A stretch of DNA of 64,000 nucleotides from NCBI GenBank assembly GCA_026398535.1, contig JAPLSQ010000052.1, positions 1 through 64,000 on the forward strand, read 5' to 3'. Below are positions 1-64,000 of the stretch, piece after piece. The notes under the pieces were generated by a model that saw only the letters and a list, made by a program, of their open reading frames with translations, was not told the origin of the DNA and did not search any database. A program made the position numbers and the translations under genes. This stretch comes from Candidatus Sumerlaeota bacterium. Lineage in GTDB: Bacteria; Sumerlaeota; Sumerlaeia; Sumerlaeales; Sumerlaeaceae. The number at the start of each line of letters is the position of its first letter. Positions within the stretch are counted from its first letter, which is position 1.

Positions 1-71
1 GGGCTTCGCCCCCCACGCCCCCCACAAGAAATCAAGTGTCCCAGCAGGGTGGGAGACTTGCGAAGCGAAAA

Positions 72-971
72 CTACCTAACAACCCGAAACCCGCCGTAGG
101 TGAGCCTAGTGCCCGTGTCGCGGTCGGTGCGATAGGCCGAACGGCAATACCTCGGACCGAAGTGCCAATTGCCGCCGCGCAACATTCGATTCTCAGTTTT
201 CGGCGACAGCCACGCGCTACCGTCCGTTGGTGCGCCCCCGTACGAGTCGTGATGCCAGTCCCGGCACCACTCCAAAACATTCCCGCTCATGTCATAAAGT
301 CCGAATGCGTTGGGGCAAAACCGGCCCACGGGCGACGTCACAACAAAACCATCATTGCCATTGGAAAATATCCAAGCATCGAAGTCTTTATTGCCCTGAG
401 TCGCGGACTTCAGCGCTTGGTCGGCAATGTTGGCATAGCAGTGTGTCTCCTCCTCATCGCCCCAGTGCCATGGCGTCGTCGTCCCCGCGCGGCAGGCGTA
501 CTCCCACTGGGCTTCGGACGGCAGACGATAGTCGTGGCTCGAGCCGCGCGTCAGCCACTCGCAAAACGCCGCGGTATCGTCCCACGACACCATGACCACA
601 GGTTGGCCGTCGCCGTTCAGGTCGTTTCCTACCCATTCACCGCTGTAGTGATCGGGGCGGAAGCGGCGGAATTGGGCATTGGTGACGGCGAACTTGCCCA
701 TCCAGTAACCATCGAGCGTGACGGAGTGGAGGGGGTGCTCTCTGTCAAATGCGTGCTCGTCATCCTCAGGCGAACCCATGTTGAACCGGCCCGCCGGAAT
801 CCACACCATCTCAAGCTCAAGGCCGCCAAACCGCTCTGTGTAGTTTTGCCCAGAGCCGCAATCACACGGGCGCGCAAGTTGCAAAACGCCGCCGCAGAAC
901 GGACAGGCCTTCCAGCCATCCTGCATTTCCTTTCCGCACGCTTCACAGTTGATCGTCATCGTCGTCGACAT
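72..971 (-). CDS. Formylglycine-generating-enzyme-like (SUMF1 family) protein with N-terminal zinc ribbon
   Basis: Seen: an N-terminal zinc ribbon (CEAC, then CPFC about 11 residues later, followed by CDCGSG), then a full FGE-sulfatase fold of about 240 residues. Hallmarks are MVWIPAGRFNMGS, VTNAQF, SWDDTAAFCEWL, YRLPSEAQWEYACRAG, YDMSGNVLEWC and a C-terminal YGGFRVVR. Known: true formylglycine-generating enzymes oxidise a sulfatase Cys using a copper-binding Cys pair near the C terminus; many bacterial homologues are only fold relatives. Here one Cys (GPRYCRSAYR) is present, but the second position in the terminal GFR motif is Val, so FGE activity is doubtful. A GTG at 1016 would add 15 residues. 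ATG 971 lies directly beside a GGAAGG (972-977), and ATG 959 is better spaced from it, so the start is uncertain. No sulfatase is encoded in this window. Confidence 0.85.
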   Translation of the reverse strand: MSTTMTINCEACGKEMQDGWKACPFCGGVLQLARPCDCGSGQNYTERFGGLELEMVWIPAGRFNMGSPEDDEHAFDREHPLHSVTLDGYWMGKFAVTNAQFRRFRPDHYSGEWVGNDLNGDGQPVVMVSWDDTAAFCEWLTRGSSHDYRLPSEAQWEYACRAGTTTPWHWGDEEETHCYANIADQALKSATQGNKDFDAWIFSNGNDGFVVTSPVGRFCPNAFGLYDMSGNVLEWCRDWHHDSYGGAPTDGSAWLSPKTENRMLRGGNWHFGPRYCRSAYRTDRDTGTRLTYGGFRVVR

Positions 972-1164
972 CCTTCCCAAACGAATATGATTGCTTCTCC
1001 GAAAATCGCATGACACCAGCCCCGCCTGTCAATGGAAAACAATGACGCGATCAAGCCGGCATTCTCCTTGCCCGGACAAACAATCATATTAGCGGTTTGT
1101 GCAATTAGACGCCAGGTCTCGTTATCCTGCTTCGACAACAGCGGAATGATTCTGACGGTCGTTT

Positions 1165-1419
1165 TTAAGCGGAATCGTCCCGCCCGGCGTGGGGTTGCAC
1201 ACCGTACACGTCCGCGGCCGCCACATATGGTTCCACGCGGCAGGTCGCAATTTGATCGGGCGCGGAGGAATGATTCAGCGGATTGATCAGCTTCATGAGA
1301 TCCCAAGCGCTCTCGTTGTCGCCTGCCGCGGCGTATGCCATCGCGGCCCAGAACGCGGCGTGGGTATACTGCCCGCCGTTATCGGACGGAGGACTCGTAT
1401 TGGCCTGGATGCTGGACAA
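1165..1419 (-). pseudogene. Fossil of a GH94 / cyclic beta-1,2-glucan synthase-type phosphorylase C-terminus
   Basis: An 84-codon reading frame carries a recognisable stretch of the GH94 catalytic domain: NGGQYTHAAFWAAMAYAA, then AWDLMKLINPLNHS, then CRVEPYVAAADVYGVQPHAGR. Intact members of this family exceed 700 residues and continue after 'PHxGR' into a GGWTWYTGSAGW-like segment. Here the frame loses similarity at both ends: the first 10 or so residues and the last 5 do not fit. It is a remnant rather than a working gene. It lies back to back with an FG-GAP fragment on the other strand, with the breakpoint at about 1385-1430. The identification rests on remembered family motifs. Confidence 0.7.
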
Positions 1420-1590
1420 TCACACCGTCTGGCTTCGGCCAACTGGACGTATGGGGGGCCTGATGTCGGCCAATACGGGGTGTCGATTGCCCCGGCAGGC
1501 GATGTCAACGGCGACGGCATCAGCGATGTCATCGTCGGCTGCCCCAGTTATACGCCGGATGGCAACCGCGCGGGTGACCGCAAAGGGTGA
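1420..1590 (+). pseudogene. Fossil of an FG-GAP / integrin-alpha-type beta-propeller repeat
   Basis: This plus-strand stretch reads as about one FG-GAP blade: an NWTYGGPDVGQYGVSIA segment followed by AGDVNGDGISDVIVGCPSY and a stop at 1588-1590. The calcium-binding DVNGDGxxD motif followed by (V/I)IVG is the signature of FG-GAP repeats, which occur in tandem in large secreted proteins of Planctomycetes and related groups. Only one blade is present, with no signal peptide, no start and an abrupt end 75 bases before kdsB. It is therefore a truncated remnant. The upstream boundary is set by loss of similarity and is approximate. Confidence 0.65.
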
Positions 1591-1665
1591 ATCGTCCTGT
1601 TGCGTTTGGCATTGGCGGCGCGTAAACAGCACGAAATTCATGACACAAACCAACAGGAGCAGAGA

Positions 1666-2430
1666 ATGAAAATCATAGGCGTGATTCCCGCGCGTTACGC
1701 ATCCACGCGCCTTCCCGCCAAGCCGCTCGTGATGATCGCGGGGCAGATGCTGGTGGAGCGCGTGTGGCGGGCGGCCCGTCTGGCCGAGTCGCTCGATGAA
1801 GTGTGGATCGCCACCGACGACGAACGGATTGCCGCGCCGGCGCGCGCCTTCGGCGCCACGGTCGCCATGACGCCGCCCGAATGCCCCAGCGGCACCGACC
1901 GCATCGCCGCGGCCATCGAGGGCCGCGAGGCGGACATTGTGGTGAACATCCAAGGCGATGAACCGCTCATGAGCGCGTCGAATATTGACGCATGCGTGCG
2001 TGCGCTGGCGAATGATCCCGCCGCCGCGGTCTCGACGCCCATGGTTGCCCTTGTCTGCGAGAACGATTACCGCGCCCCGCACGTCGTCAAGGTCGTCTGC
2101 GACTCCAGCGGTTATGCCCTCTATTTCTCTCGCGCGCCCATCCCGGACATGTCGCGCATGCCGGCCGCCGAGCGCGCCGCCGCGGCGGCCGCGCCCCTCG
2201 CGATGAAGCACCTCGGCCTTTACGTCTATCGCCGCACCGCGCTCGAAGCATTCGTCAAGATGCCGCCCTCACGATATGAGACTGCCGAAAAACTCGAACA
2301 GTTGCGCTTTATCGAAGCCGGCTGCCGCATACGGATGGTCCAAGTTGAGCACGATTCGATCGGCGTGGACACACCCGAGGATGTGGCCGCTGTGGAAAAA
2401 AAACTGGCTGAAATGACACGCACCGTGTGA
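1666..2430 (+). CDS. kdsB: 3-deoxy-manno-octulosonate cytidylyltransferase (CMP-Kdo synthetase)
   Basis: This cytoplasmic enzyme activates Kdo with CTP for the inner core of LPS. The 254-residue product is of normal family length. Visible motifs are GVIPARYASTRLPAKPL at residues 5-21 (nucleotide-binding loop), ATDDERI near 49-55, SGTDR near 75-79, NIQGDEPL at 94-101, then KHLGLYVYR and a C-terminal KLEQLRFIE...DTPED segment. The ATG at 1666 follows an AGGAG at about 1655-1659, and the conserved MKIIGVIPAR begins exactly here; 22 codons of upstream open frame do not belong to the family. It marks the organism as LPS-bearing. Other Kdo or lipid A genes are not in the window. Confidence 0.96.
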   Translation: MKIIGVIPARYASTRLPAKPLVMIAGQMLVERVWRAARLAESLDEVWIATDDERIAAPARAFGATVAMTPPECPSGTDRIAAAIEGREADIVVNIQGDEPLMSASNIDACVRALANDPAAAVSTPMVALVCENDYRAPHVVKVVCDSSGYALYFSRAPIPDMSRMPAAERAAAAAAPLAMKHLGLYVYRRTALEAFVKMPPSRYETAEKLEQLRFIEAGCRIRMVQVEHDSIGVDTPEDVAAVEKKLAEMTRTV

Positions 2431-2472
2431 CACAACACAGCAGAATTGCCCGCGGGGTTGTAATTCGATGTC

Positions 2473-3279
2473 ATGCGGCATGTTACGGCCATTGTATATG
2501 CGACGGTCATTGTGGCTCATTGCGCGCTTTTCGGCGCTTTGGCTTCAGTGCGCGGCACATGGCCGGACCCGCCGCTGAAGGGCAGGCTCATCGTGGAACT
2601 CGACGCCTCAAAGGAAACGGAAAAGCCGCGTTACCTTGTGGCAAGCCTGCCTGAACCGGCCGGCGCCGCCCAGCAGGGCAAGCCGCCTCCGGCGGCGCCC
2701 CGGGACAACCGCCAGCCCCCCGCCGGGCATCCGCCGCCTTCGCAATTGCCGCAGGATGTGCGCAACGAATTGCAGAAGGAGCGCGATGAACTGCGCGCGC
2801 AGATTGAGCGCGAACGCGCCGGCGCCTCGGCGCTCGCAGGGCAGGCTGCCCAGCAAGCGCTGGCCGTGCGATCGCGCGCGGCGGACATCGCGGCGGGTTC
2901 GCGCGGAACGGTGCGCGAACTCGACTTCGCGGGATGGCCGAACAATGTCGTCGATGAAATCATGACACGCTACCGCCTTCGAATCACACGCCAGACGCTC
3001 CGCAAACCATCCAATCAGAGCTTCCTCAGCACGGCCGCCGACGCGAGCGGCGACCGCTATTACGCCGACAACACCGCCCCGCCGGGCGTCTACGAGGTGT
3101 TTGAACTCTCGCGCGAGTCCGTCGCCAAAATGAGCCGCATGGAGGAGGAGGAAATCAAGCGCCGCAGTCTCGACCTGGAACACACACGAGTCACGCGCGT
3201 CAAATTCGGCATTGTCGAAGTTCCGCCGGGAAAATATGACATCGGCATCCTCTTCATGAACGCTGAACCGATCCCATGA
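2473..3279 (+). CDS. Exported or membrane-anchored coiled-coil protein of unknown function
   Basis: Not recognised. The 268-residue product begins with a hydrophobic segment (residues about 4-25, a signal or anchor), then a Pro/Gln/Ala-rich linker (about 60-95). A charged helix with coiled-coil character follows (ELQKERDELRAQIERERAG, about 98-125). The C-terminal globular part contains a TRYRLRITRQTL segment and ends in GKYDIGILFMNAEPIP. It starts 42 bases after kdsB on the same strand and may be cotranscribed. The pattern suggests a periplasmic protein attached to the inner membrane. No catalytic motif is evident. No strong ribosome binding site precedes the ATG. Confidence 0.6.
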   Translation: MRHVTAIVYATVIVAHCALFGALASVRGTWPDPPLKGRLIVELDASKETEKPRYLVASLPEPAGAAQQGKPPPAAPRDNRQPPAGHPPPSQLPQDVRNELQKERDELRAQIERERAGASALAGQAAQQALAVRSRAADIAAGSRGTVRELDFAGWPNNVVDEIMTRYRLRITRQTLRKPSNQSFLSTAADASGDRYYADNTAPPGVYEVFELSRESVAKMSRMEEEEIKRRSLDLEHTRVTRVKFGIVEVPPGKYDIGILFMNAEPIP

Positions 3280-3409
3280 ACTCAGACAACACCGGTTACG
3301 CAAAGACAGGAAAAAATGTGTTCTTGATGATTCTCCCCTTCTTCTCCGTCTTTCGCCGTGCCGCCCCCGTGATACTCCGGATAAATCTATCTGACACACT
3401 TCCCCAGAC

Positions 3410-4909
3410 ATGATATCCGCGAACCAAAGCGACAACACACAGACGATTCCGGCGCCCGTTGCATTTTCGCGCCGCGGCGTCCTGCTGTTGATGGCGGTTG
3501 CCGCGGCCGCATTCGCGTTTAATATCTGGCATGGGCTGGATGTGGACGAATACACAAGCTGGGCAAAGACGCGCATGGCGCCCATGGAGCTCATCGAAAA
3601 CCGCCTCACAGCCGGCCATTTCCCGACGTATTTCCTGATGCTCTGGCAATGGGTGCGCATCTTCGGCATTACCGAGGCGGCCATGCGCCTGCCCAGCCTG
3701 CTTATGACACTGGCCGCGCTGTTGTGCTTCAGGCGCTTGGCGGCGGATCTGTTCGGGCGCCAGACCGCGGGACTGGCCGCAGCCATTTTCTGCCTTCACC
3801 AGCTTGTCATCTGGACGGCGCAGCAGGCGCGGCCATACGCGGGCGCTCTCTTGGGAACAACCCTGACGGCCATGGCGCTTGCCCGATGGTGGAACAACGG
3901 GCGCGCCCGCTGGCTGGCGCTGACCGCCGCCGCCGCCGTCCTCGGATTTTCATTTCTTCCATCATGCGCGATGACCATGGCCGCGTTCGCCCTGGCGCTT
4001 TGCCGGACATGGCCGCGCGCGCCGCGTAAAGCGCTTGCCGCGCAGGCCGCGCTGCTCGCGCCGCTCGCATTGCTCATCCTGCCAGCCCTCCTGCTGGCGG
4101 AAAAACAGCACAATTACGCCATTCAGCACGACGCCTGGCTTTTTCGTCCGCTCAAGATGGCCGATGCCCTCAGCCGCGTCGTCTTCGGCGATTATCAGAC
4201 ATGGGCGGGAAAATGGTTTGCCGCTGCCGCCGTCACAGTCTTCATCATTCTGTGCTGGGGCGCAACCCGGCAACTACGCCGCGGCAGCATCCCGGCGCCC
4301 GGCGCGGCGCTGGCATCGTTTCCCCGCGCCGCGTTTGTTTGGTGCTGGGCTTTCACGCCAATCATCATCCTGATGATCGCGGAAGGGCTCATCGGAGAAT
4401 CCCTCCTCTCGCACCCCCGCTATCTCGTGCCCGCGCTCGGTGGTCTCATCCTGATCATCGCGCTCGGTTTGAGCCCCCTGACCTTTTCGCCATCGCGCGC
4501 CGCTCCTTGGAAATACGCGCCCGCGGCCATCGTGCTCGCGCTCATGCTGCCGTGCACGGTCGCCTGGTGGCGCGACCGCGGCGACGGCCCGGCGGTCCTC
4601 GCCCGCGCAATGACCGCGCGCACGCCCGGAGTCCTCATCGCCGGCTACGCGCACATCCTCCATTACGAATACATGCGCGAAATGCCCAAACCGCTCCTGC
4701 CGATCGACGGCCTCAGTGAAAGCCAGGCCCGCGATCAATTGAAGGAACTACCGCCCGACCGCCCATTCTGGTTGTTTGTTTACAACAACAAGCGCGATCC
4801 GCTCGACGCCATCATCGCCAGCCCGCCCGAAGGCTGGCGCGCCGCCCTCATCCTGAAATACCGCGACGCGCGCTCCGCCCTGTTTCAACCCGCAAAACCA
4901 CCTGAATAA
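3410..4909 (+). CDS. GT39-type (PMT_2/ArnT-like) polytopic glycosyltransferase
   Basis: The 499-residue product has a short polar N terminus, then about ten hydrophobic helices and a C-terminal soluble tail of about 90 residues. After the first helix, in the first periplasmic loop, comes an acidic motif GLDVDEYTSW, the position where GT-C enzymes of the PMT/ArnT type hold their catalytic Asp-Glu. This is followed by LIENRLTAGHFPTYF, LRLPSLL-like and TAQQARPYA segments typical of the family. Such enzymes transfer sugars from polyprenyl-phosphate donors in the inner membrane. Acceptor and sugar cannot be told from sequence. Similar but divergent proteins occur at 40.9 kb and 63.1 kb. No clear Shine-Dalgarno precedes the ATG. 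Confidence 0.75.
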   Translation: MISANQSDNTQTIPAPVAFSRRGVLLLMAVAAAAFAFNIWHGLDVDEYTSWAKTRMAPMELIENRLTAGHFPTYFLMLWQWVRIFGITEAAMRLPSLLMTLAALLCFRRLAADLFGRQTAGLAAAIFCLHQLVIWTAQQARPYAGALLGTTLTAMALARWWNNGRARWLALTAAAAVLGFSFLPSCAMTMAAFALALCRTWPRAPRKALAAQAALLAPLALLILPALLLAEKQHNYAIQHDAWLFRPLKMADALSRVVFGDYQTWAGKWFAAAAVTVFIILCWGATRQLRRGSIPAPGAALASFPRAAFVWCWAFTPIIILMIAEGLIGESLLSHPRYLVPALGGLILIIALGLSPLTFSPSRAAPWKYAPAAIVLALMLPCTVAWWRDRGDGPAVLARAMTARTPGVLIAGYAHILHYEYMREMPKPLLPIDGLSESQARDQLKELPPDRPFWLFVYNNKRDPLDAIIASPPEGWRAALILKYRDARSALFQPAKPPE

Positions 4910-4956
4910 TCCGCCCATGATCGCATAATAAACAACCGCGCGACACCCGCAACCGC

Positions 4957-5033
4957 GTGCCCATAGCTCAAATGGATAGAGCGACAGACTACGGATCTGT
5001 AGGTTGGGGGTTCAACTCCTCCTGGGCACGCCA
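4957..5033 (+). tRNA. tRNA-Arg (anticodon ACG), CCA encoded
   Basis: A complete cloverleaf is visible. The acceptor stem GTGCCCA pairs perfectly with TGGGCAC. The D arm is GCTC...GAGC, and the anticodon stem ACAGA/TCTGT encloses the loop CTACGGA with anticodon ACG at 4991-4993. The T arm is GGGGG-TTCAACT-CCTCC with one G-T pair, followed by discriminator G and encoded CCA. ACG is the arginine anticodon normally edited to ICG. The gene stands alone and is followed 11 bases later by a 14-base palindrome and a decayed recombinase-like region. Confidence 0.97.
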
Positions 5034-5044
5034 TTCAAAATAAA

Positions 5045-5058
5045 TGTCTTGCAAGACA
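5045..5058. repeat. 14-base perfect palindrome beside tRNA-Arg
   Basis: TGTCTTGCAAGACA is its own reverse complement and begins 11 bases after the tRNA CCA end. It is not followed by a T run, so it is a poor intrinsic terminator. Next to a recombinase relic it could be part of an old attachment or recombination site, but this is inference. The flanking stretch 5059-5265 holds no convincing gene. Confidence 0.45.
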
Positions 5059-5265
5059 AGATCGGGTTTCCAATCTCCGCGAGATTCCCAGCGAATTCCA
5101 GACATTTTTGAAACCCCATGCTCTGAGCCTTCGTCCACACGCACGACGCCCGATTAACTAAACCAGAACGACCGAAAGACTGCAATTCCACTCAAATGTG
5201 CGAAAAAATCCTTACGTTATCCAGGAGAACAAACGGATCATCCATACTATATATAGCTCTAATAG

Positions 5266-5464
5266 CAGAGGACCAAGCAACTTGATGATGATATTCCCCG
5301 TCATCAGGCTGAGATCGATTTCCTTCGCATCCACTATCTTTCCGGTAACCGACTACTCCATGAAACCCAGTACCTCTGGAAGAAGCGGCCTCGGCTCGAT
5401 CAGGGAGAAAAGCGAAAGATTGTCGAGAACATCACCGACTAAAGTTATTTGCCTTCTGAAGTGA
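5266..5464 (+). pseudogene. Probable decayed C-terminal fragment of a site-specific recombinase
   Basis: One frame, open from 5266 to the TAA at 5440-5442, reads HQAEIDFLRIHYLS, then HETQYLWKKRPRLD, then QGEKRKIVENITD. Removing one T at 5440 lets it continue as ITDKVICLLK before a stop. A tail of the form 'W..L...EKR.IVE.IT.K(I/V)' resembles the C-terminal part of large serine recombinases. The frame is preceded by three stops within 15 bases and has no start, so it is non-functional. It lies just downstream of a tRNA gene. The family assignment is from memory of the motif and needs a profile search. Confidence 0.4.
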
Positions 5465-5522
5465 TGGCAAAAAGGCAACGCAACAGCAATCCTTCATTGT
5501 GTCTTGAAAGGAGTATCGCAAC

Positions 5523-7190
5523 GTGTATCTGACAAGATGGTTGACGTTTTGTGGGGTCGTGTTGTTGGCTATAGCATTGCCAGCAAAAATCATGAGCGCG
5601 CAAGACACCATACAAACCTCCGGCTCGGGGCGCACGCGGGATGCGGTCGTGGCCGGGCTTTTCTATCCCGCGGGCGCCGCTGAATTGTCGGCGATGATTG
5701 ACCGTTACATGGCGGAAGCCAAACCGCCCGAATTGAAGAACGTCAGGGCAGTGATCTGCCCCCATGCGGGCTTTGTCTATTCCGGCCCAACAGCGGCGTA
5801 TTCGTACAAACTTCTCGCGGGGCGTGACATCGATACCGTGATCGTTCTGGCGCCGAGCCATTATGCCGACTTTAATGGCGCGGCGGTTTCCAACGCAACC
5901 GGATGGCGCACACCGCTTGGCACGATGGCAGTATCGGAAAAAGCCCCGGAACTGGCCGCTCTTCCGCCATTTCAGTTTGAACCCAAATGCCACGTCCAAC
6001 GGCCTGGATGGTGGCGCCAGTCGTCGGCCAAAGCGCCGCCGCCCGCGCAAGACCAGCCGGAGACCTGGGAGCATTCCGCCGAGGTTCAGGCGCCGTTTCT
6101 CCAGAAGGCTTTGCCCAGCGCCACCCTGCTGCCCGTCATCTTCAGCCAGGAAATTGACACGGCCGCCGCCGCTCGCTCGCTCGCCAAAGTGCTCGATGAC
6201 AAGACTGTCATTGTCGCAAGTTCCGATCTCAGCCATTATTATCCCTACGATGAGGCGAAAAAGCTCGACAACAGCTGCGTCAAGACGATCTGCGACCTTG
6301 ATATCGAGCGCATGAGCGGCCAGGAGGCATGCGGCAAAACACCCATACTGACGGTGATGCATCTGGCAAAGCAAAAGGGATGGAAAACCAAACTGCTCGA
6401 TTACCGCAACAGCGGCGACACAGCGGGCGATAAAAGCGGCGTGGTCGGATACGCCGCCATCGCATTTTACGAGGAGAAGCCCGCCGACACACAGACAAAA
6501 TCCGCCCAGGAAACAACAATAACAGACGGCGCATCGAATCAGGCGGCCCCCGGAGGAGGAACCGCTGACGATATACAGTCCACGCCGTCCGAGAGCGGAA
6601 AAGCCGCCGCCGGCCCGGAACAAACATCGGCAACGCTCACAAGCGATGATGGCAAAAAGCTGCTGGAACTTGCCCGCAAAGCGCTCAATGAGGCTGTGAC
6701 AAAGGGAAGTCTTCCGGAAATCGATCCCGTCACGCTTCCCGCGAAATTCAGGGAGCTCAAGGGATGCTTCGTGACACTGACCGAAGGCGGCGAACTGCGG
6801 GGATGCATCGGGCACATTTTCCCCAAGGAGCCTTTGTGGCACGCGGTGCTCGACAATGCCCGCAGCGCGGCTCTTGAGGATCCACGGTTTCCGCCCGTTC
6901 GCGCCGCCGAATTGAACAAAATCGAAATCGAGGTCAGCGTGCTGACGGCGCCGCGGCCGCTGGAATTTTCATCGCCTGATGATCTGCTGAACAAACTGCA
7001 ACCACACAAAGATGGCGTCGTGATGCAGATCGGCTACCGCACATCCACTTTCTTGCCACAGGTATGGGAACAGTTGCCCGATAAAACCGAATTTCTGAAC
7101 CATCTCGCGCAAAAGTCGGGTTCCGCGCCAAGCGCATGGCGTGAACCGGGCGCCAAGATCCAGATTTATCATGCCGAAGCGTTCAAATAG
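5523..7190 (+). CDS. Memo-AMMECR1 fusion protein (AmmeMemoRadiSam B+A domains) with signal peptide
   Basis: Seen: residues 1-27 form a signal peptide or anchor. Residues about 35-318 are a Memo domain with its metal-site-type residues His81 (CPHAG), His113 (PSHY) and Cys270 (ACGK), plus SSDLSHY. A linker rich in Ser, Thr, Gly and Ala covers about 319-375. Residues about 376-555 are an AMMECR1 domain containing the conserved LRGCIGH (425-431) and DPRFPPV. Known: in many prokaryotes Memo, AMMECR1 and a radical SAM protein form the AmmeMemoRadiSam set, thought to act in an oxidative or radical modification. The radical SAM partner is not in this window. The GTG start at 5523 follows an AAGGAG at about 5506-5511. 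Export of both domains is inferred from the N terminus. Confidence 0.88.
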   Translation: MYLTRWLTFCGVVLLAIALPAKIMSAQDTIQTSGSGRTRDAVVAGLFYPAGAAELSAMIDRYMAEAKPPELKNVRAVICPHAGFVYSGPTAAYSYKLLAGRDIDTVIVLAPSHYADFNGAAVSNATGWRTPLGTMAVSEKAPELAALPPFQFEPKCHVQRPGWWRQSSAKAPPPAQDQPETWEHSAEVQAPFLQKALPSATLLPVIFSQEIDTAAAARSLAKVLDDKTVIVASSDLSHYYPYDEAKKLDNSCVKTICDLDIERMSGQEACGKTPILTVMHLAKQKGWKTKLLDYRNSGDTAGDKSGVVGYAAIAFYEEKPADTQTKSAQETTITDGASNQAAPGGGTADDIQSTPSESGKAAAGPEQTSATLTSDDGKKLLELARKALNEAVTKGSLPEIDPVTLPAKFRELKGCFVTLTEGGELRGCIGHIFPKEPLWHAVLDNARSAALEDPRFPPVRAAELNKIEIEVSVLTAPRPLEFSSPDDLLNKLQPHKDGVVMQIGYRTSTFLPQVWEQLPDKTEFLNHLAQKSGSAPSAWREPGAKIQIYHAEAFK

Positions 7191-7534
7191 CGCGAGCGCC
7201 GCATGGCTGGCGCGATTTGAAAAATCCATGAGAGGGCGCCAAGTCATCCCGCGCGAAAGAAGCGCCTTTCAGCGGCGGCAACCGGCACACATCACAAGCA
7301 CACAAAAGGGTTATTGTTTTTCGTTGACTTGCGGTGTCAGCCCATGATGGCATTTCGACAATTTTGAAGGTTTGGAATTTAGTCATTGTTTCAGATAAGT
7401 AAGTTGGTTGAGTTTGCGATTCCCCCAAGTTGGGTGATTTTCACATGCGCCCGCCCCCCAGTTCGTCATTCTCAGAATCTCCCGATATTTGCTGTCTTTC
7501 ACAACATATCGACGGAAAGGGGGTGAGCACAGAA
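7191..7534 (+). other. Long untranslated stretch ahead of the cold-shock gene
   Basis: No credible protein frame is seen in these 344 bases. From about 7310 the sequence becomes AT-rich (TTGTTTTTCGTTGACTTGCG and following), and a possible -35-like TTGACT lies at 7324-7329. A long leader is usual for csp genes, where RNA structure controls translation with temperature. Whether the leader works that way here is inference. The purine-rich GGAAAGGGGG at 7514-7523 is the ribosome binding site for the cold-shock gene. Confidence 0.4.
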
Positions 7535-7741
7535 ATGCACCATGGTAAAGTGAAGTGGTTCAGTGACAAAAAAGGCTTCGGATTTATCCTTCCTGATGGC
7601 GGCGGCGATGATGTGTTTGTGCATTATTCATCGATCGTGAGTGAAGGATTCCGTTCCTTGACTGAAGGCCAGTTCGTCCAGTTTGAAACTGAGGAAACGC
7701 AGAAAGGCATTCAGGCGAAAAATGTCATGAGGTTGGACTGA
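7535..7741 (+). CDS. Cold-shock domain protein (CspA family)
   Basis: A single-domain OB-fold nucleic-acid-binding protein of 68 residues, normal for the family. Both RNA-binding motifs are present: RNP1 as KGFGFI (residues 13-18) and RNP2 as DVFVHYSSI (about 26-34), preceded by [11 protein letters not shown]. It ends in [10 protein letters not shown]. Such proteins act as RNA chaperones in the cytoplasm. The ATG at 7535 follows a GGAAAGGGGG at 7514-7523, a slightly long spacing; an in-frame GTG at 7523 overlaps that site and is unlikely. Its 3' end overlaps the converging cysteine desulfurase gene by 17 bases. Confidence 0.95.
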
Positions 7742-8888
7742 TTTCCCGCAGACGCTTGACTTCCTCGATGATTCGCCCGGCAGCATAGTCGATTTCCGGG
7801 TTTGTGTTAAACCGGCCGAGTCCGATGCGCAGGGAACTGTGGGCGCGTTCGGGCGTCAGTCCAAGCGCATGCAGCACATGTGACGGCGATACCGACGCGG
7901 AAGCGCAGGCGCTGCCGGAGCTGACAGCCACATCGCGCAGACGCATGATGAGCGATTCCCCCTCGACGCGCTCGAAAGAGACATTCAGATTATGAGGCAA
8001 ACGCGGCTCGAGCGCGCCATTGACATCAACGCCGTCGATCGATTCCCGCAACAAGGTTAGCAGACGATCTCGCATCACGCGCAGGCGCAGACTCTCTGCG
8101 GGCATTTCATCAAGCATGAGTTCGCAGGCCTTGCCGAACCCCACGATCCCAGGGACATTGAGTGTCCCGGAACGCCATCCGCGCTCCTGGCCCCCTCCAT
8201 GAATCTGTGCCGCAAGACGCACCCGGGGCGGCCTGCGCCGGATGCAGAGCGCCCCAACGCCCTTGGGGCCATATAATTTATGGGCAGTGAACGAAACAAG
8301 ATGAATGCCCGCCATGCGCACGTTAAAAGGCGCTTTGCCGCATGCCTGCGCCGCATCGGTATGGAATGGAATGTCCTTGTAAGCGGCAACCCGGGCAATG
8401 TCCTCAATGGGCTGAATCACACCGATTTCATTATTTGCGGTCATGACACTGATAAGAACAGTGTGATCCGTGATGGCATCGGCGACACGTCCGGGATCGA
8501 GCAGACCACCGCTGTCGACGGGAAGGATCGTCACCAGGGCGCCGCGTTTCTCAAGTGATCGGCACACATCGAGCACGGCGGTGTGTTCTGTGGCGCAGGT
8601 GATGATATGGTTCCCATGTTTTGCCGCAGCCTCATAAACGCCCTTGATGGCAAGATTGTTGCTCTCGGTTGCGCCGGAAGTGAAAATGATTTCGTCAGGC
8701 GCGGCGCCGATCAAGCGCGCAACCTGGGCTCGCGCGGTCTCGACGGCCTCGGCGGCGCGCCAGCCAAATTCATGGACGCGGCTGGAGGGATTGCCAAACA
8801 CCCCGCTGAAACAGGGCAGCATGGCTTCCAGAACGCGCGGGTCAACGGGCGTCGTGGCGTGATTGTCGAGATATACGGGCGTATGCAT
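7725..8888 (-). CDS. Cysteine desulfurase (NifS/IscS family, class V aminotransferase)
   Basis: A PLP enzyme that removes sulfur from cysteine for Fe-S cluster or thio-cofactor synthesis. The 387-residue product begins with [19 protein letters not shown], followed by [26 protein letters not shown] and [14 protein letters not shown]. The PLP lysine lies in [15 protein letters not shown], and the catalytic-loop cysteine in [17 protein letters not shown]. All the key residues of an active NifS-like enzyme are there. It stands alone: no iscU, iscR or tRNA thiolase lies nearby. Its end overlaps the cold-shock gene tail to tail. Whether it is IscS, NifS or another paralogue cannot be decided from sequence alone, so no symbol is given. 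Confidence 0.95.
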
Positions 8889-8961
8889 GCCTGTGCTTCA
8901 CTATGACGATTTCTTTCCGCTTGTATTCAATCAGCGTATTGCACAAAAAATGTTCTCATAG

Positions 8962-9252
8962 ATGCGGAGAAAAACGATGCGATCACTCAAAAAGCTTTTT
9001 GTTCCATCATTGCTGGGTTTGTTTGTCATGACAGCCATGCCGGCCATTGTCACGGCGCGATGCGTTCCAGCCAAACGGCAATATGCCGGGCGCGCGTATT
9101 ATCCCACAGGCTTCCAGTACTATTGCCCCGTGGCCGCCAAACCATCGTGTATTCTGCTCGCATGCGATGATCCTCAGGACAACCAGAGTCAGCGCCCGCA
9201 CAAACGAACAGCCCGAAACCACGAACAGGCCGCGCCGCCGGGGGAGAAGTGA
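8962..9252 (+). CDS. Small exported protein of unknown function
   Basis: Not recognised. The 96-residue product has a classical signal peptide: a basic start (MRRKTMRSLKK), a hydrophobic core (LFVPSLLGLFVMTAM) and a likely cleavage after about residue 32. The mature part holds four Cys (positions about 34, 55, 63, 68), a Tyr-rich patch (GRAYYPTGFQYYCP) and a basic hydrophilic tail. Met6 (8977) is an alternative start. The gene is divergent from the cysteine desulfurase with a 73-base gap, and is followed by a good hairpin at 9268-9297. The Cys content suggests a disulfide-stabilised periplasmic or secreted peptide. Confidence 0.55.
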   Translation: MRRKTMRSLKKLFVPSLLGLFVMTAMPAIVTARCVPAKRQYAGRAYYPTGFQYYCPVAAKPSCILLACDDPQDNQSQRPHKRTARNHEQAAPPGEK

Positions 9253-9267
9253 TACGACGCAGCGCTT

Positions 9268-9303
9268 CAGGGCGGAACTGGCTGACAGTCCGCCCTGCTT
9301 CTT
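9268..9303 (+). terminator. Hairpin with probable terminator role
   Basis: CAGGGCGGA (9268-9276) pairs perfectly with TCCGCCCTG (9289-9297). The stem extends by CTG/CAG after one bulged A, and is followed by CTTCTTCC. It lies 16 bases after the stop of the small exported protein and before the hydrolase gene. The T tract is broken, so termination strength is uncertain. Confidence 0.55.
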
Positions 9304-9461
9304 CCCTCGATCATGGCTGTTACGCTTCGGACGACATACAAAGGCGCCCGGAAGCGCAGGCTTGCGGAATACTCCAATCGCGGCTGATATACGCCACATA
9401 TTCCAGACCGCAATTTCCATTACAAAACAGCAGCAATGAGCCGCGTTCCATTATCAGACAT

Positions 9462-12116
9462 ATGAAAACTCAATTCTTATTGGCTGTATGCGCGCTTACG
9501 CTGGCATTACCGTGCGGCGCCGCCCCGGCCGCTCTCACGGTCGCGGATTTTGAAACAAGTGATCCGGCAACAATCCGACACAATGAGGACGGCAAGGTTA
9601 CCAGTGTGGCGGCCGCAATGACCAAGAACGAACTGGACGGGTCGCGCGCCTTCGAATACACGGCAAACCTCGAGGGGCCGTCGGCGGGATGGGCCGGATG
9701 TTCTCTGCCTGTTGATACGGCAGGCATTCCTGCAGGCGCCGACACAATCGAATTCGACGCCCGAGCAACAGGCTCCGCGCGCTCGCTTTGGATCACGATT
9801 GAAGAGCGCGACTCGTCGCGGTGGAATGCCAGCGTGAAACTGTCGCGCGAATGGAAGCGTTACAGCGTGCCCGCGCACAAATTTGAGTGGTTCACAGGTC
9901 CGCCAGCGCGGGAAAAAACACGCCCGGACTTCTCCAAAATCATCACAGCGGGGCTATGGATCGGCAACAAACCGCAGGGCGCCCATGGTTTCGCCATCGA
10001 CAATGCGAGGCTGGTTGATGCCGTGCCGTCCATGCAACTGCGTTATTATCTGCCTGCTTCCATCCCCGTGCAAAAAGACACGACCATCACAATAGAGGCG
10101 ATTGATCCCGCGACAAGCCAGCCCGTCGCGTGGTCCGGCGAATTGTTCCTTGAGACGGCTGACCGCAACTCAATGAACTTCCCGTTGCGCGCGCCGCTGA
10201 TCAACGGCCTTGCCCAAATACCCGTGTTTCCCCGCCAGCCGGGAGGCAACGAGCTTTACGTTTACGAACCAAACACCCGCCAGGAAATGCGCGTCCCGCT
10301 CCAAGTCTCTTATGATGGGCTGCGCGTAAATTTCTCGTTCGAGGGTTTTGACAACCAGCAGGTCATCTACGCCAACGAGATCATCGCGCCCAAGTTGCGC
10401 CTTGAAGGCACGACAACCATCCCCCTCTCGGCTCACATCGAGTTCATCGATCATCACGGAAAAATGATTGTCGCGAAAAACGAGAGCGTCGCCAATCTTT
10501 CTGGCGGCCTCACGAAATTGCTGCTGCCGCAGCCGGGGCTGTTCACAGCCGACATCAAAATGCTTGCCGAATCCATTACGCAACTGCCTTATCTTCCCGA
10601 TAATGTGCCGGCTTTCATGGCTCCCATGGTTCGCAAGCAAATGCTCGCGACCAGCGGGACAATGGCGCTGCCCGATGGCGTGAGTTCCAGCACGGCGTTC
10701 GGTTTCCTGGTGCACAACGAGCAATTGCCGTCCACGGCGACCGTCGTGGGACATGACCAGTTCCCTCTGTTTGTCACCGTCGATCTTCCGCGCGAGGCCA
10801 CCCTGTACAAGTCGCCATTCGGGCTGAGCAGCGGACAGTTATTCCATCTTCCCATGAACCAGATCGGCAGCGTCGGCAACCGCCGCATTCGCTGGCACAG
10901 GCGTCTGGGCTCGCGATGGGGACGCAACGACTTGTGGTGGAATGAAACCGAGACATCGCCGACCGTGTTCCAGTGGGCAAAGGCAGACTCGGTTGTCGAT
11001 CAGTACAAGAATCAGAACCTGCGTCTGTTGGGCATACTTTGCTATGCCTCGGCATGGTCGAACGGCATTGCCCCCGCTGATGACGCCGCCCGCAGCCAGT
11101 GGCGGGGATGGGTGTCGCAAATGTTCAAACATTTCGGCAACCGCGTCATCGCCTACGAGGTGTGGAATGAGCCCAACGGCGCATTCTGGAAACCTTTGCC
11201 AAATCCCGATCATTACCGCGAACTGTTGCAGGCAACGCACGAGGAGCTGAAAAAGATCAGCACGACGCCGCGCATTGTGGCGGGCGCAACTGCGGGTTTC
11301 GATCCGGTGTTTTTTGACCAAACGCTCAGCGATGGATTCAACAAGTACGCTGATATCATCAGCATGCATCCTTATCCGGAACGGCCCGCGGAGTCGCCCG
11401 AGGACAATTATCTGACCGAGGACATCGAGGGCTTTCGCGCCGTCATGAACCGGTACAAGTACGATGAGGGCTGGATTACCGAGATCGGCTGGCCCACCAC
11501 GCCATCCGGCGTCGATGAAATAACACAGGCCAACTATCTTGTGCGCGCTTACACCATGGCGCTCTCACGGCGGATGTCGAAAGTGTTCTGGTTCGATCTA
11601 CTTGATTGGGAGCGATATTCATGGCGCCAGGCCAACGATGCCCACCTCGGAATCATGGACGTGAATTACCGGCCCAAGCCGTCGAGCATCGCTTACAACA
11701 TTGCGCTGTTCATGCTCACAGAAACCAAATCGGCGGAGAAAACACAGCAAGGCCAGGCCGTCATCCACACATTTGACATCCAGCGCCACAGCGTCAAGTG
11801 GGAGGGGCGGTTGCATCTGGCATGGACACCACGCGAAGGCGACGTTGAACACATCAAACTGCCGTTGGCGGCACGCGGCGGCGTGTTCGCCTTGGATTAC
11901 CTCGGCGCCGAACAGATGCCCGAGGTGATCGAAGAGATCACCACCAGCGGAACAACCACGCTCGCGGGCGCGGTCAGGCCCGACGCAATTACAAACATGG
12001 CCATGATACCCACCATGTATAACGACATGCCAACCACGAAAATCTGTCAGTTCCGGGTGACGCACGAGCCGCTGTATATCTGGGATGTCGGCACCCCGCC
12101 CTCGCGCCGCAAATGA
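9462..12116 (+). CDS. Exported clan GH-A glycoside hydrolase with N-terminal carbohydrate-binding-like domain
   Basis: The 884-residue product has a signal peptide (MKTQFLLAVCALTLALPCGAAPA). A beta-rich domain of about 170 residues resembles galactose-binding-like or CBM folds (VADFETSD, LWITIEERDSSRWN, FAIDNARL). A middle beta region follows, then a (beta/alpha)8 catalytic domain from about residue 440. The acid/base Glu570 is in YEVWNEPNGAFW and the nucleophile Glu674 in WITEIGWPTTPSG, the arrangement of clan GH-A (GH39/GH5/PslG-like enzymes). The exact family and substrate cannot be fixed by eye. The frame is open further upstream, but ATG 9462 begins the signal peptide. The stop overlaps the methyltransferase start (ATGA). 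Confidence 0.82.
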   Translation: MKTQFLLAVCALTLALPCGAAPAALTVADFETSDPATIRHNEDGKVTSVAAAMTKNELDGSRAFEYTANLEGPSAGWAGCSLPVDTAGIPAGADTIEFDARATGSARSLWITIEERDSSRWNASVKLSREWKRYSVPAHKFEWFTGPPAREKTRPDFSKIITAGLWIGNKPQGAHGFAIDNARLVDAVPSMQLRYYLPASIPVQKDTTITIEAIDPATSQPVAWSGELFLETADRNSMNFPLRAPLINGLAQIPVFPRQPGGNELYVYEPNTRQEMRVPLQVSYDGLRVNFSFEGFDNQQVIYANEIIAPKLRLEGTTTIPLSAHIEFIDHHGKMIVAKNESVANLSGGLTKLLLPQPGLFTADIKMLAESITQLPYLPDNVPAFMAPMVRKQMLATSGTMALPDGVSSSTAFGFLVHNEQLPSTATVVGHDQFPLFVTVDLPREATLYKSPFGLSSGQLFHLPMNQIGSVGNRRIRWHRRLGSRWGRNDLWWNETETSPTVFQWAKADSVVDQYKNQNLRLLGILCYASAWSNGIAPADDAARSQWRGWVSQMFKHFGNRVIAYEVWNEPNGAFWKPLPNPDHYRELLQATHEELKKISTTPRIVAGATAGFDPVFFDQTLSDGFNKYADIISMHPYPERPAESPEDNYLTEDIEGFRAVMNRYKYDEGWITEIGWPTTPSGVDEITQANYLVRAYTMALSRRMSKVFWFDLLDWERYSWRQANDAHLGIMDVNYRPKPSSIAYNIALFMLTETKSAEKTQQGQAVIHTFDIQRHSVKWEGRLHLAWTPREGDVEHIKLPLAARGGVFALDYLGAEQMPEVIEEITTSGTTTLAGAVRPDAITNMAMIPTMYNDMPTTKICQFRVTHEPLYIWDVGTPPSRRK

Positions 12117-13309
12117 GCCGCATCGCCTTAAGGGACGAGCCGCGGCTCATCATCACGGGAGCGCACGTCAAGACGCCGCGCATCCGCCCGGTCTGGATAT
12201 TCGACAACATGGTGGCGGAAACGCGCGGGGCGGTCGCAAGCGGTCAGACCGTGTACGTCTACGACCGGCGCAACAAATTCCTCGGCAGCGCCATCTACAA
12301 CGAGAGGTCAAAAATCCGCGCGCGGATTTTCTCACTCGACAGGGAGCTGTTCGACAACAGGTATATCGCCCGCGCCATGGAATCCGCCGTTGAGCGGCGC
12401 CGCGCTTTCTACACGCCTGACGATTCCTTTCGCGCCGTGTACAGCGATTCCGATTTCCTGCCCGGAGTCGTGGTCGACAAGCTTGGCGACGTCGTGGTGG
12501 TTGAATTACTGACACTTGCCGCCCACCTGCGCCGGACTTCTGTTCTCGCGGCCGTCGAAAAGCTGTTAAGGCCGCCCGGCATCGTCTTGCGTGTGGATGA
12601 TGCCGCCCGCGAAAAAGAAGGGCTGGATGGAAATGAGCCGCTGACAACAGGCGTTATTCCCCCCGTGCTCCGTGTGCGCACAGACGGTTTTGTGCTGTTC
12701 GCGGATCCCATTCATGGGCAGAAATCAGGATTGTTTCTCGATCAGCGATTCAACCGCAGGCTGATCGCGCCATGGTGCGGCCAGGGCCGCGTGCTCGATC
12801 TCTTCTGCCACACGGGAGGGTGGGCGTTCACGGCGGCGCTTGCGGGCGCGGCGGATGTCACGGCTGTTGATTCTTCGGGCGAAGCGCTCGAGCTGGGGCG
12901 CGCCGCCGCCGCGAAAAATGGTTTCGCGCAAGTGCGGTTCGAGCAGAGCGACGTTTTTGACTTTCTTGCCGCCGTGGGCAGCCGGGGCGCGCAATATGAT
13001 GTCATCGTGAGCGATCCCCCGGCCTTTGCCAAGTCGCGCAAGCATGTTCCCGAAGCCGTCCGCGCTTATCTGAGCCTGAATTACAGGGCAATGAAACTGC
13101 TGAAATCAGGCGGCGTGCTCGCGGCATGCTCCTGCTCGCACCATGTCACACGCGAGGAATTTGACCGCGTTCTCGGAACAGCGGCGCGCAATGCGCGCAT
13201 GAACTTTCACATCATCGCCCGCGGCGCCCAGGCGCCTGATCACCCGATCCTGCTTGGTCTGCCCGAATCAGACTACCTTAAATGTGTTCTATTAAGAAGG
13301 GTTTCATGA
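12113..13309 (+). CDS. rlmI: Class I rRNA large-subunit methyltransferase of the RlmI (YccW) type
   Basis: The 398-residue product has the RlmI layout: an N-terminal PUA-like RNA-binding domain (about 1-80, with HVWIFDNMV-like RPVWIFDNM), a linker with LPGVVVDKLGDVVVVELLT, then a Rossmann methyltransferase. SAM-binding VLDLFCHTGGWAFTAALAGA is at about 223-242, the acidic VTAVDSS follows, and the catalytic-loop motif SDPPAFAKSRKHV lies near 303. RlmI methylates C5 of a 23S rRNA cytidine (C1962 in E. coli). The ATG overlaps the preceding hydrolase stop by four bases, so the two are translationally coupled although functionally unrelated. Confidence 0.88.
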   Translation: MSRIALRDEPRLIITGAHVKTPRIRPVWIFDNMVAETRGAVASGQTVYVYDRRNKFLGSAIYNERSKIRARIFSLDRELFDNRYIARAMESAVERRRAFYTPDDSFRAVYSDSDFLPGVVVDKLGDVVVVELLTLAAHLRRTSVLAAVEKLLRPPGIVLRVDDAAREKEGLDGNEPLTTGVIPPVLRVRTDGFVLFADPIHGQKSGLFLDQRFNRRLIAPWCGQGRVLDLFCHTGGWAFTAALAGAADVTAVDSSGEALELGRAAAAKNGFAQVRFEQSDVFDFLAAVGSRGAQYDVIVSDPPAFAKSRKHVPEAVRAYLSLNYRAMKLLKSGGVLAACSCSHHVTREEFDRVLGTAARNARMNFHIIARGAQAPDHPILLGLPESDYLKCVLLRRVS

Positions 13310-13365
13310 AGATGAAACAACCAATTGCACACACAAAAAAGATAATTGTGCGGCTCTTGTGGCAA

Positions 13366-13620
13366 TTACTGCAGCGCCGCGATCAAACGCGCGATTTCAT
13401 CCTCATCATTATAGAAATGCGGCGACACCCGCAGGAAACCGCGCCATGCGGCCACGACAATGCGATGATCGTTCATGAGCATGGTCTTGCGCGGCAACAG
13501 GATCAACATCCTTGCGATATAAGCAAACGATGCCCGCGCGCTGACAAAATCCATGCCCGCGTCAAGCAACAGGCGCAGGCTGGCGCCCAGCGCCGTGATG
13601 GCAAGCAAGTTGTGACTCAT
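13366..13620 (-). pseudogene. C-terminal fossil of a class V (NifS-like) aminotransferase
   Basis: The 84-codon frame matches only the C-terminal small domain of class V PLP aminotransferases: HNLLAITALGASLRLLLDAG (helix), a degenerate middle, then RGFLRVSPHFYNDEDEIARLIAAL at the very end. The 'R(I/V)SPHFYN...E(I/V)..L' ending is diagnostic. About 300 residues including the PLP lysine are absent, and the upstream frame meets a stop a few codons before the Met. This is a decayed leftover. The rest of the gap 13310-13715 holds nothing else recognisable. Confidence 0.65.
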
Positions 13621-13715
13621 CCCAGATCAATCTCTGGTGTGTTGACAGTTTTCATATATACGCGATTGTTGCCCGGCCGCCGCGCCAGATGTCAAGCGGC
13701 AGGGGGATGATCCGC

Positions 13716-14597
13716 TCAAATGCCATGACGTTGCATGTAATAGCGCCGCCGGGGACAGATGCTGCAATCCGGATTCCCGCACAGCAACAACGTTTGACGC
13801 TTGCGCAGAATGCCGATCACGGCGTCCGCCATTTGGGGCAAATACAGCAACTGGCTTTCAGCCCGCGCAACACACATATCCCGCAATATTCCAAGCTGGC
13901 GCAATTCGGGTTCAATCTCACGAAATCCCCGCGAACATCCGGGCGGCTCGTATATCTGGGTGTGCTCGATCTGGCCCTGTTCATTGAAAAACCAAGCGGT
14001 CTCGCAGTTCTGGTTGGGTGTGAAAGCCACTTGGACGTAGGGCATACCGGCCGCGACTTCGCAAAGGTGCAGGGATGAATTGGTGTTTTGATTTACGCCG
14101 AGCATGAGGATTCTGGCTCCGCGCCTGCGCATGCGGTCAAAAGGTGAATCGAGGCCAATCGGCGTGGCCCGCATATGATTTCGGACAATCTCCTCGGCGT
14201 CAGGACCAATGACCGCGACGGAATGCGTGGGATGAAAACTGCGCATCGCCCCGGGATAAAGCCGCACGGCCTCGGTAATGGCCCCGACACGGGATTTGGT
14301 GTGCGCGATATCAAAGGGCTGCACGTTCCAGACCGGAAGGCAGTAGGTGAAAGTGGGCGTCATGAGGTGCCCGCCTGGGCTGATGACATCCATCATGGCA
14401 TCCACAACACATTGCGGCCCGCCCTCCACAGGCCCAAGGCTCTTAAATGAGCTGTGAAGAATCACATTGTCGCCAGGCGCGAGACCAATGTCCCGGAAAG
14501 CCCGCGCAAGATCATTGGCCGTCAAGACAGCACTATCACCGATATTGATTTGTCCGTGTCTGTCCAGTTCGTCCCGCTCGTTATGTGATGTATTCAT
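13716..14597 (-). CDS. AAC(3)/YokD-family N-acetyltransferase-like protein
   Basis: The 293-residue product follows the AAC(3) family: DLARAFRDIGLAPGDNVILHSSFKSLGPVEGG, VVDAMMDVISPGGHLMTPTF, the FHPTHSVAVIGPDA segment with the conserved His pair, then TPIGLDSPFDRM and a GARILMLGVNQNTNSSLH region. Members acetylate the 3-amino group of aminoglycosides or act on other amines with acetyl-CoA; many chromosomal copies have unknown substrates. The C terminus adds a Cys cluster, CGNPDCSICPRRRYYM, not needed for the core fold. It is divergent from mnmE across a 74-base gap. A resistance role should not be assumed. Confidence 0.85.
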   Translation of the reverse strand: MNTSHNERDELDRHGQINIGDSAVLTANDLARAFRDIGLAPGDNVILHSSFKSLGPVEGGPQCVVDAMMDVISPGGHLMTPTFTYCLPVWNVQPFDIAHTKSRVGAITEAVRLYPGAMRSFHPTHSVAVIGPDAEEIVRNHMRATPIGLDSPFDRMRRRGARILMLGVNQNTNSSLHLCEVAAGMPYVQVAFTPNQNCETAWFFNEQGQIEHTQIYEPPGCSRGFREIEPELRQLGILRDMCVARAESQLLYLPQMADAVIGILRKRQTLLLCGNPDCSICPRRRYYMQRHGI

Positions 14598-14671
14598 GAT
14601 CGCCTTATTGACCGAATGGTTCTGATGGCAGTAGACAAATCGCGGATACAGCGACAGAAGGCAAGCCGATT

Positions 14672-16045
14672 ATGTCAGGCAATCAGGCATTTGAAACCGA
14701 CACAATCGCCGCCCCGGCAACGGGAGCGGGCGAATCTGCCGTTGCCATTGTCAAATTGAGCGGGCCGCGCGCGCTGGATATTTTCGGGGCCATGTTTGTC
14801 CCGAGCGGCGGCAGGCCCGCGCGGTTGCTGCCGGACCGCCGGCTGACGCTGGGGCAGATACTTGACGCCAGCGGATGCGCGATCGATGACGGGCTGGGCG
14901 TCGTGATGCGCGCGCCGCACAGCTTCACGGGTGAGGACACCGCCGAGTGCCATTGTCACGGCGGACGCGCCGTAGTCTTGTCAGTGCTCGACAGTTGTTT
15001 CACGCTGGGCGCGCGACCCGCCCGGCCCGGTGAATTCACGCGGCGCGCCTTCCTGAACAACCGCATTGATCTGTCGCAGGCTGAAGCCATAGCCGATCTT
15101 GTGGCTGCGCGCACATCTCTCAGCCGCAAACTTGCCCTCAGGCAGTTGCGTGGCGGCCTCTCCGAAAGAATCGCGGCGTTGCGGGGCCGGCTGCTTGACG
15201 CCGCGGCGCAAATTGAAGCCCAGCTTGATTTTCCCGATGAAGAGCTTCCGCCGCTTGCCCGCCAGCACATCATCACTCACTTTCATGAAACGGAGACCGA
15301 AATCGCGCGCATGCTGGCGGGATTTGAGCGGGGCCGGCATGCGCGTGATGGGGCGCGCGTGGTCATCGCCGGCCCCCCCAATGCCGGCAAATCAAGCCTG
15401 TTCAACGCGCTCGTGGGCCGCGAGCGGGCCATCGTCACGCCCCATCCGGGCACCACGCGCGACACGATTGAATCAACAATCGAGGCCGGCGGAATTCCCG
15501 TGACGCTCGTTGACACGGCAGGCATACGCAGCGCCTCCGACAACATCGAGCACATCGGCATTGAGAGGGCAAAAGAGGAGATCGGCCAGGCGGATATCGT
15601 CCTCCTCGTGCTTGACGCCTCTGATCCATCCGCTCCCGCGCCGGCATTGACCGAGGCAGACTCGCATGTCATTGTTCTGCTGAACAAATCCGATCTTATA
15701 TCATCCACCGCCCCATCTGTTCAACTGACGCCCGAGCATGCAATACGAGTTTCTGCGGTCACCCGCGCCGGCCTCGAAGAAGTTGAACGCAGGCTGGCGG
15801 AATCGCTCGTGGGATGCGCGGGCGAGGATGAGCTCATGGTGGCCAACGCGCGCCATGCCCAGTGCCTTCGCGGCGCGCTGCAATCTCTCGCCTGCGCGCG
15901 ATCGGCATTTGAGCGCGACATGCCTGAGGAACTTGTGATGGTTGATGTGCGCGGCGCAATCCACCGGCTTGGCGACATCATCGGAATCGGCCTCGAGGAC
16001 GACATCCTCGACAGGATATTCAACACCTTTTGCATTGGGAAATGA
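14672..16045 (+). CDS. mnmE: tRNA uridine-5-carboxymethylaminomethyl modification GTPase
   Basis: MnmE works with MnmG to modify U34 of tRNAs reading split codon boxes. The 457-residue product is full length. It has an N-terminal tetrahydrofolate-binding domain starting DTIAAPATGAGESAVAIVKLSG and containing PGEFTRRAFLNNRIDLSQAEA, a helical domain, and an inserted GTPase domain. G1 is GPPNAGKSSLFNAL, G2 is GTTRDTIE, G3 is VDTAGIR and G4 is NKSD. The invariant C-terminal FCIGK carries the catalytic Cys. The next gene starts 6 bases after the stop. Cytoplasmic. Confidence 0.97.
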   Translation: MSGNQAFETDTIAAPATGAGESAVAIVKLSGPRALDIFGAMFVPSGGRPARLLPDRRLTLGQILDASGCAIDDGLGVVMRAPHSFTGEDTAECHCHGGRAVVLSVLDSCFTLGARPARPGEFTRRAFLNNRIDLSQAEAIADLVAARTSLSRKLALRQLRGGLSERIAALRGRLLDAAAQIEAQLDFPDEELPPLARQHIITHFHETETEIARMLAGFERGRHARDGARVVIAGPPNAGKSSLFNALVGRERAIVTPHPGTTRDTIESTIEAGGIPVTLVDTAGIRSASDNIEHIGIERAKEEIGQADIVLLVLDASDPSAPAPALTEADSHVIVLLNKSDLISSTAPSVQLTPEHAIRVSAVTRAGLEEVERRLAESLVGCAGEDELMVANARHAQCLRGALQSLACARSAFERDMPEELVMVDVRGAIHRLGDIIGIGLEDDILDRIFNTFCIGK

Positions 16046-16051
16046 CAGCAA

Positions 16052-16402
16052 ATGACTGCTGAACGTGCAACTTCGGCATCCCATTATCATCAGCTCATCA
16101 TCAGCGCACTTCTCGCGCTGCTTTTATCCATTCCCTCCGCCGAAACACGCGCCGTTACCACCAATACAATCACACCGCCGCCCCGGCGCGATGTGCCCGG
16201 GCGCCGCATCGCGATAACTTCAGGCACAATCTATGTGCCGTCATACTTCAATTCCGAGCTGACAACCGGCGCGGACACCGGAAACCTGCACATCTTCGGT
16301 TACACGGGAATGACAAACCAGGATCACTTCAACCATTTCTATGCGATCGGGGATCTCTTCAAACTGACATCGCTTCGCCCCGCAGCTTCCGAGGAACAAT
16401 GA
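16052..16402 (+). CDS. Small secreted protein of unknown function
   Basis: Not recognised. The 116-residue product has a hydrophobic signal segment (about residues 14-30, LIISALLALLLSIPSAE) and a mature part with TPPPRRDVPGRRIAITSGTIYVPSYFN and GNLHIFGYTGMTNQDHFNHFYAIGD. It lies 6 bases after mnmE and overlaps the DUF167 gene by ATGA, so it belongs to a three-gene unit. Its repeated Gly/Tyr/Phe pattern suggests a beta-rich fold. No catalytic motif is visible. Confidence 0.6.
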   Translation: MTAERATSASHYHQLIISALLALLLSIPSAETRAVTTNTITPPPRRDVPGRRIAITSGTIYVPSYFNSELTTGADTGNLHIFGYTGMTNQDHFNHFYAIGDLFKLTSLRPAASEEQ

Positions 16403-16623
16403 CCCGAACCATCAATGTGAAAGCCCATCCCAAGGCAAAACACGAAAAGATCGAGCGCCGCCCCGACGGCTCCTACGAAATTTGGACCACCGCTGCGCCA
16501 GAGAAGGGCGCGGCCAATGAATTAATCACACGCATGCTTGCGCGCGAGCTTGGCGTCGCGCCCAGCCGCGTCATGCTGCGCCGCGGCGCCAGTTCGCGAA
16601 ACAAGGTGTTTGTGGTTGAATGA
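16399..16623 (+). CDS. DUF167 / YggU-family protein
   Basis: A 74-residue single-domain protein of the YggU family (UPF0235): VKAHPKAKHEKIERR, then WTTAAPEKGAANELITRMLARELGV, then the family ending VMLRRGASSRNKVFVV. The function is unknown in any organism; the fold is small alpha/beta. It is coupled by ATGA to the small secreted protein and ends 3 bases before the stop of the converging GH3 gene. Confidence 0.9.
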   Translation: MTRTINVKAHPKAKHEKIERRPDGSYEIWTTAAPEKGAANELITRMLARELGVAPSRVMLRRGASSRNKVFVVE

Positions 16624-16626
16624 TGC

Positions 16627-19290
16627 CTACCGAGCGGGCTTCGGCACATCGCTTATTAGAATATGCGCGCCAAGCACGGTATAGTTGCCGTGTGTTTTCT
16701 CAAAACCGGGCTGTCCGCCGCCAACAAAGATATTCAGCGTGCCCGGCTCAACCACTTTCCTGCCCTCGGCGTTGACGATCGACAAACGATCCGGACCCAA
16801 TTCAAACGACACATTTTGCGTCCCGCCCGGTTTAAGGCTGATCCGCTTGAAGCCTTGAAGCTGAAGGGACGGCGTCGGCAAAGAGCCAACCTTTTGCACA
16901 GACGGCTTCACATACACTTGCACGATTTCATCGCCCTGCCTGGCGCCAGTGTTTGTCACATCCACGCTGACCGTCACGCTCCGGCCTGCTCCATCGGTCT
17001 TGAGAACCGTCTTCAGGTTTTCATACTTGAAGGTCGTGTAACTCAGCCCGCAGCCAAACGGATAGAGCGGATCGCCCTTGAAGTACTTGTATGTGAAGCC
17101 ATCGGCCATATTGTAGCTTGTATATTTTGGAAGCTGTTTCAGGGATTTGTAGAATGTGACAGGCAGCCGCCCGCCGGGATTATAATCGCCAAACAGCACA
17201 TCGGCAATGGCCGTGCCGCCCTCCTCGCCTGGATACCACGCCTCGATGACCGCCCGCGCAGTCTCCTGCTGGCGGTTGAGCGCCAGAGCGCTCCCATTGA
17301 GCGCCACAACAACCACCGGCTTGCCCGCCGCCCGGACGCGCTCATAAAGCTCATCCTGGATGGCTGGCAGCGCGATGTCTGTCCGGTCGCGCTCCTCGTT
17401 CTCAACACTGGTATCTATGCCGGGCACGAACACCACCAGGTCGGCCTGCTTTGCGGCTTCTTCAGCTTTCTTAAATGGATCAGTTTCGGGAACCGCCCAT
17501 TCAAAACGCGCCACCGCGCCGATTTTGTCCTCATAATATTCGATGACAATCTTATATGCGCGTCCCGCTTTCAGATCGATGGTCGCGCTGTTGCGTTTTG
17601 GTGCGTGCTGGGTCCAGTCGTCGATCACACGCTTGCCATCGATGCTCACCCGTACGCCGTCATCCGTGGTCAGGCACAACACGTGTTTGCCTGAAGCAAC
17701 AGGCGTAATGACGCCATTCCATCTTGCGGAGAAACTGTCGGCGTTGACGCCGTCCGCGGGGCTGTTTTGTCCCCAGTCGAAATTGATCTGCGAGTCCACC
17801 CTTGTGAGCGCGGGTTTCCCCTTCAGTTCCATATTGTTGAAGTATTCGCCTTTCAAACCGTGGGCGCCTTGCGCGCCATCGGCGGGTTTCAGGACATTCG
17901 ATGGAACAAGCTCCAGTCCCCCGCCTGAAATATCGCATCCCTTCACGTAAATCACTTCTGAATCAGGGGCGGCTTTCTTCCTGATGCCCTCGAACGGAGT
18001 GACAGCATGCGACGGTGTGCCGTTATAATTGCCAAGCAACACATCGGTTGTGTTGGCGTTCGGCCCGATCACGGCTATCGTATTGTATGCGCCCTTCTTC
18101 AGCGGAAGGAAAGCTTTCTCGTTTTTCAACAACACGATCGACTCGCGCGCCGCTTCCAGCGCAAGCTGGCGGTGCGGGGCGCTGTCGACCACGGAGAAGG
18201 GAATTTTTGAGTAGGGCGCCATCTCAGGCGGATCAAACATGCCAAGCCGGAAACGGGCCATGAAGAGCCGTTTAACGGCGGTATTGATGACATCCTCCGT
18301 CACAAGCCCCAGCCGGACCGCCTCGACAAGTTTTAGATAGGCGCTGCCGCAGCACAGATCGCAGCCGTTCTTGACCGCAAGGGCGGCCGCTTCAGGGGCG
18401 GTTTTCACAAACTTGTGGCGAAGGTAAATATCCTCGATCGCCCCGCAATCCGACACGATGTAGCCTTTGAATCCCCAGTTCTTGCGCAGGATTTCCTCCT
18501 GCATCGGGATGCTGCCGCAGCACGGAAAGTTGTTCGTGCGGTTATAGGCGCACATCACTGAGTAGGCTCCGCCCTCACGGACGGCGGCCTCAAAGTGGGG
18601 CAGAAATGTCTCATACATGTCGCGCTGATTTGCCAGCGCGTTGAAGGTGTGGCGTTGCGGATCAGGCCCGCTGTGCACCGCGTAATGTTTCGGCGTCGAA
18701 ACCAGCTTGAGGTATTTTGTGTCATTCCCCTGCAAACCCGTGATAAAAGCCACCGCAAGGCGCGATGTCAGATAGGGGTCTTCACCATATGTCTCCTGCC
18801 CGCGGCCCCAGCGCGGATCGCGGAAAAGATTAATGTTGGGCGACCAAAAGGTCAGGCCGATATAGGCGGGCTTGTTTTTCCTGATGGCATCATTGTATAT
18901 CGCGCGCGCTTCATCCGAGATGGCCACGGCCACGCGATGCACAAGAGCGGGATTCCACGTGGCGGCCAATCCGATGGCCTGTGGAAACACGGTGGCAATG
19001 TAGCTGCCAGCCACCCCATGCAGACATTCATTCCACCACTTGTATTCCGGGATGCCAAGCCTTGGAATGGCGGGCGCGTCGTGGACCATCTGTGACACCT
19101 TTTCTTCCAGCGTCATTTTTGAGACGAGGTCGTTGACGCGCTCCTCCATGGGCAGAGACGCATTTTTGTAGCGCGACTGGAGATCGGGCCCGGTTGATGC
19201 TTTGTCAGCCATGCCCGCTTTCTGCGCAAACACCGGCGGTATGATGATCATGCAAACGGCTGCCATTAGATGAAACAAATGGGTTTTCAT
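16627..19290 (-). CDS. Exported GH3 beta-glycosidase with inserted PA14 domain
   Basis: The 887-residue product has a signal peptide (MKTHLFHLMAAVCMIIIPPVFAQ) and the GH3 N-terminal barrel (MTLEEKVSQM, YKWWNECLHGVAG, FPQAIGLAATWN, NLFRDPRWGRGQETYGEDPYL). The nucleophilic Asp is in GYIVSDCGAI. The GH3 C domain is interrupted by a PA14 module (GLKGEYFNN...LTTDDGVRVSIDGKRVIDDW), and a C-terminal Fn3-like domain follows. Architecture and motifs match GH3 xylosidase/glucosidase-type enzymes; PA14 inserts often shape substrate binding. The ATG at 19290 overlaps the preceding GH106-like stop (ATGA on the minus strand), so it is the last gene of the four-gene operon. The frame extends upstream, but the signal peptide fixes the start. 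Confidence 0.95.
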   Translation of the reverse strand: MKTHLFHLMAAVCMIIIPPVFAQKAGMADKASTGPDLQSRYKNASLPMEERVNDLVSKMTLEEKVSQMVHDAPAIPRLGIPEYKWWNECLHGVAGSYIATVFPQAIGLAATWNPALVHRVAVAISDEARAIYNDAIRKNKPAYIGLTFWSPNINLFRDPRWGRGQETYGEDPYLTSRLAVAFITGLQGNDTKYLKLVSTPKHYAVHSGPDPQRHTFNALANQRDMYETFLPHFEAAVREGGAYSVMCAYNRTNNFPCCGSIPMQEEILRKNWGFKGYIVSDCGAIEDIYLRHKFVKTAPEAAALAVKNGCDLCCGSAYLKLVEAVRLGLVTEDVINTAVKRLFMARFRLGMFDPPEMAPYSKIPFSVVDSAPHRQLALEAARESIVLLKNEKAFLPLKKGAYNTIAVIGPNANTTDVLLGNYNGTPSHAVTPFEGIRKKAAPDSEVIYVKGCDISGGGLELVPSNVLKPADGAQGAHGLKGEYFNNMELKGKPALTRVDSQINFDWGQNSPADGVNADSFSARWNGVITPVASGKHVLCLTTDDGVRVSIDGKRVIDDWTQHAPKRNSATIDLKAGRAYKIVIEYYEDKIGAVARFEWAVPETDPFKKAEEAAKQADLVVFVPGIDTSVENEERDRTDIALPAIQDELYERVRAAGKPVVVVALNGSALALNRQQETARAVIEAWYPGEEGGTAIADVLFGDYNPGGRLPVTFYKSLKQLPKYTSYNMADGFTYKYFKGDPLYPFGCGLSYTTFKYENLKTVLKTDGAGRSVTVSVDVTNTGARQGDEIVQVYVKPSVQKVGSLPTPSLQLQGFKRISLKPGGTQNVSFELGPDRLSIVNAEGRKVVEPGTLNIFVGGGQPGFEKTHGNYTVLGAHILISDVPKPAR

Positions 19291-22200
19291 GATTCTCTCC
19301 TGAGTGAAAGAATGGGTTCGGCCATAAGACCACATGAAACGAGCTGATATTGATGTGTCCACGACTTTCCTGTCGTGATGAATTCTCCGGGCCCTGTCCA
19401 TTTAGTGTGCGGCAGCGCATGATGCAGAGGCCCGTGGGAATTTCGCCTGTGGCCCAACACCTCGATGCGAAGTTCGACTTCATCGCCATCGATGTGATCC
19501 GTGATGTCGAGCTCGTTCGGCTCCCAGGCAATCATCCCCGCCGCGCGGCCATTGACCCATACGCGGACAGCCACACCCTTGTAGTGCGGCGTCTCTATGA
19601 ACAGGCGCCGCCCGCCTGATTTGACCGCGGCAAACATCCCAGAGATGTTGCGCACATACGAAACCGTGCCGGAATAGAAAGGCAGTCCCTGCTTTGTCCA
19701 ATCGCCAATCGCCAGCTTATCGGGAAAAGTGGTCATCGTCACTGATGTGCCGTCAACGGCCACGCCAAAGTTGCCCAGAAGATAGATGATCTCCAAGCCC
19801 GGATGGGATTCATCATATTCACATTGGAGCGCAATCTCGTTTCCGCCCTTGCGAATGAGCGCCGGAGCGACAGGGATCATGCGCAACGACTTGTCAACCC
19901 ACCATCCGCAATCCGATTCTGATGACAATGCCGCGCCATTCACCGAGATCCGGTAAAGATCCGGCCGCTCAATCGCAAGCCACAGACCGCCCGACGCGGG
20001 CGCGTCCACGCGGAAATTGTATTTGAGTGAAACGGGCACACAGCGCGGATTACGCGGCATTTCACACGCCCACGGCTGAACCATTTCCCCGCCGCGGCGC
20101 GCGATTCCAAGCGCGTCCCGGACGGCATCATCAACACGCAAAATCTCGTCCGCGGACTTCCATCGCCCTTGCCCGATCCTGCAACGCGGACGGTCGAGAA
20201 CCAAACAGTTGTGCTCGGAAAGAACAATCGCCCATGTGCCGCCATTGCCGAATTTTTCACATGATTCCGTGCGCAGGATGGGGCGCACCGGCAAACGCGC
20301 GCCGCCCTTTCTTTTCTTCGGAACAACAAACAAACGGCTGCCGAGTGCGGGAAGATTCGTGCTGATTGCCCACATCCCGCTTTGGCGCTGCGCATGAGCC
20401 GCATACATTCCGCCATCGCGGGGATCGAGTTCAATCGGATCGCCCTCACAATCGGCAAATCCTCGTATGACAACATCGGGAAATGCTGCATTGCGCTCGC
20501 AAGCCATCGTTGGATCATGGAGTCCGGGAACATCGGCGGGATCGTGACCTGTGTTGCACAAAAACAAATAATACCTGTCCCGATCCTCCCGCAGCAGATA
20601 CAAAACGGCGGCGATCTCCTCCCCGCCCGCGTCGGCGATGGAGAGGCGTCGCGCGGAAGCTTCAACGGATTCCGCCAGTTTGGGACTGGAAGCAGGCGCG
20701 CTGGCGCAGTTTCGCGCGAAATCGAGCGCCTCATCCGAGGGCAACGCGTCAACATAGCGGGGCGGTTCGCCCGCAAAAACAACACCACCGCCAAAATCCC
20801 TGAATTTCCGTAGCAGCGACAGCGTTGTCGAGCGGATGGTCGTCATGGGAGGCACGATTACAGCGCGATAATCCGCCTTGCCCACAACAAGCGCGGGGCG
20901 GCCCGCCCGCCGTTGTGCCACGCCATGGCGCGATAAAATATCCTCATCGCCATAATCAAAATCAATGTGCGCCGCCAGCAGCGCGTCGCGCAGTTTGATC
21001 AGCGTTTCGTCCTGACGCCTGATATATTCACTCTGATTCCATCCCAGACGGACTCCGAGCCATGCGCTTTCAATGGGGTGGATGACGAGCAAGTCGCGCA
21101 CTTCCGCGCCGCGGGTCATGACCGAATGGATGCGCGCAAAATAGTCCTCAACGGTGCGATACGCCTCCCACCATGGAGACTGGTAAAATACGGAGGCGGG
21201 ATAATCGCGCTTGGCCTGCCCTTCCATGGTGTACCATGAAAGGTGCTGGCACCGCAGATTTATACCGAGCGCGGCTTGCCAATCGCCCAGTGCCTTGTGG
21301 CCCGCGAAGGGAAAATCCCAGCCTGTGCAGCCGTAAGTCTCGGTCAGCCGCCACTTGCGTCCAAATTGCCGCGCAACGGAAACCGCGCATTTCGCCGTGT
21401 CATACTCGCGCAAATGCTCCGTCAGCAGATCGATTCCGGGCGCCTGCATGTGCTCATAAAACCGCATGGCGCTGCCGACAACAGCGGTCTGGGTGGAAAG
21501 CATTTCCTCCAGGAGCACATGACCGGTAAACAGCAGTTTGTTGCCAGCGCACCACTCGCCAATCTGGCGCGCAAAAGCATCAACGAAAAGGCGGGTCACG
21601 CAATCATGGTAATGATACCGCGCTTGCGACACTTCCAGTCCCTCAACATCAAAAAACAATTCGGGCAGACGCGCCAGCAGGTCGTATCCATAACGTTTGC
21701 TGAACACCGCGGGAAGTTTTTCCGTCCATGGAATGCCGCGCTCCCTCGCCCACAAAAACGTCGGGCCATAGTTTGGCTCATCAGTGAAGATACCGGGCAC
21801 GGTCTTCCCAAAGTCGCGCCCGCAACGTTTGCGGTAGGCTTCGTGGGTGACTCTGATGAACTCACGAACCGCATCGTGGTTCATCGTGTCGAGATACGTG
21901 TAACCGTTGTACCAGCTCGTATTGCTCTCCATAATGACGCGAAACAGCAGAAGCGACTCGCCGCGATCGAGCTTCAGGGGTTGTTTGCCGCGCGCAATCG
22001 CCTTCAATCCGGCCGCTTCATGCCCATCAACGCGTGCAACAAAAGCGCCCAACAGTTCATTGTCCCATTTCAGACGGCACGTCTTGGAAAGCACATCCAG
22101 TCCGAGATAGCGCATGCGGTACTTGGGATTGCATGTGACTATGCCTCCCGCGGCGCCTGAAGGCCAGCGGTCTTCATCGTACAGCCACGCCATCATGCCC

Positions 22201-22442
22201 TGCTTCCCAGCCTCATCAATGCAGGCTTGAACACACTCAAACCACTCGTCGGAGAGATACTCCGTGGCCAATCCCACGCGCGAGTGCATGAAAAAGCCGC
22301 CCAACCCCATCTGCTTCATGATCCGCACCTGCCGGCGCAATTCCGCCGGTTCCAGCTTTCCGTTCCACGCCCAGAATGGCGCTCCGCGGTATTCACATCC
22401 AGGATCAGCAAACTGCCGCGCAAACAGACGATCGATACTCAT
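19287..22442 (-). CDS. GH106-like large glycoside hydrolase (putative alpha-L-rhamnosidase)
   Basis: The 1051-residue product has an N-terminal barrel of the type seen in GH106 and related large hydrolases: GAPFWAWNGKLEPAELRRQVR, MGLGGFFMHSRVGL, DEWFECVQACIDEAGKQGM, AWLYDEDRWPSG, and later GIFTDEPNY. Beta-rich regions follow, ending in a galactose-binding-like domain with RVWVNGRAAGMIAWEPNELDITD. No signal peptide is evident, so it probably acts in the cytoplasm on imported oligosaccharides. Stop and GH3 start overlap by four bases. The family label comes from N-terminal motifs, and substrate specificity is not established. Confidence 0.72.
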   Translation of the reverse strand: MSIDRLFARQFADPGCEYRGAPFWAWNGKLEPAELRRQVRIMKQMGLGGFFMHSRVGLATEYLSDEWFECVQACIDEAGKQGMMAWLYDEDRWPSGAAGGIVTCNPKYRMRYLGLDVLSKTCRLKWDNELLGAFVARVDGHEAAGLKAIARGKQPLKLDRGESLLLFRVIMESNTSWYNGYTYLDTMNHDAVREFIRVTHEAYRKRCGRDFGKTVPGIFTDEPNYGPTFLWARERGIPWTEKLPAVFSKRYGYDLLARLPELFFDVEGLEVSQARYHYHDCVTRLFVDAFARQIGEWCAGNKLLFTGHVLLEEMLSTQTAVVGSAMRFYEHMQAPGIDLLTEHLREYDTAKCAVSVARQFGRKWRLTETYGCTGWDFPFAGHKALGDWQAALGINLRCQHLSWYTMEGQAKRDYPASVFYQSPWWEAYRTVEDYFARIHSVMTRGAEVRDLLVIHPIESAWLGVRLGWNQSEYIRRQDETLIKLRDALLAAHIDFDYGDEDILSRHGVAQRRAGRPALVVGKADYRAVIVPPMTTIRSTTLSLLRKFRDFGGGVVFAGEPPRYVDALPSDEALDFARNCASAPASSPKLAESVEASARRLSIADAGGEEIAAVLYLLREDRDRYYLFLCNTGHDPADVPGLHDPTMACERNAAFPDVVIRGFADCEGDPIELDPRDGGMYAAHAQRQSGMWAISTNLPALGSRLFVVPKKRKGGARLPVRPILRTESCEKFGNGGTWAIVLSEHNCLVLDRPRCRIGQGRWKSADEILRVDDAVRDALGIARRGGEMVQPWACEMPRNPRCVPVSLKYNFRVDAPASGGLWLAIERPDLYRISVNGAALSSESDCGWWVDKSLRMIPVAPALIRKGGNEIALQCEYDESHPGLEIIYLLGNFGVAVDGTSVTMTTFPDKLAIGDWTKQGLPFYSGTVSYVRNISGMFAAVKSGGRRLFIETPHYKGVAVRVWVNGRAAGMIAWEPNELDITDHIDGDEVELRIEVLGHRRNSHGPLHHALPHTKWTGPGEFITTGKSWTHQYQLVSCGLMAEPILSLRRES

Positions 22443-22480
22443 TTCATATCCTTCCTTTTAACGCAGATGACCGGGTGAAA

Positions 22481-23659
22481 TTAATCCGATGGCTCATCGC
22501 CAACTTTGCCGTCTTTTAGGAACGGCAAATGGATGCTGGCGCGGACTTCCTTACGGTTCTCGTCCCGGATGATAATCAAATCGTTGCCGGCGGCTGCAAT
22601 CTCACGCACATGTCCGAAACCGGCTGGCACTCGGGCAACGCCCATAATATAGTTCACCACAAAGGGCTTGGTTTTGGACAATTGAACATCAGTGGCAATG
22701 CCCATTGTCTTGATCGGATTCTTCGCCGCGGATGGGGCAAGTCCCTCATGAAAACAGGATGTGACTTCCTCTATGCCGAGCGTGTTGATGCTGCGCCCGC
22801 TCCATGGCGGATCATGACGCCCGCCATTGTCATGCCACAGCACCGTCGAGGCCAGCACCTTTGGATCCTTCAGGCCAAACCAGACATATTTCTGCCCGTG
22901 GAACACAACCGCCGACCATCCCGGATAAACAGAACTTTCGGCGCACACCATGACAAGATCATCATAGCCCCGCCGGGCCGGATAACACGACAGATCCGCC
23001 ATTCCCCCATCGATGCGTTCCACGCTGGAGAAAGATGTGAACAGGGAGCCGGGTTTCAGAATTTGATACGCTTTCTCCCTCGGATCCGAAAACACCCGCG
23101 GATAGACCTGTCCATGCACGAAAGGCGCAACCGAAACAAGACCGCTTCCCTCGGCATCCGGAAACGCGATGTTGGCATGGTGGCCAAAACACATGCGTCC
23201 GCTCATCCCCGCCGCCTCATGACGGCAATAGATTGCGTTGTGCCCATCGCGCAAGCTGATGCTCTTGCGTGCGAGACCCGGACGCACCATCAGGCGCATT
23301 TCCATTTCAAGGGTCGTGCGCATCCCGCGGCGGCACAGATTCCTGAACGCCCATTTTCGGCTGGCTGTTTCGCCATGCGATGGATGGCGTTCGCCATGGT
23401 AAGGGGCATCATTGCTGCCAAAGGGCATGCAGAAAAAATCCCCGCGCAGCGGCACGAGAACCGGGGAATTATTCATTTTGATCCGCTCATTCCACCACGG
23501 GAACACACGATATGGTTGCACGGGAGCCTTGGTGTTTCTGAAAAACGTCACCGGCGCCAGGTGGCCACCGAGCAAAGTGACCGCAACCGAGATTTCAGCG
23601 GTCTGGATCAGTAAACTGTCCTGACCGAAGACATTTTTGATCGGTGCTTTCGTTGTCAT
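22481..23659 (-). CDS. Galactose-mutarotase-like superfamily protein of unknown function
   Basis: The 392-residue product has the look of a mutarotase-like beta-supersandwich: an N-terminal LLIQTAEISVAVTLLGGHLAPVTF, then WWNERIKMNNSPVLVPLRGDFFCMPFG, HGETASRKW, the FGHHANIAFPD segment, and IEEVTSCFHEGL. The 'HGxxxxxxW' and GH-H pattern resembles sugar-binding epimerase-like proteins of bacterial sugar operons. Aldose-1-epimerase activity is not shown. It lacks a signal peptide. It lies 38 bases upstream of the GH106-like gene in transcription order and starts after a well-placed AAGGAG. It likely binds or epimerises a sugar released by the operon's hydrolases. Confidence 0.6.
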   Translation of the reverse strand: MTTKAPIKNVFGQDSLLIQTAEISVAVTLLGGHLAPVTFFRNTKAPVQPYRVFPWWNERIKMNNSPVLVPLRGDFFCMPFGSNDAPYHGERHPSHGETASRKWAFRNLCRRGMRTTLEMEMRLMVRPGLARKSISLRDGHNAIYCRHEAAGMSGRMCFGHHANIAFPDAEGSGLVSVAPFVHGQVYPRVFSDPREKAYQILKPGSLFTSFSSVERIDGGMADLSCYPARRGYDDLVMVCAESSVYPGWSAVVFHGQKYVWFGLKDPKVLASTVLWHDNGGRHDPPWSGRSINTLGIEEVTSCFHEGLAPSAAKNPIKTMGIATDVQLSKTKPFVVNYIMGVARVPAGFGHVREIAAAGNDLIIIRDENRKEVRASIHLPFLKDGKVGDEPSD

Positions 23660-23692
23660 TTCATGAACTCCTTTTCATGAGTTTTGGTGATG

Positions 23693-24505
23693 TCACATTG
23701 GGATTTCGGCATTGCGGCGGATGTCGCGCTCGCGCTGGAAGAACTCACGTTCGAGAGACGGAACGACACGGTCGGCTTTCACAGCCTTGATGAACTCCGC
23801 GAGCGACTCGGCAATCATACCCATGAGAGCGTTGCCCTTCACAACACTCGCGGCGCGGGCGTCTCCGGCATAATGATCTGGGAAGCTGCTGTACCAACCA
23901 ATGCCGGAAAATGAATCCGGAAGGTGCTTCGTGCGGCCCTGGTTGAAGGCGGGTGTCGCCGGAACTCTGTCCATCTTTACCAACTCCGGAGAAACCGCCA
24001 GCAGACAACTCGTTTCGCACTCGCATGCGTGGCCGTGCACTTTCGTTTCGAGAAGCGAGTTCCAGCGCGCTTTTCGTTCGGCGTTGAGCCATTCACCCTG
24101 AACGTAAAGGCTGTAGGGCTTTTCCTGCCAGAGACTGCACTGGGCCAGGTATTTCACCAAGAAACAATTGCCGCCGTGGCCGTTGTGGATGATGATTTTT
24201 TTGAAACCATTGCGCCCGATCTCGTCCAACACGCCTTCGATCAGTTCCATCAGAAGCGACGGTTTGATTGTCAGCGTGCCGGGGAAACACCGCGCCTCAT
24301 AAATCTGGCCGAAATAAAAGGGGGGAAACACAATCGCCGGTTCCAACTTCGAGGCGAGCACCGCGGCGCGATGCGAGATGAGCACATCGGTGCCCAGCGG
24401 CAGGTGCTCGCTGTGTTTTTCCAGCACGCCCATCGCCACGACACACACGCCCGTCTCGCGCACGGCATGGGCAAATTCAGTCGATGACAACTCTTCCCAA
24501 CGCAT
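23693..24505 (-). CDS. Creatininase-family amidohydrolase
   Basis: The 270-residue product carries the creatininase fold motifs: MRWEELSSTEFAHAV at the start, GVLEKHSEHLPLGTD (metal-binding Glu, His and Asp), PPFYFGQIYE, FPGTLTI, IIIHNGHGGN and VHGHACECETS with a further acidic ligand. Members hydrolyse creatinine, formamidopyrimidines or mycofactocin peptides; in sugar operons their substrate is usually unknown. The ATG at 24505 follows AGGAG, and the 14 codons upstream do not fit the family. It is the first gene of the GH operon, 33 bases before the mutarotase-like gene. Confidence 0.85.
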   Translation of the reverse strand: MRWEELSSTEFAHAVRETGVCVVAMGVLEKHSEHLPLGTDVLISHRAAVLASKLEPAIVFPPFYFGQIYEARCFPGTLTIKPSLLMELIEGVLDEIGRNGFKKIIIHNGHGGNCFLVKYLAQCSLWQEKPYSLYVQGEWLNAERKARWNSLLETKVHGHACECETSCLLAVSPELVKMDRVPATPAFNQGRTKHLPDSFSGIGWYSSFPDHYAGDARAASVVKGNALMGMIAESLAEFIKAVKADRVVPSLEREFFQRERDIRRNAEIPM

Positions 24506-24677
24506 CAGCAATCTCCTGAAACTATTTATATTCAAGAGCCTATGCACCTGGCTCTTACAGACTTTTCATGACATTCACAACGGGAGTTCAAGCTTTAGCT
24601 TGTGATTCACGCATGAATTATGACACGGGATGAAATCCGAATGCGGCATCCAAAATCATGCGTCCGATGATCGCACA
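24506..24677. promoter_or_regulatory. Divergent intergenic region with inverted repeat
   Basis: This gap separates the start of the minus-strand glycosidase operon from prmA and must hold promoters for both. It contains CAAGC-TTTA-GCTTG (24589-24602), a perfect 5-base inverted repeat in an AT-rich setting, which could be an operator or an RNA hairpin. No consensus promoter pair is clear by eye. Confidence 0.3.
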
Positions 24678-25565
24678 ATGAAAAGGAACGTCTGGAAAGC
24701 GCTCATCATCACTTTCCCGCAAGATGACGCTGGAGAGTCTGAAGAGATATTCTCCGCTTTCTTCAGCCGGTTTGACATCTGCGGCATTCATGACTTTACC
24801 GCGGACGGCCGCCGCGTCTGGGGTGTCTATTTCGAGTCCGGCAAGATGCCGGCGAACCTGGCTGACGATTTCCGGCGCGAGGCGGAAAGCCGCGGCATCA
24901 GGCTTGCCCGACCGCCTTCCGTGGAAGTCGTGCCCCGCGAGGATTGGCATTCCAACTGGCGGGCATACTTCAAGCCCTTGACCGCGAGCGCCAGAATCCG
25001 CGTCATTCCGGCATGGGACAAATCAAAAACCGCCCCCGCCCCGCCCGGCGCTGTCAATATCTTCATTGAACCAGGCATGGCGTTCGGCACCGGCACGCAC
25101 GCCACAACCCGCCTTTGTCTGATGCTTGCCGACAAGTGCATCCGCGGCGGCGAAAGAATTATTGATGCGGGAACAGGCAGCGCGATACTAGCCATCGCCG
25201 CCGTCAAGCTGGGAGCGCGGTCCGCCATCGGATTCGACAACGATCCCGACATCGAAGAGAATGCCCGCATCAACATCAGCCTGAATGATGTGGAACCGCA
25301 TAGAATCAGGATTCTTGTGGGCGGAGTGGAATCGGTCAGCGGGCGCGAATTCGATCTGGCCTTCTGCAACATGCTGTCAGTCAATTTTACGCCACTGTTG
25401 AGCCCGATCAGAACACTGCTTAAGCCCGGCGCCACTCTTATTTTGTCGGGATTCCTTCTTACTGAAACAGAGGAAATTCAGGAGCGCCTCGCAAAGGCGG
25501 GATATGGCATCAGTGGTTTTGAATCTCTCGAGGAATGGGGAGCGCTCGCCGCACGAGCAACATGA
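24678..25565 (+). CDS. prmA: Ribosomal protein L11 methyltransferase
   Basis: The 295-residue product matches PrmA: an N-terminal domain binding L11 (WKALIITFPQDDAGESEEIFSAFF), a PPSVEVVPREDWHSNWRAYFKP linker, the FIEPGMAFGTGTHATTRLCL signature, and the SAM site IDAGTGSAILAIAAVKLGA. NMLSVN follows where family members have N-(I/L)-x-x-x. It trimethylates several amines on L11 in the cytoplasm. ATG 24678 is preferred because the preceding frame lacks similarity. The stop overlaps the next methyltransferase gene by ATGA. Confidence 0.9.
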   Translation: MKRNVWKALIITFPQDDAGESEEIFSAFFSRFDICGIHDFTADGRRVWGVYFESGKMPANLADDFRREAESRGIRLARPPSVEVVPREDWHSNWRAYFKPLTASARIRVIPAWDKSKTAPAPPGAVNIFIEPGMAFGTGTHATTRLCLMLADKCIRGGERIIDAGTGSAILAIAAVKLGARSAIGFDNDPDIEENARINISLNDVEPHRIRILVGGVESVSGREFDLAFCNMLSVNFTPLLSPIRTLLKPGATLILSGFLLTETEEIQERLAKAGYGISGFESLEEWGALAARAT

Positions 25566-26320
25566 CACCGTTTCTGCCAAAACGGCTGCCAATCAGGCCG
25601 CGCGACCGTGTGCTCGAGATTGGTTCCGGCGGCCGCCCCCACAACCGCGCCGATGTGCTGACCGATCGTCATTGCCTGGACAACAGCCAGCGTGAGGGCA
25701 AAAGCCTCAAGCGCGACAAAAGGCCGCTTGTCATCGCTGACGGCGAAGCCCTGCCCTTCGCTGACAAATCATTCGATTACTGCATCTGCATGCATGTCCT
25801 CGAGCACGTCCGAAATCCAGCGCGCCTGCTTGACGAGATGCAGCGTGTCGCGCGCGCCGGATATATCGAGGCGCCCACGGAACTGTTTGATTGGCTGTTC
25901 GCCGTGCCTCCCTACACCGAAATCCATCACTGGTTAATCAACCTATCGCGCGGCGAATTGATCATTTCACCAAAGACCGGCGGGGATGCACCGCAACGCT
26001 TCGCTTTCCTTTTCGATTACTTGCGCAGTGAGGACGGTTATTTCGAGCGCTGGATGGAGAAACATCCGCATCTTTTCACCGTGCAATATGAATGGGCTGG
26101 GACGATCCGCCACCGCCTGCTCGACCGTCAACCCGCTGAATTGCGGGACGATCATGAGGCGGCTGACTATCTCAGCGGCAAAATGACCATCCGGAATTTT
26201 TACTGGGGTTCAGGTTTGTGGGGTTTGAAGCGCTGGCTGTACGCGCATTGTTTGCATCCGGTATGGAGGAAGCGCGCCAAGCGCGCGGTCTGGTTGATCA
26301 CTGGAAAACATCATGGTTGA
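25562..26320 (+). CDS. SAM-dependent methyltransferase (class I, Methyltransf_11 type)
   Basis: The 252-residue product holds DRVLEIGSGGRPHNRADVL (SAM motif I), VIADGEALPFADKSFDYCICMHVLEHV (motifs II-III) and ARLLDEMQRVAR-AGYIEAPTELFDW. The C-terminal half is specific to this subgroup and unrecognised. It is coupled to prmA by ATGA and overlaps the GT2 gene by 8 bases. The neighbour suggests a role in glycan or lipid-carrier modification rather than ribosome work, but this is inference. Cytoplasmic, no membrane segment. Confidence 0.82.
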   Translation: MTPFLPKRLPIRPRDRVLEIGSGGRPHNRADVLTDRHCLDNSQREGKSLKRDKRPLVIADGEALPFADKSFDYCICMHVLEHVRNPARLLDEMQRVARAGYIEAPTELFDWLFAVPPYTEIHHWLINLSRGELIISPKTGGDAPQRFAFLFDYLRSEDGYFERWMEKHPHLFTVQYEWAGTIRHRLLDRQPAELRDDHEAADYLSGKMTIRNFYWGSGLWGLKRWLYAHCLHPVWRKRAKRAVWLITGKHHG

Positions 26321-27269
26321 CACACACAATCCAACCGCCGGTCTCCCCCGCGTGAGCGTCATCATCGTCAATTACGAAACGAGCGCCATGGTGAAGCGAT
26401 GTGCCGCATCACTGCGCGGCCAGCCTGTCACCCATGAAGTGATCGTTGTGGACAACCCATCCCCGGCCAATGACGCTGACAATCTCGAGGGATTGGGCGT
26501 TCGCGTGATCAGGAACAGGGAGAACATCGGTTATGGGCGGGCATGCAATGCCGGCGCGGTGGCGGCGCGCGGCGGATTGATCTGTGTGCTCAATCCCGAC
26601 ACCGCCCTGCCCGAAGGCGCGCTCGGCGCATGGGCCAGCCTGATGGAAACAGAACTTGCCGCCGGACGCCGCATCGGCCTTCTGGCCCCGCGCCTTCTGA
26701 ATGACAACGGCGCCGCACAGAGATCGGCCTATCAATTTGTTAATCCATTGAATTATTGGTTGTATCACTCGATAGCGGCCGGCGCGCTGAAGGCGCTGCG
26801 CAAGTCGTTCCGGCTGCCTTCGCCTGAATCGCGCCGGGGCGTGCGGAGCGCCGGCTGGGTCATGGGCGCCGCGCTCATGATTCAGCGGGACGCATGGGAT
26901 GCCGTGCGCGGATTCGGCGAGAATTACTTTCTTTACGCTGAGGACACCGACCTTTGCTGGCGCCTGCGCGAAGCAGGTTGGGACGTGTGCTACACGGGCG
27001 ACGTTTCAATCATTCACACGCAGGGCGACCCGCCGCCTGAACGCCGCGCGCTCAGCATCGCGCGTCTCTTCGACGGCATCAACACGTTCATCAGCCAGCA
27101 CTATGGCGCGCCGCGCCGTGCCGCGGTTCGCGCCTGCGTCATCACCGACATGATCCTGCGAATAGCCCTGTACAGCATGATGCGCTTGAGGCGTCCGGGC
27201 GACAAACTGCTGGAAAGCCGGCTGGAAGGCGCAAAGCGCGTCTTGCGCAACTACCGGAGGCGTCAGTAA
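26313..27269 (+). CDS. Family 2 glycosyltransferase
   Basis: The 318-residue product has a GT-A fold: VSVIIVNYETSAMVKRCAASL (N-terminal nucleotide-sugar binding), EVIVVDNPSP, IRNRENIGYGRACNAGAVAARGGLICVLNPDTALPEGAL with the metal-binding NPD, then WVMGAALMIQRDAW and the acceptor-loop FFLYAEDTDLCWRLREAGWDV, typical of rhamnosyltransferase-like GT2 enzymes. It lacks long membrane helices apart from a possible C-terminal amphipathic segment. It probably builds a surface polysaccharide. Its 3' end overlaps gpsA tail to tail by 7 bases. Confidence 0.92.
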   Translation: MVDTHNPTAGLPRVSVIIVNYETSAMVKRCAASLRGQPVTHEVIVVDNPSPANDADNLEGLGVRVIRNRENIGYGRACNAGAVAARGGLICVLNPDTALPEGALGAWASLMETELAAGRRIGLLAPRLLNDNGAAQRSAYQFVNPLNYWLYHSIAAGALKALRKSFRLPSPESRRGVRSAGWVMGAALMIQRDAWDAVRGFGENYFLYAEDTDLCWRLREAGWDVCYTGDVSIIHTQGDPPPERRALSIARLFDGINTFISQHYGAPRRAAVRACVITDMILRIALYSMMRLRRPGDKLLESRLEGAKRVLRNYRRRQ

Positions 27270-28279
27270 ATTTCCGGTTTGGGATCGCGCGCAAGGAGCA
27301 TGTCCCTTGCCGCCGCGACATCCAGTCCTTTGTGCGCGACAGCATATACCGCGTCGCACAACGGCATGTCGATGCACATCAGCTTTGCGAGGTCGTGTGC
27401 CGAGCGTGAAGTGCGGAAGCCTTCGACAACTGCGCCCACCTCGCTCAGCGCCTGCTCAACACCGCGCCCCTGCGCAAGCAACTCGCCGAAGAGCCGGTTA
27501 CGGCTGTGGCGGCTCATCGCCGTCACAACCAGGTCGCCAAGTCCGGCAAGTCCGCTGAGCGTCTGCGCCTCCGCACCCATCGCAACCGCCGCGCGTGCTA
27601 TCTCAGCCAGACCGCGCGTGATGAGAGCCGCCTTGGTGTTGTCGCCGAATCCAATACCATCGCATATTCCGGCAGCAATGGCGATGACATTTTTCAACGC
27701 CGCACCAAGCTCAACACCCTTGACATCATTTTGTGTGTATACGCGAAACGCGGGCGACATGAACAGATCTCGCGCCCGCTCAGCGGTGCGGATCTCCGGC
27801 GAGGCGCTGACAACCACAGTCGGAATCCCGCGGCATACCTCCTCGGCATGGCTTGGCCCCGACAGCGCCGCATAGCAAGACATGACAGATCCGCCAAAGA
27901 ACTCTTCGAATATCTGCGAGGGAAGCAGAAGACTCCCTTCCTCGATGCCTTTCGAGCAACTGACAAAGAGGCGCGCTCCCAGACCGCGCCGCGTGTCGCG
28001 CAACCGCCCGAACACCGAACGCACCGCAAAGGACGGGACCACGCTGACAATGATGTCCGCGCAGTCCGCGGCGGCTGAAAAATCCGGTTCAAAGCCCACG
28101 CTGTCGGGCACGCGCAAACCCGGCGGTTTGCCCGGGACGCGATCGCGGCGCAGAAATTCGAGCCGCGCCGTGTCAATATCCCACACGACGACATGACAGC
28201 CCTTGCCCGCCAGCAAATCGGCGAGCGTCAGCCCCCACGCACCCGCGCCAAGAACGGCAATGCGGTGTTCAGCCATCAT
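27263..28279 (-). CDS. gpsA: Glycerol-3-phosphate dehydrogenase [NAD(P)+]
   Basis: It makes sn-glycerol-3-phosphate from dihydroxyacetone phosphate for phospholipid synthesis, in the cytoplasm. The 338-residue product shows the dinucleotide fold IAVLGAGAWGLTLADLLA, SVVPSFAVR, SCSKGIEEGSLLLPSQIFEE, LSGPSHAEEV, the catalytic Lys in ELGAALKNVIAIAAGICDG-like sequence, and GLGDLVVTAMSRHSRNR. It directly follows plsY with overlapping stop and start (TAATG arrangement), the common pairing of G3P supply and G3P acylation. A second Met three bases later is an equal start. Confidence 0.96.
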   Translation of the reverse strand: MMAEHRIAVLGAGAWGLTLADLLAGKGCHVVVWDIDTARLEFLRRDRVPGKPPGLRVPDSVGFEPDFSAAADCADIIVSVVPSFAVRSVFGRLRDTRRGLGARLFVSCSKGIEEGSLLLPSQIFEEFFGGSVMSCYAALSGPSHAEEVCRGIPTVVVSASPEIRTAERARDLFMSPAFRVYTQNDVKGVELGAALKNVIAIAAGICDGIGFGDNTKAALITRGLAEIARAAVAMGAEAQTLSGLAGLGDLVVTAMSRHSRNRLFGELLAQGRGVEQALSEVGAVVEGFRTSRSAHDLAKLMCIDMPLCDAVYAVAHKGLDVAAARDMLLARDPKPEIY

Positions 28280-28944
28280 TATGCTGCTGTAGGATCAGAC
28301 GGGATTCCCACGGTGGGGATAGGTTCGCTGTCTGCCAGATCCGCGCCGCACCCGAAAAATTTCTTCTCGTTGCCCGCCATAAGACGCTCGATGTTGCCCT
28401 TGTGGCGGACAAGCACAATGATGGAAATGACCAGCGCCATAACCAGCACCAGCGCCGACTGCTTGTAATAATAAAGCAGCACCGGTAGCAGGATCGCGCC
28501 CGTCACCGACGCCGCTGACACGTAACCCGTCAACGCGATGATGACCACGCCGACAACCACCGTGATGAGTGTCTCAACCGGCGCGATCGCAATAAAAACA
28601 CCCAGCGTCGTGGCCACGCCCTTTCCGCCTCGGAAATTGACAAAGCATGAGAAAACATGCCCGAAGATGGCCGCCGCGCCAACCAGCAACGATTGAAAAG
28701 CCGATGGCGCCGTCACGCCAAACATCGCGGGCAGTATCGCCACTGGCGCAAGACCTTTTAGAACATCAAGCAGGAGAATCGTCAAACCGAGTTTCTTGCC
28801 GAGACAGCGGACAGCGTTCGTCGCACCGAAATTCCCGCTGCCATGCTCCCGAAGATCGATGCCACAGAAATGCCTGCCAATGATAAGGCCCGTCGGAATC
28901 GACCCAAAAATGTAGGCCAGTAATATCGCGAGTATGATCCACAT
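28279..28944 (-). CDS. plsY: Glycerol-3-phosphate acyltransferase PlsY
   Basis: An integral membrane enzyme that acylates sn-1 of glycerol-3-phosphate from acyl-phosphate. The 221-residue product has 5-6 membrane segments and the conserved motifs: GSIPTGLIIGR with DLREHGSGNFGATNAVRCLG (motif 1), VNFRGGKGVATTLGV (motif 2), and a third loop near VLVRHKGNIERLMAGNEKKF. The C-terminal tail is about 20 residues longer than usual. It partners gpsA immediately downstream. Confidence 0.95.
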   Translation of the reverse strand: MWIILAILLAYIFGSIPTGLIIGRHFCGIDLREHGSGNFGATNAVRCLGKKLGLTILLLDVLKGLAPVAILPAMFGVTAPSAFQSLLVGAAAIFGHVFSCFVNFRGGKGVATTLGVFIAIAPVETLITVVVGVVIIALTGYVSAASVTGAILLPVLLYYYKQSALVLVMALVISIIVLVRHKGNIERLMAGNEKKFFGCGADLADSEPIPTVGIPSDPTAA

Positions 28945-29011
28945 GTGTATAATTCACCACAAAGACGGCGCGGGATTCAATAAAAAGGCGGCCCGGCATG
29001 ATGCAGGTCCC

Positions 29012-30592
29012 TCACCATCGGTAAATCATAGTGGCCGGATCGCCCGGCCTTTCAAATATTTTCTCCAGTGTGACCGAAGTCCGCGATTCGGCCCGCTTGC
29101 GTGCGCCTTCATTGACATATAATGGGCGCAGGGAGATTGAATTGATGACACCCAGCGCATCCTCATCGGGCGACAGCGTGCGGACTTGCCCGGAATACCA
29201 GTACTGCATCCATAGATAAAATGTGCCCGTCGGCGCGATGAAAAGCGATCCCCGCGGATCAAGCGTTCGCGCCAGCAGTCTGCCATAAATATTGTACACA
29301 TGATCGCGGTCGAGCGCCCGATAAATGCGCGGCATGCACGCGACGGATTGAAAAAGAAATATTCCCGCAATCAAGGCAGGCGCCAGAACGAACGCTCTGC
29401 GGACTGACGTCTGTTTGAAGGACATGGACAGGCGCCTGCACGCCATCGCGCGCCGCAGGCTCATCACGCCGATCAGAGGCCACAAGAACGCCAGCGTTGC
29501 GTAACGCTCCGGATTGCGTGTTTCGTATATGGCCGGATACAAAGCCGCCAACACGAACCACACAAGGAACAACAGATCGCGATACCTTGGTCTTGATGCC
29601 GGCATTGCCATCATCAGCGCCAGCAAAGCCGCAAGACCGCTAAACAGGAGCGCCTGCGGCACAGCAATGATGCCGCCGCGAGAAAAGCCCTCCGCAAATT
29701 CATGAACCAGATGATCCCCGATGAATTTTTGCCGGTAACGCCCGAGATAGGCAACTGCCGCGGTTGCCCCTCCAGGGAAAAGCGAAATGATTGTGAGACT
29801 CGTGAAGACCATGGCGCATAACAACACAAGCGTGATGACACGCCCGCGTCGCGAATATCCGCGCGCGGGCAATATGCATACAAACAGTCCCGCGCTCCAC
29901 AACCACGGCTCCGCGGTATGCATCATGCTGCCGGCCAGAAATACAAGCCAGACCGGGACAGCCATGCGCGCGGGGGCCGCGCGAAACTTGAGCATGCTCA
30001 CAATGCCCAGCAGATAAAACAGAACCAGCGGCAAATGGTCGTTCCAGGAATCAATGAGAAATTCACCCCCGGCGGTCAGCAAGAAACCGGTCATTGCGGC
30101 AATCGGCAAAGCGATGTTGCGGGAACCAAAAAGCGCGTGGCGCGACGCGGTCATAAGCAGAAAGACGAACACAAGAAGCGTGATATACAGCCCCACCCGG
30201 CACTGGATAAGATTCGGATTCGCCAAACGCAGGATTGTCAGGATATAATATTCAAAGCAGTTCTGCAGGGGGCGCTGCCGTGTCAGCAGATCCGACACAT
30301 GATCAACTCGCGTTTTGTGCGCCGACAGCTCAAGCCATGTGTCGAAATCAACGTTCTCCTGCGGAAAAGCCAGGCGCCATGCATAAAGAATGACCGCCAC
30401 AGACGTAAAAACAGTCACACTGATTTCCACACGGCGTTTGCGCATGAATGCCGGACGCAGAATCGCCGCGCACACCGACGCCACAAAAACAAGACCTGTC
30501 AGTAAGATGAGCACGGAATATGATGTGGACCATGCGCGTCCCTTCTTCAAGCGTGGAAAAACGCCTTCCGCAACAATCCCAAGCTCGCGCAT
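29012..30592 (-). CDS. Polytopic membrane protein of unknown function
   Basis: Not recognised beyond a general resemblance to glycosyltransferase-C or mannosyltransferase-like membrane proteins. About 12 hydrophobic segments are visible. The loop after the second helix holds FPQENVDFDTWLELSAHKT, an acidic motif where GT-C enzymes place catalytic residues. A C-terminal soluble segment (MPRIYRALDRDHVYNIYGRLLA and following) is about 120 residues. Start 30592 (MRELGIVAEG) is chosen over an 18-codon longer frame. It lies 67 bases upstream of plsY in transcription direction and may be cotranscribed. It is divergent from arsR. Confidence 0.6.
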   Translation of the reverse strand: MRELGIVAEGVFPRLKKGRAWSTSYSVLILLTGLVFVASVCAAILRPAFMRKRRVEISVTVFTSVAVILYAWRLAFPQENVDFDTWLELSAHKTRVDHVSDLLTRQRPLQNCFEYYILTILRLANPNLIQCRVGLYITLLVFVFLLMTASRHALFGSRNIALPIAAMTGFLLTAGGEFLIDSWNDHLPLVLFYLLGIVSMLKFRAAPARMAVPVWLVFLAGSMMHTAEPWLWSAGLFVCILPARGYSRRGRVITLVLLCAMVFTSLTIISLFPGGATAAVAYLGRYRQKFIGDHLVHEFAEGFSRGGIIAVPQALLFSGLAALLALMMAMPASRPRYRDLLFLVWFVLAALYPAIYETRNPERYATLAFLWPLIGVMSLRRAMACRRLSMSFKQTSVRRAFVLAPALIAGIFLFQSVACMPRIYRALDRDHVYNIYGRLLARTLDPRGSLFIAPTGTFYLWMQYWYSGQVRTLSPDEDALGVINSISLRPLYVNEGARKRAESRTSVTLEKIFERPGDPATMIYRW

Positions 30593-30630
30593 CGAATCAA
30601 TGCACAATAAAAATGAGCCACCCCGGAATC

Positions 30631-30690
30631 TTTTGGATAAAACCAAATATATGGCGATTTGGGAATATTGCCAAATGATGGCGGTATAAT
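30631..30690 (+). promoter_or_regulatory. arsR promoter with two putative ArsR operator sites
   Basis: TATAAT at 30685-30690 is a perfect -10 box whose transcripts would start at about the ATG (30697). Two inverted repeats precede it: TTGG-N6-CCAAAT at 30633-30648 and TTGG-N8-CCAAAT at 30659-30676, the latter lying in the -35/-10 spacer where a repressor would block polymerase. The same motif recurs before the permease gene. No Shine-Dalgarno lies before the arsR ATG, consistent with a leaderless message. Confidence 0.6.
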
Positions 30691-30696
30691 CAACTC

Positions 30697-31017
30697 ATGG
30701 ACAATGTAACATTAGCACGCTATGAAGCTCGGGCGCAGATCGCCAAGGCCTTGGCTCATTCCACACGGCTTTTCATCATCGATGAGCTTTCGCGTCGCGA
30801 CATCTGCGTCTGTGATCTCACAGAGATGATTGGCGCCGACATCTCCACTGTCTCCAAGCATCTCACGATTCTCAAGTCCGCCGGCCTCGTTCAAGGCAGA
30901 AAGCACGGCGCGCAGATATTCTACCGGCTCCGTTGCCCGTGCGTCCTCGGATTTTTTGGCTGCATGGAATCCGTGTTGAAATCGGTCGCGGAAGGAAACG
31001 CCTGCTGCGTGGCGTGA
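30697..31017 (+). CDS. arsR: ArsR/SmtB-family metalloid-responsive repressor
   Basis: The 106-residue winged-helix protein shows ALAHSTRLFIIDELS, then the ICVCDLTEM segment with two Cys in the alpha-3 metal site (typical As(III) ArsR 'ELCVCDL'). The recognition helix is ISTVSKHLTILKSAGLV, followed by the wing RKHGAQIFYRL. A further Cys group (CPCVLGFFGC and a C-terminal CC) could add ligands. It is the first gene of the ars operon, and the repeated TTGG-N-CCAAAT sites flank it. It should release DNA on binding As(III) or organoarsenicals. Confidence 0.92.
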   Translation: MDNVTLARYEARAQIAKALAHSTRLFIIDELSRRDICVCDLTEMIGADISTVSKHLTILKSAGLVQGRKHGAQIFYRLRCPCVLGFFGCMESVLKSVAEGNACCVA

Positions 31018-31036
31018 TCATGCCCTCCGATATTGA

Positions 31037-31059
31037 TTGGCCATTTCGCCAAATATCTT
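31037..31059 (+). promoter_or_regulatory. Third putative ArsR operator, before the permease gene
   Basis: TTGG-N8-CCAAAT spans 31037-31054, with inner perfect arms TTGGC/GCCAA. Its reverse complement matches the first upstream region at 11 of 14 positions (ATATnTGGCGAnnT). A possible -10-like TATCTT follows at 31054-31059, so the permease-arsEFG part may have its own regulated promoter. Confidence 0.5.
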
Positions 31060-31086
31060 ACGGAATAAGGAAGAATCGCACACCAA

Positions 31087-32388
31087 ATGAAACGTGAACT
31101 CAAGATACTGAGTGGGATCATCGTCATCTTCATTCTGATTTTCATCATCCCGCTTTCAAACACGAAAGTCACGGATGCGATTCTTGAGGGTTTGCGCCTG
31201 CTGCAATGGTATGCGCGCAACCACACACTTGCCTGTGTCGTGCCAGCCATGTTCATCGCCGGGGCAATCATCACTTTTCTGTCGAAGGATGCCGTCATGC
31301 GCTACCTCGGCCCGAATTCCAACCGCATCGTGGCTTATGGTCTGGCATCGGTCTCGGGAACGATACTCGCCGTCTGCTCGTGCAGCGTCCTGCCCATGTT
31401 CGCCGGCATCTGGAAACTGGGAGCCGGTCTTGGCCCCGCCAGCACGTTCTTGTACTCAGGCCCCGCCATCAACATCCTGGCAATTTTCCTCACAGCCCGC
31501 GTTCTGGGATTTAAAATCGGTTTGGCGCGCGCTATTGGCGCCGTCGTCTTCTCCATTCTTGTCGGCCTGCTCATGGCGCTCGTATTCCGCAAGGAAGAAC
31601 GCGCGCGCGCCAACGCATGGATTGCTGACGCGGCGCCCGCCAAACATCCATGGTGGCAGAAAGGCATCTTTTTCGTCTGCCTTGTGATGTTCCTGATTTT
31701 CAGCGACTGGTTTAATCCCGGGAATGTGGTCGTCACGACCACTGACAGCGCATCCTTCAAGGCCACGATTCTTCAGGAGATGGCCGACTCCACCATGTTT
31801 CAGTTGGACCAAGACTGGAACAATCACAAAACAGGCGATCAGGTGACACTGACGAAAACCGGGATCGCGAACATCAGGGAGGCCGACACATGGGTCATCC
31901 GTATTCATCACGCTCGCTGGTATCTTGCTGGCCTCATGCTTCTGGGAGTCCTGTTTGCGTGCTGGCGCTGGTTGGAGCGAGAGGAATTGCGCGGGTGGAT
32001 GGTCAACACATGGGAATTTTCCAAAATCATTGTCCCACTGCTTTTTGGCGGGGTGTTTGTTGTGGGTTTTGTCGCGCCCTTTCTGCCGCAACAATATGTT
32101 GCCGGCCTCGTGGGCGACAACAGTTGGTCGGCCAACCTTGTCGCGAGCGTCATTGGCGCGTTCTGGTACTTTGCCACTCTCACGGAAATCCCGATCACCC
32201 AGGCGCTCATGAAACTCGGCATGAATGACGGTCCCGTCGTGGCCCTGTTGCTGGCCGGCCCCGCGCTCTCGCTACCCAGCATGATTGTGCTCAACCGCCT
32301 CATGGGATGGAAAAAAACGGTCGTGTTTTGCCTTCTCGTTGTGATCATGGCCACAGTGACGGGTAAATTCTTCGGCACTTTCTGGTGA
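31087..32388 (+). CDS. arsP: Permease of the DUF318/ArsP type
   Basis: The 433-residue product has about nine membrane helices in two halves around a periplasmic or cytoplasmic insert (about residues 215-270). The hallmark CSCSVLPMFAGIWKLGAGLGPASTFLYSGPAIN is in the first half, and FWYFATLTEIPITQALMKLGMNDGPVVALLLAGPALSLPSMI in the second. ArsP members of this family export trivalent organoarsenicals. Here the position between arsR and arsEFG supports that role; substrate is inference. An AGGAAG lies about 14 bases before the ATG. Confidence 0.82.
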   Translation: MKRELKILSGIIVIFILIFIIPLSNTKVTDAILEGLRLLQWYARNHTLACVVPAMFIAGAIITFLSKDAVMRYLGPNSNRIVAYGLASVSGTILAVCSCSVLPMFAGIWKLGAGLGPASTFLYSGPAINILAIFLTARVLGFKIGLARAIGAVVFSILVGLLMALVFRKEERARANAWIADAAPAKHPWWQKGIFFVCLVMFLIFSDWFNPGNVVVTTTDSASFKATILQEMADSTMFQLDQDWNNHKTGDQVTLTKTGIANIREADTWVIRIHHARWYLAGLMLLGVLFACWRWLEREELRGWMVNTWEFSKIIVPLLFGGVFVVGFVAPFLPQQYVAGLVGDNSWSANLVASVIGAFWYFATLTEIPITQALMKLGMNDGPVVALLLAGPALSLPSMIVLNRLMGWKKTVVFCLLVVIMATVTGKFFGTFW

Positions 32389-32397
32389 TGCCGTCCG

Positions 32398-32411
32398 CAT
32401 CGCATGCGATG
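32398..32411. repeat. 14-base perfect palindrome between arsP and arsE
   Basis: CATCGCATGCGATG equals its reverse complement and sits 10 bases after the permease stop. There is no T run, so it is not an obvious terminator; it could stabilise the 3' end of the upstream message or bind a protein. The remaining 66 bases to arsE hold only an AT-rich leader with AGAAGGA as ribosome binding site. Confidence 0.35.
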
Positions 32412-32477
32412 ATGCAACCCGCGCAAACAGAGAGATGTCTAAAATATGTCATTTAATGATAAAAGAAGGACAACCAC

Positions 32478-32711
32478 TTGAAAAAGCTGCAAATACTGGG
32501 CGCCGGCTGCCCCAAATGCAAGAAGCTGGCTGAAGCTGTCGAAGAGGCGGCAAAATCCCTTAACATTGATTACGAACTAACCAAGGTCACCGACATCAAT
32601 GAAATCATCGGATTTGGCGTTATGTCCACACCCGCGCTCGTGATTGATGGAAACGTTAAAGTAAGCGGACGCGTTCCAACCATGGATGAAATAAAGAAAC
32701 TGCTGGCATGA
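32478..32711 (+). CDS. arsE: Small thioredoxin-fold redox protein (ArsE-like, 'redox-active disulfide protein')
   Basis: The 77-residue product has MKKLQILGAGCPKCKKLAE with the redox pair Cys11/Cys14, the cis-Pro loop FGVMSTPALVIDG, and a C-terminal helix. It is a minimal thioredoxin-like protein without signal peptide. It starts at a TTG (32478) after AGAAGGA. Known: in arsEFG operons such a protein accompanies ArsF and ArsG in resistance to aromatic arsenicals. Assignment as ArsE depends on the neighbours. Confidence 0.8.
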   Translation: MKKLQILGAGCPKCKKLAEAVEEAAKSLNIDYELTKVTDINEIIGFGVMSTPALVIDGNVKVSGRVPTMDEIKKLLA

Positions 32712-32761
32712 GGCTGGCAATCATGGCCGCATAAACAATCTGTTAAATAGAAAGGCTGATC

Positions 32762-33262
32762 ATGAATTCTTACAGACTCGCTTCTCTCCTCGCCATTGCG
32801 GGGCTTCTCCTGTTCTCATCCGTGGCATTCGCGGAAGAAAAGGAAAAGGCCCAATCCGCCCCCGACTCGAAAGCCGCCCTGACCGACAAATCGGCCGACA
32901 CGGACAAATCCAAGACGCCATCCGCCAACAAGATCATCATTTATTATTTTCACGGCGACATGCGCTGTGCCAACTGCATCAAGTTTGAGAACTGGACCGC
33001 CGAAACCCTGAAAACATCCTTCGCTGAGCAGATGAAGGATGGCTCGGTTGAATGGCGCATCGTGAACACCGACCAGAAGGACAACCAGCATTTCATGAAG
33101 GATTACCAGCTCTTCACCAAATCGGTCGTCCTCGTGCAGATGAAGAACGGCAAGCAGGTTAAATTCAAAAACCTCGCCAACATCTGGCAGTTGCTCAACA
33201 GCCAGAAAGCGTTCATGGAATACATCAAGACCGAGATCAGCGCAATGGCGAACGCCAAATGA
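32762..33262 (+). CDS. arsF: ArsF-family exported thioredoxin-like protein (nitrophenyl-arsenical reductase subunit)
   Basis: The 166-residue product has a signal peptide (residues 1-24), a Lys/Asp/Ser-rich linker (25-56), and a thioredoxin-like domain with YYFHGDMRCANCIKFE carrying Cys69/Cys72, then WRIVNTDQKDNQHFMKDYQL and SVVLVQMKNGKQVKFKNL. Known: ArsF is described as a nitroreductase component acting on nitro-aromatic arsenicals. The protein would sit in the periplasm or on the outer face of the inner membrane. It is coupled to arsG by an ATGA overlap at 33259-33262. Confidence 0.82.
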   Translation: MNSYRLASLLAIAGLLLFSSVAFAEEKEKAQSAPDSKAALTDKSADTDKSKTPSANKIIIYYFHGDMRCANCIKFENWTAETLKTSFAEQMKDGSVEWRIVNTDQKDNQHFMKDYQLFTKSVVLVQMKNGKQVKFKNLANIWQLLNSQKAFMEYIKTEISAMANAK

Positions 33263-33972
33263 CGGAGGGGCTTTTTCTTGGCGCGCTCTCGGCGCTGTGG
33301 TTTGGCATACTGACATCCATAAGCCCCTGCCCCCTCGCCACCAACATCGCCGCCATGTCGTTCATCGGCAAGCGCGTCAGTAGCCCGGTAAAAGTGCTGC
33401 TGACCGGCGCCCTCTACACCCTCGGGCGCATGCTTGCCTACATCGCGCTCGGTTTCGTCGTCGTGAAGGGATTGCTTTCGATCCCGGGCGTCGCGCAATT
33501 CCTTCAACAATACATGAACCTGCTCATGGGTCCCCTGCTCATTGTCGTGGGGATTTTCCTGCTCGGTGTGTTCTCGTTTAACATGCCCGGAGTGCCGGGC
33601 GGCGAGCGCCTGCGCGCGCTTGCCGAGAAGGGCGGTTATGTGGGAACCGTGTTGCTGGGCATCATCTTTGCGCTGACCATGTGCCCGGTTTCAGCCGGAC
33701 TGTTTTTCGGCAGCCTGATTCCGATTTCAATCAGTTGCGAGTCCTACCTGCTCATGCCATCCATTTACGGCATCGGCACGGGCCTGCCCGTGATCGCGTT
33801 CGCTGTCATCATCGCGCTCAGCGCAGGATCCATCGGCAAGGTGTTTAACAGGTTGTCCCAGTTCGAGTTCTGGGCAAGGCGCGTCACCGGCGCGATTTTT
33901 ATTATCGTCGGCATTTATTATATCATCAACAACCTGAAGCAATACGGCAGGGTGTTCTTTGATATGGATTGA
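33259..33972 (+). CDS. arsG: ArsG-family CcdA/DsbD-like membrane permease
   Basis: The 237-residue product has six or seven helices of the cytochrome-c-biogenesis CcdA/DsbD fold: GILTSISPCPLATNIAAMSFIGKRV (helix 1, proline-cysteine motif), ALYTLGRMLAYIALG, and the second-half LGIIFALTMCPVSAGLFFGSLIP with the matching Cys-Pro. Such proteins pass electrons across the membrane; the ArsG subgroup is described as an efflux permease for aminophenyl arsenicals. Coupled to arsF. A weak hairpin follows at 34002-34020. Confidence 0.82.
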   Translation: MTEGLFLGALSALWFGILTSISPCPLATNIAAMSFIGKRVSSPVKVLLTGALYTLGRMLAYIALGFVVVKGLLSIPGVAQFLQQYMNLLMGPLLIVVGIFLLGVFSFNMPGVPGGERLRALAEKGGYVGTVLLGIIFALTMCPVSAGLFFGSLIPISISCESYLLMPSIYGIGTGLPVIAFAVIIALSAGSIGKVFNRLSQFEFWARRVTGAIFIIVGIYYIINNLKQYGRVFFDMD

Positions 33973-34833
33973 ATAAGCAGACCGGGCGCTGTCCGGCAAA
34001 CAGAGTGTGCCGCGCACTCTTGCGTATCATCCTTGGTTTCAAATGACATGACCAGAAATGGAGAGAAGAATGGAACCACGCATGCTGATCTGTCGTGGGC
34101 TGGTGGTCGCCGATCCACAGACCGCTGAAATTTTCGACACTACAAAATATCCGGAAGGTTGTCTGATAAGCATTGGCGGGCCCATAGTTCGCGGTGAAAG
34201 ACGGTCGCCCGCCCCTCACCGGTTGTCCATCCTTCTGAATGGTCCAATCAAACACATAACACCCCTTCGCGTTTACCATCAATCTGATGGCAAGCGTATA
34301 CCAGTTACCGGGTTGAATGTGATCCTGCGGATCAGCGGGCTGGTACACCACGGATGAAAGAGGCGTGTCCGAGCTGTTGTCACGTTGAACCGTCATGAAG
34401 CATATCAGGCGGCCGGCCGGGATGCTGCAGGCGGTGCGATCAGCCGCTGTGCCATAGCCGATTTCGAAATCGGCCTCGCGGGCATCATAGTTGCCCGAGC
34501 CTGATTTCGGGGAGTAGAGGAAAGCTCCGATGGAACTCGAGGCGCCCATCTCTGTGAGCGGGGGAATGTAGACGCGCCATGTGTAGACGCCTGAAGTGAA
34601 GGTCGCGGTCGTGCGCGTCTTCACGCGGTCCCAAGTGTTGGCAGCCGTCTGCTATGAAGAGCGGTGGCGCCCGACGAGAAGGCGGCCACCTGAAAAGAGG
34701 TCAGCGAGATTGGCTGAGATGCATTCGTCCAACCGTCGGGAGCGACGCCCCAAGCAGTGGGTGTGTTGAAATCCCATAGGATATACTCTGCCTGGACTGG
34801 CATTGTCCATACTATGAAGATAAGTATCGGCAG
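33926..34833 (-). pseudogene. Frameshifted gene for an exported beta-sandwich-like protein
   Basis: Two minus-strand frames join to one protein. The first (about 34833-34623) has a signal peptide (LPILIFIVWTMPVQAEYIL) and NTPTAWGVAPDGWTN, then hits TGA after ...PTLGTA. The second frame resumes with TWDRVKTRTTATFTSGVYTW and runs through FEIGYGTAADRTACSIPAGRL, NWYTLAIRLMVNAKGCYVFDWTIQ and FRIFCSVENFSGLWIGDHQP, which reads as a concanavalin-A-like or GH16-like jelly roll. The shift is near 34630-34660. After about 34064 the frame runs into apparently random sequence and into arsG on the other strand, so the 3' end also looks lost. Function not recognised. Confidence 0.6.
34002..34020 (+). terminator. 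Hairpin after arsG, weak terminator candidate
   Basis: AGAGTGTG pairs with CGCACTCT (8 base pairs with one T-G) around a CCG loop, starting 30 bases after the arsG stop. The downstream TTGCGTATCATCCTTG is not a true T tract, so termination is uncertain. It may stabilise the operon 3' end. Confidence 0.35.
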
Positions 34834-34852
34834 GCAACGCGCGGATGCCTGC

Positions 34853-36856
34853 TCAGGCGGTTCCTTCGGTTGTTGTGTCAGGTTGTCTGGGCGGTTGTCT
34901 TCGCAACAGAGCTCCAAGCGAGCACAGTTCCTCCGCGCGCAGGAAAAATACGGCGGCAAGATAAACGACCGCCCCAACGATCACAAGAACGGCAAGGCGC
35001 AGGGCTTCAGGCGCCTGCAGGGCGCGCATGAGGCTGCTGCGCGAAACAGCTTTGGCTATGTGGAACTCCGGGCGCGCGCCGCTGACGGGCGGACGCACCA
35101 CCGCCACGAGATACGAAGGATTCATCGGAAGCGAAAGCGTCGCGGTTGTCCGGGCGCGCGCAGGGCGCCGGTGAACATCAACCTGAAAGGCTGCCACACC
35201 CGTATCATCGCGCGCCCACGAGCGCACATCCAGCGTGGTTGTCGTCTGCCCGCGCGGGCCGAAAATCGCCACCGCGCTCTCATACCGGAAATTCACGGAC
35301 GGCGGTGGCAAGGCGGAATGGTCAATCAGCCTCCAGAACTCCTTCCACCCGGCCTCTTCATTGATCACAACGGCCGTGCCGGCGGCCGCATCCTGCGGAA
35401 GCCGCAAAAGCGCGCGCGTTCCCTTGGCAAGAACCATGATATGGGGCTGTGTCAGATATTGCGCGGCGATCAGCAGAACAGTCATGGCCGCGGAGGCAAG
35501 CGCCATCTTGCCAAACGAGACCCCCATCCTGCGCCCGTCAAGCGATCCAAGCTTGTGGTGAATCATGACAAACGATATGATTGTCGTCGCCGTGTAAGTC
35601 AGCGTCGAGCTCAGCGCGATGCCCGGCACGCCCATGAAGCGCATCAGCAGAAAATTAAGGCCGATATTGACCGCCACTCCGATAATATTGATCCACGCGG
35701 GCGTCACTGTGTCCTTCATCGAGTAGAACACCCGCGTCGCAAATATGACCAGCGAGTATGGAAGAATCGAGAGCGCGTACAGGCTGAGAAAACGCGCGGT
35801 GAAAATGGAGTCGGTGTAGGTGAACTCGCCGCGCTCGAACAACACGCGCGAGATCGGCTCCGCCAGCAGCGACATGCCCAGTGCGATTGGCAACATGATG
35901 AAAACCGTCGACCGGAATCCGCGCGACATGTACACGCGAAATCCATCCCAATCCGAATCGGCGGCGTAACGCGACAATGCCGGATACAACACCGTCGCCA
36001 GGGACACGGCAAAGATGCCATAAGGCATCATGATAAGCTGAAAACAGAATGTGTAGGTCACGAACGCGCCGGCCACGGTGTACAACAGGTTCGTCCTGAC
36101 AACCGTGGCGACAAGGTTGGCGATGCTGACGGGCAGCATGGGCGCCGCCAGCTTCGGAACGATCACAAAGAGGGGATCAAATATGTTGAACCGCGGGCGA
36201 ATCGGCATGCCCGCCTTCAAAAGCCATGGAACCTGCACGAGCGCCATGACCGCCACGCCCAGCGTGGCGGCAAATGCCAGTCCGTCATCGCCAATCCAGC
36301 CGATGCGGTAGCCAAACAGGGCCGCGATGACGACGATGTTGTTGAGGATCGGGGCGCCCGCCGTGATGGCGAAAACATCATGCGAGTTGAGTATCGCCAT
36401 GAAGATGGAATTCAGGCCATAAAAAATCATCTGCCACGCGAAATAGCGCAGAAACACCTCCGCCAGTTCCTTGCTTTCCACCGCCTGATTGCCCCGCGCC
36501 AGCCATGTCATCGAACCGATAATCTGTGGCGAAAACACTGCCGCCGCCAGTGAAACCAGCGCAAGCACGACCCCCACATAACCCACAAGAAGGTTGGCAA
36601 CGCGCCATGCCTCGGCCGATGATTTGCCCGATTTCTCCTGCTCATGCACAAGAATCGGGATGAAGATCGCGCTCAGCAGGCCGCCCAGCATGGCCTCATA
36701 GATGATATTGGGAATTGTGTTGGCGAGCTGGAAGGCATCGTTCAAGCGTGAACGACCCAGAATCATCGCGAACATCATGACCCGCAAAAGTCCGGTCAGG
36801 CGGCTTATCAGCGTCAGCGCGGAAAAAACAGCCGTGTTTTTAACCAGCTGGCTCAT
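34853..36856 (-). CDS. murJ: Lipid II flippase MurJ with an inserted PrcB-like periplasmic domain
   Basis: The 667-residue product starts as a standard MurJ: VKNTAVFSALTLISRLTGLLRVMMFA, DAFQLANTIPNIIYEAMLGGLLSAIFIP, YGIFAVSLATVLYPALSRYA and LPIALGMSLLAEPISRVLFERGEFT, with 12 helices to about residue 467. MurJ normally is about 500-530 residues. Here residues about 480-615 form an extra soluble region before one last helix (619-640). Its core, VVINEEAGWKEFWRLI, PPPSVNFRYESAVAIFG and PSYLVAVVRPP, resembles the PrcB C-terminal domain. It flips lipid II for peptidoglycan synthesis. It clusters with the muropeptide epimerase and murE. Fusion, not misassembly, is supported by one uninterrupted frame. 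Confidence 0.92.
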   Translation of the reverse strand: MSQLVKNTAVFSALTLISRLTGLLRVMMFAMILGRSRLNDAFQLANTIPNIIYEAMLGGLLSAIFIPILVHEQEKSGKSSAEAWRVANLLVGYVGVVLALVSLAAAVFSPQIIGSMTWLARGNQAVESKELAEVFLRYFAWQMIFYGLNSIFMAILNSHDVFAITAGAPILNNIVVIAALFGYRIGWIGDDGLAFAATLGVAVMALVQVPWLLKAGMPIRPRFNIFDPLFVIVPKLAAPMLPVSIANLVATVVRTNLLYTVAGAFVTYTFCFQLIMMPYGIFAVSLATVLYPALSRYAADSDWDGFRVYMSRGFRSTVFIMLPIALGMSLLAEPISRVLFERGEFTYTDSIFTARFLSLYALSILPYSLVIFATRVFYSMKDTVTPAWINIIGVAVNIGLNFLLMRFMGVPGIALSSTLTYTATTIISFVMIHHKLGSLDGRRMGVSFGKMALASAAMTVLLIAAQYLTQPHIMVLAKGTRALLRLPQDAAAGTAVVINEEAGWKEFWRLIDHSALPPPSVNFRYESAVAIFGPRGQTTTTLDVRSWARDDTGVAAFQVDVHRRPARARTTATLSLPMNPSYLVAVVRPPVSGARPEFHIAKAVSRSSLMRALQAPEALRLAVLVIVGAVVYLAAVFFLRAEELCSLGALLRRQPPRQPDTTTEGTA

Positions 36857-36995
36857 CGTGTCCCATCATCAGCGCGGAAAAGTGAATGCGCCCCGGGCGC
36901 CATCATGAGCATGGGCGTTCACTTGTCAGTGATTCATTCATGGTTATTTCATCAACCGCTAAACCGCCATCATTTGTCACACGCGCGCGGAGAAC

Positions 36996-38075
36996 CTATC
37001 CCGCATACTTTATTCCGGTTCCGCCCGTAATGTCATCGACGGAAAAAACCGGACCATCCAGCGTGAAACCGCCCTCGCAATCAAAGGGTTTGAGCAGATA
37101 AACCGAATCCAGATCGCAATGGGTGAAACAACCGAGTCCGCAGGCAAGATGAACCGACGCGGCAAGACCGATTTTCGATTCCATCATGCAACCGATCATC
37201 AGCCCGAGGTTGGCCGAACGCGCGATGGAAGCGATGTCGAGAGCACCGAGAAGACCGCTCTTGGCAACCTTTATATTGATGACATCAGCCGCGCCCTCGC
37301 GCACCACGCGAATGGCATCTTCCGCGGTGATTACCGTCTCGTCCGCGGCAACAGGCACACCCGCGCGCTCGCGCACAAACCGCATGCCCGCGAAATCATC
37401 GCGCCGCACAGGCTGCTCGAGCAGGCTGATTTCAATGCCCGCTTTTTCCAGTCGCCGCGCCAGTTCCACAGCCTCTTTTGGCGTGAATCCCTGGTTGGCA
37501 TCCAATGATATTTCACACCGCGGAGCCGCATTGCGAACGGCGATAACGCGCGCCGTGTCGACGTCAACGGTCATGCCCACTTTGACCTTGATTTTGCGGA
37601 ACCCTTCCCCCGCCGCTTTGGCCGCCGCGGCGCCCGTCTCCTCCGGCGTGCCCAGCGACAGCGTGAAATCCGTCTCGACCGAGCGCTTGACGCCGCCGAA
37701 AAGATCGCACAGCGAGATTCCGGCAAATTTGCCAAATGCGTCGAGCACGGCAATTTCCACACCGCTGTGCGCGCCCACCTGGAAACGAAGCGCGCGGCGT
37801 GAGTCACCCAGCACCGAGCGCCACGAGCGGATGTCGCGCCCGACGAGGATGGGCCGAAGGTATTTGACAACCGCGATCGTCGTGTCACGCGAATCACCCG
37901 TCGTGTAAGCGGACGGCGCCACCTCGCCAAAACCCGTCGTGCCATCCTCTAATGTCACCTTGACCAGCACATTGTTCGCGGCGTCCTTGCGCCCCGTCGA
38001 GATGATAAAAGGCTCCTTGAGCGCAAAATCAATCGGCTCAGCCGTGATGTCGGCAATCAGCGCTTTCGAATTCAA
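36996..38075 (-). CDS. Dipeptide epimerase of the enolase superfamily (probable L-Ala-D/L-Glu epimerase)
   Basis: The 359-residue product has the capping domain (EPIDFALKEPFIISTGRKDAANNVLVKVTLEDGTTGFGE) and the barrel with the Lys acid/base in FRKIKVKVG. Metal ligands are in SLDANQGF, LLEQPV and AADE, and the second catalytic Lys in NIKVAKSGLLG. This KxK...D-E-D...K pattern is that of muconate-lactonising-type dipeptide epimerases; L-Ala-D/L-Glu epimerase (YcjG/YkfB) converts murein-derived L-Ala-D-Glu for recycling. Its place between murJ and murE supports a peptidoglycan role. Cytoplasmic. Confidence 0.88.
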   Translation of the reverse strand: MNSKALIADITAEPIDFALKEPFIISTGRKDAANNVLVKVTLEDGTTGFGEVAPSAYTTGDSRDTTIAVVKYLRPILVGRDIRSWRSVLGDSRRALRFQVGAHSGVEIAVLDAFGKFAGISLCDLFGGVKRSVETDFTLSLGTPEETGAAAAKAAGEGFRKIKVKVGMTVDVDTARVIAVRNAAPRCEISLDANQGFTPKEAVELARRLEKAGIEISLLEQPVRRDDFAGMRFVRERAGVPVAADETVITAEDAIRVVREGAADVINIKVAKSGLLGALDIASIARSANLGLMIGCMMESKIGLAASVHLACGLGCFTHCDLDSVYLLKPFDCEGGFTLDGPVFSVDDITGGTGIKYAG

Positions 38076-38180
38076 GAGCAGGTTCCCTTTCTTCTTTCGT
38101 GTGGATTCAGATTTTCATTTCCAGCTTATGAAAGTGTCGTTGCAAGACAACAATCGCAACGCTTCGATGGCCGCCGAACA

Positions 38181-39656
38181 TCACGCAAGTATTCGGGCAA
38201 CCGCTTCATCAGCCACCTTGAAATCATTGAACTCAATGGTGCGGTCCTTGAGTGTTTGAGTGGTTTCGTGACCTTTGCCGGCGATCAGAACCAGATCGCC
38301 CGGCTGAGCCATGGCGATGGCATGCCCGATGGCTTCATGGCGGTCATGAATCACCCCGACATGGCCCCTGTCCTTGATTCCGGCCAGAATATTCTGCATG
38401 ATCACCTCCGGGTCCTCCGTGCGGGGATTGTCATCGGTGACGATAACGCGGTCGCTTCGATCCGCGGCGATCTGTCCCATGATGGGGCGCTTTGTGGCGT
38501 CCCTGTCGCCGCCGCATCCGAACACGGTGATCAGCCGTTTCGGATTCGTGGCGCGCGCCGCGGCAAGCACCTTCACAAGTCCGTCAGGCGTGTGTGCATA
38601 ATCAACAATCACCACGAAATCCTGTCCGCGCTCCACCGGTTGAAAACGCCCCGCAACAACGATGGACCGCTCCAGCCCAGCCTTGATCGTCTCCAAGCTC
38701 TCGTCAAGCGCCAGGCAGCAACCCGCCCCTGTCAGCGAATTATACACGTTGAACTGCCCCCTCAGGCGGCTTTTGATGACCGCCTCACCAGCGGGCGTCA
38801 CGAGCGTGAACTCCGTTCCGCCCACGGAATATTCGATATCGCGCGCCATGATGTCGGCCTTGTTGTGGATGCCAAATGTGATGACGCGTGCCCGCGCGGC
38901 CTCAGCGAACAAACCGGCGCTGGGATCATCCATGTTGATCAGCACATGCTTGTCGGGCGCGATTGACCTGAAAAACTTCAGTTTGCACTCGCGATAGGCT
39001 TCCATTGTCTTGTGATAATCAAGATGATCCTGGGTCAGGTTTGTCCATGCCCCCGCCTCGTATTCAAGGCCGTCCACCCTGTGAAAATCCACGCCATGCG
39101 ACGAAACCTCCATCACGACATGCGAGCATCGGCCATCGAGCATCTGGTTGAATATTTCCTGCAGATCGGACGGCTCGGGCGTCGTGTCCTTCGATTTCCT
39201 TATTTCCCCCGCAACCTTGTAATAAAGCGTGCCCATCAGCCCCACGCGATGCCGCACGCCGAGGATACTCTCGACGACATGCGCCGTAGTGGTTTTGCCA
39301 TTGGTCCCCGTCACACCGATGAGCTTCATCTTGCGTGAGGGATGGCCATAAAAAGCGCCCGCCATCACCGCAAGCGCTGCCCTGCTGTCAGGAACGAGTA
39401 TTTTTGTCACGCCATCCGGAACAGCCATATCACGTTGAAGAACCACGGCGCGGGCGCCCGCCGCGACGGCCTTGTCCACATGATCATGACCATCGGGAAT
39501 CTCAATCTTGTCGAGTTGGGTGTAGATATTGATGGCAACATATAAATATCCCGGTTTCACCCTGAGCGGATCATAAACCACGCCCGATATATTGCCGTCA
39601 AGTGTGCCGGAAATCCTGGCGTCCGCCAGCAAGGCAGCAAGTTCATTCATCTTCAT
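38181..39656 (-). CDS. murE: UDP-N-acetylmuramoyl-L-alanyl-D-glutamate--2,6-diaminopimelate ligase
   Basis: It adds the third stem residue to the peptidoglycan precursor in the cytoplasm. The 491-residue product shows VTGTNGKTTTAHVVESIL (ATP loop), DTTPEPSDLQ, MEVSSHGVDFHRVDGL, NLTQDHLDYHKTMEAY with the carbamylated-lysine region LKFFRS, RFQPV, DYAHTPDGL, VFGCGGDRDATKRPIMG, and the amino-acid-selecting DNPRTEDP. The DNPR motif indicates meso-diaminopimelate rather than lysine, so the cell wall is the Gram-negative DAP type. Other mur genes are not in the window. Confidence 0.97.
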   Translation of the reverse strand: MKMNELAALLADARISGTLDGNISGVVYDPLRVKPGYLYVAINIYTQLDKIEIPDGHDHVDKAVAAGARAVVLQRDMAVPDGVTKILVPDSRAALAVMAGAFYGHPSRKMKLIGVTGTNGKTTTAHVVESILGVRHRVGLMGTLYYKVAGEIRKSKDTTPEPSDLQEIFNQMLDGRCSHVVMEVSSHGVDFHRVDGLEYEAGAWTNLTQDHLDYHKTMEAYRECKLKFFRSIAPDKHVLINMDDPSAGLFAEAARARVITFGIHNKADIMARDIEYSVGGTEFTLVTPAGEAVIKSRLRGQFNVYNSLTGAGCCLALDESLETIKAGLERSIVVAGRFQPVERGQDFVVIVDYAHTPDGLVKVLAAARATNPKRLITVFGCGGDRDATKRPIMGQIAADRSDRVIVTDDNPRTEDPEVIMQNILAGIKDRGHVGVIHDRHEAIGHAIAMAQPGDLVLIAGKGHETTQTLKDRTIEFNDFKVADEAVARILA

Positions 39657-39773
39657 CTTTCAATTCCTGTGACAAAAAAGTCTGTTCCATCGGCATTGAC
39701 TGACAAAACCAGATTCCCACCTTATATAAATTGAATTTTCAGCAATTTTCGTGTTTATAAACAAACTAATTCA

Positions 39774-40802
39774 ATGACACCCAATCTCAGTGTGATTCAA
39801 CCCGAAGCCATCTCGCCCGTTTATGTCGTGGGTGTCGCGCGTTCGGGAACAACCCTGATCCAGCAAATGCTCGATCACCATCCCTCGCTCGCGTTTCCGT
39901 GGGAAAGCCATTTCATCGAGGTGATCCACAAGAAGTTGCCCTGCTTCGGCGATCTGTCAGTGCCCGAAAACCGTCACAAGCTCATTCTTGCCATGGAGCG
40001 CTATCAAAAAATCGCCTTCGGCGAAATGGCCGGTTCAGAGTGGATCCCCGGGCTTGTGGCGGCGGCGGGGGAACTCGCCCAAGCGGCTCCGCCGAGTTAT
40101 GCCGGCGTCATCGCCACAGTCTACGATTTTCACGCCCGCCAGCGCAACCGCCCACGCTGGGGCGATAAAACACCCGGCTACGTCAATTGCCTGCCGCTGA
40201 TCATCGAACTCTTTCCGAAGGCAAAAATCATCCACATGATCCGCGACGGCCGCGATGTCGCAGTGTCGCTCATGTCCCTTTCCCTCGGGCCGCATACGGC
40301 TTATATGTCGGCCGTGCGGTGGAAGCAATGGGTTCGCCACGGTCTGGCATCCGCGGAACTCCATCCCGATTCCATTTTCCAGTTGCGCTACGAAGACCTG
40401 ACGGAAGATCCCGAACGTTATCTGCGCGATGTGTGCGCATTCATCGGCGAGGACTATGTGCCCGAGATGCTTGAGTTTCATCGCGACGCGAAAAAGCGCG
40501 TGCCCCAGGGCATCCACGCCATGATCAACGTGCCGGCCAACAAATCGCGGCACAACCGGTGGAAGACCGAACTCACGCCAACGCAGGTGCGTATCATCGA
40601 AGCCGTCGCGGGCGATCTTCTGGAGCAGCTCGGCTATGAGCGCGCCTTCCCGGACGCGCGACTCGGCCTCCTCGACAAACGCCTCGGGAAAATGGGCGAC
40701 AAATTGCTGAGGTTGCGCCCAAACACCAAACCGCACAGCCTTATCGATCGCATCAGCAAGCATCTCGACCGCGCCCGCTTCGACCGCAATCCAGCGGGAT
40801 AA
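39774..40802 (+). CDS. PAPS-dependent sulfotransferase
   Basis: The 342-residue product carries the two PAPS sites: 5'-phosphosulfate loop VVGVARSGTTLIQQMLDHHP (about residues 19-38), and the 3'-phosphate site AKIIHMIRDGRDVAVSLMSL (about 148-167), followed by RYEDLTEDPERYLRDVCAFIGEDYVPEML. It is cytosolic by sequence, without a signal peptide. It probably sulfates a carbohydrate or lipid, given the adjacent membrane glycosyltransferase-like gene 93 bases downstream. The upstream 39657-39773 gap is AT-rich and likely holds its promoter. Confidence 0.9.
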   Translation: MTPNLSVIQPEAISPVYVVGVARSGTTLIQQMLDHHPSLAFPWESHFIEVIHKKLPCFGDLSVPENRHKLILAMERYQKIAFGEMAGSEWIPGLVAAAGELAQAAPPSYAGVIATVYDFHARQRNRPRWGDKTPGYVNCLPLIIELFPKAKIIHMIRDGRDVAVSLMSLSLGPHTAYMSAVRWKQWVRHGLASAELHPDSIFQLRYEDLTEDPERYLRDVCAFIGEDYVPEMLEFHRDAKKRVPQGIHAMINVPANKSRHNRWKTELTPTQVRIIEAVAGDLLEQLGYERAFPDARLGLLDKRLGKMGDKLLRLRPNTKPHSLIDRISKHLDRARFDRNPAG

Positions 40803-40895
40803 AAGTTCGGGGCCGCATCCTCGACAAGGCCCATCCCAATGATGACGTAATGAATTGAATGCGGTTAGCCCATGGGTTAATGCGTTTGCTTTATC

Positions 40896-42371
40896 ATGCC
40901 CATGCAACAATCCGTCCGCACCGAAATCCGCTTCGCCGCGTTGGCGCTGGCTATCGCCGGCGCGATTGTCACAGTTCTTTACTGGCGGACGCTGAATGCG
41001 TTTTTCATCTTCGATGACCTGTCGATCATCGCGCTCGTTTCGCCACAGTTTGGCAAAGGCTGGATGGACTGCCTGCTGCCCGTCTCGAACGGCTTCTGGC
41101 GGCCGGGCATTCTGCTTCCCGCGCATGCCTGCCTGCGGGTGTTTGGCCTGTGCCCGCTTCCCTTTCACCTGTTCGCAATAGCTTTTCACATCATCGCATG
41201 CATCCTGACAGGGCTCGTGGCCGGACGCGCTTTTCCCCTGGCCGGCGGGCGCGCACGGTGGCTGGCAAGCTTGCTGATGGCCGTCAACGCCGCGGCTTTT
41301 TTCAGCGCCGCCTCGCTCTCAAACTCGTGCGACTCCTTCATGGCGTGCGGCATTCTGGCCGGATTGCTGGCGTGGGACGCATGGCTGACAAGCAGGAGCC
41401 TGCTTTCCGGCCTCTTCATATATATTGGTCTGCTGGCAACGCTTATGGGCAAGGAAACCGGTGTGATCTATCCAATCATCCTCGTCCTGTGGGCGGTGTG
41501 CAAGGGTGCGCCTTGGGGCGCTTATGCCCGCAAAGCGGCCGCCTTGTTTCTCATCGCGCTCGCTTATGCCGCCATCATGGCAATCCTCCAGATGTCCAAT
41601 AAGGGCAGTTACGCATCGCAGGGATTGGTCAGGCTCTTCGGACGCGATCCGTTCAGGCAGGCCTTGGATTACTGTCTTTCAGCATGGTGGCCATTCATTC
41701 ATCTCATCGATCTCCCCGGTTGCGCGGCGGCGCTGCCCCATTGGGCGCTGTGGGCGTTGCGCTTCATGACAGCCTTTGGCGCCGTGGCCCTGATGGCCAT
41801 GGCCGCCCGCCGACCCGCATTGCGCATGTACGCATTCTGCGCGGCCTCGGTGGTACTGATCGTCCTGCCCCCGTCGTTTCTCAGAATTCCCCAGCATGGC
41901 CGGTTTGTTTATCCGGCTGTTGCGATGGCCTGCATCACCGTGGCCGGTCTGGCATCCGGTCCGCGTTCAGGGTTGCGCTTTGCGGGCATGGTCTTCGCTC
42001 TGCTTGTGTGCCTTTGCTCGGTCTGGTCATTGACCATGTCGCGCGCGGCGCGGGGTTATCTTGAAATCTCATCAAACGTCGAACTGCTTGTTGACGATTT
42101 GAAACGCATCGCGCCCAATTGGAGGCGCGACGACGGCCAAGGCGTGACCGTCCTTATTTTCGATCATCCGCACCCCGGCGAACCCCCATGGCGCTGGGTT
42201 TACTGCCAGCTTATCTTCGACATTTTTATCCCACAATCCAAAGCCGTCATCGTCCTTGATGCGGGTTCCGCCGTTTCCGTTGACCGCGTCTGCAAGTTCA
42301 CCCGCAATGGATTGTCCGAAGAACCGCGTGAGAGGCGCCACTCCCAGCCATTTCCGGAGCATCAGAAATAG
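40896..42371 (+). CDS. Polytopic GT-C-like membrane protein (putative glycosyltransferase)
   Basis: The 491-residue product has about 11 membrane helices. The first loop holds NAFFIFDDLSII, with adjacent aspartates as in PMT/ArnT/Dpm-using GT-C enzymes, then GFWRPGILLPAHACLRVFG and PFHLFAIAFHI. The C-terminal 100 residues are soluble (LEISSNVELLVDDLKRIAPNWRRDD and following) and end in a hydrophilic tail. It likely transfers a sugar from a polyprenol carrier; the acceptor is unknown. It follows the sulfotransferase gene on the same strand, with which it may form a glycan-modification pair. Confidence 0.65.
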   Translation: MPMQQSVRTEIRFAALALAIAGAIVTVLYWRTLNAFFIFDDLSIIALVSPQFGKGWMDCLLPVSNGFWRPGILLPAHACLRVFGLCPLPFHLFAIAFHIIACILTGLVAGRAFPLAGGRARWLASLLMAVNAAAFFSAASLSNSCDSFMACGILAGLLAWDAWLTSRSLLSGLFIYIGLLATLMGKETGVIYPIILVLWAVCKGAPWGAYARKAAALFLIALAYAAIMAILQMSNKGSYASQGLVRLFGRDPFRQALDYCLSAWWPFIHLIDLPGCAAALPHWALWALRFMTAFGAVALMAMAARRPALRMYAFCAASVVLIVLPPSFLRIPQHGRFVYPAVAMACITVAGLASGPRSGLRFAGMVFALLVCLCSVWSLTMSRAARGYLEISSNVELLVDDLKRIAPNWRRDDGQGVTVLIFDHPHPGEPPWRWVYCQLIFDIFIPQSKAVIVLDAGSAVSVDRVCKFTRNGLSEEPRERRHSQPFPEHQK

Positions 42372-42436
42372 TCATTTCAGAAACTTAAAAGAAGGATTAA
42401 ATGGTCTTTTCATCAGCATGAAGGAGAAGGTCTCAA

Positions 42437-43096
42437 ATGTCACGGTTTCGTAAATTTCACGGTTTCACACTCATTGAATTGCTGATCGTGGTCGCGATCA
42501 TCGCAATTCTCGCAGCCATCGCCGTGCCGAACTTTCTGGAAGCCCAAGTGCGCGCGAAAAACTCGCGCGGCAAGGCCGATATGCGCTCGCTTGCCACGGC
42601 GATTGAGGCATACAGGGCGGACTCGGGCAAATACCCCATGGATCCGATCTTTTACAACTCAATCTGGAATGGCGGCGGCAAAAAATGGCCGGGGGGCGGC
42701 ACCATGTCCCAGAAAGAAGTCGACAACTACATGGTGCTTCAGCGCATAACCACCCCCATCGCCTACATGGCATCCACACCCAACAATGTGTACGGCAATC
42801 ACACTTTCGCCAACGCTTATGTCGGCACGCCCGCCTACTGGTGGTATGTCTACTGGGGAGCCGAGTGGAAACAGAACATGATGGATTTTTATCCAAACAA
42901 TCCCAAATACAAAGACCGCGGCGCGATCTGGTCGGTGAGTTCAACGGGACCCGACCGCGTCGATAATCTTGGCGGCTATCTGATCTTCGGCGAGGAAACA
43001 CTGAACGCGACAACAGGCCTTGGCCTCGCCGGTTGCCTGTATGACCCGACAAACGGCACCATGAGCGCAGGCGATGTCGTGCGCATAGGACCGTGA
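42437..43096 (+). CDS. Type II/IV pseudopilin-like protein with prepilin N-terminus
   Basis: The 219-residue product begins FHGFTLIELLIVVAIIAILAAIAVPNFLEAQVRAK, a textbook class III prepilin signal cut after Gly by a prepilin peptidase, with Glu at mature position 5. It continues DMRSLATAIEAYRADSGKYPMD, the GspG-like alpha-helix and loop. The C-terminal part ends CLYDPTNGTMSAGDVVRIGP, sharing YDPTNG-x-x-S-x-GD with the second pseudopilin at 55.4 kb. No secretion ATPase, platform or secretin gene lies nearby. AAGGAG at 42420-42425 sits 11 bases before the ATG. Confidence 0.9.
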   Translation: MSRFRKFHGFTLIELLIVVAIIAILAAIAVPNFLEAQVRAKNSRGKADMRSLATAIEAYRADSGKYPMDPIFYNSIWNGGGKKWPGGGTMSQKEVDNYMVLQRITTPIAYMASTPNNVYGNHTFANAYVGTPAYWWYVYWGAEWKQNMMDFYPNNPKYKDRGAIWSVSSTGPDRVDNLGGYLIFGEETLNATTGLGLAGCLYDPTNGTMSAGDVVRIGP

Positions 43097-43286
43097 AATC
43101 ACGCGCGACCACAAAACACCGATTTTGCCAATATGGTTGAATTCATGATCACTCCTCTCGCATCATCCAAGGCAGCAACGCAAAACCGTGGTTAAGAACA
43201 ACGGCAGGGCAGCATAGATGAGCTCCCCCAAAATGGCGCAAATAAAACCGCCGCATTTCACCGCAGATTCCCCATTACCCTGTGCA
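43097..43286. other. Noncoding stretch upstream of the solute-binding protein gene
   Basis: No gene is seen in this 190-base stretch. It contains no good hairpin terminator for the pseudopilin. The promoter-proximal part (43287-43310) is listed separately. Confidence 0.4.
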
Positions 43287-43310
43287 TTCCCAAGACACTG
43301 GGAATATAAT
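43287..43310 (+). promoter_or_regulatory. Inverted repeat abutting a TATAAT -10 box
   Basis: TTCCCA (43287-43292), six bases, then TGGGAA (43299-43304) form a perfect inverted repeat immediately followed by TATAAT (43305-43310). A repressor bound there would occlude the promoter of the solute-binding protein gene, whose ATG at 43328 lies 17 bases downstream. The regulator is unknown. Confidence 0.5.
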
Positions 43311-43327
43311 ACTCAAAAGCGGTTTTG

Positions 43328-44746
43328 ATGACCAGCGAACAAATGCCGTCGCACAAGGTTTTTGGCGTTAATGCAAATATGACAGCAGACATCATGTCCC
43401 TTTTGCGAAAAACAGCCCTTGCCATTGGGATGCTGCTGGCGATGGCGCTGATACTTTTCGTGCATCCCGCCGCCAGCGATTCCAGTGGCCGCATCACCTT
43501 GCAACTGTGGCATGTGTCGGGCGCGGAGGATGACGAATCACCCGTTCCGGCATGGTTTAATAAGAGCCAGAACCGCATTCGTGTCGCGCCCGTCGGTCTG
43601 CCTTTCGGGGAAATCGACCAGAAGTTCCTCACCGCTGTTGTCGGCGATATCCCGCCCGACATTTTCGAATTCTTCGGCCCTGTGCCCCAATGGTCAAGCC
43701 GCGAAGCGCTCATGGCGCTTGACCGTTTCATCGAACGCGATCATTTCGACCGCACGGCCATATTCCCGCGCCTGTGGCCCGAAATGATGTGGGAGGGGCA
43801 TACCTTCGCCATCCCCATCGGTGTCGGCAATGAGGCTTTCTATTGGAACAAGCAGCATTTCCGCGAGGCCGGGATCGACCCGGAGCGCCCGCCCGAAACG
43901 TGGGATGACCTGACCACTTATGCACTCAAACTCACCAGCTATGACAAGGACGGAAATATCGTCCGCGCGGGATACCTTCCGGGCTACTGGAGCCCGCTGG
44001 GCTTCTCGCTTTTTCTCAACTGGCCCTTACAGCTTGGCGCGCAGTTTCTCAGCGCCGATGAACGCCGTGTCATCATGAACACAACGGCCACCGTCGAAGC
44101 CCTCAACTGGGAAGCAGGGCTCTTTGAAAAACTCGACCGCGATGCCGTGATCCGCAAAAAATCGTCCTTTGGCTATGGGCCGCAACACGGTTTTCTCTCG
44201 GGACAACTTTCCATGATTGTTCACAAATCCACCCTGCCGCAGGACATCCACAAGTTCGCCCCCGGTCTCGACTACGGAGCCGCACCGCTGCCAATCCCGC
44301 GCGGGGGCAAACGCGCCGTGATCGCAGGCTCGCTCTGGATTGCCATTCCCTCCGGCTCAAAACACCCCGAAGAAGCATGGGATTACATCAAATATTGCAC
44401 ACAGGCGTCGGAGCAAATCCGCGCCGCCGCCGAAATGTCGCGCAAGAATATCATCACATTCTTTCCCGCCAACATCGAAGCAGCCAACTCTCCCGTCGTG
44501 CTCAGCCAGCCGAACATGGATGTGTTTGTGAAAAGCATGGACTGGGCCTATAGCAGCACCGTGGCGCCGCTGGCCCACATGGTTTTCTGGCGCTCTTATC
44601 ATGACGCCTGGGAGCGTGTCATGCGCGGCCAGGAAACCGGAAGTGTCGCCATGCGGCGTGTGCAGACAGACGTTCAGCGGATGCTCGATGAACAGCTTGC
44701 GTATAACGAATTCTATCGGAACCGTCTTCGCCAGCCAGGGAAATAA
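43328..44746 (+). CDS. Extracellular solute-binding protein, family 1 (ABC sugar-binding type)
   Basis: The product (472 residues from ATG 43328) has a hydrophobic export segment (TALAIGMLLAMALILFVHPAA, about residues 28-48). The periplasmic binding fold follows: ITLQLWHVSGAEDD, FLTAVVGDIPPDIFEFFG, WEGHTFAIPIGVGNEAFYWNK, PPETWDDLTTYA, GSLWIAIPSGSKHPEEAWDYIKY. Such lipoproteins or periplasmic proteins deliver sugars to an ABC importer, but no MalF/G-type permease is adjacent, so it is an orphan here. Later starts at 43379 and 43394 would keep the export segment; none has a clear ribosome binding site. Confidence 0.85.
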   Translation: MTSEQMPSHKVFGVNANMTADIMSLLRKTALAIGMLLAMALILFVHPAASDSSGRITLQLWHVSGAEDDESPVPAWFNKSQNRIRVAPVGLPFGEIDQKFLTAVVGDIPPDIFEFFGPVPQWSSREALMALDRFIERDHFDRTAIFPRLWPEMMWEGHTFAIPIGVGNEAFYWNKQHFREAGIDPERPPETWDDLTTYALKLTSYDKDGNIVRAGYLPGYWSPLGFSLFLNWPLQLGAQFLSADERRVIMNTTATVEALNWEAGLFEKLDRDAVIRKKSSFGYGPQHGFLSGQLSMIVHKSTLPQDIHKFAPGLDYGAAPLPIPRGGKRAVIAGSLWIAIPSGSKHPEEAWDYIKYCTQASEQIRAAAEMSRKNIITFFPANIEAANSPVVLSQPNMDVFVKSMDWAYSSTVAPLAHMVFWRSYHDAWERVMRGQETGSVAMRRVQTDVQRMLDEQLAYNEFYRNRLRQPGK

Positions 44747-44793
44747 TTCCAAGTCTGAAGCGGGCGGGAAAAACCAACACTTCACACCCCGCA

Positions 44794-47214
44794 TCATGGA
44801 TAAAGCATCCATTCTGCCACCGTCGTGGGCGGAGAAAAAAGATCCCCAAGGAAGGGGCTCGCTGGCAGAAGATCGCTGTTGAAAAGCTCCGCCGCGGGCG
44901 TGTTTGACCAAGCATAACGCACATATCTTGGAGCCGGCACGGACGCGTTCTGAACGCGCGCCGCGTTGCCGCTGATCTGCGCCGCGGCCGTGTAATATAC
45001 GCCGTCATCACCCGCCACCTCGAAGCCCTGAAGCGGCAAACCCGTCGCGTCCATCAGGCCCGCAGCGTGATCAAAGTCAATCCGCAGCCAGCCGTCCGCC
45101 TCGGAGCTCATCTGGCGCAAAAGCGGCCCGGAGTGCTCAATTCCCTGTCCGTAGACCTTTGCCAGCGCGGCCAGGGCCAGCCGGTGTCCCACGGGCGCCT
45201 TGTTTTTCGGGTGCACGTCATTGTTCGTGCCGCAATCGATTGTCACGGCAAGAGCCGTATTCGGCAAACCGAGCATCTTCAACTGAGCCTCCCGAATAAC
45301 CGGCCACGGCCCGCCGCCCCAATCGCCCTCCATGTTGGGCAGTTGCACGATTTGAAAGGGGAAGACGCCCATCCCCCATCGGGCGCGCCAGTCGCCGATG
45401 AGGCCGGTGAGCAGACGATCATAGACCGTGCCCTTATTGGAGTTGGACTCGCCCTGATACCAGTTCACACCCGTAATGGGGAAGGACAGCAACGGATTGA
45501 TCATGCCATTGAAGAGCTCCCCATTGCCCAACAGTCCCCATGACGCCTCCATATCGCTGGGGCTGACTCCGGAAGCGGCCAGCGCCTGCACGCTTGTCCA
45601 CGTCTCGGCACGCGTGCCGCCGAAGGAAGAATTGATGAGGCCGATGGGAACAGACGGATTCAGGGATGTATAAACGTCGCGGCCGAAAAAGCAAGCCGCC
45701 GCCGAAAAACCGGAGGCTGACTGCGGCGTGCATACCTGCCAGTTCCCGATGGCGTAATCGATCGGATTTCTTGCGCCGGATTGCCACAATGTGAGCAGGC
45801 GGATGTTCGGATAATTTGCGTTTGCCACTTCCACCGAGGCGTTTGTGACTTCGCTTAATGAGAAAGCCATGTTCGACTGCCCGGAGCAGACCCACACATC
45901 GCCTATCATCACGTTGCGGACGGTGATGGCCGACTCCCCTTCGACCACCATGTCATAAGGACCTCCGGCTGTCATCGCGCCAAGCGTCACGCGCCAGTCG
46001 CCCTTCGCATCGGCGGTGGCAGTGCTGGTTTGGCCGTTGAAACGCAAGGTAATCGTGTCGCCGGGGATCGACGTGCCGAAGACCGGCAGCGGCTTCCCGC
46101 GCTGAAGCACGGCGTTGTCCGTGAAAAGCATGCTCATGCGCAATCCCGACGGGAACGGTTGGATGCGAGCGCCGCGCTCATGGTCAAACCCTCCGTTCGC
46201 GCTCTCGTGCGTCCGCGCATCCCAGTAGAAGTCATCAACGAAAACCGTGGCGTCATCCCCCGCTGACAGCCTCCACCCGATTTCCGATGTGTTCGTCTTG
46301 TTTCCATAATTGCCCCACACAGAAGGCAAACCGGCATCGCGCTTGAGCAGGGTCTTTGCCCACGCGCCCGACAAGCTGTTGGCCGTGAAGATGCTGATCC
46401 CCGTGGTGATGCCCGGCTTGGGTCCCTTGTAAGTGGAAGTCAGGGGATCATAGGTGATCCAGTGTGAGACCGTGTCGGTCAGTGTGCCGGGATTCACACG
46501 GTTCATGGCGATGATGGAAACGAGCAGCCAGTCATTGGGCGCGCCGGTCAGCCTTCCCAATCGGACGCCATTGTTCACGCAGACCAGTTCGGCCTTGCCG
46601 TTTCCATCAGACTGCAGGCGCAGACGAATCACGGTGTCGGCTGTCAGCGACGTCGCGCTCTGGCTCGCATAATCGATCTCAAACTCGCCCAGCATCGTGC
46701 CTGTGGTTTTTCCGGCCGAGGCTGAATCCGTGCTGATCGCGAACTGCCACAATCGCGAACCCGAACCATTGCGGAAGGGGAATTGACCCGGTGTGACGGC
46801 AAGTGACTGGCCCCCCGTGAGCTGGTATGATTTGGCTCCCCGATAGGCGCGGCTGGAAACCACTGTTCCCTGTTGTGTGCCAATCTGCGCCTTCGGCTTG
46901 GAATAGGCGTCATCCGTCCACCACCGCCGCAGATTCAACCCATACGTCAGTGCCGCTGATGGTTCAGTGTCATTGTAGATCGCCGGCCAGTTCCTGTCCA
47001 CGAACGCCTGTGCACCCTCAAAATTCTCGTCCATGTAGATCACCCCCGCCTGCGAGCGTCCAGGAAAAAACATAAACACGGCGCATAAAGCGGCCGCGAC
47101 TAAGGCAAACGATCCGCGCGGATTTCTCGAGAGCCGCAACGATAATCGCGGCATCCCCGTTGAAATGGATGTGATCATTTTGCTCATTGAGTCATCCCTC
47201 ACTGGCATTTTCAT
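44794..47214 (-). CDS. Modular sialate O-acetylesterase with N-terminal 'DENFEG' domain
   Basis: The 806-residue product has a signal peptide or anchor (SFALVAAALCAVFMFFPGRSQA), an N-terminal beta-rich module (about 58-345), and a SGNH esterase part (about 350-780). The latter has MLFTDNAVLQRGKPLPVFG, a Big/Fn3-like insert, VWVCSGQSNMAF with the nucleophilic Ser, GINSSFGGTRAETW-like sequence, WYQGESNS, and the Asp-x-His of NNDVHPKNKAPVGHRLA. It removes O-acetyl groups from sialic acid or other sugars. The N-terminal module is homologous to nearly the whole of the protein at 59.6 kb. It ends WMLYP. It is the last gene of the ABC/HlyD/GH38 operon. Confidence 0.88.
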   Translation of the reverse strand: MKMPVRDDSMSKMITSISTGMPRLSLRLSRNPRGSFALVAAALCAVFMFFPGRSQAGVIYMDENFEGAQAFVDRNWPAIYNDTEPSAALTYGLNLRRWWTDDAYSKPKAQIGTQQGTVVSSRAYRGAKSYQLTGGQSLAVTPGQFPFRNGSGSRLWQFAISTDSASAGKTTGTMLGEFEIDYASQSATSLTADTVIRLRLQSDGNGKAELVCVNNGVRLGRLTGAPNDWLLVSIIAMNRVNPGTLTDTVSHWITYDPLTSTYKGPKPGITTGISIFTANSLSGAWAKTLLKRDAGLPSVWGNYGNKTNTSEIGWRLSAGDDATVFVDDFYWDARTHESANGGFDHERGARIQPFPSGLRMSMLFTDNAVLQRGKPLPVFGTSIPGDTITLRFNGQTSTATADAKGDWRVTLGAMTAGGPYDMVVEGESAITVRNVMIGDVWVCSGQSNMAFSLSEVTNASVEVANANYPNIRLLTLWQSGARNPIDYAIGNWQVCTPQSASGFSAAACFFGRDVYTSLNPSVPIGLINSSFGGTRAETWTSVQALAASGVSPSDMEASWGLLGNGELFNGMINPLLSFPITGVNWYQGESNSNKGTVYDRLLTGLIGDWRARWGMGVFPFQIVQLPNMEGDWGGGPWPVIREAQLKMLGLPNTALAVTIDCGTNNDVHPKNKAPVGHRLALAALAKVYGQGIEHSGPLLRQMSSEADGWLRIDFDHAAGLMDATGLPLQGFEVAGDDGVYYTAAAQISGNAARVQNASVPAPRYVRYAWSNTPAAELFNSDLLPASPFLGDLFSPPTTVAEWMLYP

Positions 47215-47272
47215 TGATTGACAGACTCTGTTGCGATTCCAGGCAAGCTGGCCATATGATCATGGGAACGCT

Positions 47273-50062
47273 TTATCGCTTCAGAAACAGCTCCAAGGTC
47301 ACAATTTTTTTATGAGGAACCTCAATGTCGAAGCTGCTGGCATTGCGCAGTTTCAAAGGCTCAACAGCCAGAGGTTCTTCATTCAGATTAACCTGCCGCA
47401 CTTTTTTCAGTTCATTTGTCAGCGTGATTCTTCCGGATATTTTGCGTGATGCCGGGTTGAACAGGCGCACGATGAGCGACTTACCCGACTCGGCAAGTTT
47501 CATGGCGCTGAGCACGAGGGTGTGCGGGGCGATTTCGAGGAAGCTGCGCTGGGGCGCGGTCACACGCAGACCATGGCTGATCTGCGCGATGTTCATCGGC
47601 GCGTTGAAACGGCGTGACTCCTCGAAAAGACGCCCGCGCTCCCAGTTGCCCTCATGCGGATATATGGCGTAATCAAACATGAACCGCCCCATGCACTGGC
47701 ATTTGACCGGTATGGGATCATCCGCCCAAGGGTTGGCGCCGCCAGCGATCTTGGGGTAGCGCACGCCGCGAAGCAGCGTCAATGCGATCGCGCGTGCACC
47801 ATCCTGTTCAACCTCGTACTCGCGCAGGCCGCGGTTGATGATGGCAAGACCGGTCTTTCCGTCCGTGAGATCAACAAACGACTGCTGCGGCTGGATGCCG
47901 ACCTCCTTGTCGATCCATTTGGCGGCGGCGGCCTTGTCCCATTTGATCGGACGGTGCAGCACATCGAAGCTGCCTTCAGCATCCGCATGGGTGGCGTCGA
48001 TGCCCGGGGGGAATTTGACGCGCAGCCGGTGGTCGCGCACCGGTGTGTCGACCTCGGTGCTGATCTCCAGATAACGCGACTCGCTCGTCAGGCGCAGGTG
48101 CGAGACAAAGGTGATCTTCTTCGACCCTTTCACGCGCGTCTTTTTATTGGGGGTCAACGCCGCGGGCGCGTGCAGCGCCACCTCGACACGGCAGACGGCA
48201 AAGAGCGGCTTGTTCTCGACGAGTTGGATCTTTGCGGCAGCGTTCTGTGTGGTAATGACGCGGTCTTGCTCTGGCCTGATATAGAACCATGGCGTGCCGG
48301 CATCGCCGCCATCCTCAAAATAGCCGAGTCCTTGGAAGGTGCGGCCCGTTGCCTTGTCTGCGATGTCCACTGTGCCATTGCGGTTGATCGTCACGCGCAG
48401 GTGTTTGTTCTCCATCACATTGCCGGCCTTGGCTATCCCGGCATCAGCAACGGACTTCGCGGGGTTCCGCTTCCCAAGAAGGCGGAAACATTTGTAACCC
48501 ATTGACGGCACGCCCTCAGCAAGGAAGGCAACGTGATAGCGGTCCACAAACACCGCGCTGTAAGCGGCATCGCCACTTTCGGAGACACCATAGAGCTTCT
48601 CATGCGACAAAACATTGTGGGGCATGCGGCGGCCGGCGTGGTCCTCGATGACAAAGCCGCCCGACTCCACCTTGTCATCGCGCGGGAAATCCAGATACGC
48701 CTCGACGACCTCGGTCCTCTCGAAAGGTGTGGGGTTGAACACGGCCACGATCTGTCCCTCATCGGCGTTGTCGCGGGTTGTCACGGCCTTGAGCACATCA
48801 TACTCGCTCTTGACCGCGATGTTGTGTGAAATCTGCCGTGACTGGCTGAGGCGGTCCATGGCGTCGGCGTATATCTGGTCGACGCTGGCGCCGCAGATCG
48901 TGTCGTGGCCGTGGTTGCTGAGCAGGTATTTCCACGAGAGGTCAAGGAACGTCTTGGGATACTCCGCGCCCGTCAGCCACGCAAAGGAGCAGACGGGTTC
49001 GGCGCACTTCTCGAGCAGCGTCTGCGTGTCATGGTTGGCGCGCTTAAAGTAGCTATGCGAGGTCAACACGCCTTGCATGAGGCTCGTGCCCATCGTGTCG
49101 ATGGCTGGTGTGCGGCGCTCGCCCTTGACAACCTGCAGCTTGTCCCAGTTAACGCTCTTCTTGAGCGTTTCGATGAACTTGGGGAATGACTGGTGAATCA
49201 TCCGTTCGCCCTTGAGGATGTGCTCGTTGGCGTGTCGGACGATCCTGCCGGTGTTGGGGTGGGGATATGATGCGTCGAAACCGTCCATGAGCAGCAGATG
49301 CTCCGTCGTGGCCATGTCCTTGACTTGGGCCTTGGCGCGCTCGATGCCTTCGGCGATATGCGTGGGAGTCCATGTGTCGAAAAATGTGTCGTGAATCCAT
49401 AAGCAGGTGCCAAGATACGAGCGCGGATCGCAACCGTGGAAGAGTATCCATTTGTCGCCCGTGGGGTCGCGATGGATCGTGCCGCTGAACACATTGAACC
49501 GGAAATTGAAGCGGGTCATCGTGATGCTGAACTTGATGCCAAGAATCCGCGTGCCGTCGGCGCCCTCCAGAATATACTCGCTGTTTTTGATGCCGCAGGC
49601 GTCGAAACCGCGGTAGAACATGATGCTGTCGATGCCGAAGCCGCTGTAAACCTGCGCGATTTGCGATGTCTGCCCATAACTTGTCGGCGTGTATCCGACC
49701 TTCATGGCCCTGCCCCCCAGCGAGGCGGCCACCTGGTGTCCCCGAAGCAGGTTGCGCACCATGGCCTCGGCGCTCACAAGAAACATGTCGGGTAGCGTGT
49801 ACCAAGGTCCGGCGAGAATCTTGCCGCTCCTGATGTGTTTAGACAGCAGTTCGCGTTTTTCAGGCCGGATTTCAAGATAGTCCTCAAGCAGGATTGTCTG
49901 CGAGTCGAGGTGATAGTGTTTGAAGTCCGGTTCGCTCTCGCAGATGTCCAGCAGGCGGTCCATCATCTCCACCAGGTCCATGCGCATGCGCTGGAAACTG
50001 TGGCGCCATTCGCGGTCCCAGTGGGTGTTGGATACGACATGAAGAGTGTAACCCTTGCTCAT
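47273..50062 (-). CDS. GH38 alpha-mannosidase-like protein with altered catalytic site
   Basis: The 929-residue product has the GH38 N-terminal barrel (VVSNTHWDREWRHSFQRMR, with zinc-type His14/Asp16), SGKILAGPWYTLPDMFLVSAEAMVRNLLRG, and SGFGIDSIMFYRGFD. It also has the mid domain NHGHDTICGASVDQIYADAMDR and a long C-terminal beta region (RVEVALHAPAALTPNKK and on). Where active enzymes have Pro-Asp-x-(F/Y)-Gly with Asp as nucleophile and zinc ligand, this protein reads GYTPTSYGQ, with Thr127. Activity on mannosides is therefore in doubt. Start 50062 follows AGGAG; no signal peptide. It lies 81 bases downstream of the HlyD-like gene. Confidence 0.85.
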   Translation of the reverse strand: MSKGYTLHVVSNTHWDREWRHSFQRMRMDLVEMMDRLLDICESEPDFKHYHLDSQTILLEDYLEIRPEKRELLSKHIRSGKILAGPWYTLPDMFLVSAEAMVRNLLRGHQVAASLGGRAMKVGYTPTSYGQTSQIAQVYSGFGIDSIMFYRGFDACGIKNSEYILEGADGTRILGIKFSITMTRFNFRFNVFSGTIHRDPTGDKWILFHGCDPRSYLGTCLWIHDTFFDTWTPTHIAEGIERAKAQVKDMATTEHLLLMDGFDASYPHPNTGRIVRHANEHILKGERMIHQSFPKFIETLKKSVNWDKLQVVKGERRTPAIDTMGTSLMQGVLTSHSYFKRANHDTQTLLEKCAEPVCSFAWLTGAEYPKTFLDLSWKYLLSNHGHDTICGASVDQIYADAMDRLSQSRQISHNIAVKSEYDVLKAVTTRDNADEGQIVAVFNPTPFERTEVVEAYLDFPRDDKVESGGFVIEDHAGRRMPHNVLSHEKLYGVSESGDAAYSAVFVDRYHVAFLAEGVPSMGYKCFRLLGKRNPAKSVADAGIAKAGNVMENKHLRVTINRNGTVDIADKATGRTFQGLGYFEDGGDAGTPWFYIRPEQDRVITTQNAAAKIQLVENKPLFAVCRVEVALHAPAALTPNKKTRVKGSKKITFVSHLRLTSESRYLEISTEVDTPVRDHRLRVKFPPGIDATHADAEGSFDVLHRPIKWDKAAAAKWIDKEVGIQPQQSFVDLTDGKTGLAIINRGLREYEVEQDGARAIALTLLRGVRYPKIAGGANPWADDPIPVKCQCMGRFMFDYAIYPHEGNWERGRLFEESRRFNAPMNIAQISHGLRVTAPQRSFLEIAPHTLVLSAMKLAESGKSLIVRLFNPASRKISGRITLTNELKKVRQVNLNEEPLAVEPLKLRNASSFDIEVPHKKIVTLELFLKR

Positions 50063-50143
50063 CCAATTTCTCCTGTAATCCATGTGTGTTATTGCGCTCC
50101 GCCGCCGTTTCATGGGCGGGCGGATTGTGCGGCGCGATAAACC

Positions 50144-51394
50144 TTACTTGAACAGAAAGCGGAACAGCGAGACGCGTCCGACAACAATGGCGCCATTTGA
50201 CGTGACAGGCCGCAGTTCCGCGGTTTCCCGCTGGCGTTTCATATAATCAACGACCTGAGCCGGGGGATTCTCCAACTCGATGAGAACCTTGCCCCCTTCA
50301 GGTTCGCGCACCACGCGGCCCGCGGCGGAAAATACCAGCGGCTTGCCCTTGATCGTTTTGCCTTCGGGTGTGCGGGTCTGGACTGGAATGTAGAGCCTGG
50401 CTTTCACAGCCGGATGCTTGTTGCCGCTGTCAGCGATCACCGTTGGCATTGCTGCTTGAAGCAGCAGCCTGTTGAGCCGGATCAGCGCATCCGTGTCGAG
50501 GTTGTTGACACCTTGATTCAACAGTTGTACGGCTTCGGAGGCAAGCGGTTTGCCAGCCCACGCCTGGGCATCATAAAAATCGCGCCTTCTTAACAACTCG
50601 TTCAAGACTCCAATGATCTCGGGCATGCTGCGTTTTAACGGTGTTGTGTCCGGTTTGATTTCCTCGAGTTTGCCTTGGAGCATCTCCCAAATGTGGCGTA
50701 TGGCGGGATCATCGGAGGGGTTATTCGCCTTGATGGCGCGCGTCAGCCCTTTCCAGTTGAGGATATCCTGTTCGGCCAGCAGGTTGATGCGCACGCGCAT
50801 CGCATTGTCGCCCCCAACCGGGACCAAAAAGCGCAGGGTATCATAATTGTACACTGCTCCCACGACGCCGCTGACGATCTTCCCCGCCATGTCCTTCCAT
50901 GGCTCCTTCCGCTCGCCGCTGAGCATTCCTCCAACCGGCGCCGCGATGGCATGAGGCTGTTCTTTTCGCGGGGCGGCTTTTCCGCGGGCAAGCGCATCGG
51001 CCAGCGACTGCTCCATACCGGCTGGAGCGATGGTCGCGCCTGTTGTCTGGCGGAGCAGATCGAGCGCCGTTTGCACCGAAGCCAATGATCTCAGCAACGC
51101 GAGATCCTCCGTGTCGTTTGTCACAAGGAGCAACGCCTGCCCTTGTTTGACGTTCTCACCCGCTTTGACCCCGACTGAGTCCACATAGGCTTCACCGGGG
51201 ATGCTCACCGGCTCGGTGCGCGGGGCAGCCGCGGCATCCGAATACTTCATCACATCATCGATTTCATAAATGGCGCTTCCCACCATCGCCGCGACAAGCG
51301 TGCCGATGAACACGAATCCGGCCGCCTCCAGCCACACGACATACTTGGCCATCAGGCGCTTCTTAAAAGGGGCCTTCTTTATCTTCGTTGCCAT
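50144..51394 (-). CDS. HlyD-like membrane fusion/adaptor protein
   Basis: The 416-residue product has one N-terminal membrane helix (about 23-43, AAGFVFIGTLVAAMVGSAIY) and a split biotinyl-lipoyl-like hairpin (VSIPGEAYVDSVGVKAGENVKQGQALLLVTN). An alpha region follows, then GTLRF-like YDTLRFLVPVGGDNAMRVRINLLA. The C-terminal beta part contains VRVPEGGKVLIELENPP-like sequence and a final RVSLFRFLFK. Between them is a long helical, non-coiled-coil insert (about 215-310) unusual for HlyD/MacA adaptors. It is 27 bases downstream of the ABC pair, so it is the likely periplasmic adaptor for that exporter. No TolC homologue is in the window. Confidence 0.72.
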   Translation of the reverse strand: MATKIKKAPFKKRLMAKYVVWLEAAGFVFIGTLVAAMVGSAIYEIDDVMKYSDAAAAPRTEPVSIPGEAYVDSVGVKAGENVKQGQALLLVTNDTEDLALLRSLASVQTALDLLRQTTGATIAPAGMEQSLADALARGKAAPRKEQPHAIAAPVGGMLSGERKEPWKDMAGKIVSGVVGAVYNYDTLRFLVPVGGDNAMRVRINLLAEQDILNWKGLTRAIKANNPSDDPAIRHIWEMLQGKLEEIKPDTTPLKRSMPEIIGVLNELLRRRDFYDAQAWAGKPLASEAVQLLNQGVNNLDTDALIRLNRLLLQAAMPTVIADSGNKHPAVKARLYIPVQTRTPEGKTIKGKPLVFSAAGRVVREPEGGKVLIELENPPAQVVDYMKRQRETAELRPVTSNGAIVVGRVSLFRFLFK

Positions 51395-51420
51395 TATATC
51401 GCCTTCCTCATATTCGCGTA

Positions 51421-53424
51421 TCAGGCCGTCGCGGCCTCTCCATATTGTTCATTCCACAACTCCGCGTAAAGCCCGCCGCGCGCCAGCAACTCGTCATGCG
51501 AACCCTCCTCGACGAGCCGCCCGTCGTCAAGCACAAGGATGCGGTCGAGGGGGCGCACGAGCGCCAGCCGGTGCGAGATGATCAGCGCCGAGCGGCCCTC
51601 AAGCGTCTTCCAAAGCGTTTCCATCACCTCCGCCTCCGTCACACTGTCGAGCGAGGCCGTCGGCTCGTCGAGAATCATAAACCGGGGATTTCGGACGATG
51701 GCGCGGGCAATGCCGATGCGTTGTTTCTGGCCGCCCGAAAGTCGCGTGCCCTCGGCAAGATTCGTCTCCAGCCCGTCGGGCAGCTCCCCGATGAATTCCG
51801 TCACGTCAGCCGCATCCATCGCCGCTCGAATATCTTTTTGGGTGGCATCGGGATTGCTGAAGAGCAATTGGTCGCGGATCGTCCCCTGGAACAAGTACGT
51901 TTCCTGCATGATGGCGCCCACTTGGTACTGGTACGTCTCGGACTGCACCGATTTGACATCCCATCCGTCCATGCGCACGACGCCTGAGTCGGGATCAAAC
52001 AGACGCAGGGCCAGCTTGGCCAGCGTGCTCTTGCCCGCCCCGCTGGGCCCCACGATGCCCACCTTCTCACCCGGGTGAATGTTGAACGACAATCCCTTGA
52101 TGACCTCCATCCCCGGATTATACGAAAAATGCGCATCGTCGAAGCTGAGAGCGCCCTCCACCTCCGGCGCGCGCGGAGCCCCCGGAGCATCCTTCACCAT
52201 GGGCTCAATGCTCATCGTCTCGAAAACACGCTCGGCCGGAATCAGCAACAAGCGGATATTTTGAAACTCGTTGATAAGGTTGACCAGCGGCCACGTCAAC
52301 GCGTCAACCCAGAACACGAACAGAAGCGCCTTGCCGTAGGTGATCTCGCCGGTGATCACCAGGTAATAGGAAAAGACGATCAGACCCTGTGTTTTGAGCC
52401 ATGGCAGAATGCCCGGTGTCAGGATGAACCCGAACAGCAGTATCTGCAGGCGCTGGAGCCACACTTGGAGGGTTCTATGACGGTAGAACGCACAGTGGCG
52501 CTCCATGAACTTGCGCAATTCGTGGCGCTGGCGGGCGAACACCTTGACCGTCTGAACGCCGGCAATGCCTTCCTGAATCACGGCGTTCAGATATTGCTCG
52601 CTCGCGCGCACGCGGCGGTCCACACGCCGCAGCCAGGACGCCAGCAAATGGTAGAGCAGCGTGAACGGAATCATGTAGAGCAGCACGATCATGATGACCG
52701 TGCGGTTGAACACCAGCCCCACCACCAGGATCAGCCATGTGAAATCCAGAACATACTGAACCATGCCGGGCAGACCGCCAAAGATTGGAGTGAACGTGAT
52801 CAGCCCGACAGTCGAGTCGACGTCATTGATGGCGCGGTACATATGCTCGCCTGTTGGGCGGCGCTGATAAAAGCGCAGCGACATGCGGTTGAGGTGGCGG
52901 AAAAATTGAATGCGCAGGCGCGCGCGCAAGATGGCTGGCAGATAAATTTTCAAAATTTCGCTCACAAGTGTCGGCCAGCGGAAAATCAGGCCGGGTGTCA
53001 GCACCACCCACACGCCCAGTCCCATCGCCAGCGCCACCCACCACATGCTCCAGTCCTGGTCGGGCAGGGCGTAATCAACAATGAGCGACAGCGGCCAAAC
53101 CGACAGCGCTTTAAAGATTCCCATCGTCACGGTGCAGAGGATGATGTAGAGCGTCTGATGCCAATAGGGCTTGAGGAAGCGGACAAAGAAGAACAGCAGC
53201 TTCCATTGCCCGCGCGTCGTGCGCAGCGCGGATGTGGTGTCGAGCGCCAGCTCGGACTGGCAGACGAGATCAAGCGCCGAACCGGTCCGCTTTGGCTGGC
53301 GTTTGGCATTCTCGTATGCGGCCGCGATTTCCTCTCGCGCGGCTTCGCGCGTCAGCGCAGGCTGAATCTGGTCGCCAAATTGCTGTTCAGCGAGAGGGCC
53401 TGTTTGTTTTTTTTCGCCGCTCAT
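51421..53424 (-). CDS. ABC exporter half-transporter 2 (permease-ATPase fusion)
   Basis: The 667-residue product has a long cytoplasmic N-terminal extension (about 90 residues), six membrane helices, and a nucleotide-binding domain. Walker A is GPSGAGKSTLAKLAL, the Q loop lies near GAIMQETYLF, the signature is LSGGQKQRIGIARAI, Walker B is RFMILDEPTASLD, and the H loop is IISHRLA. All catalytic residues look intact. Its ATG overlaps the stop of the first half-transporter (ATGA on the minus strand), so the two probably form a heterodimer, MsbA/LmrCD-like in organisation. Substrate unknown. Confidence 0.93.
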   Translation of the reverse strand: MSGEKKQTGPLAEQQFGDQIQPALTREAAREEIAAAYENAKRQPKRTGSALDLVCQSELALDTTSALRTTRGQWKLLFFFVRFLKPYWHQTLYIILCTVTMGIFKALSVWPLSLIVDYALPDQDWSMWWVALAMGLGVWVVLTPGLIFRWPTLVSEILKIYLPAILRARLRIQFFRHLNRMSLRFYQRRPTGEHMYRAINDVDSTVGLITFTPIFGGLPGMVQYVLDFTWLILVVGLVFNRTVIMIVLLYMIPFTLLYHLLASWLRRVDRRVRASEQYLNAVIQEGIAGVQTVKVFARQRHELRKFMERHCAFYRHRTLQVWLQRLQILLFGFILTPGILPWLKTQGLIVFSYYLVITGEITYGKALLFVFWVDALTWPLVNLINEFQNIRLLLIPAERVFETMSIEPMVKDAPGAPRAPEVEGALSFDDAHFSYNPGMEVIKGLSFNIHPGEKVGIVGPSGAGKSTLAKLALRLFDPDSGVVRMDGWDVKSVQSETYQYQVGAIMQETYLFQGTIRDQLLFSNPDATQKDIRAAMDAADVTEFIGELPDGLETNLAEGTRLSGGQKQRIGIARAIVRNPRFMILDEPTASLDSVTEAEVMETLWKTLEGRSALIISHRLALVRPLDRILVLDDGRLVEEGSHDELLARGGLYAELWNEQYGEAATA

Positions 53425-55241
53425 TCCCCGCCGCCTCCCGCCTGATCGTGCCACATGCGCGCGTACAATCCTCCTGCGCGGACAAGTCCGTCATGCGTCC
53501 CTTGCTCAACAATTTCGCCCTTCTCGAGCACCACGATGTGGTCGGCCTTGCGCACGGTGGTCAGCCGATGCGAGATGATCACGGTCGTGGCGCCCGCCAT
53601 GGCCTTCTCAAACGACCGCCAGATTTCATTTTCGGCTCGCGAGTCAAGCGCCGACGTCGGTTCATCGAGAATCAGCACGCGCGGCCAGCGCACAAGGGCG
53701 CGCGCGATGCCAAGCCGCTGTTTTTGTCCCCCCGACAGCTTCGAGCCCTCCGCCAGATCAGTGTGAAGGCTGTCAGGCATCGCCGCCACGAATTCGTCGG
53801 CCTCGGCCATCCTGAGCACTTTCCAGATCTCATCTTCGGGGGTGTCCATGCGGCCGTAGCGCACATTGTAGGCCACATCGCCGCCGAAGATGAACGTGTT
53901 TTGCATCACCGTGCCCACCTGATCCTGCCAGTCAGCCAGCCGCACCGTGTCGATGTCGTGGTTGTCCACGAGGATGCGGCCCGAATCGGGCCGGTAGAGC
54001 CGCAGCAGCAGGTTAAGCATGGTGGTCTTGCCGGCGCCGCTGCGCCCCACAATGCCCAGCGTGCTGCCCGGTTCGATCTCGAATGACACATTGCGCAGCA
54101 CAGGCGCCGCCGGGTCATAGGAAAACGACACGTTCTCAAAGCGAATGCGCCCCGCCACGCGCGGCATGGGCAGGGCATGGGGACGATCCTCCAGGGCCGG
54201 CTCGATATCGAGCGTCTCGAGGATGCGCTGGGCGGGCACCAACTGCTGGCGGATGTTGAGTAACAGATCCACAAGCCTCTTGAACGGATCGATGAAACGC
54301 GTCGAAAGGTGCAACAGCACCGTGAACGAACCCACCGAGATCTGGCCGATCATAAGCTGATAGATAAGGAACGTCCACATGCCGCCGATGGCGATCAGGT
54401 CCAGCGCCCAGAAGACGCCCTGAAGATAAAGAACCGTCAGGTAATCACGCAACAGTCCCGCGCGGACGGCCCGGAAAAACTGGCCCACATAGCGCGCGGT
54501 CATGCGGCGGCGGCGGCCATAGGCGGTGACCGTCTCTATGCCCGCCACTGCGTCGCGCAACACCGCCGGCACCGCCTGATCCTCCTTCTTCAGACGCAGG
54601 AACGCGTGCTTGATGCGCGTGTTCATCCAATAGCCGGCCACCGCGTAAACCGGCACCGTGATGGCGATGAGCAGGGCGGTCATCGGATTCAGCACCATTA
54701 CCAGCATCCCCTGCCAGATGATGTTGTTCGCGATCCGTAACATCTCTATCGGGTTCGACACGACCATGTTGATGACACCCCGTGAAAAGGGGGAAAGGTC
54801 GGGGCTGATGTCGGCGAGACAGCGGTACATGTGCTCGCCGATCGGGCGGCTTTGAAAGAACTGATAGGGAAGCCGGTGCAGGCATCTGTAGAACAGGCGC
54901 CGCAAATCAAGCGTCACAAACGTTTGCACATAATAGTCGAAGAACGCGCAAAGATGCTCGAGGAGCTGGTTGAGCCACAAGCATGTGGCGGCCAGTCCAA
55001 CGAACAGCGCCATCATGAACAGCCGCGTTTCGATCGGATTGGTGTCGTTTATCACCGCCTGGTCGACAACGGCCCTGGTCAGCAACAGCTCAATCTGGGT
55101 AATCGGAGCCATGACGGCAATCCCCAGCATGCAGAACAACAGCTTGTCCCAATAGGGAAGAACATGGCGCGCGAACCTGAAGTATGTCCGGACAGGATGC
55201 TGGAGCGGGGGGAATTGGCTCTGGTCCATCAGCCAATCCAT
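53421..55241 (-). CDS. ABC exporter half-transporter 1 (permease-ATPase fusion)
   Basis: The 606-residue product has six helices (FYDYYVQTFVTLDLRRLFYRCLHRLPYQFFQSRPIGEH-like coupling region) and a nucleotide-binding domain with Walker A GRSGAGKTTMLNLLL, signature LSGGQKQRLGIARAL, Walker B VLILDEPTSALD and IISHRLTTV. It is the first gene of a five-gene minus-strand operon with half-transporter 2, a HlyD-like adaptor, the GH38-like protein and the sialate esterase. This gene set suggests export of a lipid-linked or free glycan or peptide. An alternative Met start lies at 55226. Confidence 0.93.
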   Translation of the reverse strand: MDWLMDQSQFPPLQHPVRTYFRFARHVLPYWDKLLFCMLGIAVMAPITQIELLLTRAVVDQAVINDTNPIETRLFMMALFVGLAATCLWLNQLLEHLCAFFDYYVQTFVTLDLRRLFYRCLHRLPYQFFQSRPIGEHMYRCLADISPDLSPFSRGVINMVVSNPIEMLRIANNIIWQGMLVMVLNPMTALLIAITVPVYAVAGYWMNTRIKHAFLRLKKEDQAVPAVLRDAVAGIETVTAYGRRRRMTARYVGQFFRAVRAGLLRDYLTVLYLQGVFWALDLIAIGGMWTFLIYQLMIGQISVGSFTVLLHLSTRFIDPFKRLVDLLLNIRQQLVPAQRILETLDIEPALEDRPHALPMPRVAGRIRFENVSFSYDPAAPVLRNVSFEIEPGSTLGIVGRSGAGKTTMLNLLLRLYRPDSGRILVDNHDIDTVRLADWQDQVGTVMQNTFIFGGDVAYNVRYGRMDTPEDEIWKVLRMAEADEFVAAMPDSLHTDLAEGSKLSGGQKQRLGIARALVRWPRVLILDEPTSALDSRAENEIWRSFEKAMAGATTVIISHRLTTVRKADHIVVLEKGEIVEQGTHDGLVRAGGLYARMWHDQAGGGGE

Positions 55242-55425
55242 CCTGTTGCGGGTGTGCCCGCCCCGCGCCCGTCAGGATTCATGCGGGCTCCATGCGACCG
55301 CAAAGACTGCCTGCGCGCGCCAAGTGTTTGTGATGCGTTGTATTAATCGCATTTCATTAATGGAATTATGTCAGCGTATAATTTCAATCATTAAGCCGTT
55401 TTCTGTCCGACTGTTTTCGATGCTC
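55242..55425 (-). promoter_or_regulatory. AT-rich leader/promoter region of the ABC exporter operon
   Basis: This 184-base gap between the second pseudopilin stop and half-transporter 1 is markedly AT-rich in its middle part (about 55330-55400), unlike the flanking genes. It reads on the minus strand through TTGAAA and CATAAT-like boxes. It is the only sensible place for the operon promoter. No clear terminator for the pseudopilin is visible. Confidence 0.35.
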
Positions 55426-56001
55426 CTAAGGCATGATGAAATCCTGACCGCGGAAGATGTCGCCCCGGCTGATGGCGCCATTGGTCGGATCGTAGAGCGC
55501 CCAGTCCTTGAGTTCTGGATCGCCCCCAAAAAACAGCCTTGGCGAATATCCTTTATAAATGCCCCATGTGTCGCATCGCAGGTTGGGCCCGTTGCTTGCC
55601 AGCGACCAGATTTTGGCGGGGTCCGGGGGAATGGGGTAGGACGTGTAAATAAAACTGTAGCGGCCTTCCGGCGGCATCAACGCTTCGGGCTCGGCCGCGG
55701 GGAGGAAAAGATCGGGGGGAATGGAGGAAAGGTAGGCCACGGGCGTCGTCAGAGGCTTGAGCAGCCAGCCGCCGCCCATTTCAATTTCTTCAGCGGGAGG
55801 AATGACTTCGGGATAGCGGCGCTTGTCGGCATGAAAAGCTTCGAGGGCGGTCGCGATGGCGCGCATGTCATTTTTCACCCGCGCAACCTTTGACCTCACC
55901 TGCGCCTCAAGCAAATTGGGAATCGCGATCGCCGCGAGCAACGCAATGATGCCGACTGTGACCAACAGCTCAATCAGCGTGAATCCCCGGCGCGCGCTCA
56001 T
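55426..56001 (-). CDS. Second pseudopilin-like protein with prepilin N-terminus
   Basis: The 191-residue product begins MSARRGFTLIELLVTVGIIALLAAIAIPNLLEAQVRSK, a prepilin signal with cleavage after Gly6 and Glu5 of the mature protein. DMRAIATALEAFHADKRRYPEV follows. The end reads LYDPTNGAISRGDIFRGQDFIMP, matching the YDPTNG-x-x-S-x-GD tail of the 42.4 kb pseudopilin. It is coupled by ATGA to the upstream 169-residue anchored protein, so they are made together. No other type II secretion or pilus gene is near. Probably a minor pseudopilin or a stand-alone surface filament subunit. Confidence 0.9.
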   Translation of the reverse strand: MSARRGFTLIELLVTVGIIALLAAIAIPNLLEAQVRSKVARVKNDMRAIATALEAFHADKRRYPEVIPPAEEIEMGGGWLLKPLTTPVAYLSSIPPDLFLPAAEPEALMPPEGRYSFIYTSYPIPPDPAKIWSLASNGPNLRCDTWGIYKGYSPRLFFGGDPELKDWALYDPTNGAISRGDIFRGQDFIMP

Positions 56002-56507
56002 TTCGCGGACATCCTCTCGTTCGTGCGCCGTTTCACCTCTCCCTTCATTTTGTCGAAATCAGAGGGTGAGAAACGGTCGCGTCCGGCTTCAAACATCTCG
56101 TCAACAATCCGATCCTGCACCATCTTCCGCACTGGCCTGAGGCGCTGCAACTGATCGGGTGTCAGAATCTTGTCCATCACATGCTGCTTGTCGATGAGCT
56201 CGGTGAGCGTGCGCGGAGGCTCTTTCCATATCGAAATGACTTGCTGGCGCTGATCGGGTGAAAGGGCGAGCACGAAACTGGCGCCGCTCATGACGGCGCG
56301 CATGACACCCTCCTGATGAGCCTTGGGCACGGTGGGGATAAGGTCAAGCACGGGCACAGGCGGCTTCAGCCTGGCATAAAGCCGGCGATAATATTGCCAG
56401 CTCCATACGCACGCCGCCACGCCCGCCACGGCGAACAGACAGGCCACCGTCAGCCGCGCCATCCTGCGGCGCCCCTTTTTGGGCGCCTCTGTGCCGGTCA
56501 GTTCCAC
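55998..56507 (-). CDS. Membrane-anchored helical protein with LTPDQ motif
   Basis: Not recognised as a family. The 169-residue product has a basic cytoplasmic start, one helix (about 18-36, LTVACLFAVAGVAACVWSW), and a periplasmic helical domain. That domain contains LSPDQRQQVISIWKEPP and ILTPDQLQRLRPVRKMVQDRI. 'LTP-x-Q' repeats recall Spy/CpxP-like periplasmic helical proteins. Because its stop overlaps the pseudopilin start, it may help place or sense that pilin. The evidence for this is only genomic. Confidence 0.65.
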   Translation of the reverse strand: MELTGTEAPKKGRRRMARLTVACLFAVAGVAACVWSWQYYRRLYARLKPPVPVLDLIPTVPKAHQEGVMRAVMSGASFVLALSPDQRQQVISIWKEPPRTLTELIDKQHVMDKILTPDQLQRLRPVRKMVQDRIVDEMFEAGRDRFSPSDFDKMKGEVKRRTNERMSAK

Positions 56508-56516
56508 CTGCGCGCC

Positions 56517-56693
56517 TTACTTTCTTGTTTTCATGTCCATGGCAAGGGGATTTCTCCAAACCATGCAAACGGATTCTTCTGTCTTCAGCCACTCGCCGGA
56601 TTGCTTCGGCGGTTCAACGGCATAAATCCGCTCGCGTGCGCGACTGTCCTGATATTCATGGAGCGGCGTGATCAGCGCAAACACGCATGTCAT
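56517..56693 (-). CDS. Small ORF of uncertain status
   Basis: A 58-codon frame starting MTCVFALITPLHEYQDSRARERIYAVEPP and ending NPLAMDMKTRK lies in the 218-base gap between the ADP-ribosylglycohydrolase stop and the anchored protein start. It is 9 bases before the latter and on the same strand. It contains the tail of the preceding gene's untranslated part and no ribosome binding site is clear. It may be a real small protein or a chance frame. Confidence 0.3.
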   Translation of the reverse strand: MTCVFALITPLHEYQDSRARERIYAVEPPKQSGEWLKTEESVCMVWRNPLAMDMKTRK

Positions 56694-56725
56694 GACCCGG
56701 CAATGCCATGAAATCTCCCGCGCGT

Positions 56726-58087
56726 TCAACGAAGTTTCTTGCATACGACAAATGTGTCGCGCGCGATTTTGTCCACACTTACAGTTTCATACCCCGTCAT
56801 GCTGGTCTTGAGCGTGTTGTTGAGCTTGGCCTGCCACGAGTGCGGGATCGCGTCCGCGCCGCGCATCATGCCAAATATCGACCCAACGGTGGCGCCGTTG
56901 CAATCCGTGTCAAAGCCCGGCATCACCGCGCGGCAGATCGAAGTTCCAAAATCGTCTTCGCCCCACAGAAACGCCACGGCGCATATGACGGCGTTTGAAT
57001 TCGTGTGGCACCAGTCATGGCCAAAATCCTCCTTCCAGCGCTTCTGGATGTTTGCGACCGCGGCCTCATAGGAAAGCTTCTCCTCGCGCCACGCCATGAC
57101 CGTCACAATGTCCTCGTACAGCCTGCTTGTCTCGGGGATTTCGGACAATCCCGTCCTCAAAAGCTCCCCGATGCTGTCGCAATACGGAGCGGCCGCGATC
57201 ATGGCGGCCATGAGCATCTCGCCATAAATGCCATTCTTCACATGGCTGATCGACGCATCGCGCCACGCGAACTCAGCCGCCCGCTCGGGATTGCCAGCAT
57301 TGACATACCCGAAGGCGTCGGCGCGAATCTGGGCGCCAATCCATTCGCGGAAGGGATTGCGGAACAAGGCGCTGGCCGGCGGAGCGATGTTCATGGCGAA
57401 GTTGCGGTAAGCCAGGCGCTCCGCCGTGCATGTGGCTTCCAGCGGCAGGCGCCGCATCCATGTCATGGCAACATCGCGGGGCGTGAAGTCCTTCCCACGC
57501 TCCTGCATGATCATCAGGCCGATCGTTGTGTAGTTGGTGTCATCATCAATCGGCATGTTATCGATTTTGTCATACCAAGCCCTTGAAACAAGATCGGGGA
57601 AATCCTTTTTAGCCTTGCCGCTAAAACCGAAACGAATATAATCACGCAAAGGCCACTGGCCGGTGGCCTTGAGAAAAGCCTCGATGTCCCATGAGCGCAC
57701 ACCCTCAACCGGCTTGCCGAGCAGGCACCCAATACAGCGGCCAAGCCAAGCCCCATGGATGCGGTTCATAAGCTCCTTGTCCGAAAGTTTGACGGGATAC
57801 TGCCGCGGACCGCGCACGCGAAGCTTGCGTATGCCGGAAAGATCTGATGGCTCGGTGTAAGCGTAGCCTTTGCGCATCGGAAGCTTCTGCGCCGCGTCCA
57901 CGAGAGCCTGCGCCTTGATTTGCGTGTCCCACCGCGCCAGCTTTTCGTTGCCCAGCTTGATCATGCGCTGAAACTGCGCCTTGAGGCGCGACACATCGCG
58001 CCCCTCGTCCTCCAACTGCTTCAGCTCGATCTTGAGTTCATCCGCGCTCAGCCACAACCACCCGATGTTCATCGTTTCCCGCATCAT
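56726..58087 (-). CDS. ADP-ribosylglycohydrolase-family protein with N-terminal extension
   Basis: The 453-residue product has a helical N-terminal extension of about 105 residues. The DraG/ARH fold follows: IHGAWLGRCIGCLLGKPVEG, the metal-site IDDDTNYTTIGLMIM, LPLEATCTAERLAYRNFAMNIAPP, and the second metal site MPGFDTDCNGATVGSIFGMMRG. These acidic triads bind the two Mg ions of the family. Known members remove ADP-ribose from proteins or ligands, but PVC-type homologues beside Gfo/Idh genes have no proven substrate. A 36-codon frame ends in its ATG (ATGA). The start could be Met2. Confidence 0.88.
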   Translation of the reverse strand: MMRETMNIGWLWLSADELKIELKQLEDEGRDVSRLKAQFQRMIKLGNEKLARWDTQIKAQALVDAAQKLPMRKGYAYTEPSDLSGIRKLRVRGPRQYPVKLSDKELMNRIHGAWLGRCIGCLLGKPVEGVRSWDIEAFLKATGQWPLRDYIRFGFSGKAKKDFPDLVSRAWYDKIDNMPIDDDTNYTTIGLMIMQERGKDFTPRDVAMTWMRRLPLEATCTAERLAYRNFAMNIAPPASALFRNPFREWIGAQIRADAFGYVNAGNPERAAEFAWRDASISHVKNGIYGEMLMAAMIAAAPYCDSIGELLRTGLSEIPETSRLYEDIVTVMAWREEKLSYEAAVANIQKRWKEDFGHDWCHTNSNAVICAVAFLWGEDDFGTSICRAVMPGFDTDCNGATVGSIFGMMRGADAIPHSWQAKLNNTLKTSMTGYETVSVDKIARDTFVVCKKLR

Positions 58088-58191
58088 TTGTCTCCTTTGA
58101 AGTGAAACTCAGAGGGCAAGCCCGCCAGCCCGCGCCGCAACCTCGAAAGCGTCTGTATTTGCTCATCATGACGCGCGTTGAACTCTGTCAT
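58084..58191 (-). CDS. 36-codon ORF coupled to the ADP-ribosylglycohydrolase gene (possible remnant)
   Basis: The frame reads MTEFNARHDEQIQTLSRLRR then GLAGLPSEFHFKGDK, and its TGA overlaps the next ATG as ATGA, the signature of coupled genes. The open frame continues about 9 codons further upstream to TAA without a start, so it could be the tail of a lost larger gene. There is no ribosome binding site before the Met. The amphipathic helix and codon use look coding. Low confidence that it is functional. Confidence 0.35.
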   Translation of the reverse strand: MTEFNARHDEQIQTLSRLRRGLAGLPSEFHFKGDK

Positions 58192-58210
58192 TTGCCGCGC
58201 AATATCAACA

Positions 58211-58304
58211 CTTTTTATGGATTATTGCCCTGGGCGGGGAAACCACCGCGCCAGATTTCATCACAGGCATGCAGGTCAAGGAGCCGGACGGCGCGACCGA
58301 ATAA
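58211..58304 (+). pseudogene. Possible C-terminal coding remnant before the oxidoreductase gene
   Basis: One plus-strand frame reads FLWIIALGGETTAPDFITGM followed by QVKEPDGATE and a TAA at 58302-58304. Codon choice is like that of neighbouring genes, but no start or identifiable family is present. It abuts the minus-strand 36-codon frame. The rest of the 58088-58421 gap, from 58305 on, appears noncoding and AT-richer. Confidence 0.3.
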
Positions 58305-58421
58305 TCGGCCCCCGCCAATTCATACGCCCAGACCGCGGCGGAATGTGGTTGTTGACTAAAAATATGTCGGGGCACAAAACGCCGCACAATCAACATCAAT
58401 TTTCGATTACAGGAACGCATC

Positions 58422-59537
58422 ATGCACGAGAAAAAAACAGCGGTTGGCATCATCGGATGTGGCAACATCAGCGGCGTCTATTTCACGAATCTCGATCTGT
58501 TTGAAAATGTCAGGGTCGCGGCATGCGCCGACCTCAATATGGATGCCGCAAGAGCGAAAGCCAAGGAGCACAAATGCCGCGCGATGTCCGTCGAGGATCT
58601 TCTTGACGACAAAGAGATCAGCATCGTCCTTAACCTGACGGTTCCCAAGGCTCATTTCAGCGTGGCCATGAGCGCCCTCAAGGCGGGCAAGCACATCTAT
58701 GGCGAGAAGCCTCTCACACTAACGCGCGATGAGTCCAAAACGCTGTTGCAAACCGCCGCGGGCAAGGGATTGCGCGCGGGGAATGCCCCCGACACCTTTC
58801 TCGGCGGCAGCCACCAGACATGCCGCAAGATTCTCGACGACGGCTGGATCGGCGGGCCTGTCGCCGCCGACGCCTTCATGCTTTGCCACGGCCATGAAAG
58901 CTGGCACCCAAGCCCGGAATTTTACTATGAACAAGGCGGCGGGCCGATGTTCGACATGGGACCCTATTATCTGACAGCCCTTGTCAATCTTATGGGCCCC
59001 GTGAAACGCGTGTGCGGCTCCGCGCGCAAGACATTCCCCGAACGGCGCATCACCAGCGCGCCGAAATACGGCAAAATCGCGCGCGTGGAAACACCAACGC
59101 ATATCGCGGGAATCATGGATTTCACGAACGGTGCCATTGGAACGATCATCACAAGCTTTGACACATGGGACAGCCAACTGCCCCGCATCGAAATTCACGG
59201 CACGCGCGGTTCAATGATCGTCCCCGATCCCAACGGCTTCGGCGGCCCCATCCTGATCAGCGTTCCTGGCCGCACCAAGGGATGGCAGGAAATCCCGCCG
59301 GCGTATGGATTCCTTGAAAACAAGCGCGGTGTCGGCGTGGCCGACATGGCGGCCGCCATTCACGACGAACACCCCCACCGCGCCACCGGCGAATTGGCCG
59401 CGCATGTCCTTGATGTCATGCAATCATTCATCGATTCATCAGAACAGAATAAGCACATTTGCCCGCAAACCGCTTGCGAAAGGCCCGCGCCGCTTCCCTT
59501 GGGACTGCCCGAAAACGCTGTCTGTGTGAGCGTGTGA
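58422..59537 (+). CDS. Gfo/Idh/MocA-family NAD(P)-dependent sugar oxidoreductase
   Basis: The 371-residue product has the Rossmann start TAVGIIGCGNISGVYFTN, the second strand CADLNMDAARAKAKEHKC, and the family motif GKHIYGEKPLTLTRDES with the catalytic Lys in EKP. The C-terminal beta-sheet domain contains GPMFDMGPYYLTALVNLMGPVKRV. It oxidises or reduces a sugar or cyclitol in the cytoplasm; substrate unknown. No signal peptide. It is divergent from the ADP-ribosylglycohydrolase gene, a frequent neighbour in related bacteria. Confidence 0.93.
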   Translation: MHEKKTAVGIIGCGNISGVYFTNLDLFENVRVAACADLNMDAARAKAKEHKCRAMSVEDLLDDKEISIVLNLTVPKAHFSVAMSALKAGKHIYGEKPLTLTRDESKTLLQTAAGKGLRAGNAPDTFLGGSHQTCRKILDDGWIGGPVAADAFMLCHGHESWHPSPEFYYEQGGGPMFDMGPYYLTALVNLMGPVKRVCGSARKTFPERRITSAPKYGKIARVETPTHIAGIMDFTNGAIGTIITSFDTWDSQLPRIEIHGTRGSMIVPDPNGFGGPILISVPGRTKGWQEIPPAYGFLENKRGVGVADMAAAIHDEHPHRATGELAAHVLDVMQSFIDSSEQNKHICPQTACERPAPLPLGLPENAVCVSV

Positions 59538-59638
59538 GACCACAATTTTCCTGGATGACATGTTTTGAATTAATTTTTACGGAAGTTGATATAAAGCAAG
59601 TTTTATATTAAATTTCACCAAAGATAAGAAACATCAGT
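59538..59638 (+). promoter_or_regulatory. AT-rich promoter/leader of the DENFEG-domain protein gene
   Basis: This 101-base gap is strikingly AT-rich (TTTTGAATTAATTTTTACGG and on). Possible boxes are TTGAAT at 59565 with TATAAA at 59590 (19-base spacer), or TATATT at 59604. A weak purine-rich AAGATAAGAA precedes the GTG start. A strong terminator follows the gene, so it is probably a single-gene, well-expressed unit. Confidence 0.4.
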
Positions 59639-60637
59639 GTGCAATATATAAAATATGGCAAGGCCGTTGCGGTTGTTGCCCTGCTTTTATCCGCGACGCT
59701 TGCGGCGAACGCCAACATTTTCATCGACGAAAATTTCGAGGGACAGACTGTCTTTACCGACCTGAACTATCCCATCCGGGACGACACAACGTCGCCTACC
59801 GAGGCCAACATCGCCGCCACACAGGGCATCAATGTTCGCGCCTTAGATGATGCCCAGGCAGCACCGCCCGTGCTGAGTATCTCCAACACGGGAACAGTGA
59901 CCTCGGTCATGGCATATCATGGAACCAAGTGCCTGCAACTGGCATCGGGACAGTCTGTCAGCGTTCCTTCGCTTTACACGAACGCCGGTATGAACTGGTA
60001 TCAAGTCATGCAATTCGCCATCAGCGTCAATTCCGCCACGTTGCAGTTGCCTGCCGGCACACGGGTCGGCATTTACAGGCAGGACTGGTCAACCATCGGA
60101 TCGACTGGCCCCGCCTCCGTGTTCTATCAGTTGAACTTCACGCGCAACGCGGTCGGCGGCATCGACATCATCGTCGACAATAACAGCGCCAAGGCCGGCG
60201 AGATCACCGGCGCGGGAAACTGGGCCGTGATCACCGTCGTCGCCGACAAGCAGATCAACAACCCCGTCAACTGGGAGTGCTGGGACCCCCTGAAACTCGT
60301 CTACAAGGGACCCCAGCCAACCGGGGATCCGATTGGCGGCTCGGGAACCTATGCGACACTCACCGACGGAATCATAGTCTTCGTCAACAGCAACTCGTTC
60401 GCCAACCAAATCAACGCCGCGACACTGGGCAACAATTGGGCCAACGACAACACATACCTGCTGACGTGGCAACTCACCGCCACCAACAATGGAACACTGT
60501 TCGTGGATGAATTCTGCTACAGCACCGGAAAATTCCAAGACGGTATGGCAACCGGGGCCATGAATCAGGATGCTGCCGCACGCATGGCAGCCTTCAACGA
60601 GCCGGCAAGCGCTGTTGACAAATGGAGCCTTTATTAA
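59639..60637 (+). CDS. Exported single-domain 'DENFEG' protein of unknown function
   Basis: The 332-residue product starts at a GTG with a signal peptide (YGKAVAVVALLLSATLAANA), then IFIDENFEGQTVFTDLNYPI, MQFAISVNSATL, CWDPLKLVYKGPQPTGDP, and NGTLFVDEFCYSTGKFQDGM...DAAARMAAF, ending KWSLY. These blocks match, in the same order, the N-terminal module of the sialate O-acetylesterase (IYMDENFEG, WQFAISTDSAS, YDPLTSTYKGPKP, ATVFVDDFYWDART...DHERGARIQPF, ending WMLYP). The fold is probably a lectin-like beta sandwich binding carbohydrate. No catalytic residues recognised. It is isolated between its own promoter and terminator. Confidence 0.8.
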   Translation: MQYIKYGKAVAVVALLLSATLAANANIFIDENFEGQTVFTDLNYPIRDDTTSPTEANIAATQGINVRALDDAQAAPPVLSISNTGTVTSVMAYHGTKCLQLASGQSVSVPSLYTNAGMNWYQVMQFAISVNSATLQLPAGTRVGIYRQDWSTIGSTGPASVFYQLNFTRNAVGGIDIIVDNNSAKAGEITGAGNWAVITVVADKQINNPVNWECWDPLKLVYKGPQPTGDPIGGSGTYATLTDGIIVFVNSNSFANQINAATLGNNWANDNTYLLTWQLTATNNGTLFVDEFCYSTGKFQDGMATGAMNQDAAARMAAFNEPASAVDKWSLY

Positions 60638-60695
60638 TTTCGAACACCGCGCGTGATTCAGAACCGATTGCGCCGAAATTAATGTTGTTTCCCCG

Positions 60696-60727
60696 CGGGC
60701 GGCAGTCATTTGCCGCCCGTGTTTTAT
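60696..60727 (+). terminator. Rho-independent terminator
   Basis: CGGGCGGCA (60696-60704) and TGCCGCCCG (60711-60719) form a perfect 9-base-pair stem around a GTCATT loop, followed by TGTTTTAT. It lies 59 bases after the DENFEG-protein stop and is the clearest terminator in the window. Confidence 0.88.
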
Positions 60728-61008
60728 ATGACCGGATCGTTGCCGGAGCAACACTTTAAGAAAAGGGAAGGTGATCGGAAGGCGATATGCGGATCCTCCA
60801 CCCCCTGCCTTCAATCCTGTTTCTCTTGGTGATCCTGGCGACTTTGACTGAGGAAGAAAAAGCCACATTAAAGATAATCTCGCGCAAAGACGCAAAGAAC
60901 GCAAAGATCACCATGGCTTCAGCACTCCAAAGAAAAAAAACCGCGATCGCAAAGCGGTTGTATTGTCTACTCCGGGTTTCGATGTGTTGAATTCAGCAGC
61001 ACAGCCCG
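60728..61008. other. Noncoding stretch with a short GCAAAGA-type direct repeat
   Basis: No convincing gene. Around 60881-60907 the motif CGCAAAGACGCAAAGAACGCAAAG contains three near copies of (A)CGCAAAGA; such runs recur in noncoding DNA of many bacteria. The apparent frame spanning it (60787-60990) contains the repeat-derived RKDAKNAK and no known domain, so it is not called as a gene. Confidence 0.4.
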
Positions 61009-62949
61009 TTGTGCGCCCGCATCAACCTTTTGCTTGCCTTCGTCGGCTTGTCTTCCGCCAATGGCTTGACCGTGTTGTCACAGCCGACTCATAAGACGCC
61101 ATTGTTCAGGATTGGGGCGGCGCTTGCCGAGTTGCCCTTGTTCATACTTTATTACGTCTCCTTCTTCCTGCTCGCCGTGCTTGGCGCCCCCGTTTCGGGC
61201 TGGGCGCTGTTGCCCCACATGTTGTGCAATGCCGGCCTGTTTCTGCTGACGCTGAAACATGTGCGGGAAAGACGTCCGCCCATATACTGGGGACAGTTCG
61301 ATGCCGTGGTGATCGTGTTCTTTGCCTATCTCGCGGTGAATATTTACTACAGCGAGGCGCCGGGGACGGCATGGTCGATGACGGCCGTCTATATCGATTC
61401 CCTCAGCGCCTATTTTTTCGGGAGAATCCTGTTCTACCGCCGTTTGCGCGCGTATGTGGCGGGTTTGGTGGCGGCGCTTGCCCTTGCCTGGGGGGCATTG
61501 TATCTGGCGCGCGCGGGATTCCTGAATCGTCCCGGAATCAGACTGGAGTTTCTGCCCCTTGCCCGGGCCGATCAGATGATGGAACTCCTGCGGCTCATGA
61601 CGGCGTTCTGGGTCATCTCCCTGCCATTCCTTATGCTGCGCCGTCCGTCGAATCTGATCTTCTTGTGTTATGGGATCATCGTGTTCGGATTGTTTGGATT
61701 TCTGGCGGCCGGCAAATGCGCAGCGCTTTACACGCAGCTACGCCAGCCAACCGGGGTTGAAACCAATCATGCGGCTTTTCTGACGACGGAGACCATTCTG
61801 ACCATTTCCCGTCATTACCCTGTCACGGGCACGGGCCTGGGCACATTTCCATTTCTTTTTGAGGCATTCCGCCGCTCTCCTTCATTGACGACTCCCTATT
61901 TGTTGAGCGCGTATTTTGTACTTCTCGTTGAGACGGGCATTGCCGGTATCATTCTTCTGTTCTATCTGCTGGCGCGATTTCCGCTTTATATCATGCGCCG
62001 GTGGGGGCTGTTTCCGAACCGTCCGTTGCGCATGGCGGTGTTTATTTTCGCGGCTCATGCGGGGCTGTGCTTTCTGTCCGGTATTTTTGATGCGCAATTT
62101 GCCTCCCCGGCGGCGTGGTTTCTGCTATGGGGCAATTACGGAACGCTTGTTGGGCTTGTGATGGTGCGCGATCCGATGCGCATTTTTGAAGGTTCCGCGG
62201 CGCGCCAGGCGGAAGGCGTCGCGGATTCCGATCAAGAGCCCGCCGCGCGCAGCGCGCAACCGCCGCGCCCGATTGGCCCGGGGGATTATGCGCTTCTTTC
62301 CGTGGTTCTGATCGGCGTTATCGTGCTTACGGCGCTTCAGGCGGCGCCTGTCATCGCGGCTCGCATGGCGCGCAAGGCGCCGAACGAAGACGCCCGTTCG
62401 GCCGTCTACGGGGCGCGGCTCGAAACCGCGGTCAAAATCTTTCCGCTGTCTTCAGAGCTATGGACCAAGCTTGCGAATTATCTGCAGCAACAAGCCGTCA
62501 ATCCCGCCGAGGTTTACGCGGGCATGCCGCGGATTGAAAAAGCATACCGGCGCGCCATCGCGCTCAACCCGCACATTCCGTCCAATTATGAGCAACTCGC
62601 GTTCCTGTACACGGACACAAACAATACCGCGCGCGCGCTGGAAACGCTAAGGGAGGGCGTGCGCTCCAATCCCAACCAGCTTGTGTTGCGGTTGCTGCTG
62701 GTGCGCGAGCTTGAACGCGCCGGAAGCCTTGCGCTTGCGACGTATCATGTGCGGCAGGCGTTGTTCAGGATTTCTCCCGGCCAGGGCGAGCTTTACCTGC
62801 GCCTTGCCGAACTTTATGAGCAGCGCGGCATGCGCCCGCAAGCGGTGAGATATTATCAGTATGCCCGGCAAGTCATTCGGGCGGACAGCCCCTCCGAGGC
62901 GCGATTTCGCCGGTTGCGCGATAAACTGCGGATTCCCGAGATTGGATGA
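61009..62949 (+). CDS. O-antigen ligase/polymerase-like membrane protein with C-terminal TPR domain
   Basis: The 646-residue product begins at a TTG. Residues about 20-390 hold 10-12 membrane helices with the Wzy/WaaL-type periplasmic loop (about 235-290). That loop contains the hallmark NHAAFLTTETILTISRHYPVTGTGLGTFPF, like the 'H...PxxGxGxG' motif of O-antigen ligases. After a linker and one more helix (about 425-450), a soluble part carries three or so TPR-like helices (IEKAYRRAIALNPHIPSNYEQLA, ALETLREGVRSNPNQLVLRLL, LYLRLAELYEQRGMRPQAVRYYQ). It probably ligates or polymerises a surface glycan. The GT39-like gene follows. Confidence 0.85.
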   Translation: MCARINLLLAFVGLSSANGLTVLSQPTHKTPLFRIGAALAELPLFILYYVSFFLLAVLGAPVSGWALLPHMLCNAGLFLLTLKHVRERRPPIYWGQFDAVVIVFFAYLAVNIYYSEAPGTAWSMTAVYIDSLSAYFFGRILFYRRLRAYVAGLVAALALAWGALYLARAGFLNRPGIRLEFLPLARADQMMELLRLMTAFWVISLPFLMLRRPSNLIFLCYGIIVFGLFGFLAAGKCAALYTQLRQPTGVETNHAAFLTTETILTISRHYPVTGTGLGTFPFLFEAFRRSPSLTTPYLLSAYFVLLVETGIAGIILLFYLLARFPLYIMRRWGLFPNRPLRMAVFIFAAHAGLCFLSGIFDAQFASPAAWFLLWGNYGTLVGLVMVRDPMRIFEGSAARQAEGVADSDQEPAARSAQPPRPIGPGDYALLSVVLIGVIVLTALQAAPVIAARMARKAPNEDARSAVYGARLETAVKIFPLSSELWTKLANYLQQQAVNPAEVYAGMPRIEKAYRRAIALNPHIPSNYEQLAFLYTDTNNTARALETLREGVRSNPNQLVLRLLLVRELERAGSLALATYHVRQALFRISPGQGELYLRLAELYEQRGMRPQAVRYYQYARQVIRADSPSEARFRRLRDKLRIPEIG

Positions 62950-62950
62950 A

Positions 62951-63109
62951 ATGGGCGCGGACATCCATGAGTTTCCGATAACGCCGGGTGACGCATTCGC
63001 TCGCATGACTATTGACGCTGTTGCCGCCCCGCGCTATGTTTTCCCCAACACTAAAAGGCGTATTGTTTTCGTTATCACCGATGATGGAGGATATGAAGAT
63101 ACTTTATGA
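62951..63109 (+). CDS. Small 52-codon ORF linking two membrane-protein genes
   Basis: The frame MGADIHEFPITPGDAFARMT then IDAVAAPRYVFPNTKRRIVF ends VITDDGGYEDTL. It starts 1 base after the TPR protein stop and its TGA overlaps the next gene's ATG (ATGA). The spacing fits a coupled small gene, but composition does not clearly mark it as coding and no family is known. No strong ribosome binding site. Confidence 0.3.
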   Translation: MGADIHEFPITPGDAFARMTIDAVAAPRYVFPNTKRRIVFVITDDGGYEDTL

Positions 63110-64000
63110 CCAAGGCATCTGACAAAGGGATTTGTGGCTTGAGCGCCCATGATGGACTGTGGCGCGCCGTGGCGGGCCTGCTGGGCTTGGCGGCGATTCT
63201 CCTGGTGTTCTATGCCACGAGCGGTTATGGCATCAACGTCAGCTCGGATTCCGTGGCTTATATCGCGGCGGCTGACAGTTTCGCGCAGGGCAAGGGCTTC
63301 CTGACATGCGAGGAAATTTACTTCGCGTTGTGGCCGCCCATGTATCCCATTATTCTCTCCATTTCGCATCTTCTTGGTGTGACAACGTATTGCTTCGCCC
63401 GTTGCCTGAGCGCGTTCATGTTCGGGGCGCTGGTGGTCATGACGGCATGGGTGCTCCACAAGGCCGTGCGATGTTGGCTGGCCGGCGCCATCGGCGCCCT
63501 ATGTCTGCTCGTCAGCGGCGTTATGGCGGTTTACCTGATGGCATGGTCCGAGACGGTGTTCAACCTGCTGGCGCTCATAGTCCTGTATCTCGTCCACCGC
63601 AGTTGCGTTTCAGCCTCGCTCAAACCGTTCATCTGTGCCGCGCTGGCAACCATGATCGCGTGTGTGACGCGGTATGTGGGCGTCACGCTTGTCCTGACCG
63701 CGGGGCTGATGATCATCACGGATTCCAGACTGTCTTTCGGCAAACGCATCGCGCGCGGAGTCGTTTTTGGTCTCATTTCCCTGTTGCCATTCATTGCGTG
63801 GATTGTTCGCAATGCGCTCCTGACCGGATTGCTCACAGGCGAACGCTATCGTTCGACCGACACCCTGTTTTTGTGCACGGCCAATCTCTCGAGAAATCTT
63901 GTCTCCTGGTTATTGCCGTTCATCGACTCGGTTACGAGCGTGGAGCACTCGTTCCTGAGCAACTTGTCCATGATCATCGGTCTTGTGATCATTCTCGCCG
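63106..64000 (+). CDS. GT39/PMT_2-like membrane protein, cut by the window end
   Basis: Translation from ATG 63106 gives about 298 residues without a stop before the end. After the first helix comes NVSSDSVAYIAAADSFAQGKGF (a loop with Asp, as in ArnT/PMT-like GT-C enzymes), then LWPPMYPIILSISHLLGV, followed by repeated helices (LAGAIGALCLLVSGVMAVYLM and on) and WIVRNALLTGLLTGERY. It is partial: the C-terminal half is outside the window. It lies downstream of the Wzy-like gene, in a probable surface-glycan cluster. An AGGA-like GGAGG at 63086-63090 is somewhat far upstream. Confidence 0.75.
   Translation, partial: MTKASDKGICGLSAHDGLWRAVAGLLGLAAILLVFYATSGYGINVSSDSVAYIAAADSFAQGKGFLTCEEIYFALWPPMYPIILSISHLLGVTTYCFARCLSAFMFGALVVMTAWVLHKAVRCWLAGAIGALCLLVSGVMAVYLMAWSETVFNLLALIVLYLVHRSCVSASLKPFICAALATMIACVTRYVGVTLVLTAGLMIITDSRLSFGKRIARGVVFGLISLLPFIAWIVRNALLTGLLTGERYRSTDTLFLCTANLSRNLVSWLLPFIDSVTSVEHSFLSNLSMIIGLVIILA

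Follow-up and report, generated by a model that had tools for sequence, protein, structure and literature searches.

The window analysed here, a stretch of 64,000 nucleotides of DNA from a Candidatus Sumerlaeota bacterium, encodes a Memo–AMMECR1 fusion that is apparently an exported protein, and we consider it probable that this fusion provides proteins A and B of an AmmeMemoRadiSam system that is complete and works at the exterior face of the cytoplasmic membrane, with a radical SAM enzyme encoded on another contig (C119) as its partner. The domains, the signal-like N termini, the gene neighbourhood, the association across genomes and the positive-inside topology of a membrane protein can all be read from the sequences, and from these we infer the actual export, the partnership, the supply of SAM, the electron route and the chemistry. 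SAM is usually regarded as a cofactor of the cytoplasm, and if our reading is true, chemistry that normally takes place within the cell may, as a set, have been relocated to the outside.

The Memo–AMMECR1 fusion and its N terminus

The fusion gene (5523–7190; this and the following features are on the plus strand) has a GTG start and encodes 555 residues, and a Shine-Dalgarno-like AAAGGAG was recognised by eye 9 nt upstream of the start (5507–5513). Pfam matches delimit a Memo domain at residues 41–313 (5643–6461), for which Foldseek found the MEMO1 structures 7l5c, 3bcz and 7kq8, and an AMMECR1 domain at residues 381–554 (6663–7184), for which phmmer and Foldseek found 1zq7, 1vaj and 1wsc. 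Both curated protein models of the system recognise the fusion, AmmeMemoSam_B of NCBIfam with 229.2 bits (cut-off 26) and AmmeMemoSam_A with 200.5 bits (cut-off 99). A preliminary description of this DNA had already proposed such a fusion with an export-like N terminus, which these matches bear out for the domains and a hydropathy of 2.68 makes plausible for the N terminus, and it had joined the two domains by a linker of roughly 55 residues; the linker exists, but the span between the Pfam domains is a little longer with 67 residues (314–380; 6462–6662). In the AlphaFold2 model of the fusion (mean pLDDT 87), an N-terminal helix at residues 2–27 is followed by two folded domains, and residues 322–368 between them are disordered.

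The metal ligands of MEMO1 are H49, H81 and C244 (PMC11081632), and we take His81 (5763–5765), His113 (5859–5861) and Cys270 (6330–6332) of the fusion as their counterparts, an assignment based on motifs and not on a residue-level structural alignment. In an alignment of 22 fusions, the two histidines are invariant, and the cysteine is kept in at least 90% of the sequences and absent in L090. The LRGCIGH motif of the AMMECR1 domain can be read in the translation at residues 425–431 (6795–6815), and its L425, R426, G427, C428 and G430 are invariant in the same alignment. The metal-site residues and the motif are thus present in the translation just as they had been described. On the opposite strand, 3' of the fusion, a NifS-like cysteine desulfurase gene was noted by eye (7725–8888, minus strand).

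Throughout, a home-made rule and visual inspection decided which N termini were called export signals. The signal-peptide-like segment of the fusion comprises residues 1–26 (5523–5600), with a possible cleavage after A26 by eye; its sequence MYLTRWLTFCGVVLLAIALPAKIMSAQD has a best 12-residue hydropathy of 2.68, and the c-region was judged by eye only. We regard it as very unlikely that this hydrophobic N terminus is something other than an export signal, be it that translation starts at Met24 or that the segment is a plain anchor of a protein that stays inside. An ATG does lie in frame at codon 24, whereas the upstream start is a GTG, and a start at this ATG would drop the hydrophobic segment. 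However, the good ribosome-binding site lies before the GTG, and inspection by eye revealed no Shine-Dalgarno-like stretch before the ATG. Furthermore, the clade relatives of the fusion have, at this very position, segments that are signal-like or contain a lipobox, despite dissimilar sequences, which likewise argues against a non-signal reading; lipoboxes were seen by eye in several taxa, for example ILIGCG, VLLGCQ and VTTGCS.

The radical SAM enzymes of the genome

The genome of the window (G000; 4.22 Mb in 145 contigs, 92.7% complete; the fusion is on contig C73) was searched as a whole and contains three Memo domains, one AMMECR1 domain and two radical SAM enzymes of the family TIGR04337. 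As this search placed the radical SAM genes of the family only on C34 and C119, none lies in the window, as had been stated before. The C34 enzyme has 352 residues, 276.7 bits (cut-off 220) and no signal-like start. The C119 enzyme has 450 residues and 336.7 bits against the same cut-off. It starts with MVDPTDKTRASPSADVFAGTLTRRSALKYAIAGLAGLACTGSCG, which is a signal of the twin-arginine type (TLTRRSALKYAIAGLAGLACTG), in which a TRRSALK motif is followed by a moderately hydrophobic stretch (hydropathy 1.66). The enzyme keeps the CX3CX2C cluster motif as CVLRCLNC and matches Radical_SAM (PF04055) with 52.7 bits (cut-off 29.5). The genome has a TatC on C78 (176.2 bits, cut-off 132.7), by which alone the presence of a Tat translocase was judged, and the C119 enzyme is, going by its N terminus, a candidate Tat substrate that would be exported.

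The genes of AmmeMemoRadiSam sets are usually close together, but this does not define the system, as the NCBIfam models describe each protein separately. In G000 they are apart, the fusion on C73 and the radical SAM enzymes on C34 and C119. The link between the fusion and the C119 enzyme comes from two genomes of the same family with orthologous fusions. In G029 (L147), the fusion (7871–9517), a membrane protein (9480–11741) and a Tat-signal radical SAM enzyme (11801–13114) follow each other on one strand, and the same order on one strand is found in G035 (L148). The C119 enzyme is 63% identical over 420 residues to the Tat-signal enzyme of G029, and on C119 a membrane protein, the Tat-signal enzyme and a polyferredoxin are likewise encoded together. 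The trees agree: with support 90 the window fusion groups with its counterparts in G029 and G035, within a clade of 11 rows (support 99), whose remaining ten rows belong to loci that also encode the membrane protein and a Tat-signal radical SAM enzyme, and the C119 enzyme falls inside a clade of 20 rows (support 99) of signal-bearing enzymes. This linkage, identity and phylogeny point to the C119 enzyme as the likely partner of the fusion.

The preliminary description had concluded that export would separate the pair from a cytoplasmic radical SAM enzyme, had asked for a genome search for the enzyme and its signals, and had named an enzyme exported together with the pair as the finding that would speak against it. 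The search has now been run, and at the level of sequence signals such an enzyme is present: the C119 enzyme has the Tat-type signal, and its ortholog is encoded in a cluster with the fusion in G029 and G035. For G000, we therefore reject the paradox. The reading behind it, in which the fusion is exported and its functional partner is the cytosolic C34 enzyme, appears quite unlikely to us. C34 does encode a signal-less family member (276.7 bits), and the family of Xylanibacter rarus shows exactly such a combination in adjacent genes. Nevertheless, in G029 and G035 the orthologous fusion adjoins the Tat-signal enzyme, whereas the C34-type enzyme sits away from the fusion and belongs to a separate signal-less clade, and this linkage and the trees disfavour the C34 enzyme as partner.

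Some further arrangements of these domains deserve mention. In L123 (9887–13345) and L125 (9881–13216), both from Planctomycetota, radical SAM, AMMECR1 and Memo form one polypeptide of more than 1100 residues, and therefore the three proteins can share one compartment. In L044, L045 and L047, an AMMECR1 domain ends a frame of 460–489 residues, whose N-terminal half is LigB-like by eye, and this frame adjoins a signal-less radical SAM enzyme. In the window genome, contig C92 (L010, 6446–7771, minus strand) encodes a 441-residue protein with a Memo domain at 163–424, no AMMECR1 match and no visible signal, and L009 (8510–9349 and 9368–10588, both minus strand) contains a signal-less Memo next to a gene that is NuoH-like by eye; the same Memo/NuoH-like pair is present in G029 (L147, 14467–16627, NuoH by family scan) and G035 (L148, 5764–7961, NuoH by clustering).

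Association of the export signals across genomes

The preliminary description had assumed that most AmmeMemoRadiSam sets encode three separate cytoplasmic proteins; in this phylum, 40 genomes were searched, and 13 of them encode a Memo–AMMECR1 fusion. Beyond the phylum, the set of fusion, membrane protein and signal-bearing radical SAM enzyme recurs in Planctomycetota, Verrucomicrobia, Bacteroidota, an ignavibacterium and a deltaproteobacterium, as well as in a Woesearchaeon, which is a DPANN archaeon. In the 40 phylum genomes, a signal-bearing fusion and a signal-bearing radical SAM enzyme occur together in 10, the fusion only in 2, the radical SAM enzyme only in 2, and neither in 26; the corresponding numbers for the signal-bearing fusion and the membrane protein are 10, 2, 3 and 25. 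Among 41 loci that contain both genes, signals are present on both proteins in 23, on neither in 11, on the fusion only in 7 and on the radical SAM enzyme only in none. Finally, the membrane protein is encoded beside 27 of 42 signal-bearing and beside 1 of 25 signal-less radical SAM enzymes, a count over 67 of 74 named loci that had been collected with the C119 enzyme including its Tat signal as query and are thus biased to signal-bearing enzymes. Many of the named loci stop at contig ends, and hence the absence of a neighbour is often not informative. Clustering of the neighbours in 49 loci gave, beyond the radical SAM enzyme, the membrane protein and Memo/AMMECR1, no family that occurs in more than 8 loci; the other families scanned were housekeeping genes, diguanylate cyclase, DUF362, DUF6666 and similar ones.

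Fisher tests gave 1.0e-5 for the 41 loci, 4.5e-6 and 1.8e-5 for the two counts in the 40 phylum genomes, and 4.9e-7 for the 67 loci, values that are overstated as they take related genomes as independent. Radical SAM export changed twice on the 41-row tree and five times on the 117-row tree, and in the independent-branch test a single pair on starred branches (two on all branches) differed in radical SAM export. As these are too few independent pairs, we describe the co-export association without a claim of significance on independent branches: it is strong but clustered by descent, and not independent.

The calls behind these numbers are defined as follows. The 41-locus count, for which fusion labels were assigned by hand, was made without L095 (fusion open at the 5' end), L140 (radical SAM open at the 3' end), L145 (low score) and L195 (radical SAM cut off), and it includes the loci L074, L126 and L128, in which Memo and AMMECR1 are separate, as pairs. 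The 67-locus count leaves out L098 and L119 (5' open) and the weak relatives L142–L146. Signal labels were changed by eye to cytosolic for L065 and to exported for L106 and L109, and the labels of L106, L109 and L140 were set by eye also in the 67-locus count. L113 and L171 are labelled Tat yet resemble Sec anchors, the label of L102 was triggered by an upstream RR although KR is the likelier motif, and L077, L089, L096, L100, L116 and L149 are labelled KR from an upstream KR that is followed by RR (RK in L096). A KR variant of the Tat motif is seen in the signal-bearing enzymes of Bacteroidota. The radical SAM N termini of the phylum include all matches above the cut-off; G018:C27, G019:C2, G020, G021, G024, G025:C84 and G026 are below it and were left out. 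The strict Tat rule was passed by 35 of 119 radical SAM enzymes versus 6 of the 330 other ORFs that served as background; the relaxed rule is weak alone, since 53 of these 330 ORFs pass it versus 51 of the 119 radical SAM enzymes. The first 90 residues were considered for the background, and for the radical SAM enzymes as many as 110 residues ahead of the first Cys motif.

A strict rule that both proteins are outside fails in places, because the family of Xylanibacter rarus, L104 and G037 are exceptions. The seven loci with a signal-bearing fusion and a signal-less radical SAM enzyme are L104, L120, L138, L190, L191, L194 and G037. The genome of L138 (G042) encodes a second radical SAM enzyme with a Sec-type segment (L175) and has no TatC match, and this discordance may resolve through L175. 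In the genomes of L104 (G040) and G037, both radical SAM enzymes above the cut-off were inspected in each case, and no clear signal was seen on them. Of 61 genomes from the family of Xylanibacter rarus (Prevotellaceae in NCBI), 9 encode the fusion, and TatC is present in all 9; no signal was seen on any of the 9 radical SAM enzymes that adjoin the fusions. Close relatives in this family differ in the hydrophobic N terminus of the fusion, which is found in 5 of the 9 (L120/L189, L190, L191, L194, L195) and not in L192, L193, L196 and L197. The export puzzle of the preliminary description may therefore be real in these organisms. A TatC match was missing in 4 of 22 genomes searched (G042, G048, G030 and G049), drafts in which the gene may have been missed; G042 and G048 have radical SAM enzymes with a Sec-type or anchor segment instead, and an RR motif is present in G030 and G049 despite the missing match.

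Membrane protein, proposed working and known systems

The protein encoded upstream of the C119 enzyme scores as a fused MFS/spermidine synthase (NF037959, 72.1 bits, cut-off 40). In the model of its homolog from L087 (mean pLDDT 86), seven helices are followed by a domain that folds like spermidine synthase (about 245–510) and by another seven helices. The loops between the helices carry on average 12.3 Lys and Arg residues per protein on one side, assigned as inner, versus 1.35 on the other, and all 20 sequences examined show this bias in the same sense; for this count, helix ends were set by hand, and the N-terminal tail and the two 20-residue stretches that adjoin the spermidine-synthase-like domain were left out, although these stretches contain Lys and Arg as well, 2.50 and 1.75 residues on average. 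By the positive-inside rule both ends are thus inside, and therefore the spermidine-synthase-like domain is predicted to face the outside. None of the 20 homologs has the Asp of the GGGDGG motif, and only 10 of them keep the first Asp of the DSSDP motif, which makes ordinary aminopropyl transfer doubtful. The equivalog cut-offs for spermidine synthase were not reached by the C119 membrane protein. The domain may thus bind a ligand of the SAM type and yet not act as a usual aminopropyltransferase, which suggests, as a working hypothesis, that the membrane protein handles SAM for an enzyme outside.

The protein encoded downstream of the C119 enzyme (L008, 12111–13838) combines a membrane half that is NapH-like with a second half that is NapG-like, which score 98 and 97.8 bits, below the NCBIfam cut-offs of 213.05 and 269. 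This polyferredoxin is likely the electron source of the C119 enzyme, as far as the gene order can suggest it; with a threshold of 40 bits, a polyferredoxin was found near the radical SAM gene in 3 of the 67 named loci (L087, L096, L104). In L100 (1974–4982), an MFS/spermidine-synthase-like protein of 1002 residues runs into a ferredoxin-like C-terminal part just before a Tat-signal radical SAM enzyme, and this chain looks as if the membrane protein and an electron carrier were fused.

In the working that we propose, the signals seen on the two proteins would lead to export of the fusion by Sec and of the radical SAM enzyme by Tat, the 14-helix membrane protein would supply or hold SAM or a derivative at the outer face, and electrons would arrive via the NapH/NapG-like polyferredoxin encoded just downstream of the C119 enzyme. 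In the same compartment, a 5'-deoxyadenosyl radical could then act on the Memo–AMMECR1 protein itself or on a substrate at its Fe-type His/His/Cys site, a step that we propose because the C119 enzyme is related to activases. Extended beyond this genome, the same reading would mean that an entire AmmeMemoRadiSam unit is exported in many bacteria and also in some DPANN archaea, with the MFS/spermidine-synthase-like protein as SAM transporter or outer-face holder and the polyferredoxin as electron donor, a generalisation that we put forward only tentatively and consider rather doubtful as a whole.

It is also conceivable, and in our view unlikely, that the cytoplasm is where the radical SAM enzyme acts, or that Tat exports it, after folding and loading with its clusters and SAM in the cytoplasm, as a spent or single-turnover enzyme, and that the set outside has another role. 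Tat carries folded, cofactor-bearing proteins, and a narrow keyword search of the literature yielded neither a SAM-handling membrane protein nor an exported SAM enzyme. However, with a Sec-type segment on the fusion, or a lipobox on its relatives, the protein would normally cross the membrane unfolded and not in a complex with a Tat substrate, and the set is often accompanied by the membrane protein, whose SAM-family domain apparently points outwards. Free SAM outside the cytoplasm was not found as an established fact in the literature searched, nor does the phrase "periplasmic radical SAM" occur there; no paper treating AMMECR1, MEMO1 and radical SAM together was found in it, and no description of an exported AmmeMemoRadiSam variant with a membrane partner, in a literature that covered few subscription papers. 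Export signals on both partners, radical SAM and Memo–AMMECR1, in a set that is widespread would tie them to one compartment and narrow the function of AmmeMemoRadiSam in these organisms to something at or outside the membrane, and the membrane protein is a concrete, testable candidate for the SAM supply.

Compared with the known AmmeMemoRadiSam system (TIGR04335, TIGR04336, TIGR04337), all three proteins are above the curated cut-offs in G000; however, A and B are fused and signal-bearing here, a Tat-type signal precedes one of the radical SAM enzymes, the genes are spread over separate contigs, and the membrane protein is a frequent partner in the relatives. Human MEMO1 (3bcz, 7kq8, 7l5c) shares the Memo fold (Foldseek E about 1e-20) and the His/His/Cys set with the fusion at about 24% identity, whereas the fusion has in addition a secretory-type N terminus and AMMECR1. 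The archaeal AMMECR1 proteins 1zq7, 1vaj and 1wsc consist of the same domain (phmmer E 3e-37 to 1e-17), but they are stand-alone chains of 207 to 230 residues. The best match of the C119 enzyme among solved structures is the pyruvate formate-lyase activating enzyme 3c8f (E 2e-5), with which it has the CX3CX2C motif in common and from which it differs by the Tat-type signal and by further CxxC motifs at both ends. The soluble spermidine synthases 1uir and 3o4f have the fold of the domain in the L087 homolog, but the membrane protein lacks their GGGDGG Asp, keeps the DSSDP Asp in half of the 20 sequences and is predicted to expose the domain to the outside. The NapH/NapG quinol dehydrogenase ferredoxins, finally, correspond to the two kinds of half that are joined in the protein downstream of the C119 enzyme, which, unlike them, is one polypeptide and scores below their cut-offs.

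Follow-up and report, generated by a model that had tools for sequence, protein, structure and literature searches.

Transmembrane helices (TMs) 13 and 14 of MurJ form a hydrophobic groove, the presumed site of the lipid tail (PMC6465408, PMC9973255), and residues R18, R24, and R270 of this flippase (E. coli numbering) are reported to be essential (PMC9973255). PrcB is known to us from a single characterised representative, that of Treponema denticola, a lipoprotein that interacts with the PrtP protease and is required for it (PMC8167434). In Treponema, PrcB helps to stabilise a protease. We identified no ligand of a PrcB domain.

The window (the whole stretch of DNA analysed, 64,000 nucleotides of a Candidatus Sumerlaeota bacterium) encodes a MurJ family protein that carries a PrcB-like periplasmic β-domain inserted between TM13 and TM14. 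We demonstrate here the insertion, its position, its conservation, and its remote homology to PrcB; the domain homology and the anatomy of the protein are well supported, and we hold both with high confidence.

MurJ frame and membrane core

The murJ gene lies on the minus strand (positions 34853 to 36856) and, as the preliminary description had stated, is one uninterrupted frame of 667 residues that starts with ATG and has no internal stop. The protein matches TIGR01695 with 290.5 bits, above the curated cut-off of 235.55, and PF03023 with an E-value of 5.6e-85; the matches to the MurJ family profiles end near residue 470. An AlphaFold2 model of the full-length protein, based on an alignment of seven sequences (six with the insert and one without), has a pLDDT of 81 and a pTM of 0.82 and contains the 14-helix MOP fold, and its core overlays 7waw across 496 residues with a TM-score of 0.86 by target length (Foldseek). 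A 598-residue frame on the plus strand (34757-36553), antisense to murJ, resembles the shadow frame of a GC-rich gene.

From the model and the Foldseek overlay, the core of TM1 to TM12 comprises residues 1-440 (35537-36856, minus strand, as for all features of the gene). TM13 (residues 441-469; 35450-35536) was delimited by the modelled helix and by alignment with insert-free MurJs, and is followed by the β-domain (residues 473-601; 35054-35440), a linker with a short helix (residues 602-615; 35012-35053), and TM14 (residues 616-638; 34943-35011), the last of which aligns to TM14 of both E. coli MurJ and L008, the nearest insert-free relative. The linker contains the motif RALQAPE, which is largely conserved in the alignment of inserts; its helix (residues 608-613) is modelled with low confidence. 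Folded alone, the insert has a pLDDT of 79.

The region that had first drawn attention (35042-35374) corresponds to residues 495-605. It had been described as part of a soluble stretch of residues 480 to 615, approximately, between the last membrane segments; the placement is correct, but the AlphaFold2 model puts the start nearer to residue 473. Similarly, the extra domain reported as a fusion is present, but as an internal insertion between TM13 and TM14 and not as an end fusion. In both E. coli MurJ and L008, the TM13-14 loop is only short in the alignment. The N- and C-terminal ends of MurJ are both cytoplasmic, and this loop is therefore periplasmic; the model and the alignment with insert-free MurJs thus agree with the proposed periplasmic location between the last two membrane helices.

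Relationship of the insert to PrcB

Neither the 667-residue protein nor any of the seven inserts known from the order matches PF14343 (PrcB_C), and no match to this family was identified in 40 genomes of the phylum. Because PF14343 spans only 56 positions, we built a full-length PrcB alignment from a comparison set of 31 PrcB domains (28 loci of distant genomes); the alignment retained (A3) has 25 members, all 25 of which match PF14343. Profile-profile comparison of the insert with PrcB (hhalign) gave a probability of 97.7% and a score of about 70, compared with a mean of 10.3 and a maximum of 17.7 for 100 column-shuffled controls. When the PrcB profile was searched against the 2182 frames of all loci, six of the seven inserts ranked next after the true PrcB proteins, with E-values of 1e-5 to 1e-3, while the seventh (L003) had a chance-like E-value of 3.5. 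The reciprocal search of the same 2182 frames with the insert profile (hmmsearch) recovered PrcB proteins with E-values down to 2e-8; the top-ranked frame that belongs to neither set (E-value 0.034) lies antisense to the insert.

The inserts and PrcB domains share a strand-helix start (VVINEEAGWKEFW), the PxVDF motif, and the AVAIF strand after it. In the protein of the window, the PxVDF motif common to PrcB domains aligns to PSVNF (residues 519-523; 35288-35302); the proline and phenylalanine are invariant among the inserts, and in PrcB domains the phenylalanine reaches a conservation of 90% or more. The hallmark TGGY loop of PrcB, with its invariant preceding glycine, is absent, and the inserts have PRGxTT instead; in the alignments, PRGQTTTT (residues 534-541; 35234-35257) takes the place of the PrcB GxxPTGGY. 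The earlier label of PrcB-like therefore stands with respect to the hhalign comparison and the reciprocal hmmsearch, but not with respect to PF14343 or the TGGY hallmark. Judged by profile comparison, the insert is a remote PrcB-like domain that lies outside PF14343; we use this label without PF14343 membership because the profiles match but single sequences fail, and because the TGGY loop is replaced.

No solved structure of a PrcB relative was found, the insert model had no Foldseek match with an E-value below 0.001 among the PDB and viral models, and a PDB sequence search with the insert returned nothing notable. Pfam and NCBIfam matches of the inserts were chance-like only, and a viral turret domain, matched by one insert at 4e-4, was set aside in that the other inserts did not match it.

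Elsewhere, PrcB_C domains occur on zf-HC2 anti-sigma-like, VWA, and CsgG proteins. One zf-HC2 anti-sigma-like protein (L067) has PrcB_C at its C-terminal end, an architecture that hints that PrcB domains are perhaps outer sensors or docking sites. In a distant genome, a 982-residue frame (L073; G284:C51) contains five PrcB_C-like repeats.

Distribution and history of the insert

The insert was identified at the same site in 7/7 MurJs found in the order (one order of Candidatus Sumerlaeota), spanning six genera, in keeping with the expectation that relatives would have it in the same place. Six of these MurJs are open frames of 663-702 residues, and the gene for the seventh is divided between two contigs, the second of which carries the insert. 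A misassembly or frameshift, which the preliminary description had raised as grounds for dismissing the insert, is ruled out by the same insert in all seven MurJs, including one from a single-contig genome of 3.3 Mb. The eighth genome of the order (66% complete) has no MurJ match by protein or family search. The insert profile had no match in the other 31 genomes of the class. Among the early-ending matches listed in a MurJ survey of 291 genomes, no frame was of sufficient length to contain an insert of this kind.

In the tree, the six complete insert-bearing MurJs and the split one form a single clade (support 100/99), the sister of which is L008, an insert-free MurJ from another family with an empty site. 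A single gain would be the simplest history of the insert. The PxVDF and RALQAPE motifs, and mostly PRGxTT, are retained in the inserts of the six genera, with a mean pairwise identity within the order of 28% for the insert versus 60% for the core. The GC content of the insert is 0.64 versus 0.57 for the core, and with GC3 similar (0.72 and 0.75, respectively) this difference does not indicate a recent foreign origin.

Cavity and gate residues

In the insert clade and L008, E. coli D25, R52, R53, and E57 are replaced by V/L, Y, E, and G, and D269, R270, E273, and K368 by F, Q/I/V/S, M/Q, and hydrophobic residues, respectively; the R270 equivalent is Q/I/V within the order. The insert clade retains R18, G21, R24, D39, and F157 (R24 is K in L008), and also has an arginine (R254) that all its members share and that no other MurJ of the sample has. 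In the 667-residue protein, the replaced cavity sites and R254 are residues 26, 53, 58, 254, 272, 273, and 276. The essential arginine set is thus incomplete, with R18 and R24 kept and R270 replaced, and the MurJ of the order is a divergent MurJ, which matches the family profile and the fold but not the full arginine set. The insert clade has also lost the E57-K368/R352 thin gate on both sides. The cavity and gate losses predate the insert because they are shared by the insert-free L008, and for the same reason we reject an origin of the insert as compensation for lost gate residues.

Gene content and neighbourhood

Five of the six family genomes checked encode one MurJ each, and Amj was identified in none of the six. 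MraY and FtsW/RodA matches are present in the family genomes, as are MurG-like matches in 5/6, although only one of the MurG matches is above the curated cut-off. Because it is the sole MurJ in five of the six genomes, with no Amj and with MraY, FtsW/RodA, and MurG-like proteins present, the insert-bearing MurJ is the best flippase candidate, and from this gene content we infer that it flips lipid II. That lipid II is the substrate we can only infer, since the cavity is without residues that are essential in E. coli MurJ.

The sixth genome (G005) encodes a second MurJ-like protein (L086; G005:C70:67000-70200), a 544-residue frame without R18 and G21, which by its sequence is probably another MOP flippase. 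FtsW/RodA (PF01098) has only one match per genome (G000-G005); many bacteria have two or more FtsW/RodA proteins.

In the window, murJ adjoins a Mur ligase (murE-like) gene and an L-Ala-D/L-Glu epimerase-like gene. The neighbours of murJ vary between genomes, with fusA and lipoylation genes in several, and no conserved murJ neighbour that would suggest a partner was identified in the window. Also beside murJ (30697-33972, plus strand) are genes for an ArsR-type regulator, an ArsP_1 permease, and ArsF-family and ArsG-family proteins in a row, which resemble an arsenical or metal resistance cluster.

Potential role of the domain

We tentatively favour a role as a periplasmic docking module, proposed by analogy with PrcB. 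The PrcB-like β-domain would have entered the periplasmic TM13-TM14 loop of the order's MurJ once, and would overhang the protein on its periplasmic side, next to the groove that these two helices form for the lipid tail. There it could act as a protein-docking module for a partner in the periplasm or the membrane, the most plausible one being the cell-wall synthesis machinery, and keep this partner near the exit of flipped lipid II, in the manner of PrcB, which holds on to a partner protein within the dentilisin complex of Treponema. Docking is preferred on the basis of the PrcB-PrtP interaction and of the presence of PrcB_C on zf-HC2, VWA, and CsgG proteins; against it, the functional analogy draws on one characterised protein, and the fast evolution of the insert (28% identity versus 60% in the core) leaves no obvious docking face that is conserved. 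A role within the molecule, in which the domain would link TM13 and TM14 and cap or stabilise one state of the transport cycle, is unlikely: the domain bridges exactly the two helices of the lipid groove, in a clade where gating must differ because both sides of the thin gate are missing, but the insert did not arise with the gate losses, which the insert-free sister L008 shares. A ligand sensor that binds glycan, lipid II, or a small molecule and tunes flipping is likewise doubtful; Mycobacterium MviN provides a precedent for accessory domains on MurJ (PMC12599244), and PrcB_C is found on a zf-HC2 anti-sigma-like protein, but neither a known PrcB ligand nor a solved structure or fold match points to a ligand.

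The low identity of the insert (28%) and the variability of the loop would suit a tolerated passenger, inserted by chance and retained by drift in an exposed loop, but all MurJs identified in the order, from six genera, have kept the frame, fold, and motifs, which makes this improbable. A tethered regulator or sensor, as proposed in the preliminary description, is possible. The suggestion in the preliminary description that lipid II flipping is linked to a protease or envelope-stress pathway fared worst and appears very improbable: it draws on the remote PrcB homology and on the role of PrcB with the PrtP protease, but the PrcB family name derives from one species' system, the genes around murJ vary from genome to genome, and those annotated next to it include no protease gene.

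Docking could extend to a divergent flippase with a rebuilt cavity and gate, in which the PrcB-like domain couples flipping to the polymerising machinery (one FtsW/RodA per genome). We consider this broader proposal decidedly unlikely; if true, the flippase would be an integral component of a complex that synthesises the cell wall. An extra periplasmic domain at the lipid groove offers a natural handle on how lipid II flipping is coordinated with the synthesis of the wall beyond the membrane, and the isolated domain could be used as bait for its partner. The clade also suggests that MurJ can manage without R52, E57, R270, and K368, and so provides a test of models of substrate binding and gating.

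Comparison with known systems

In the literature covered, which is only part of what exists, we found no MurJ-PrcB fusion; the insert-bearing MurJ is a real variant of MurJ, conserved in one order and new to that literature. It shares with MurJ/MviN (TIGR01695, PF03023; 6cc4, 7waw, 5t77) the same fold, the 14 membrane helices, and R18, G21, R24, D39, and F157, but it adds a domain of about 130 residues between TM13 and TM14, and E. coli D25, R52, E57, D269, R270, E273, and K368 are replaced. The insert resembles the PrcB C-terminal domain in its succession of a strand, a W/F-bearing helix, PxVDF, the AVAIF strand, and then long strands; it sits inside a flippase, whereas the PrcB domain of Treponema denticola is on a lipoprotein. 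Mycobacterium MviN is similar in being a MurJ with extra regulatory domains (pseudokinase and carbohydrate-binding), but its pseudokinase (residues 710-942) lies past the flippase core, whereas the MurJ described here has one β-domain within the TM13-14 loop (PMC12599244).
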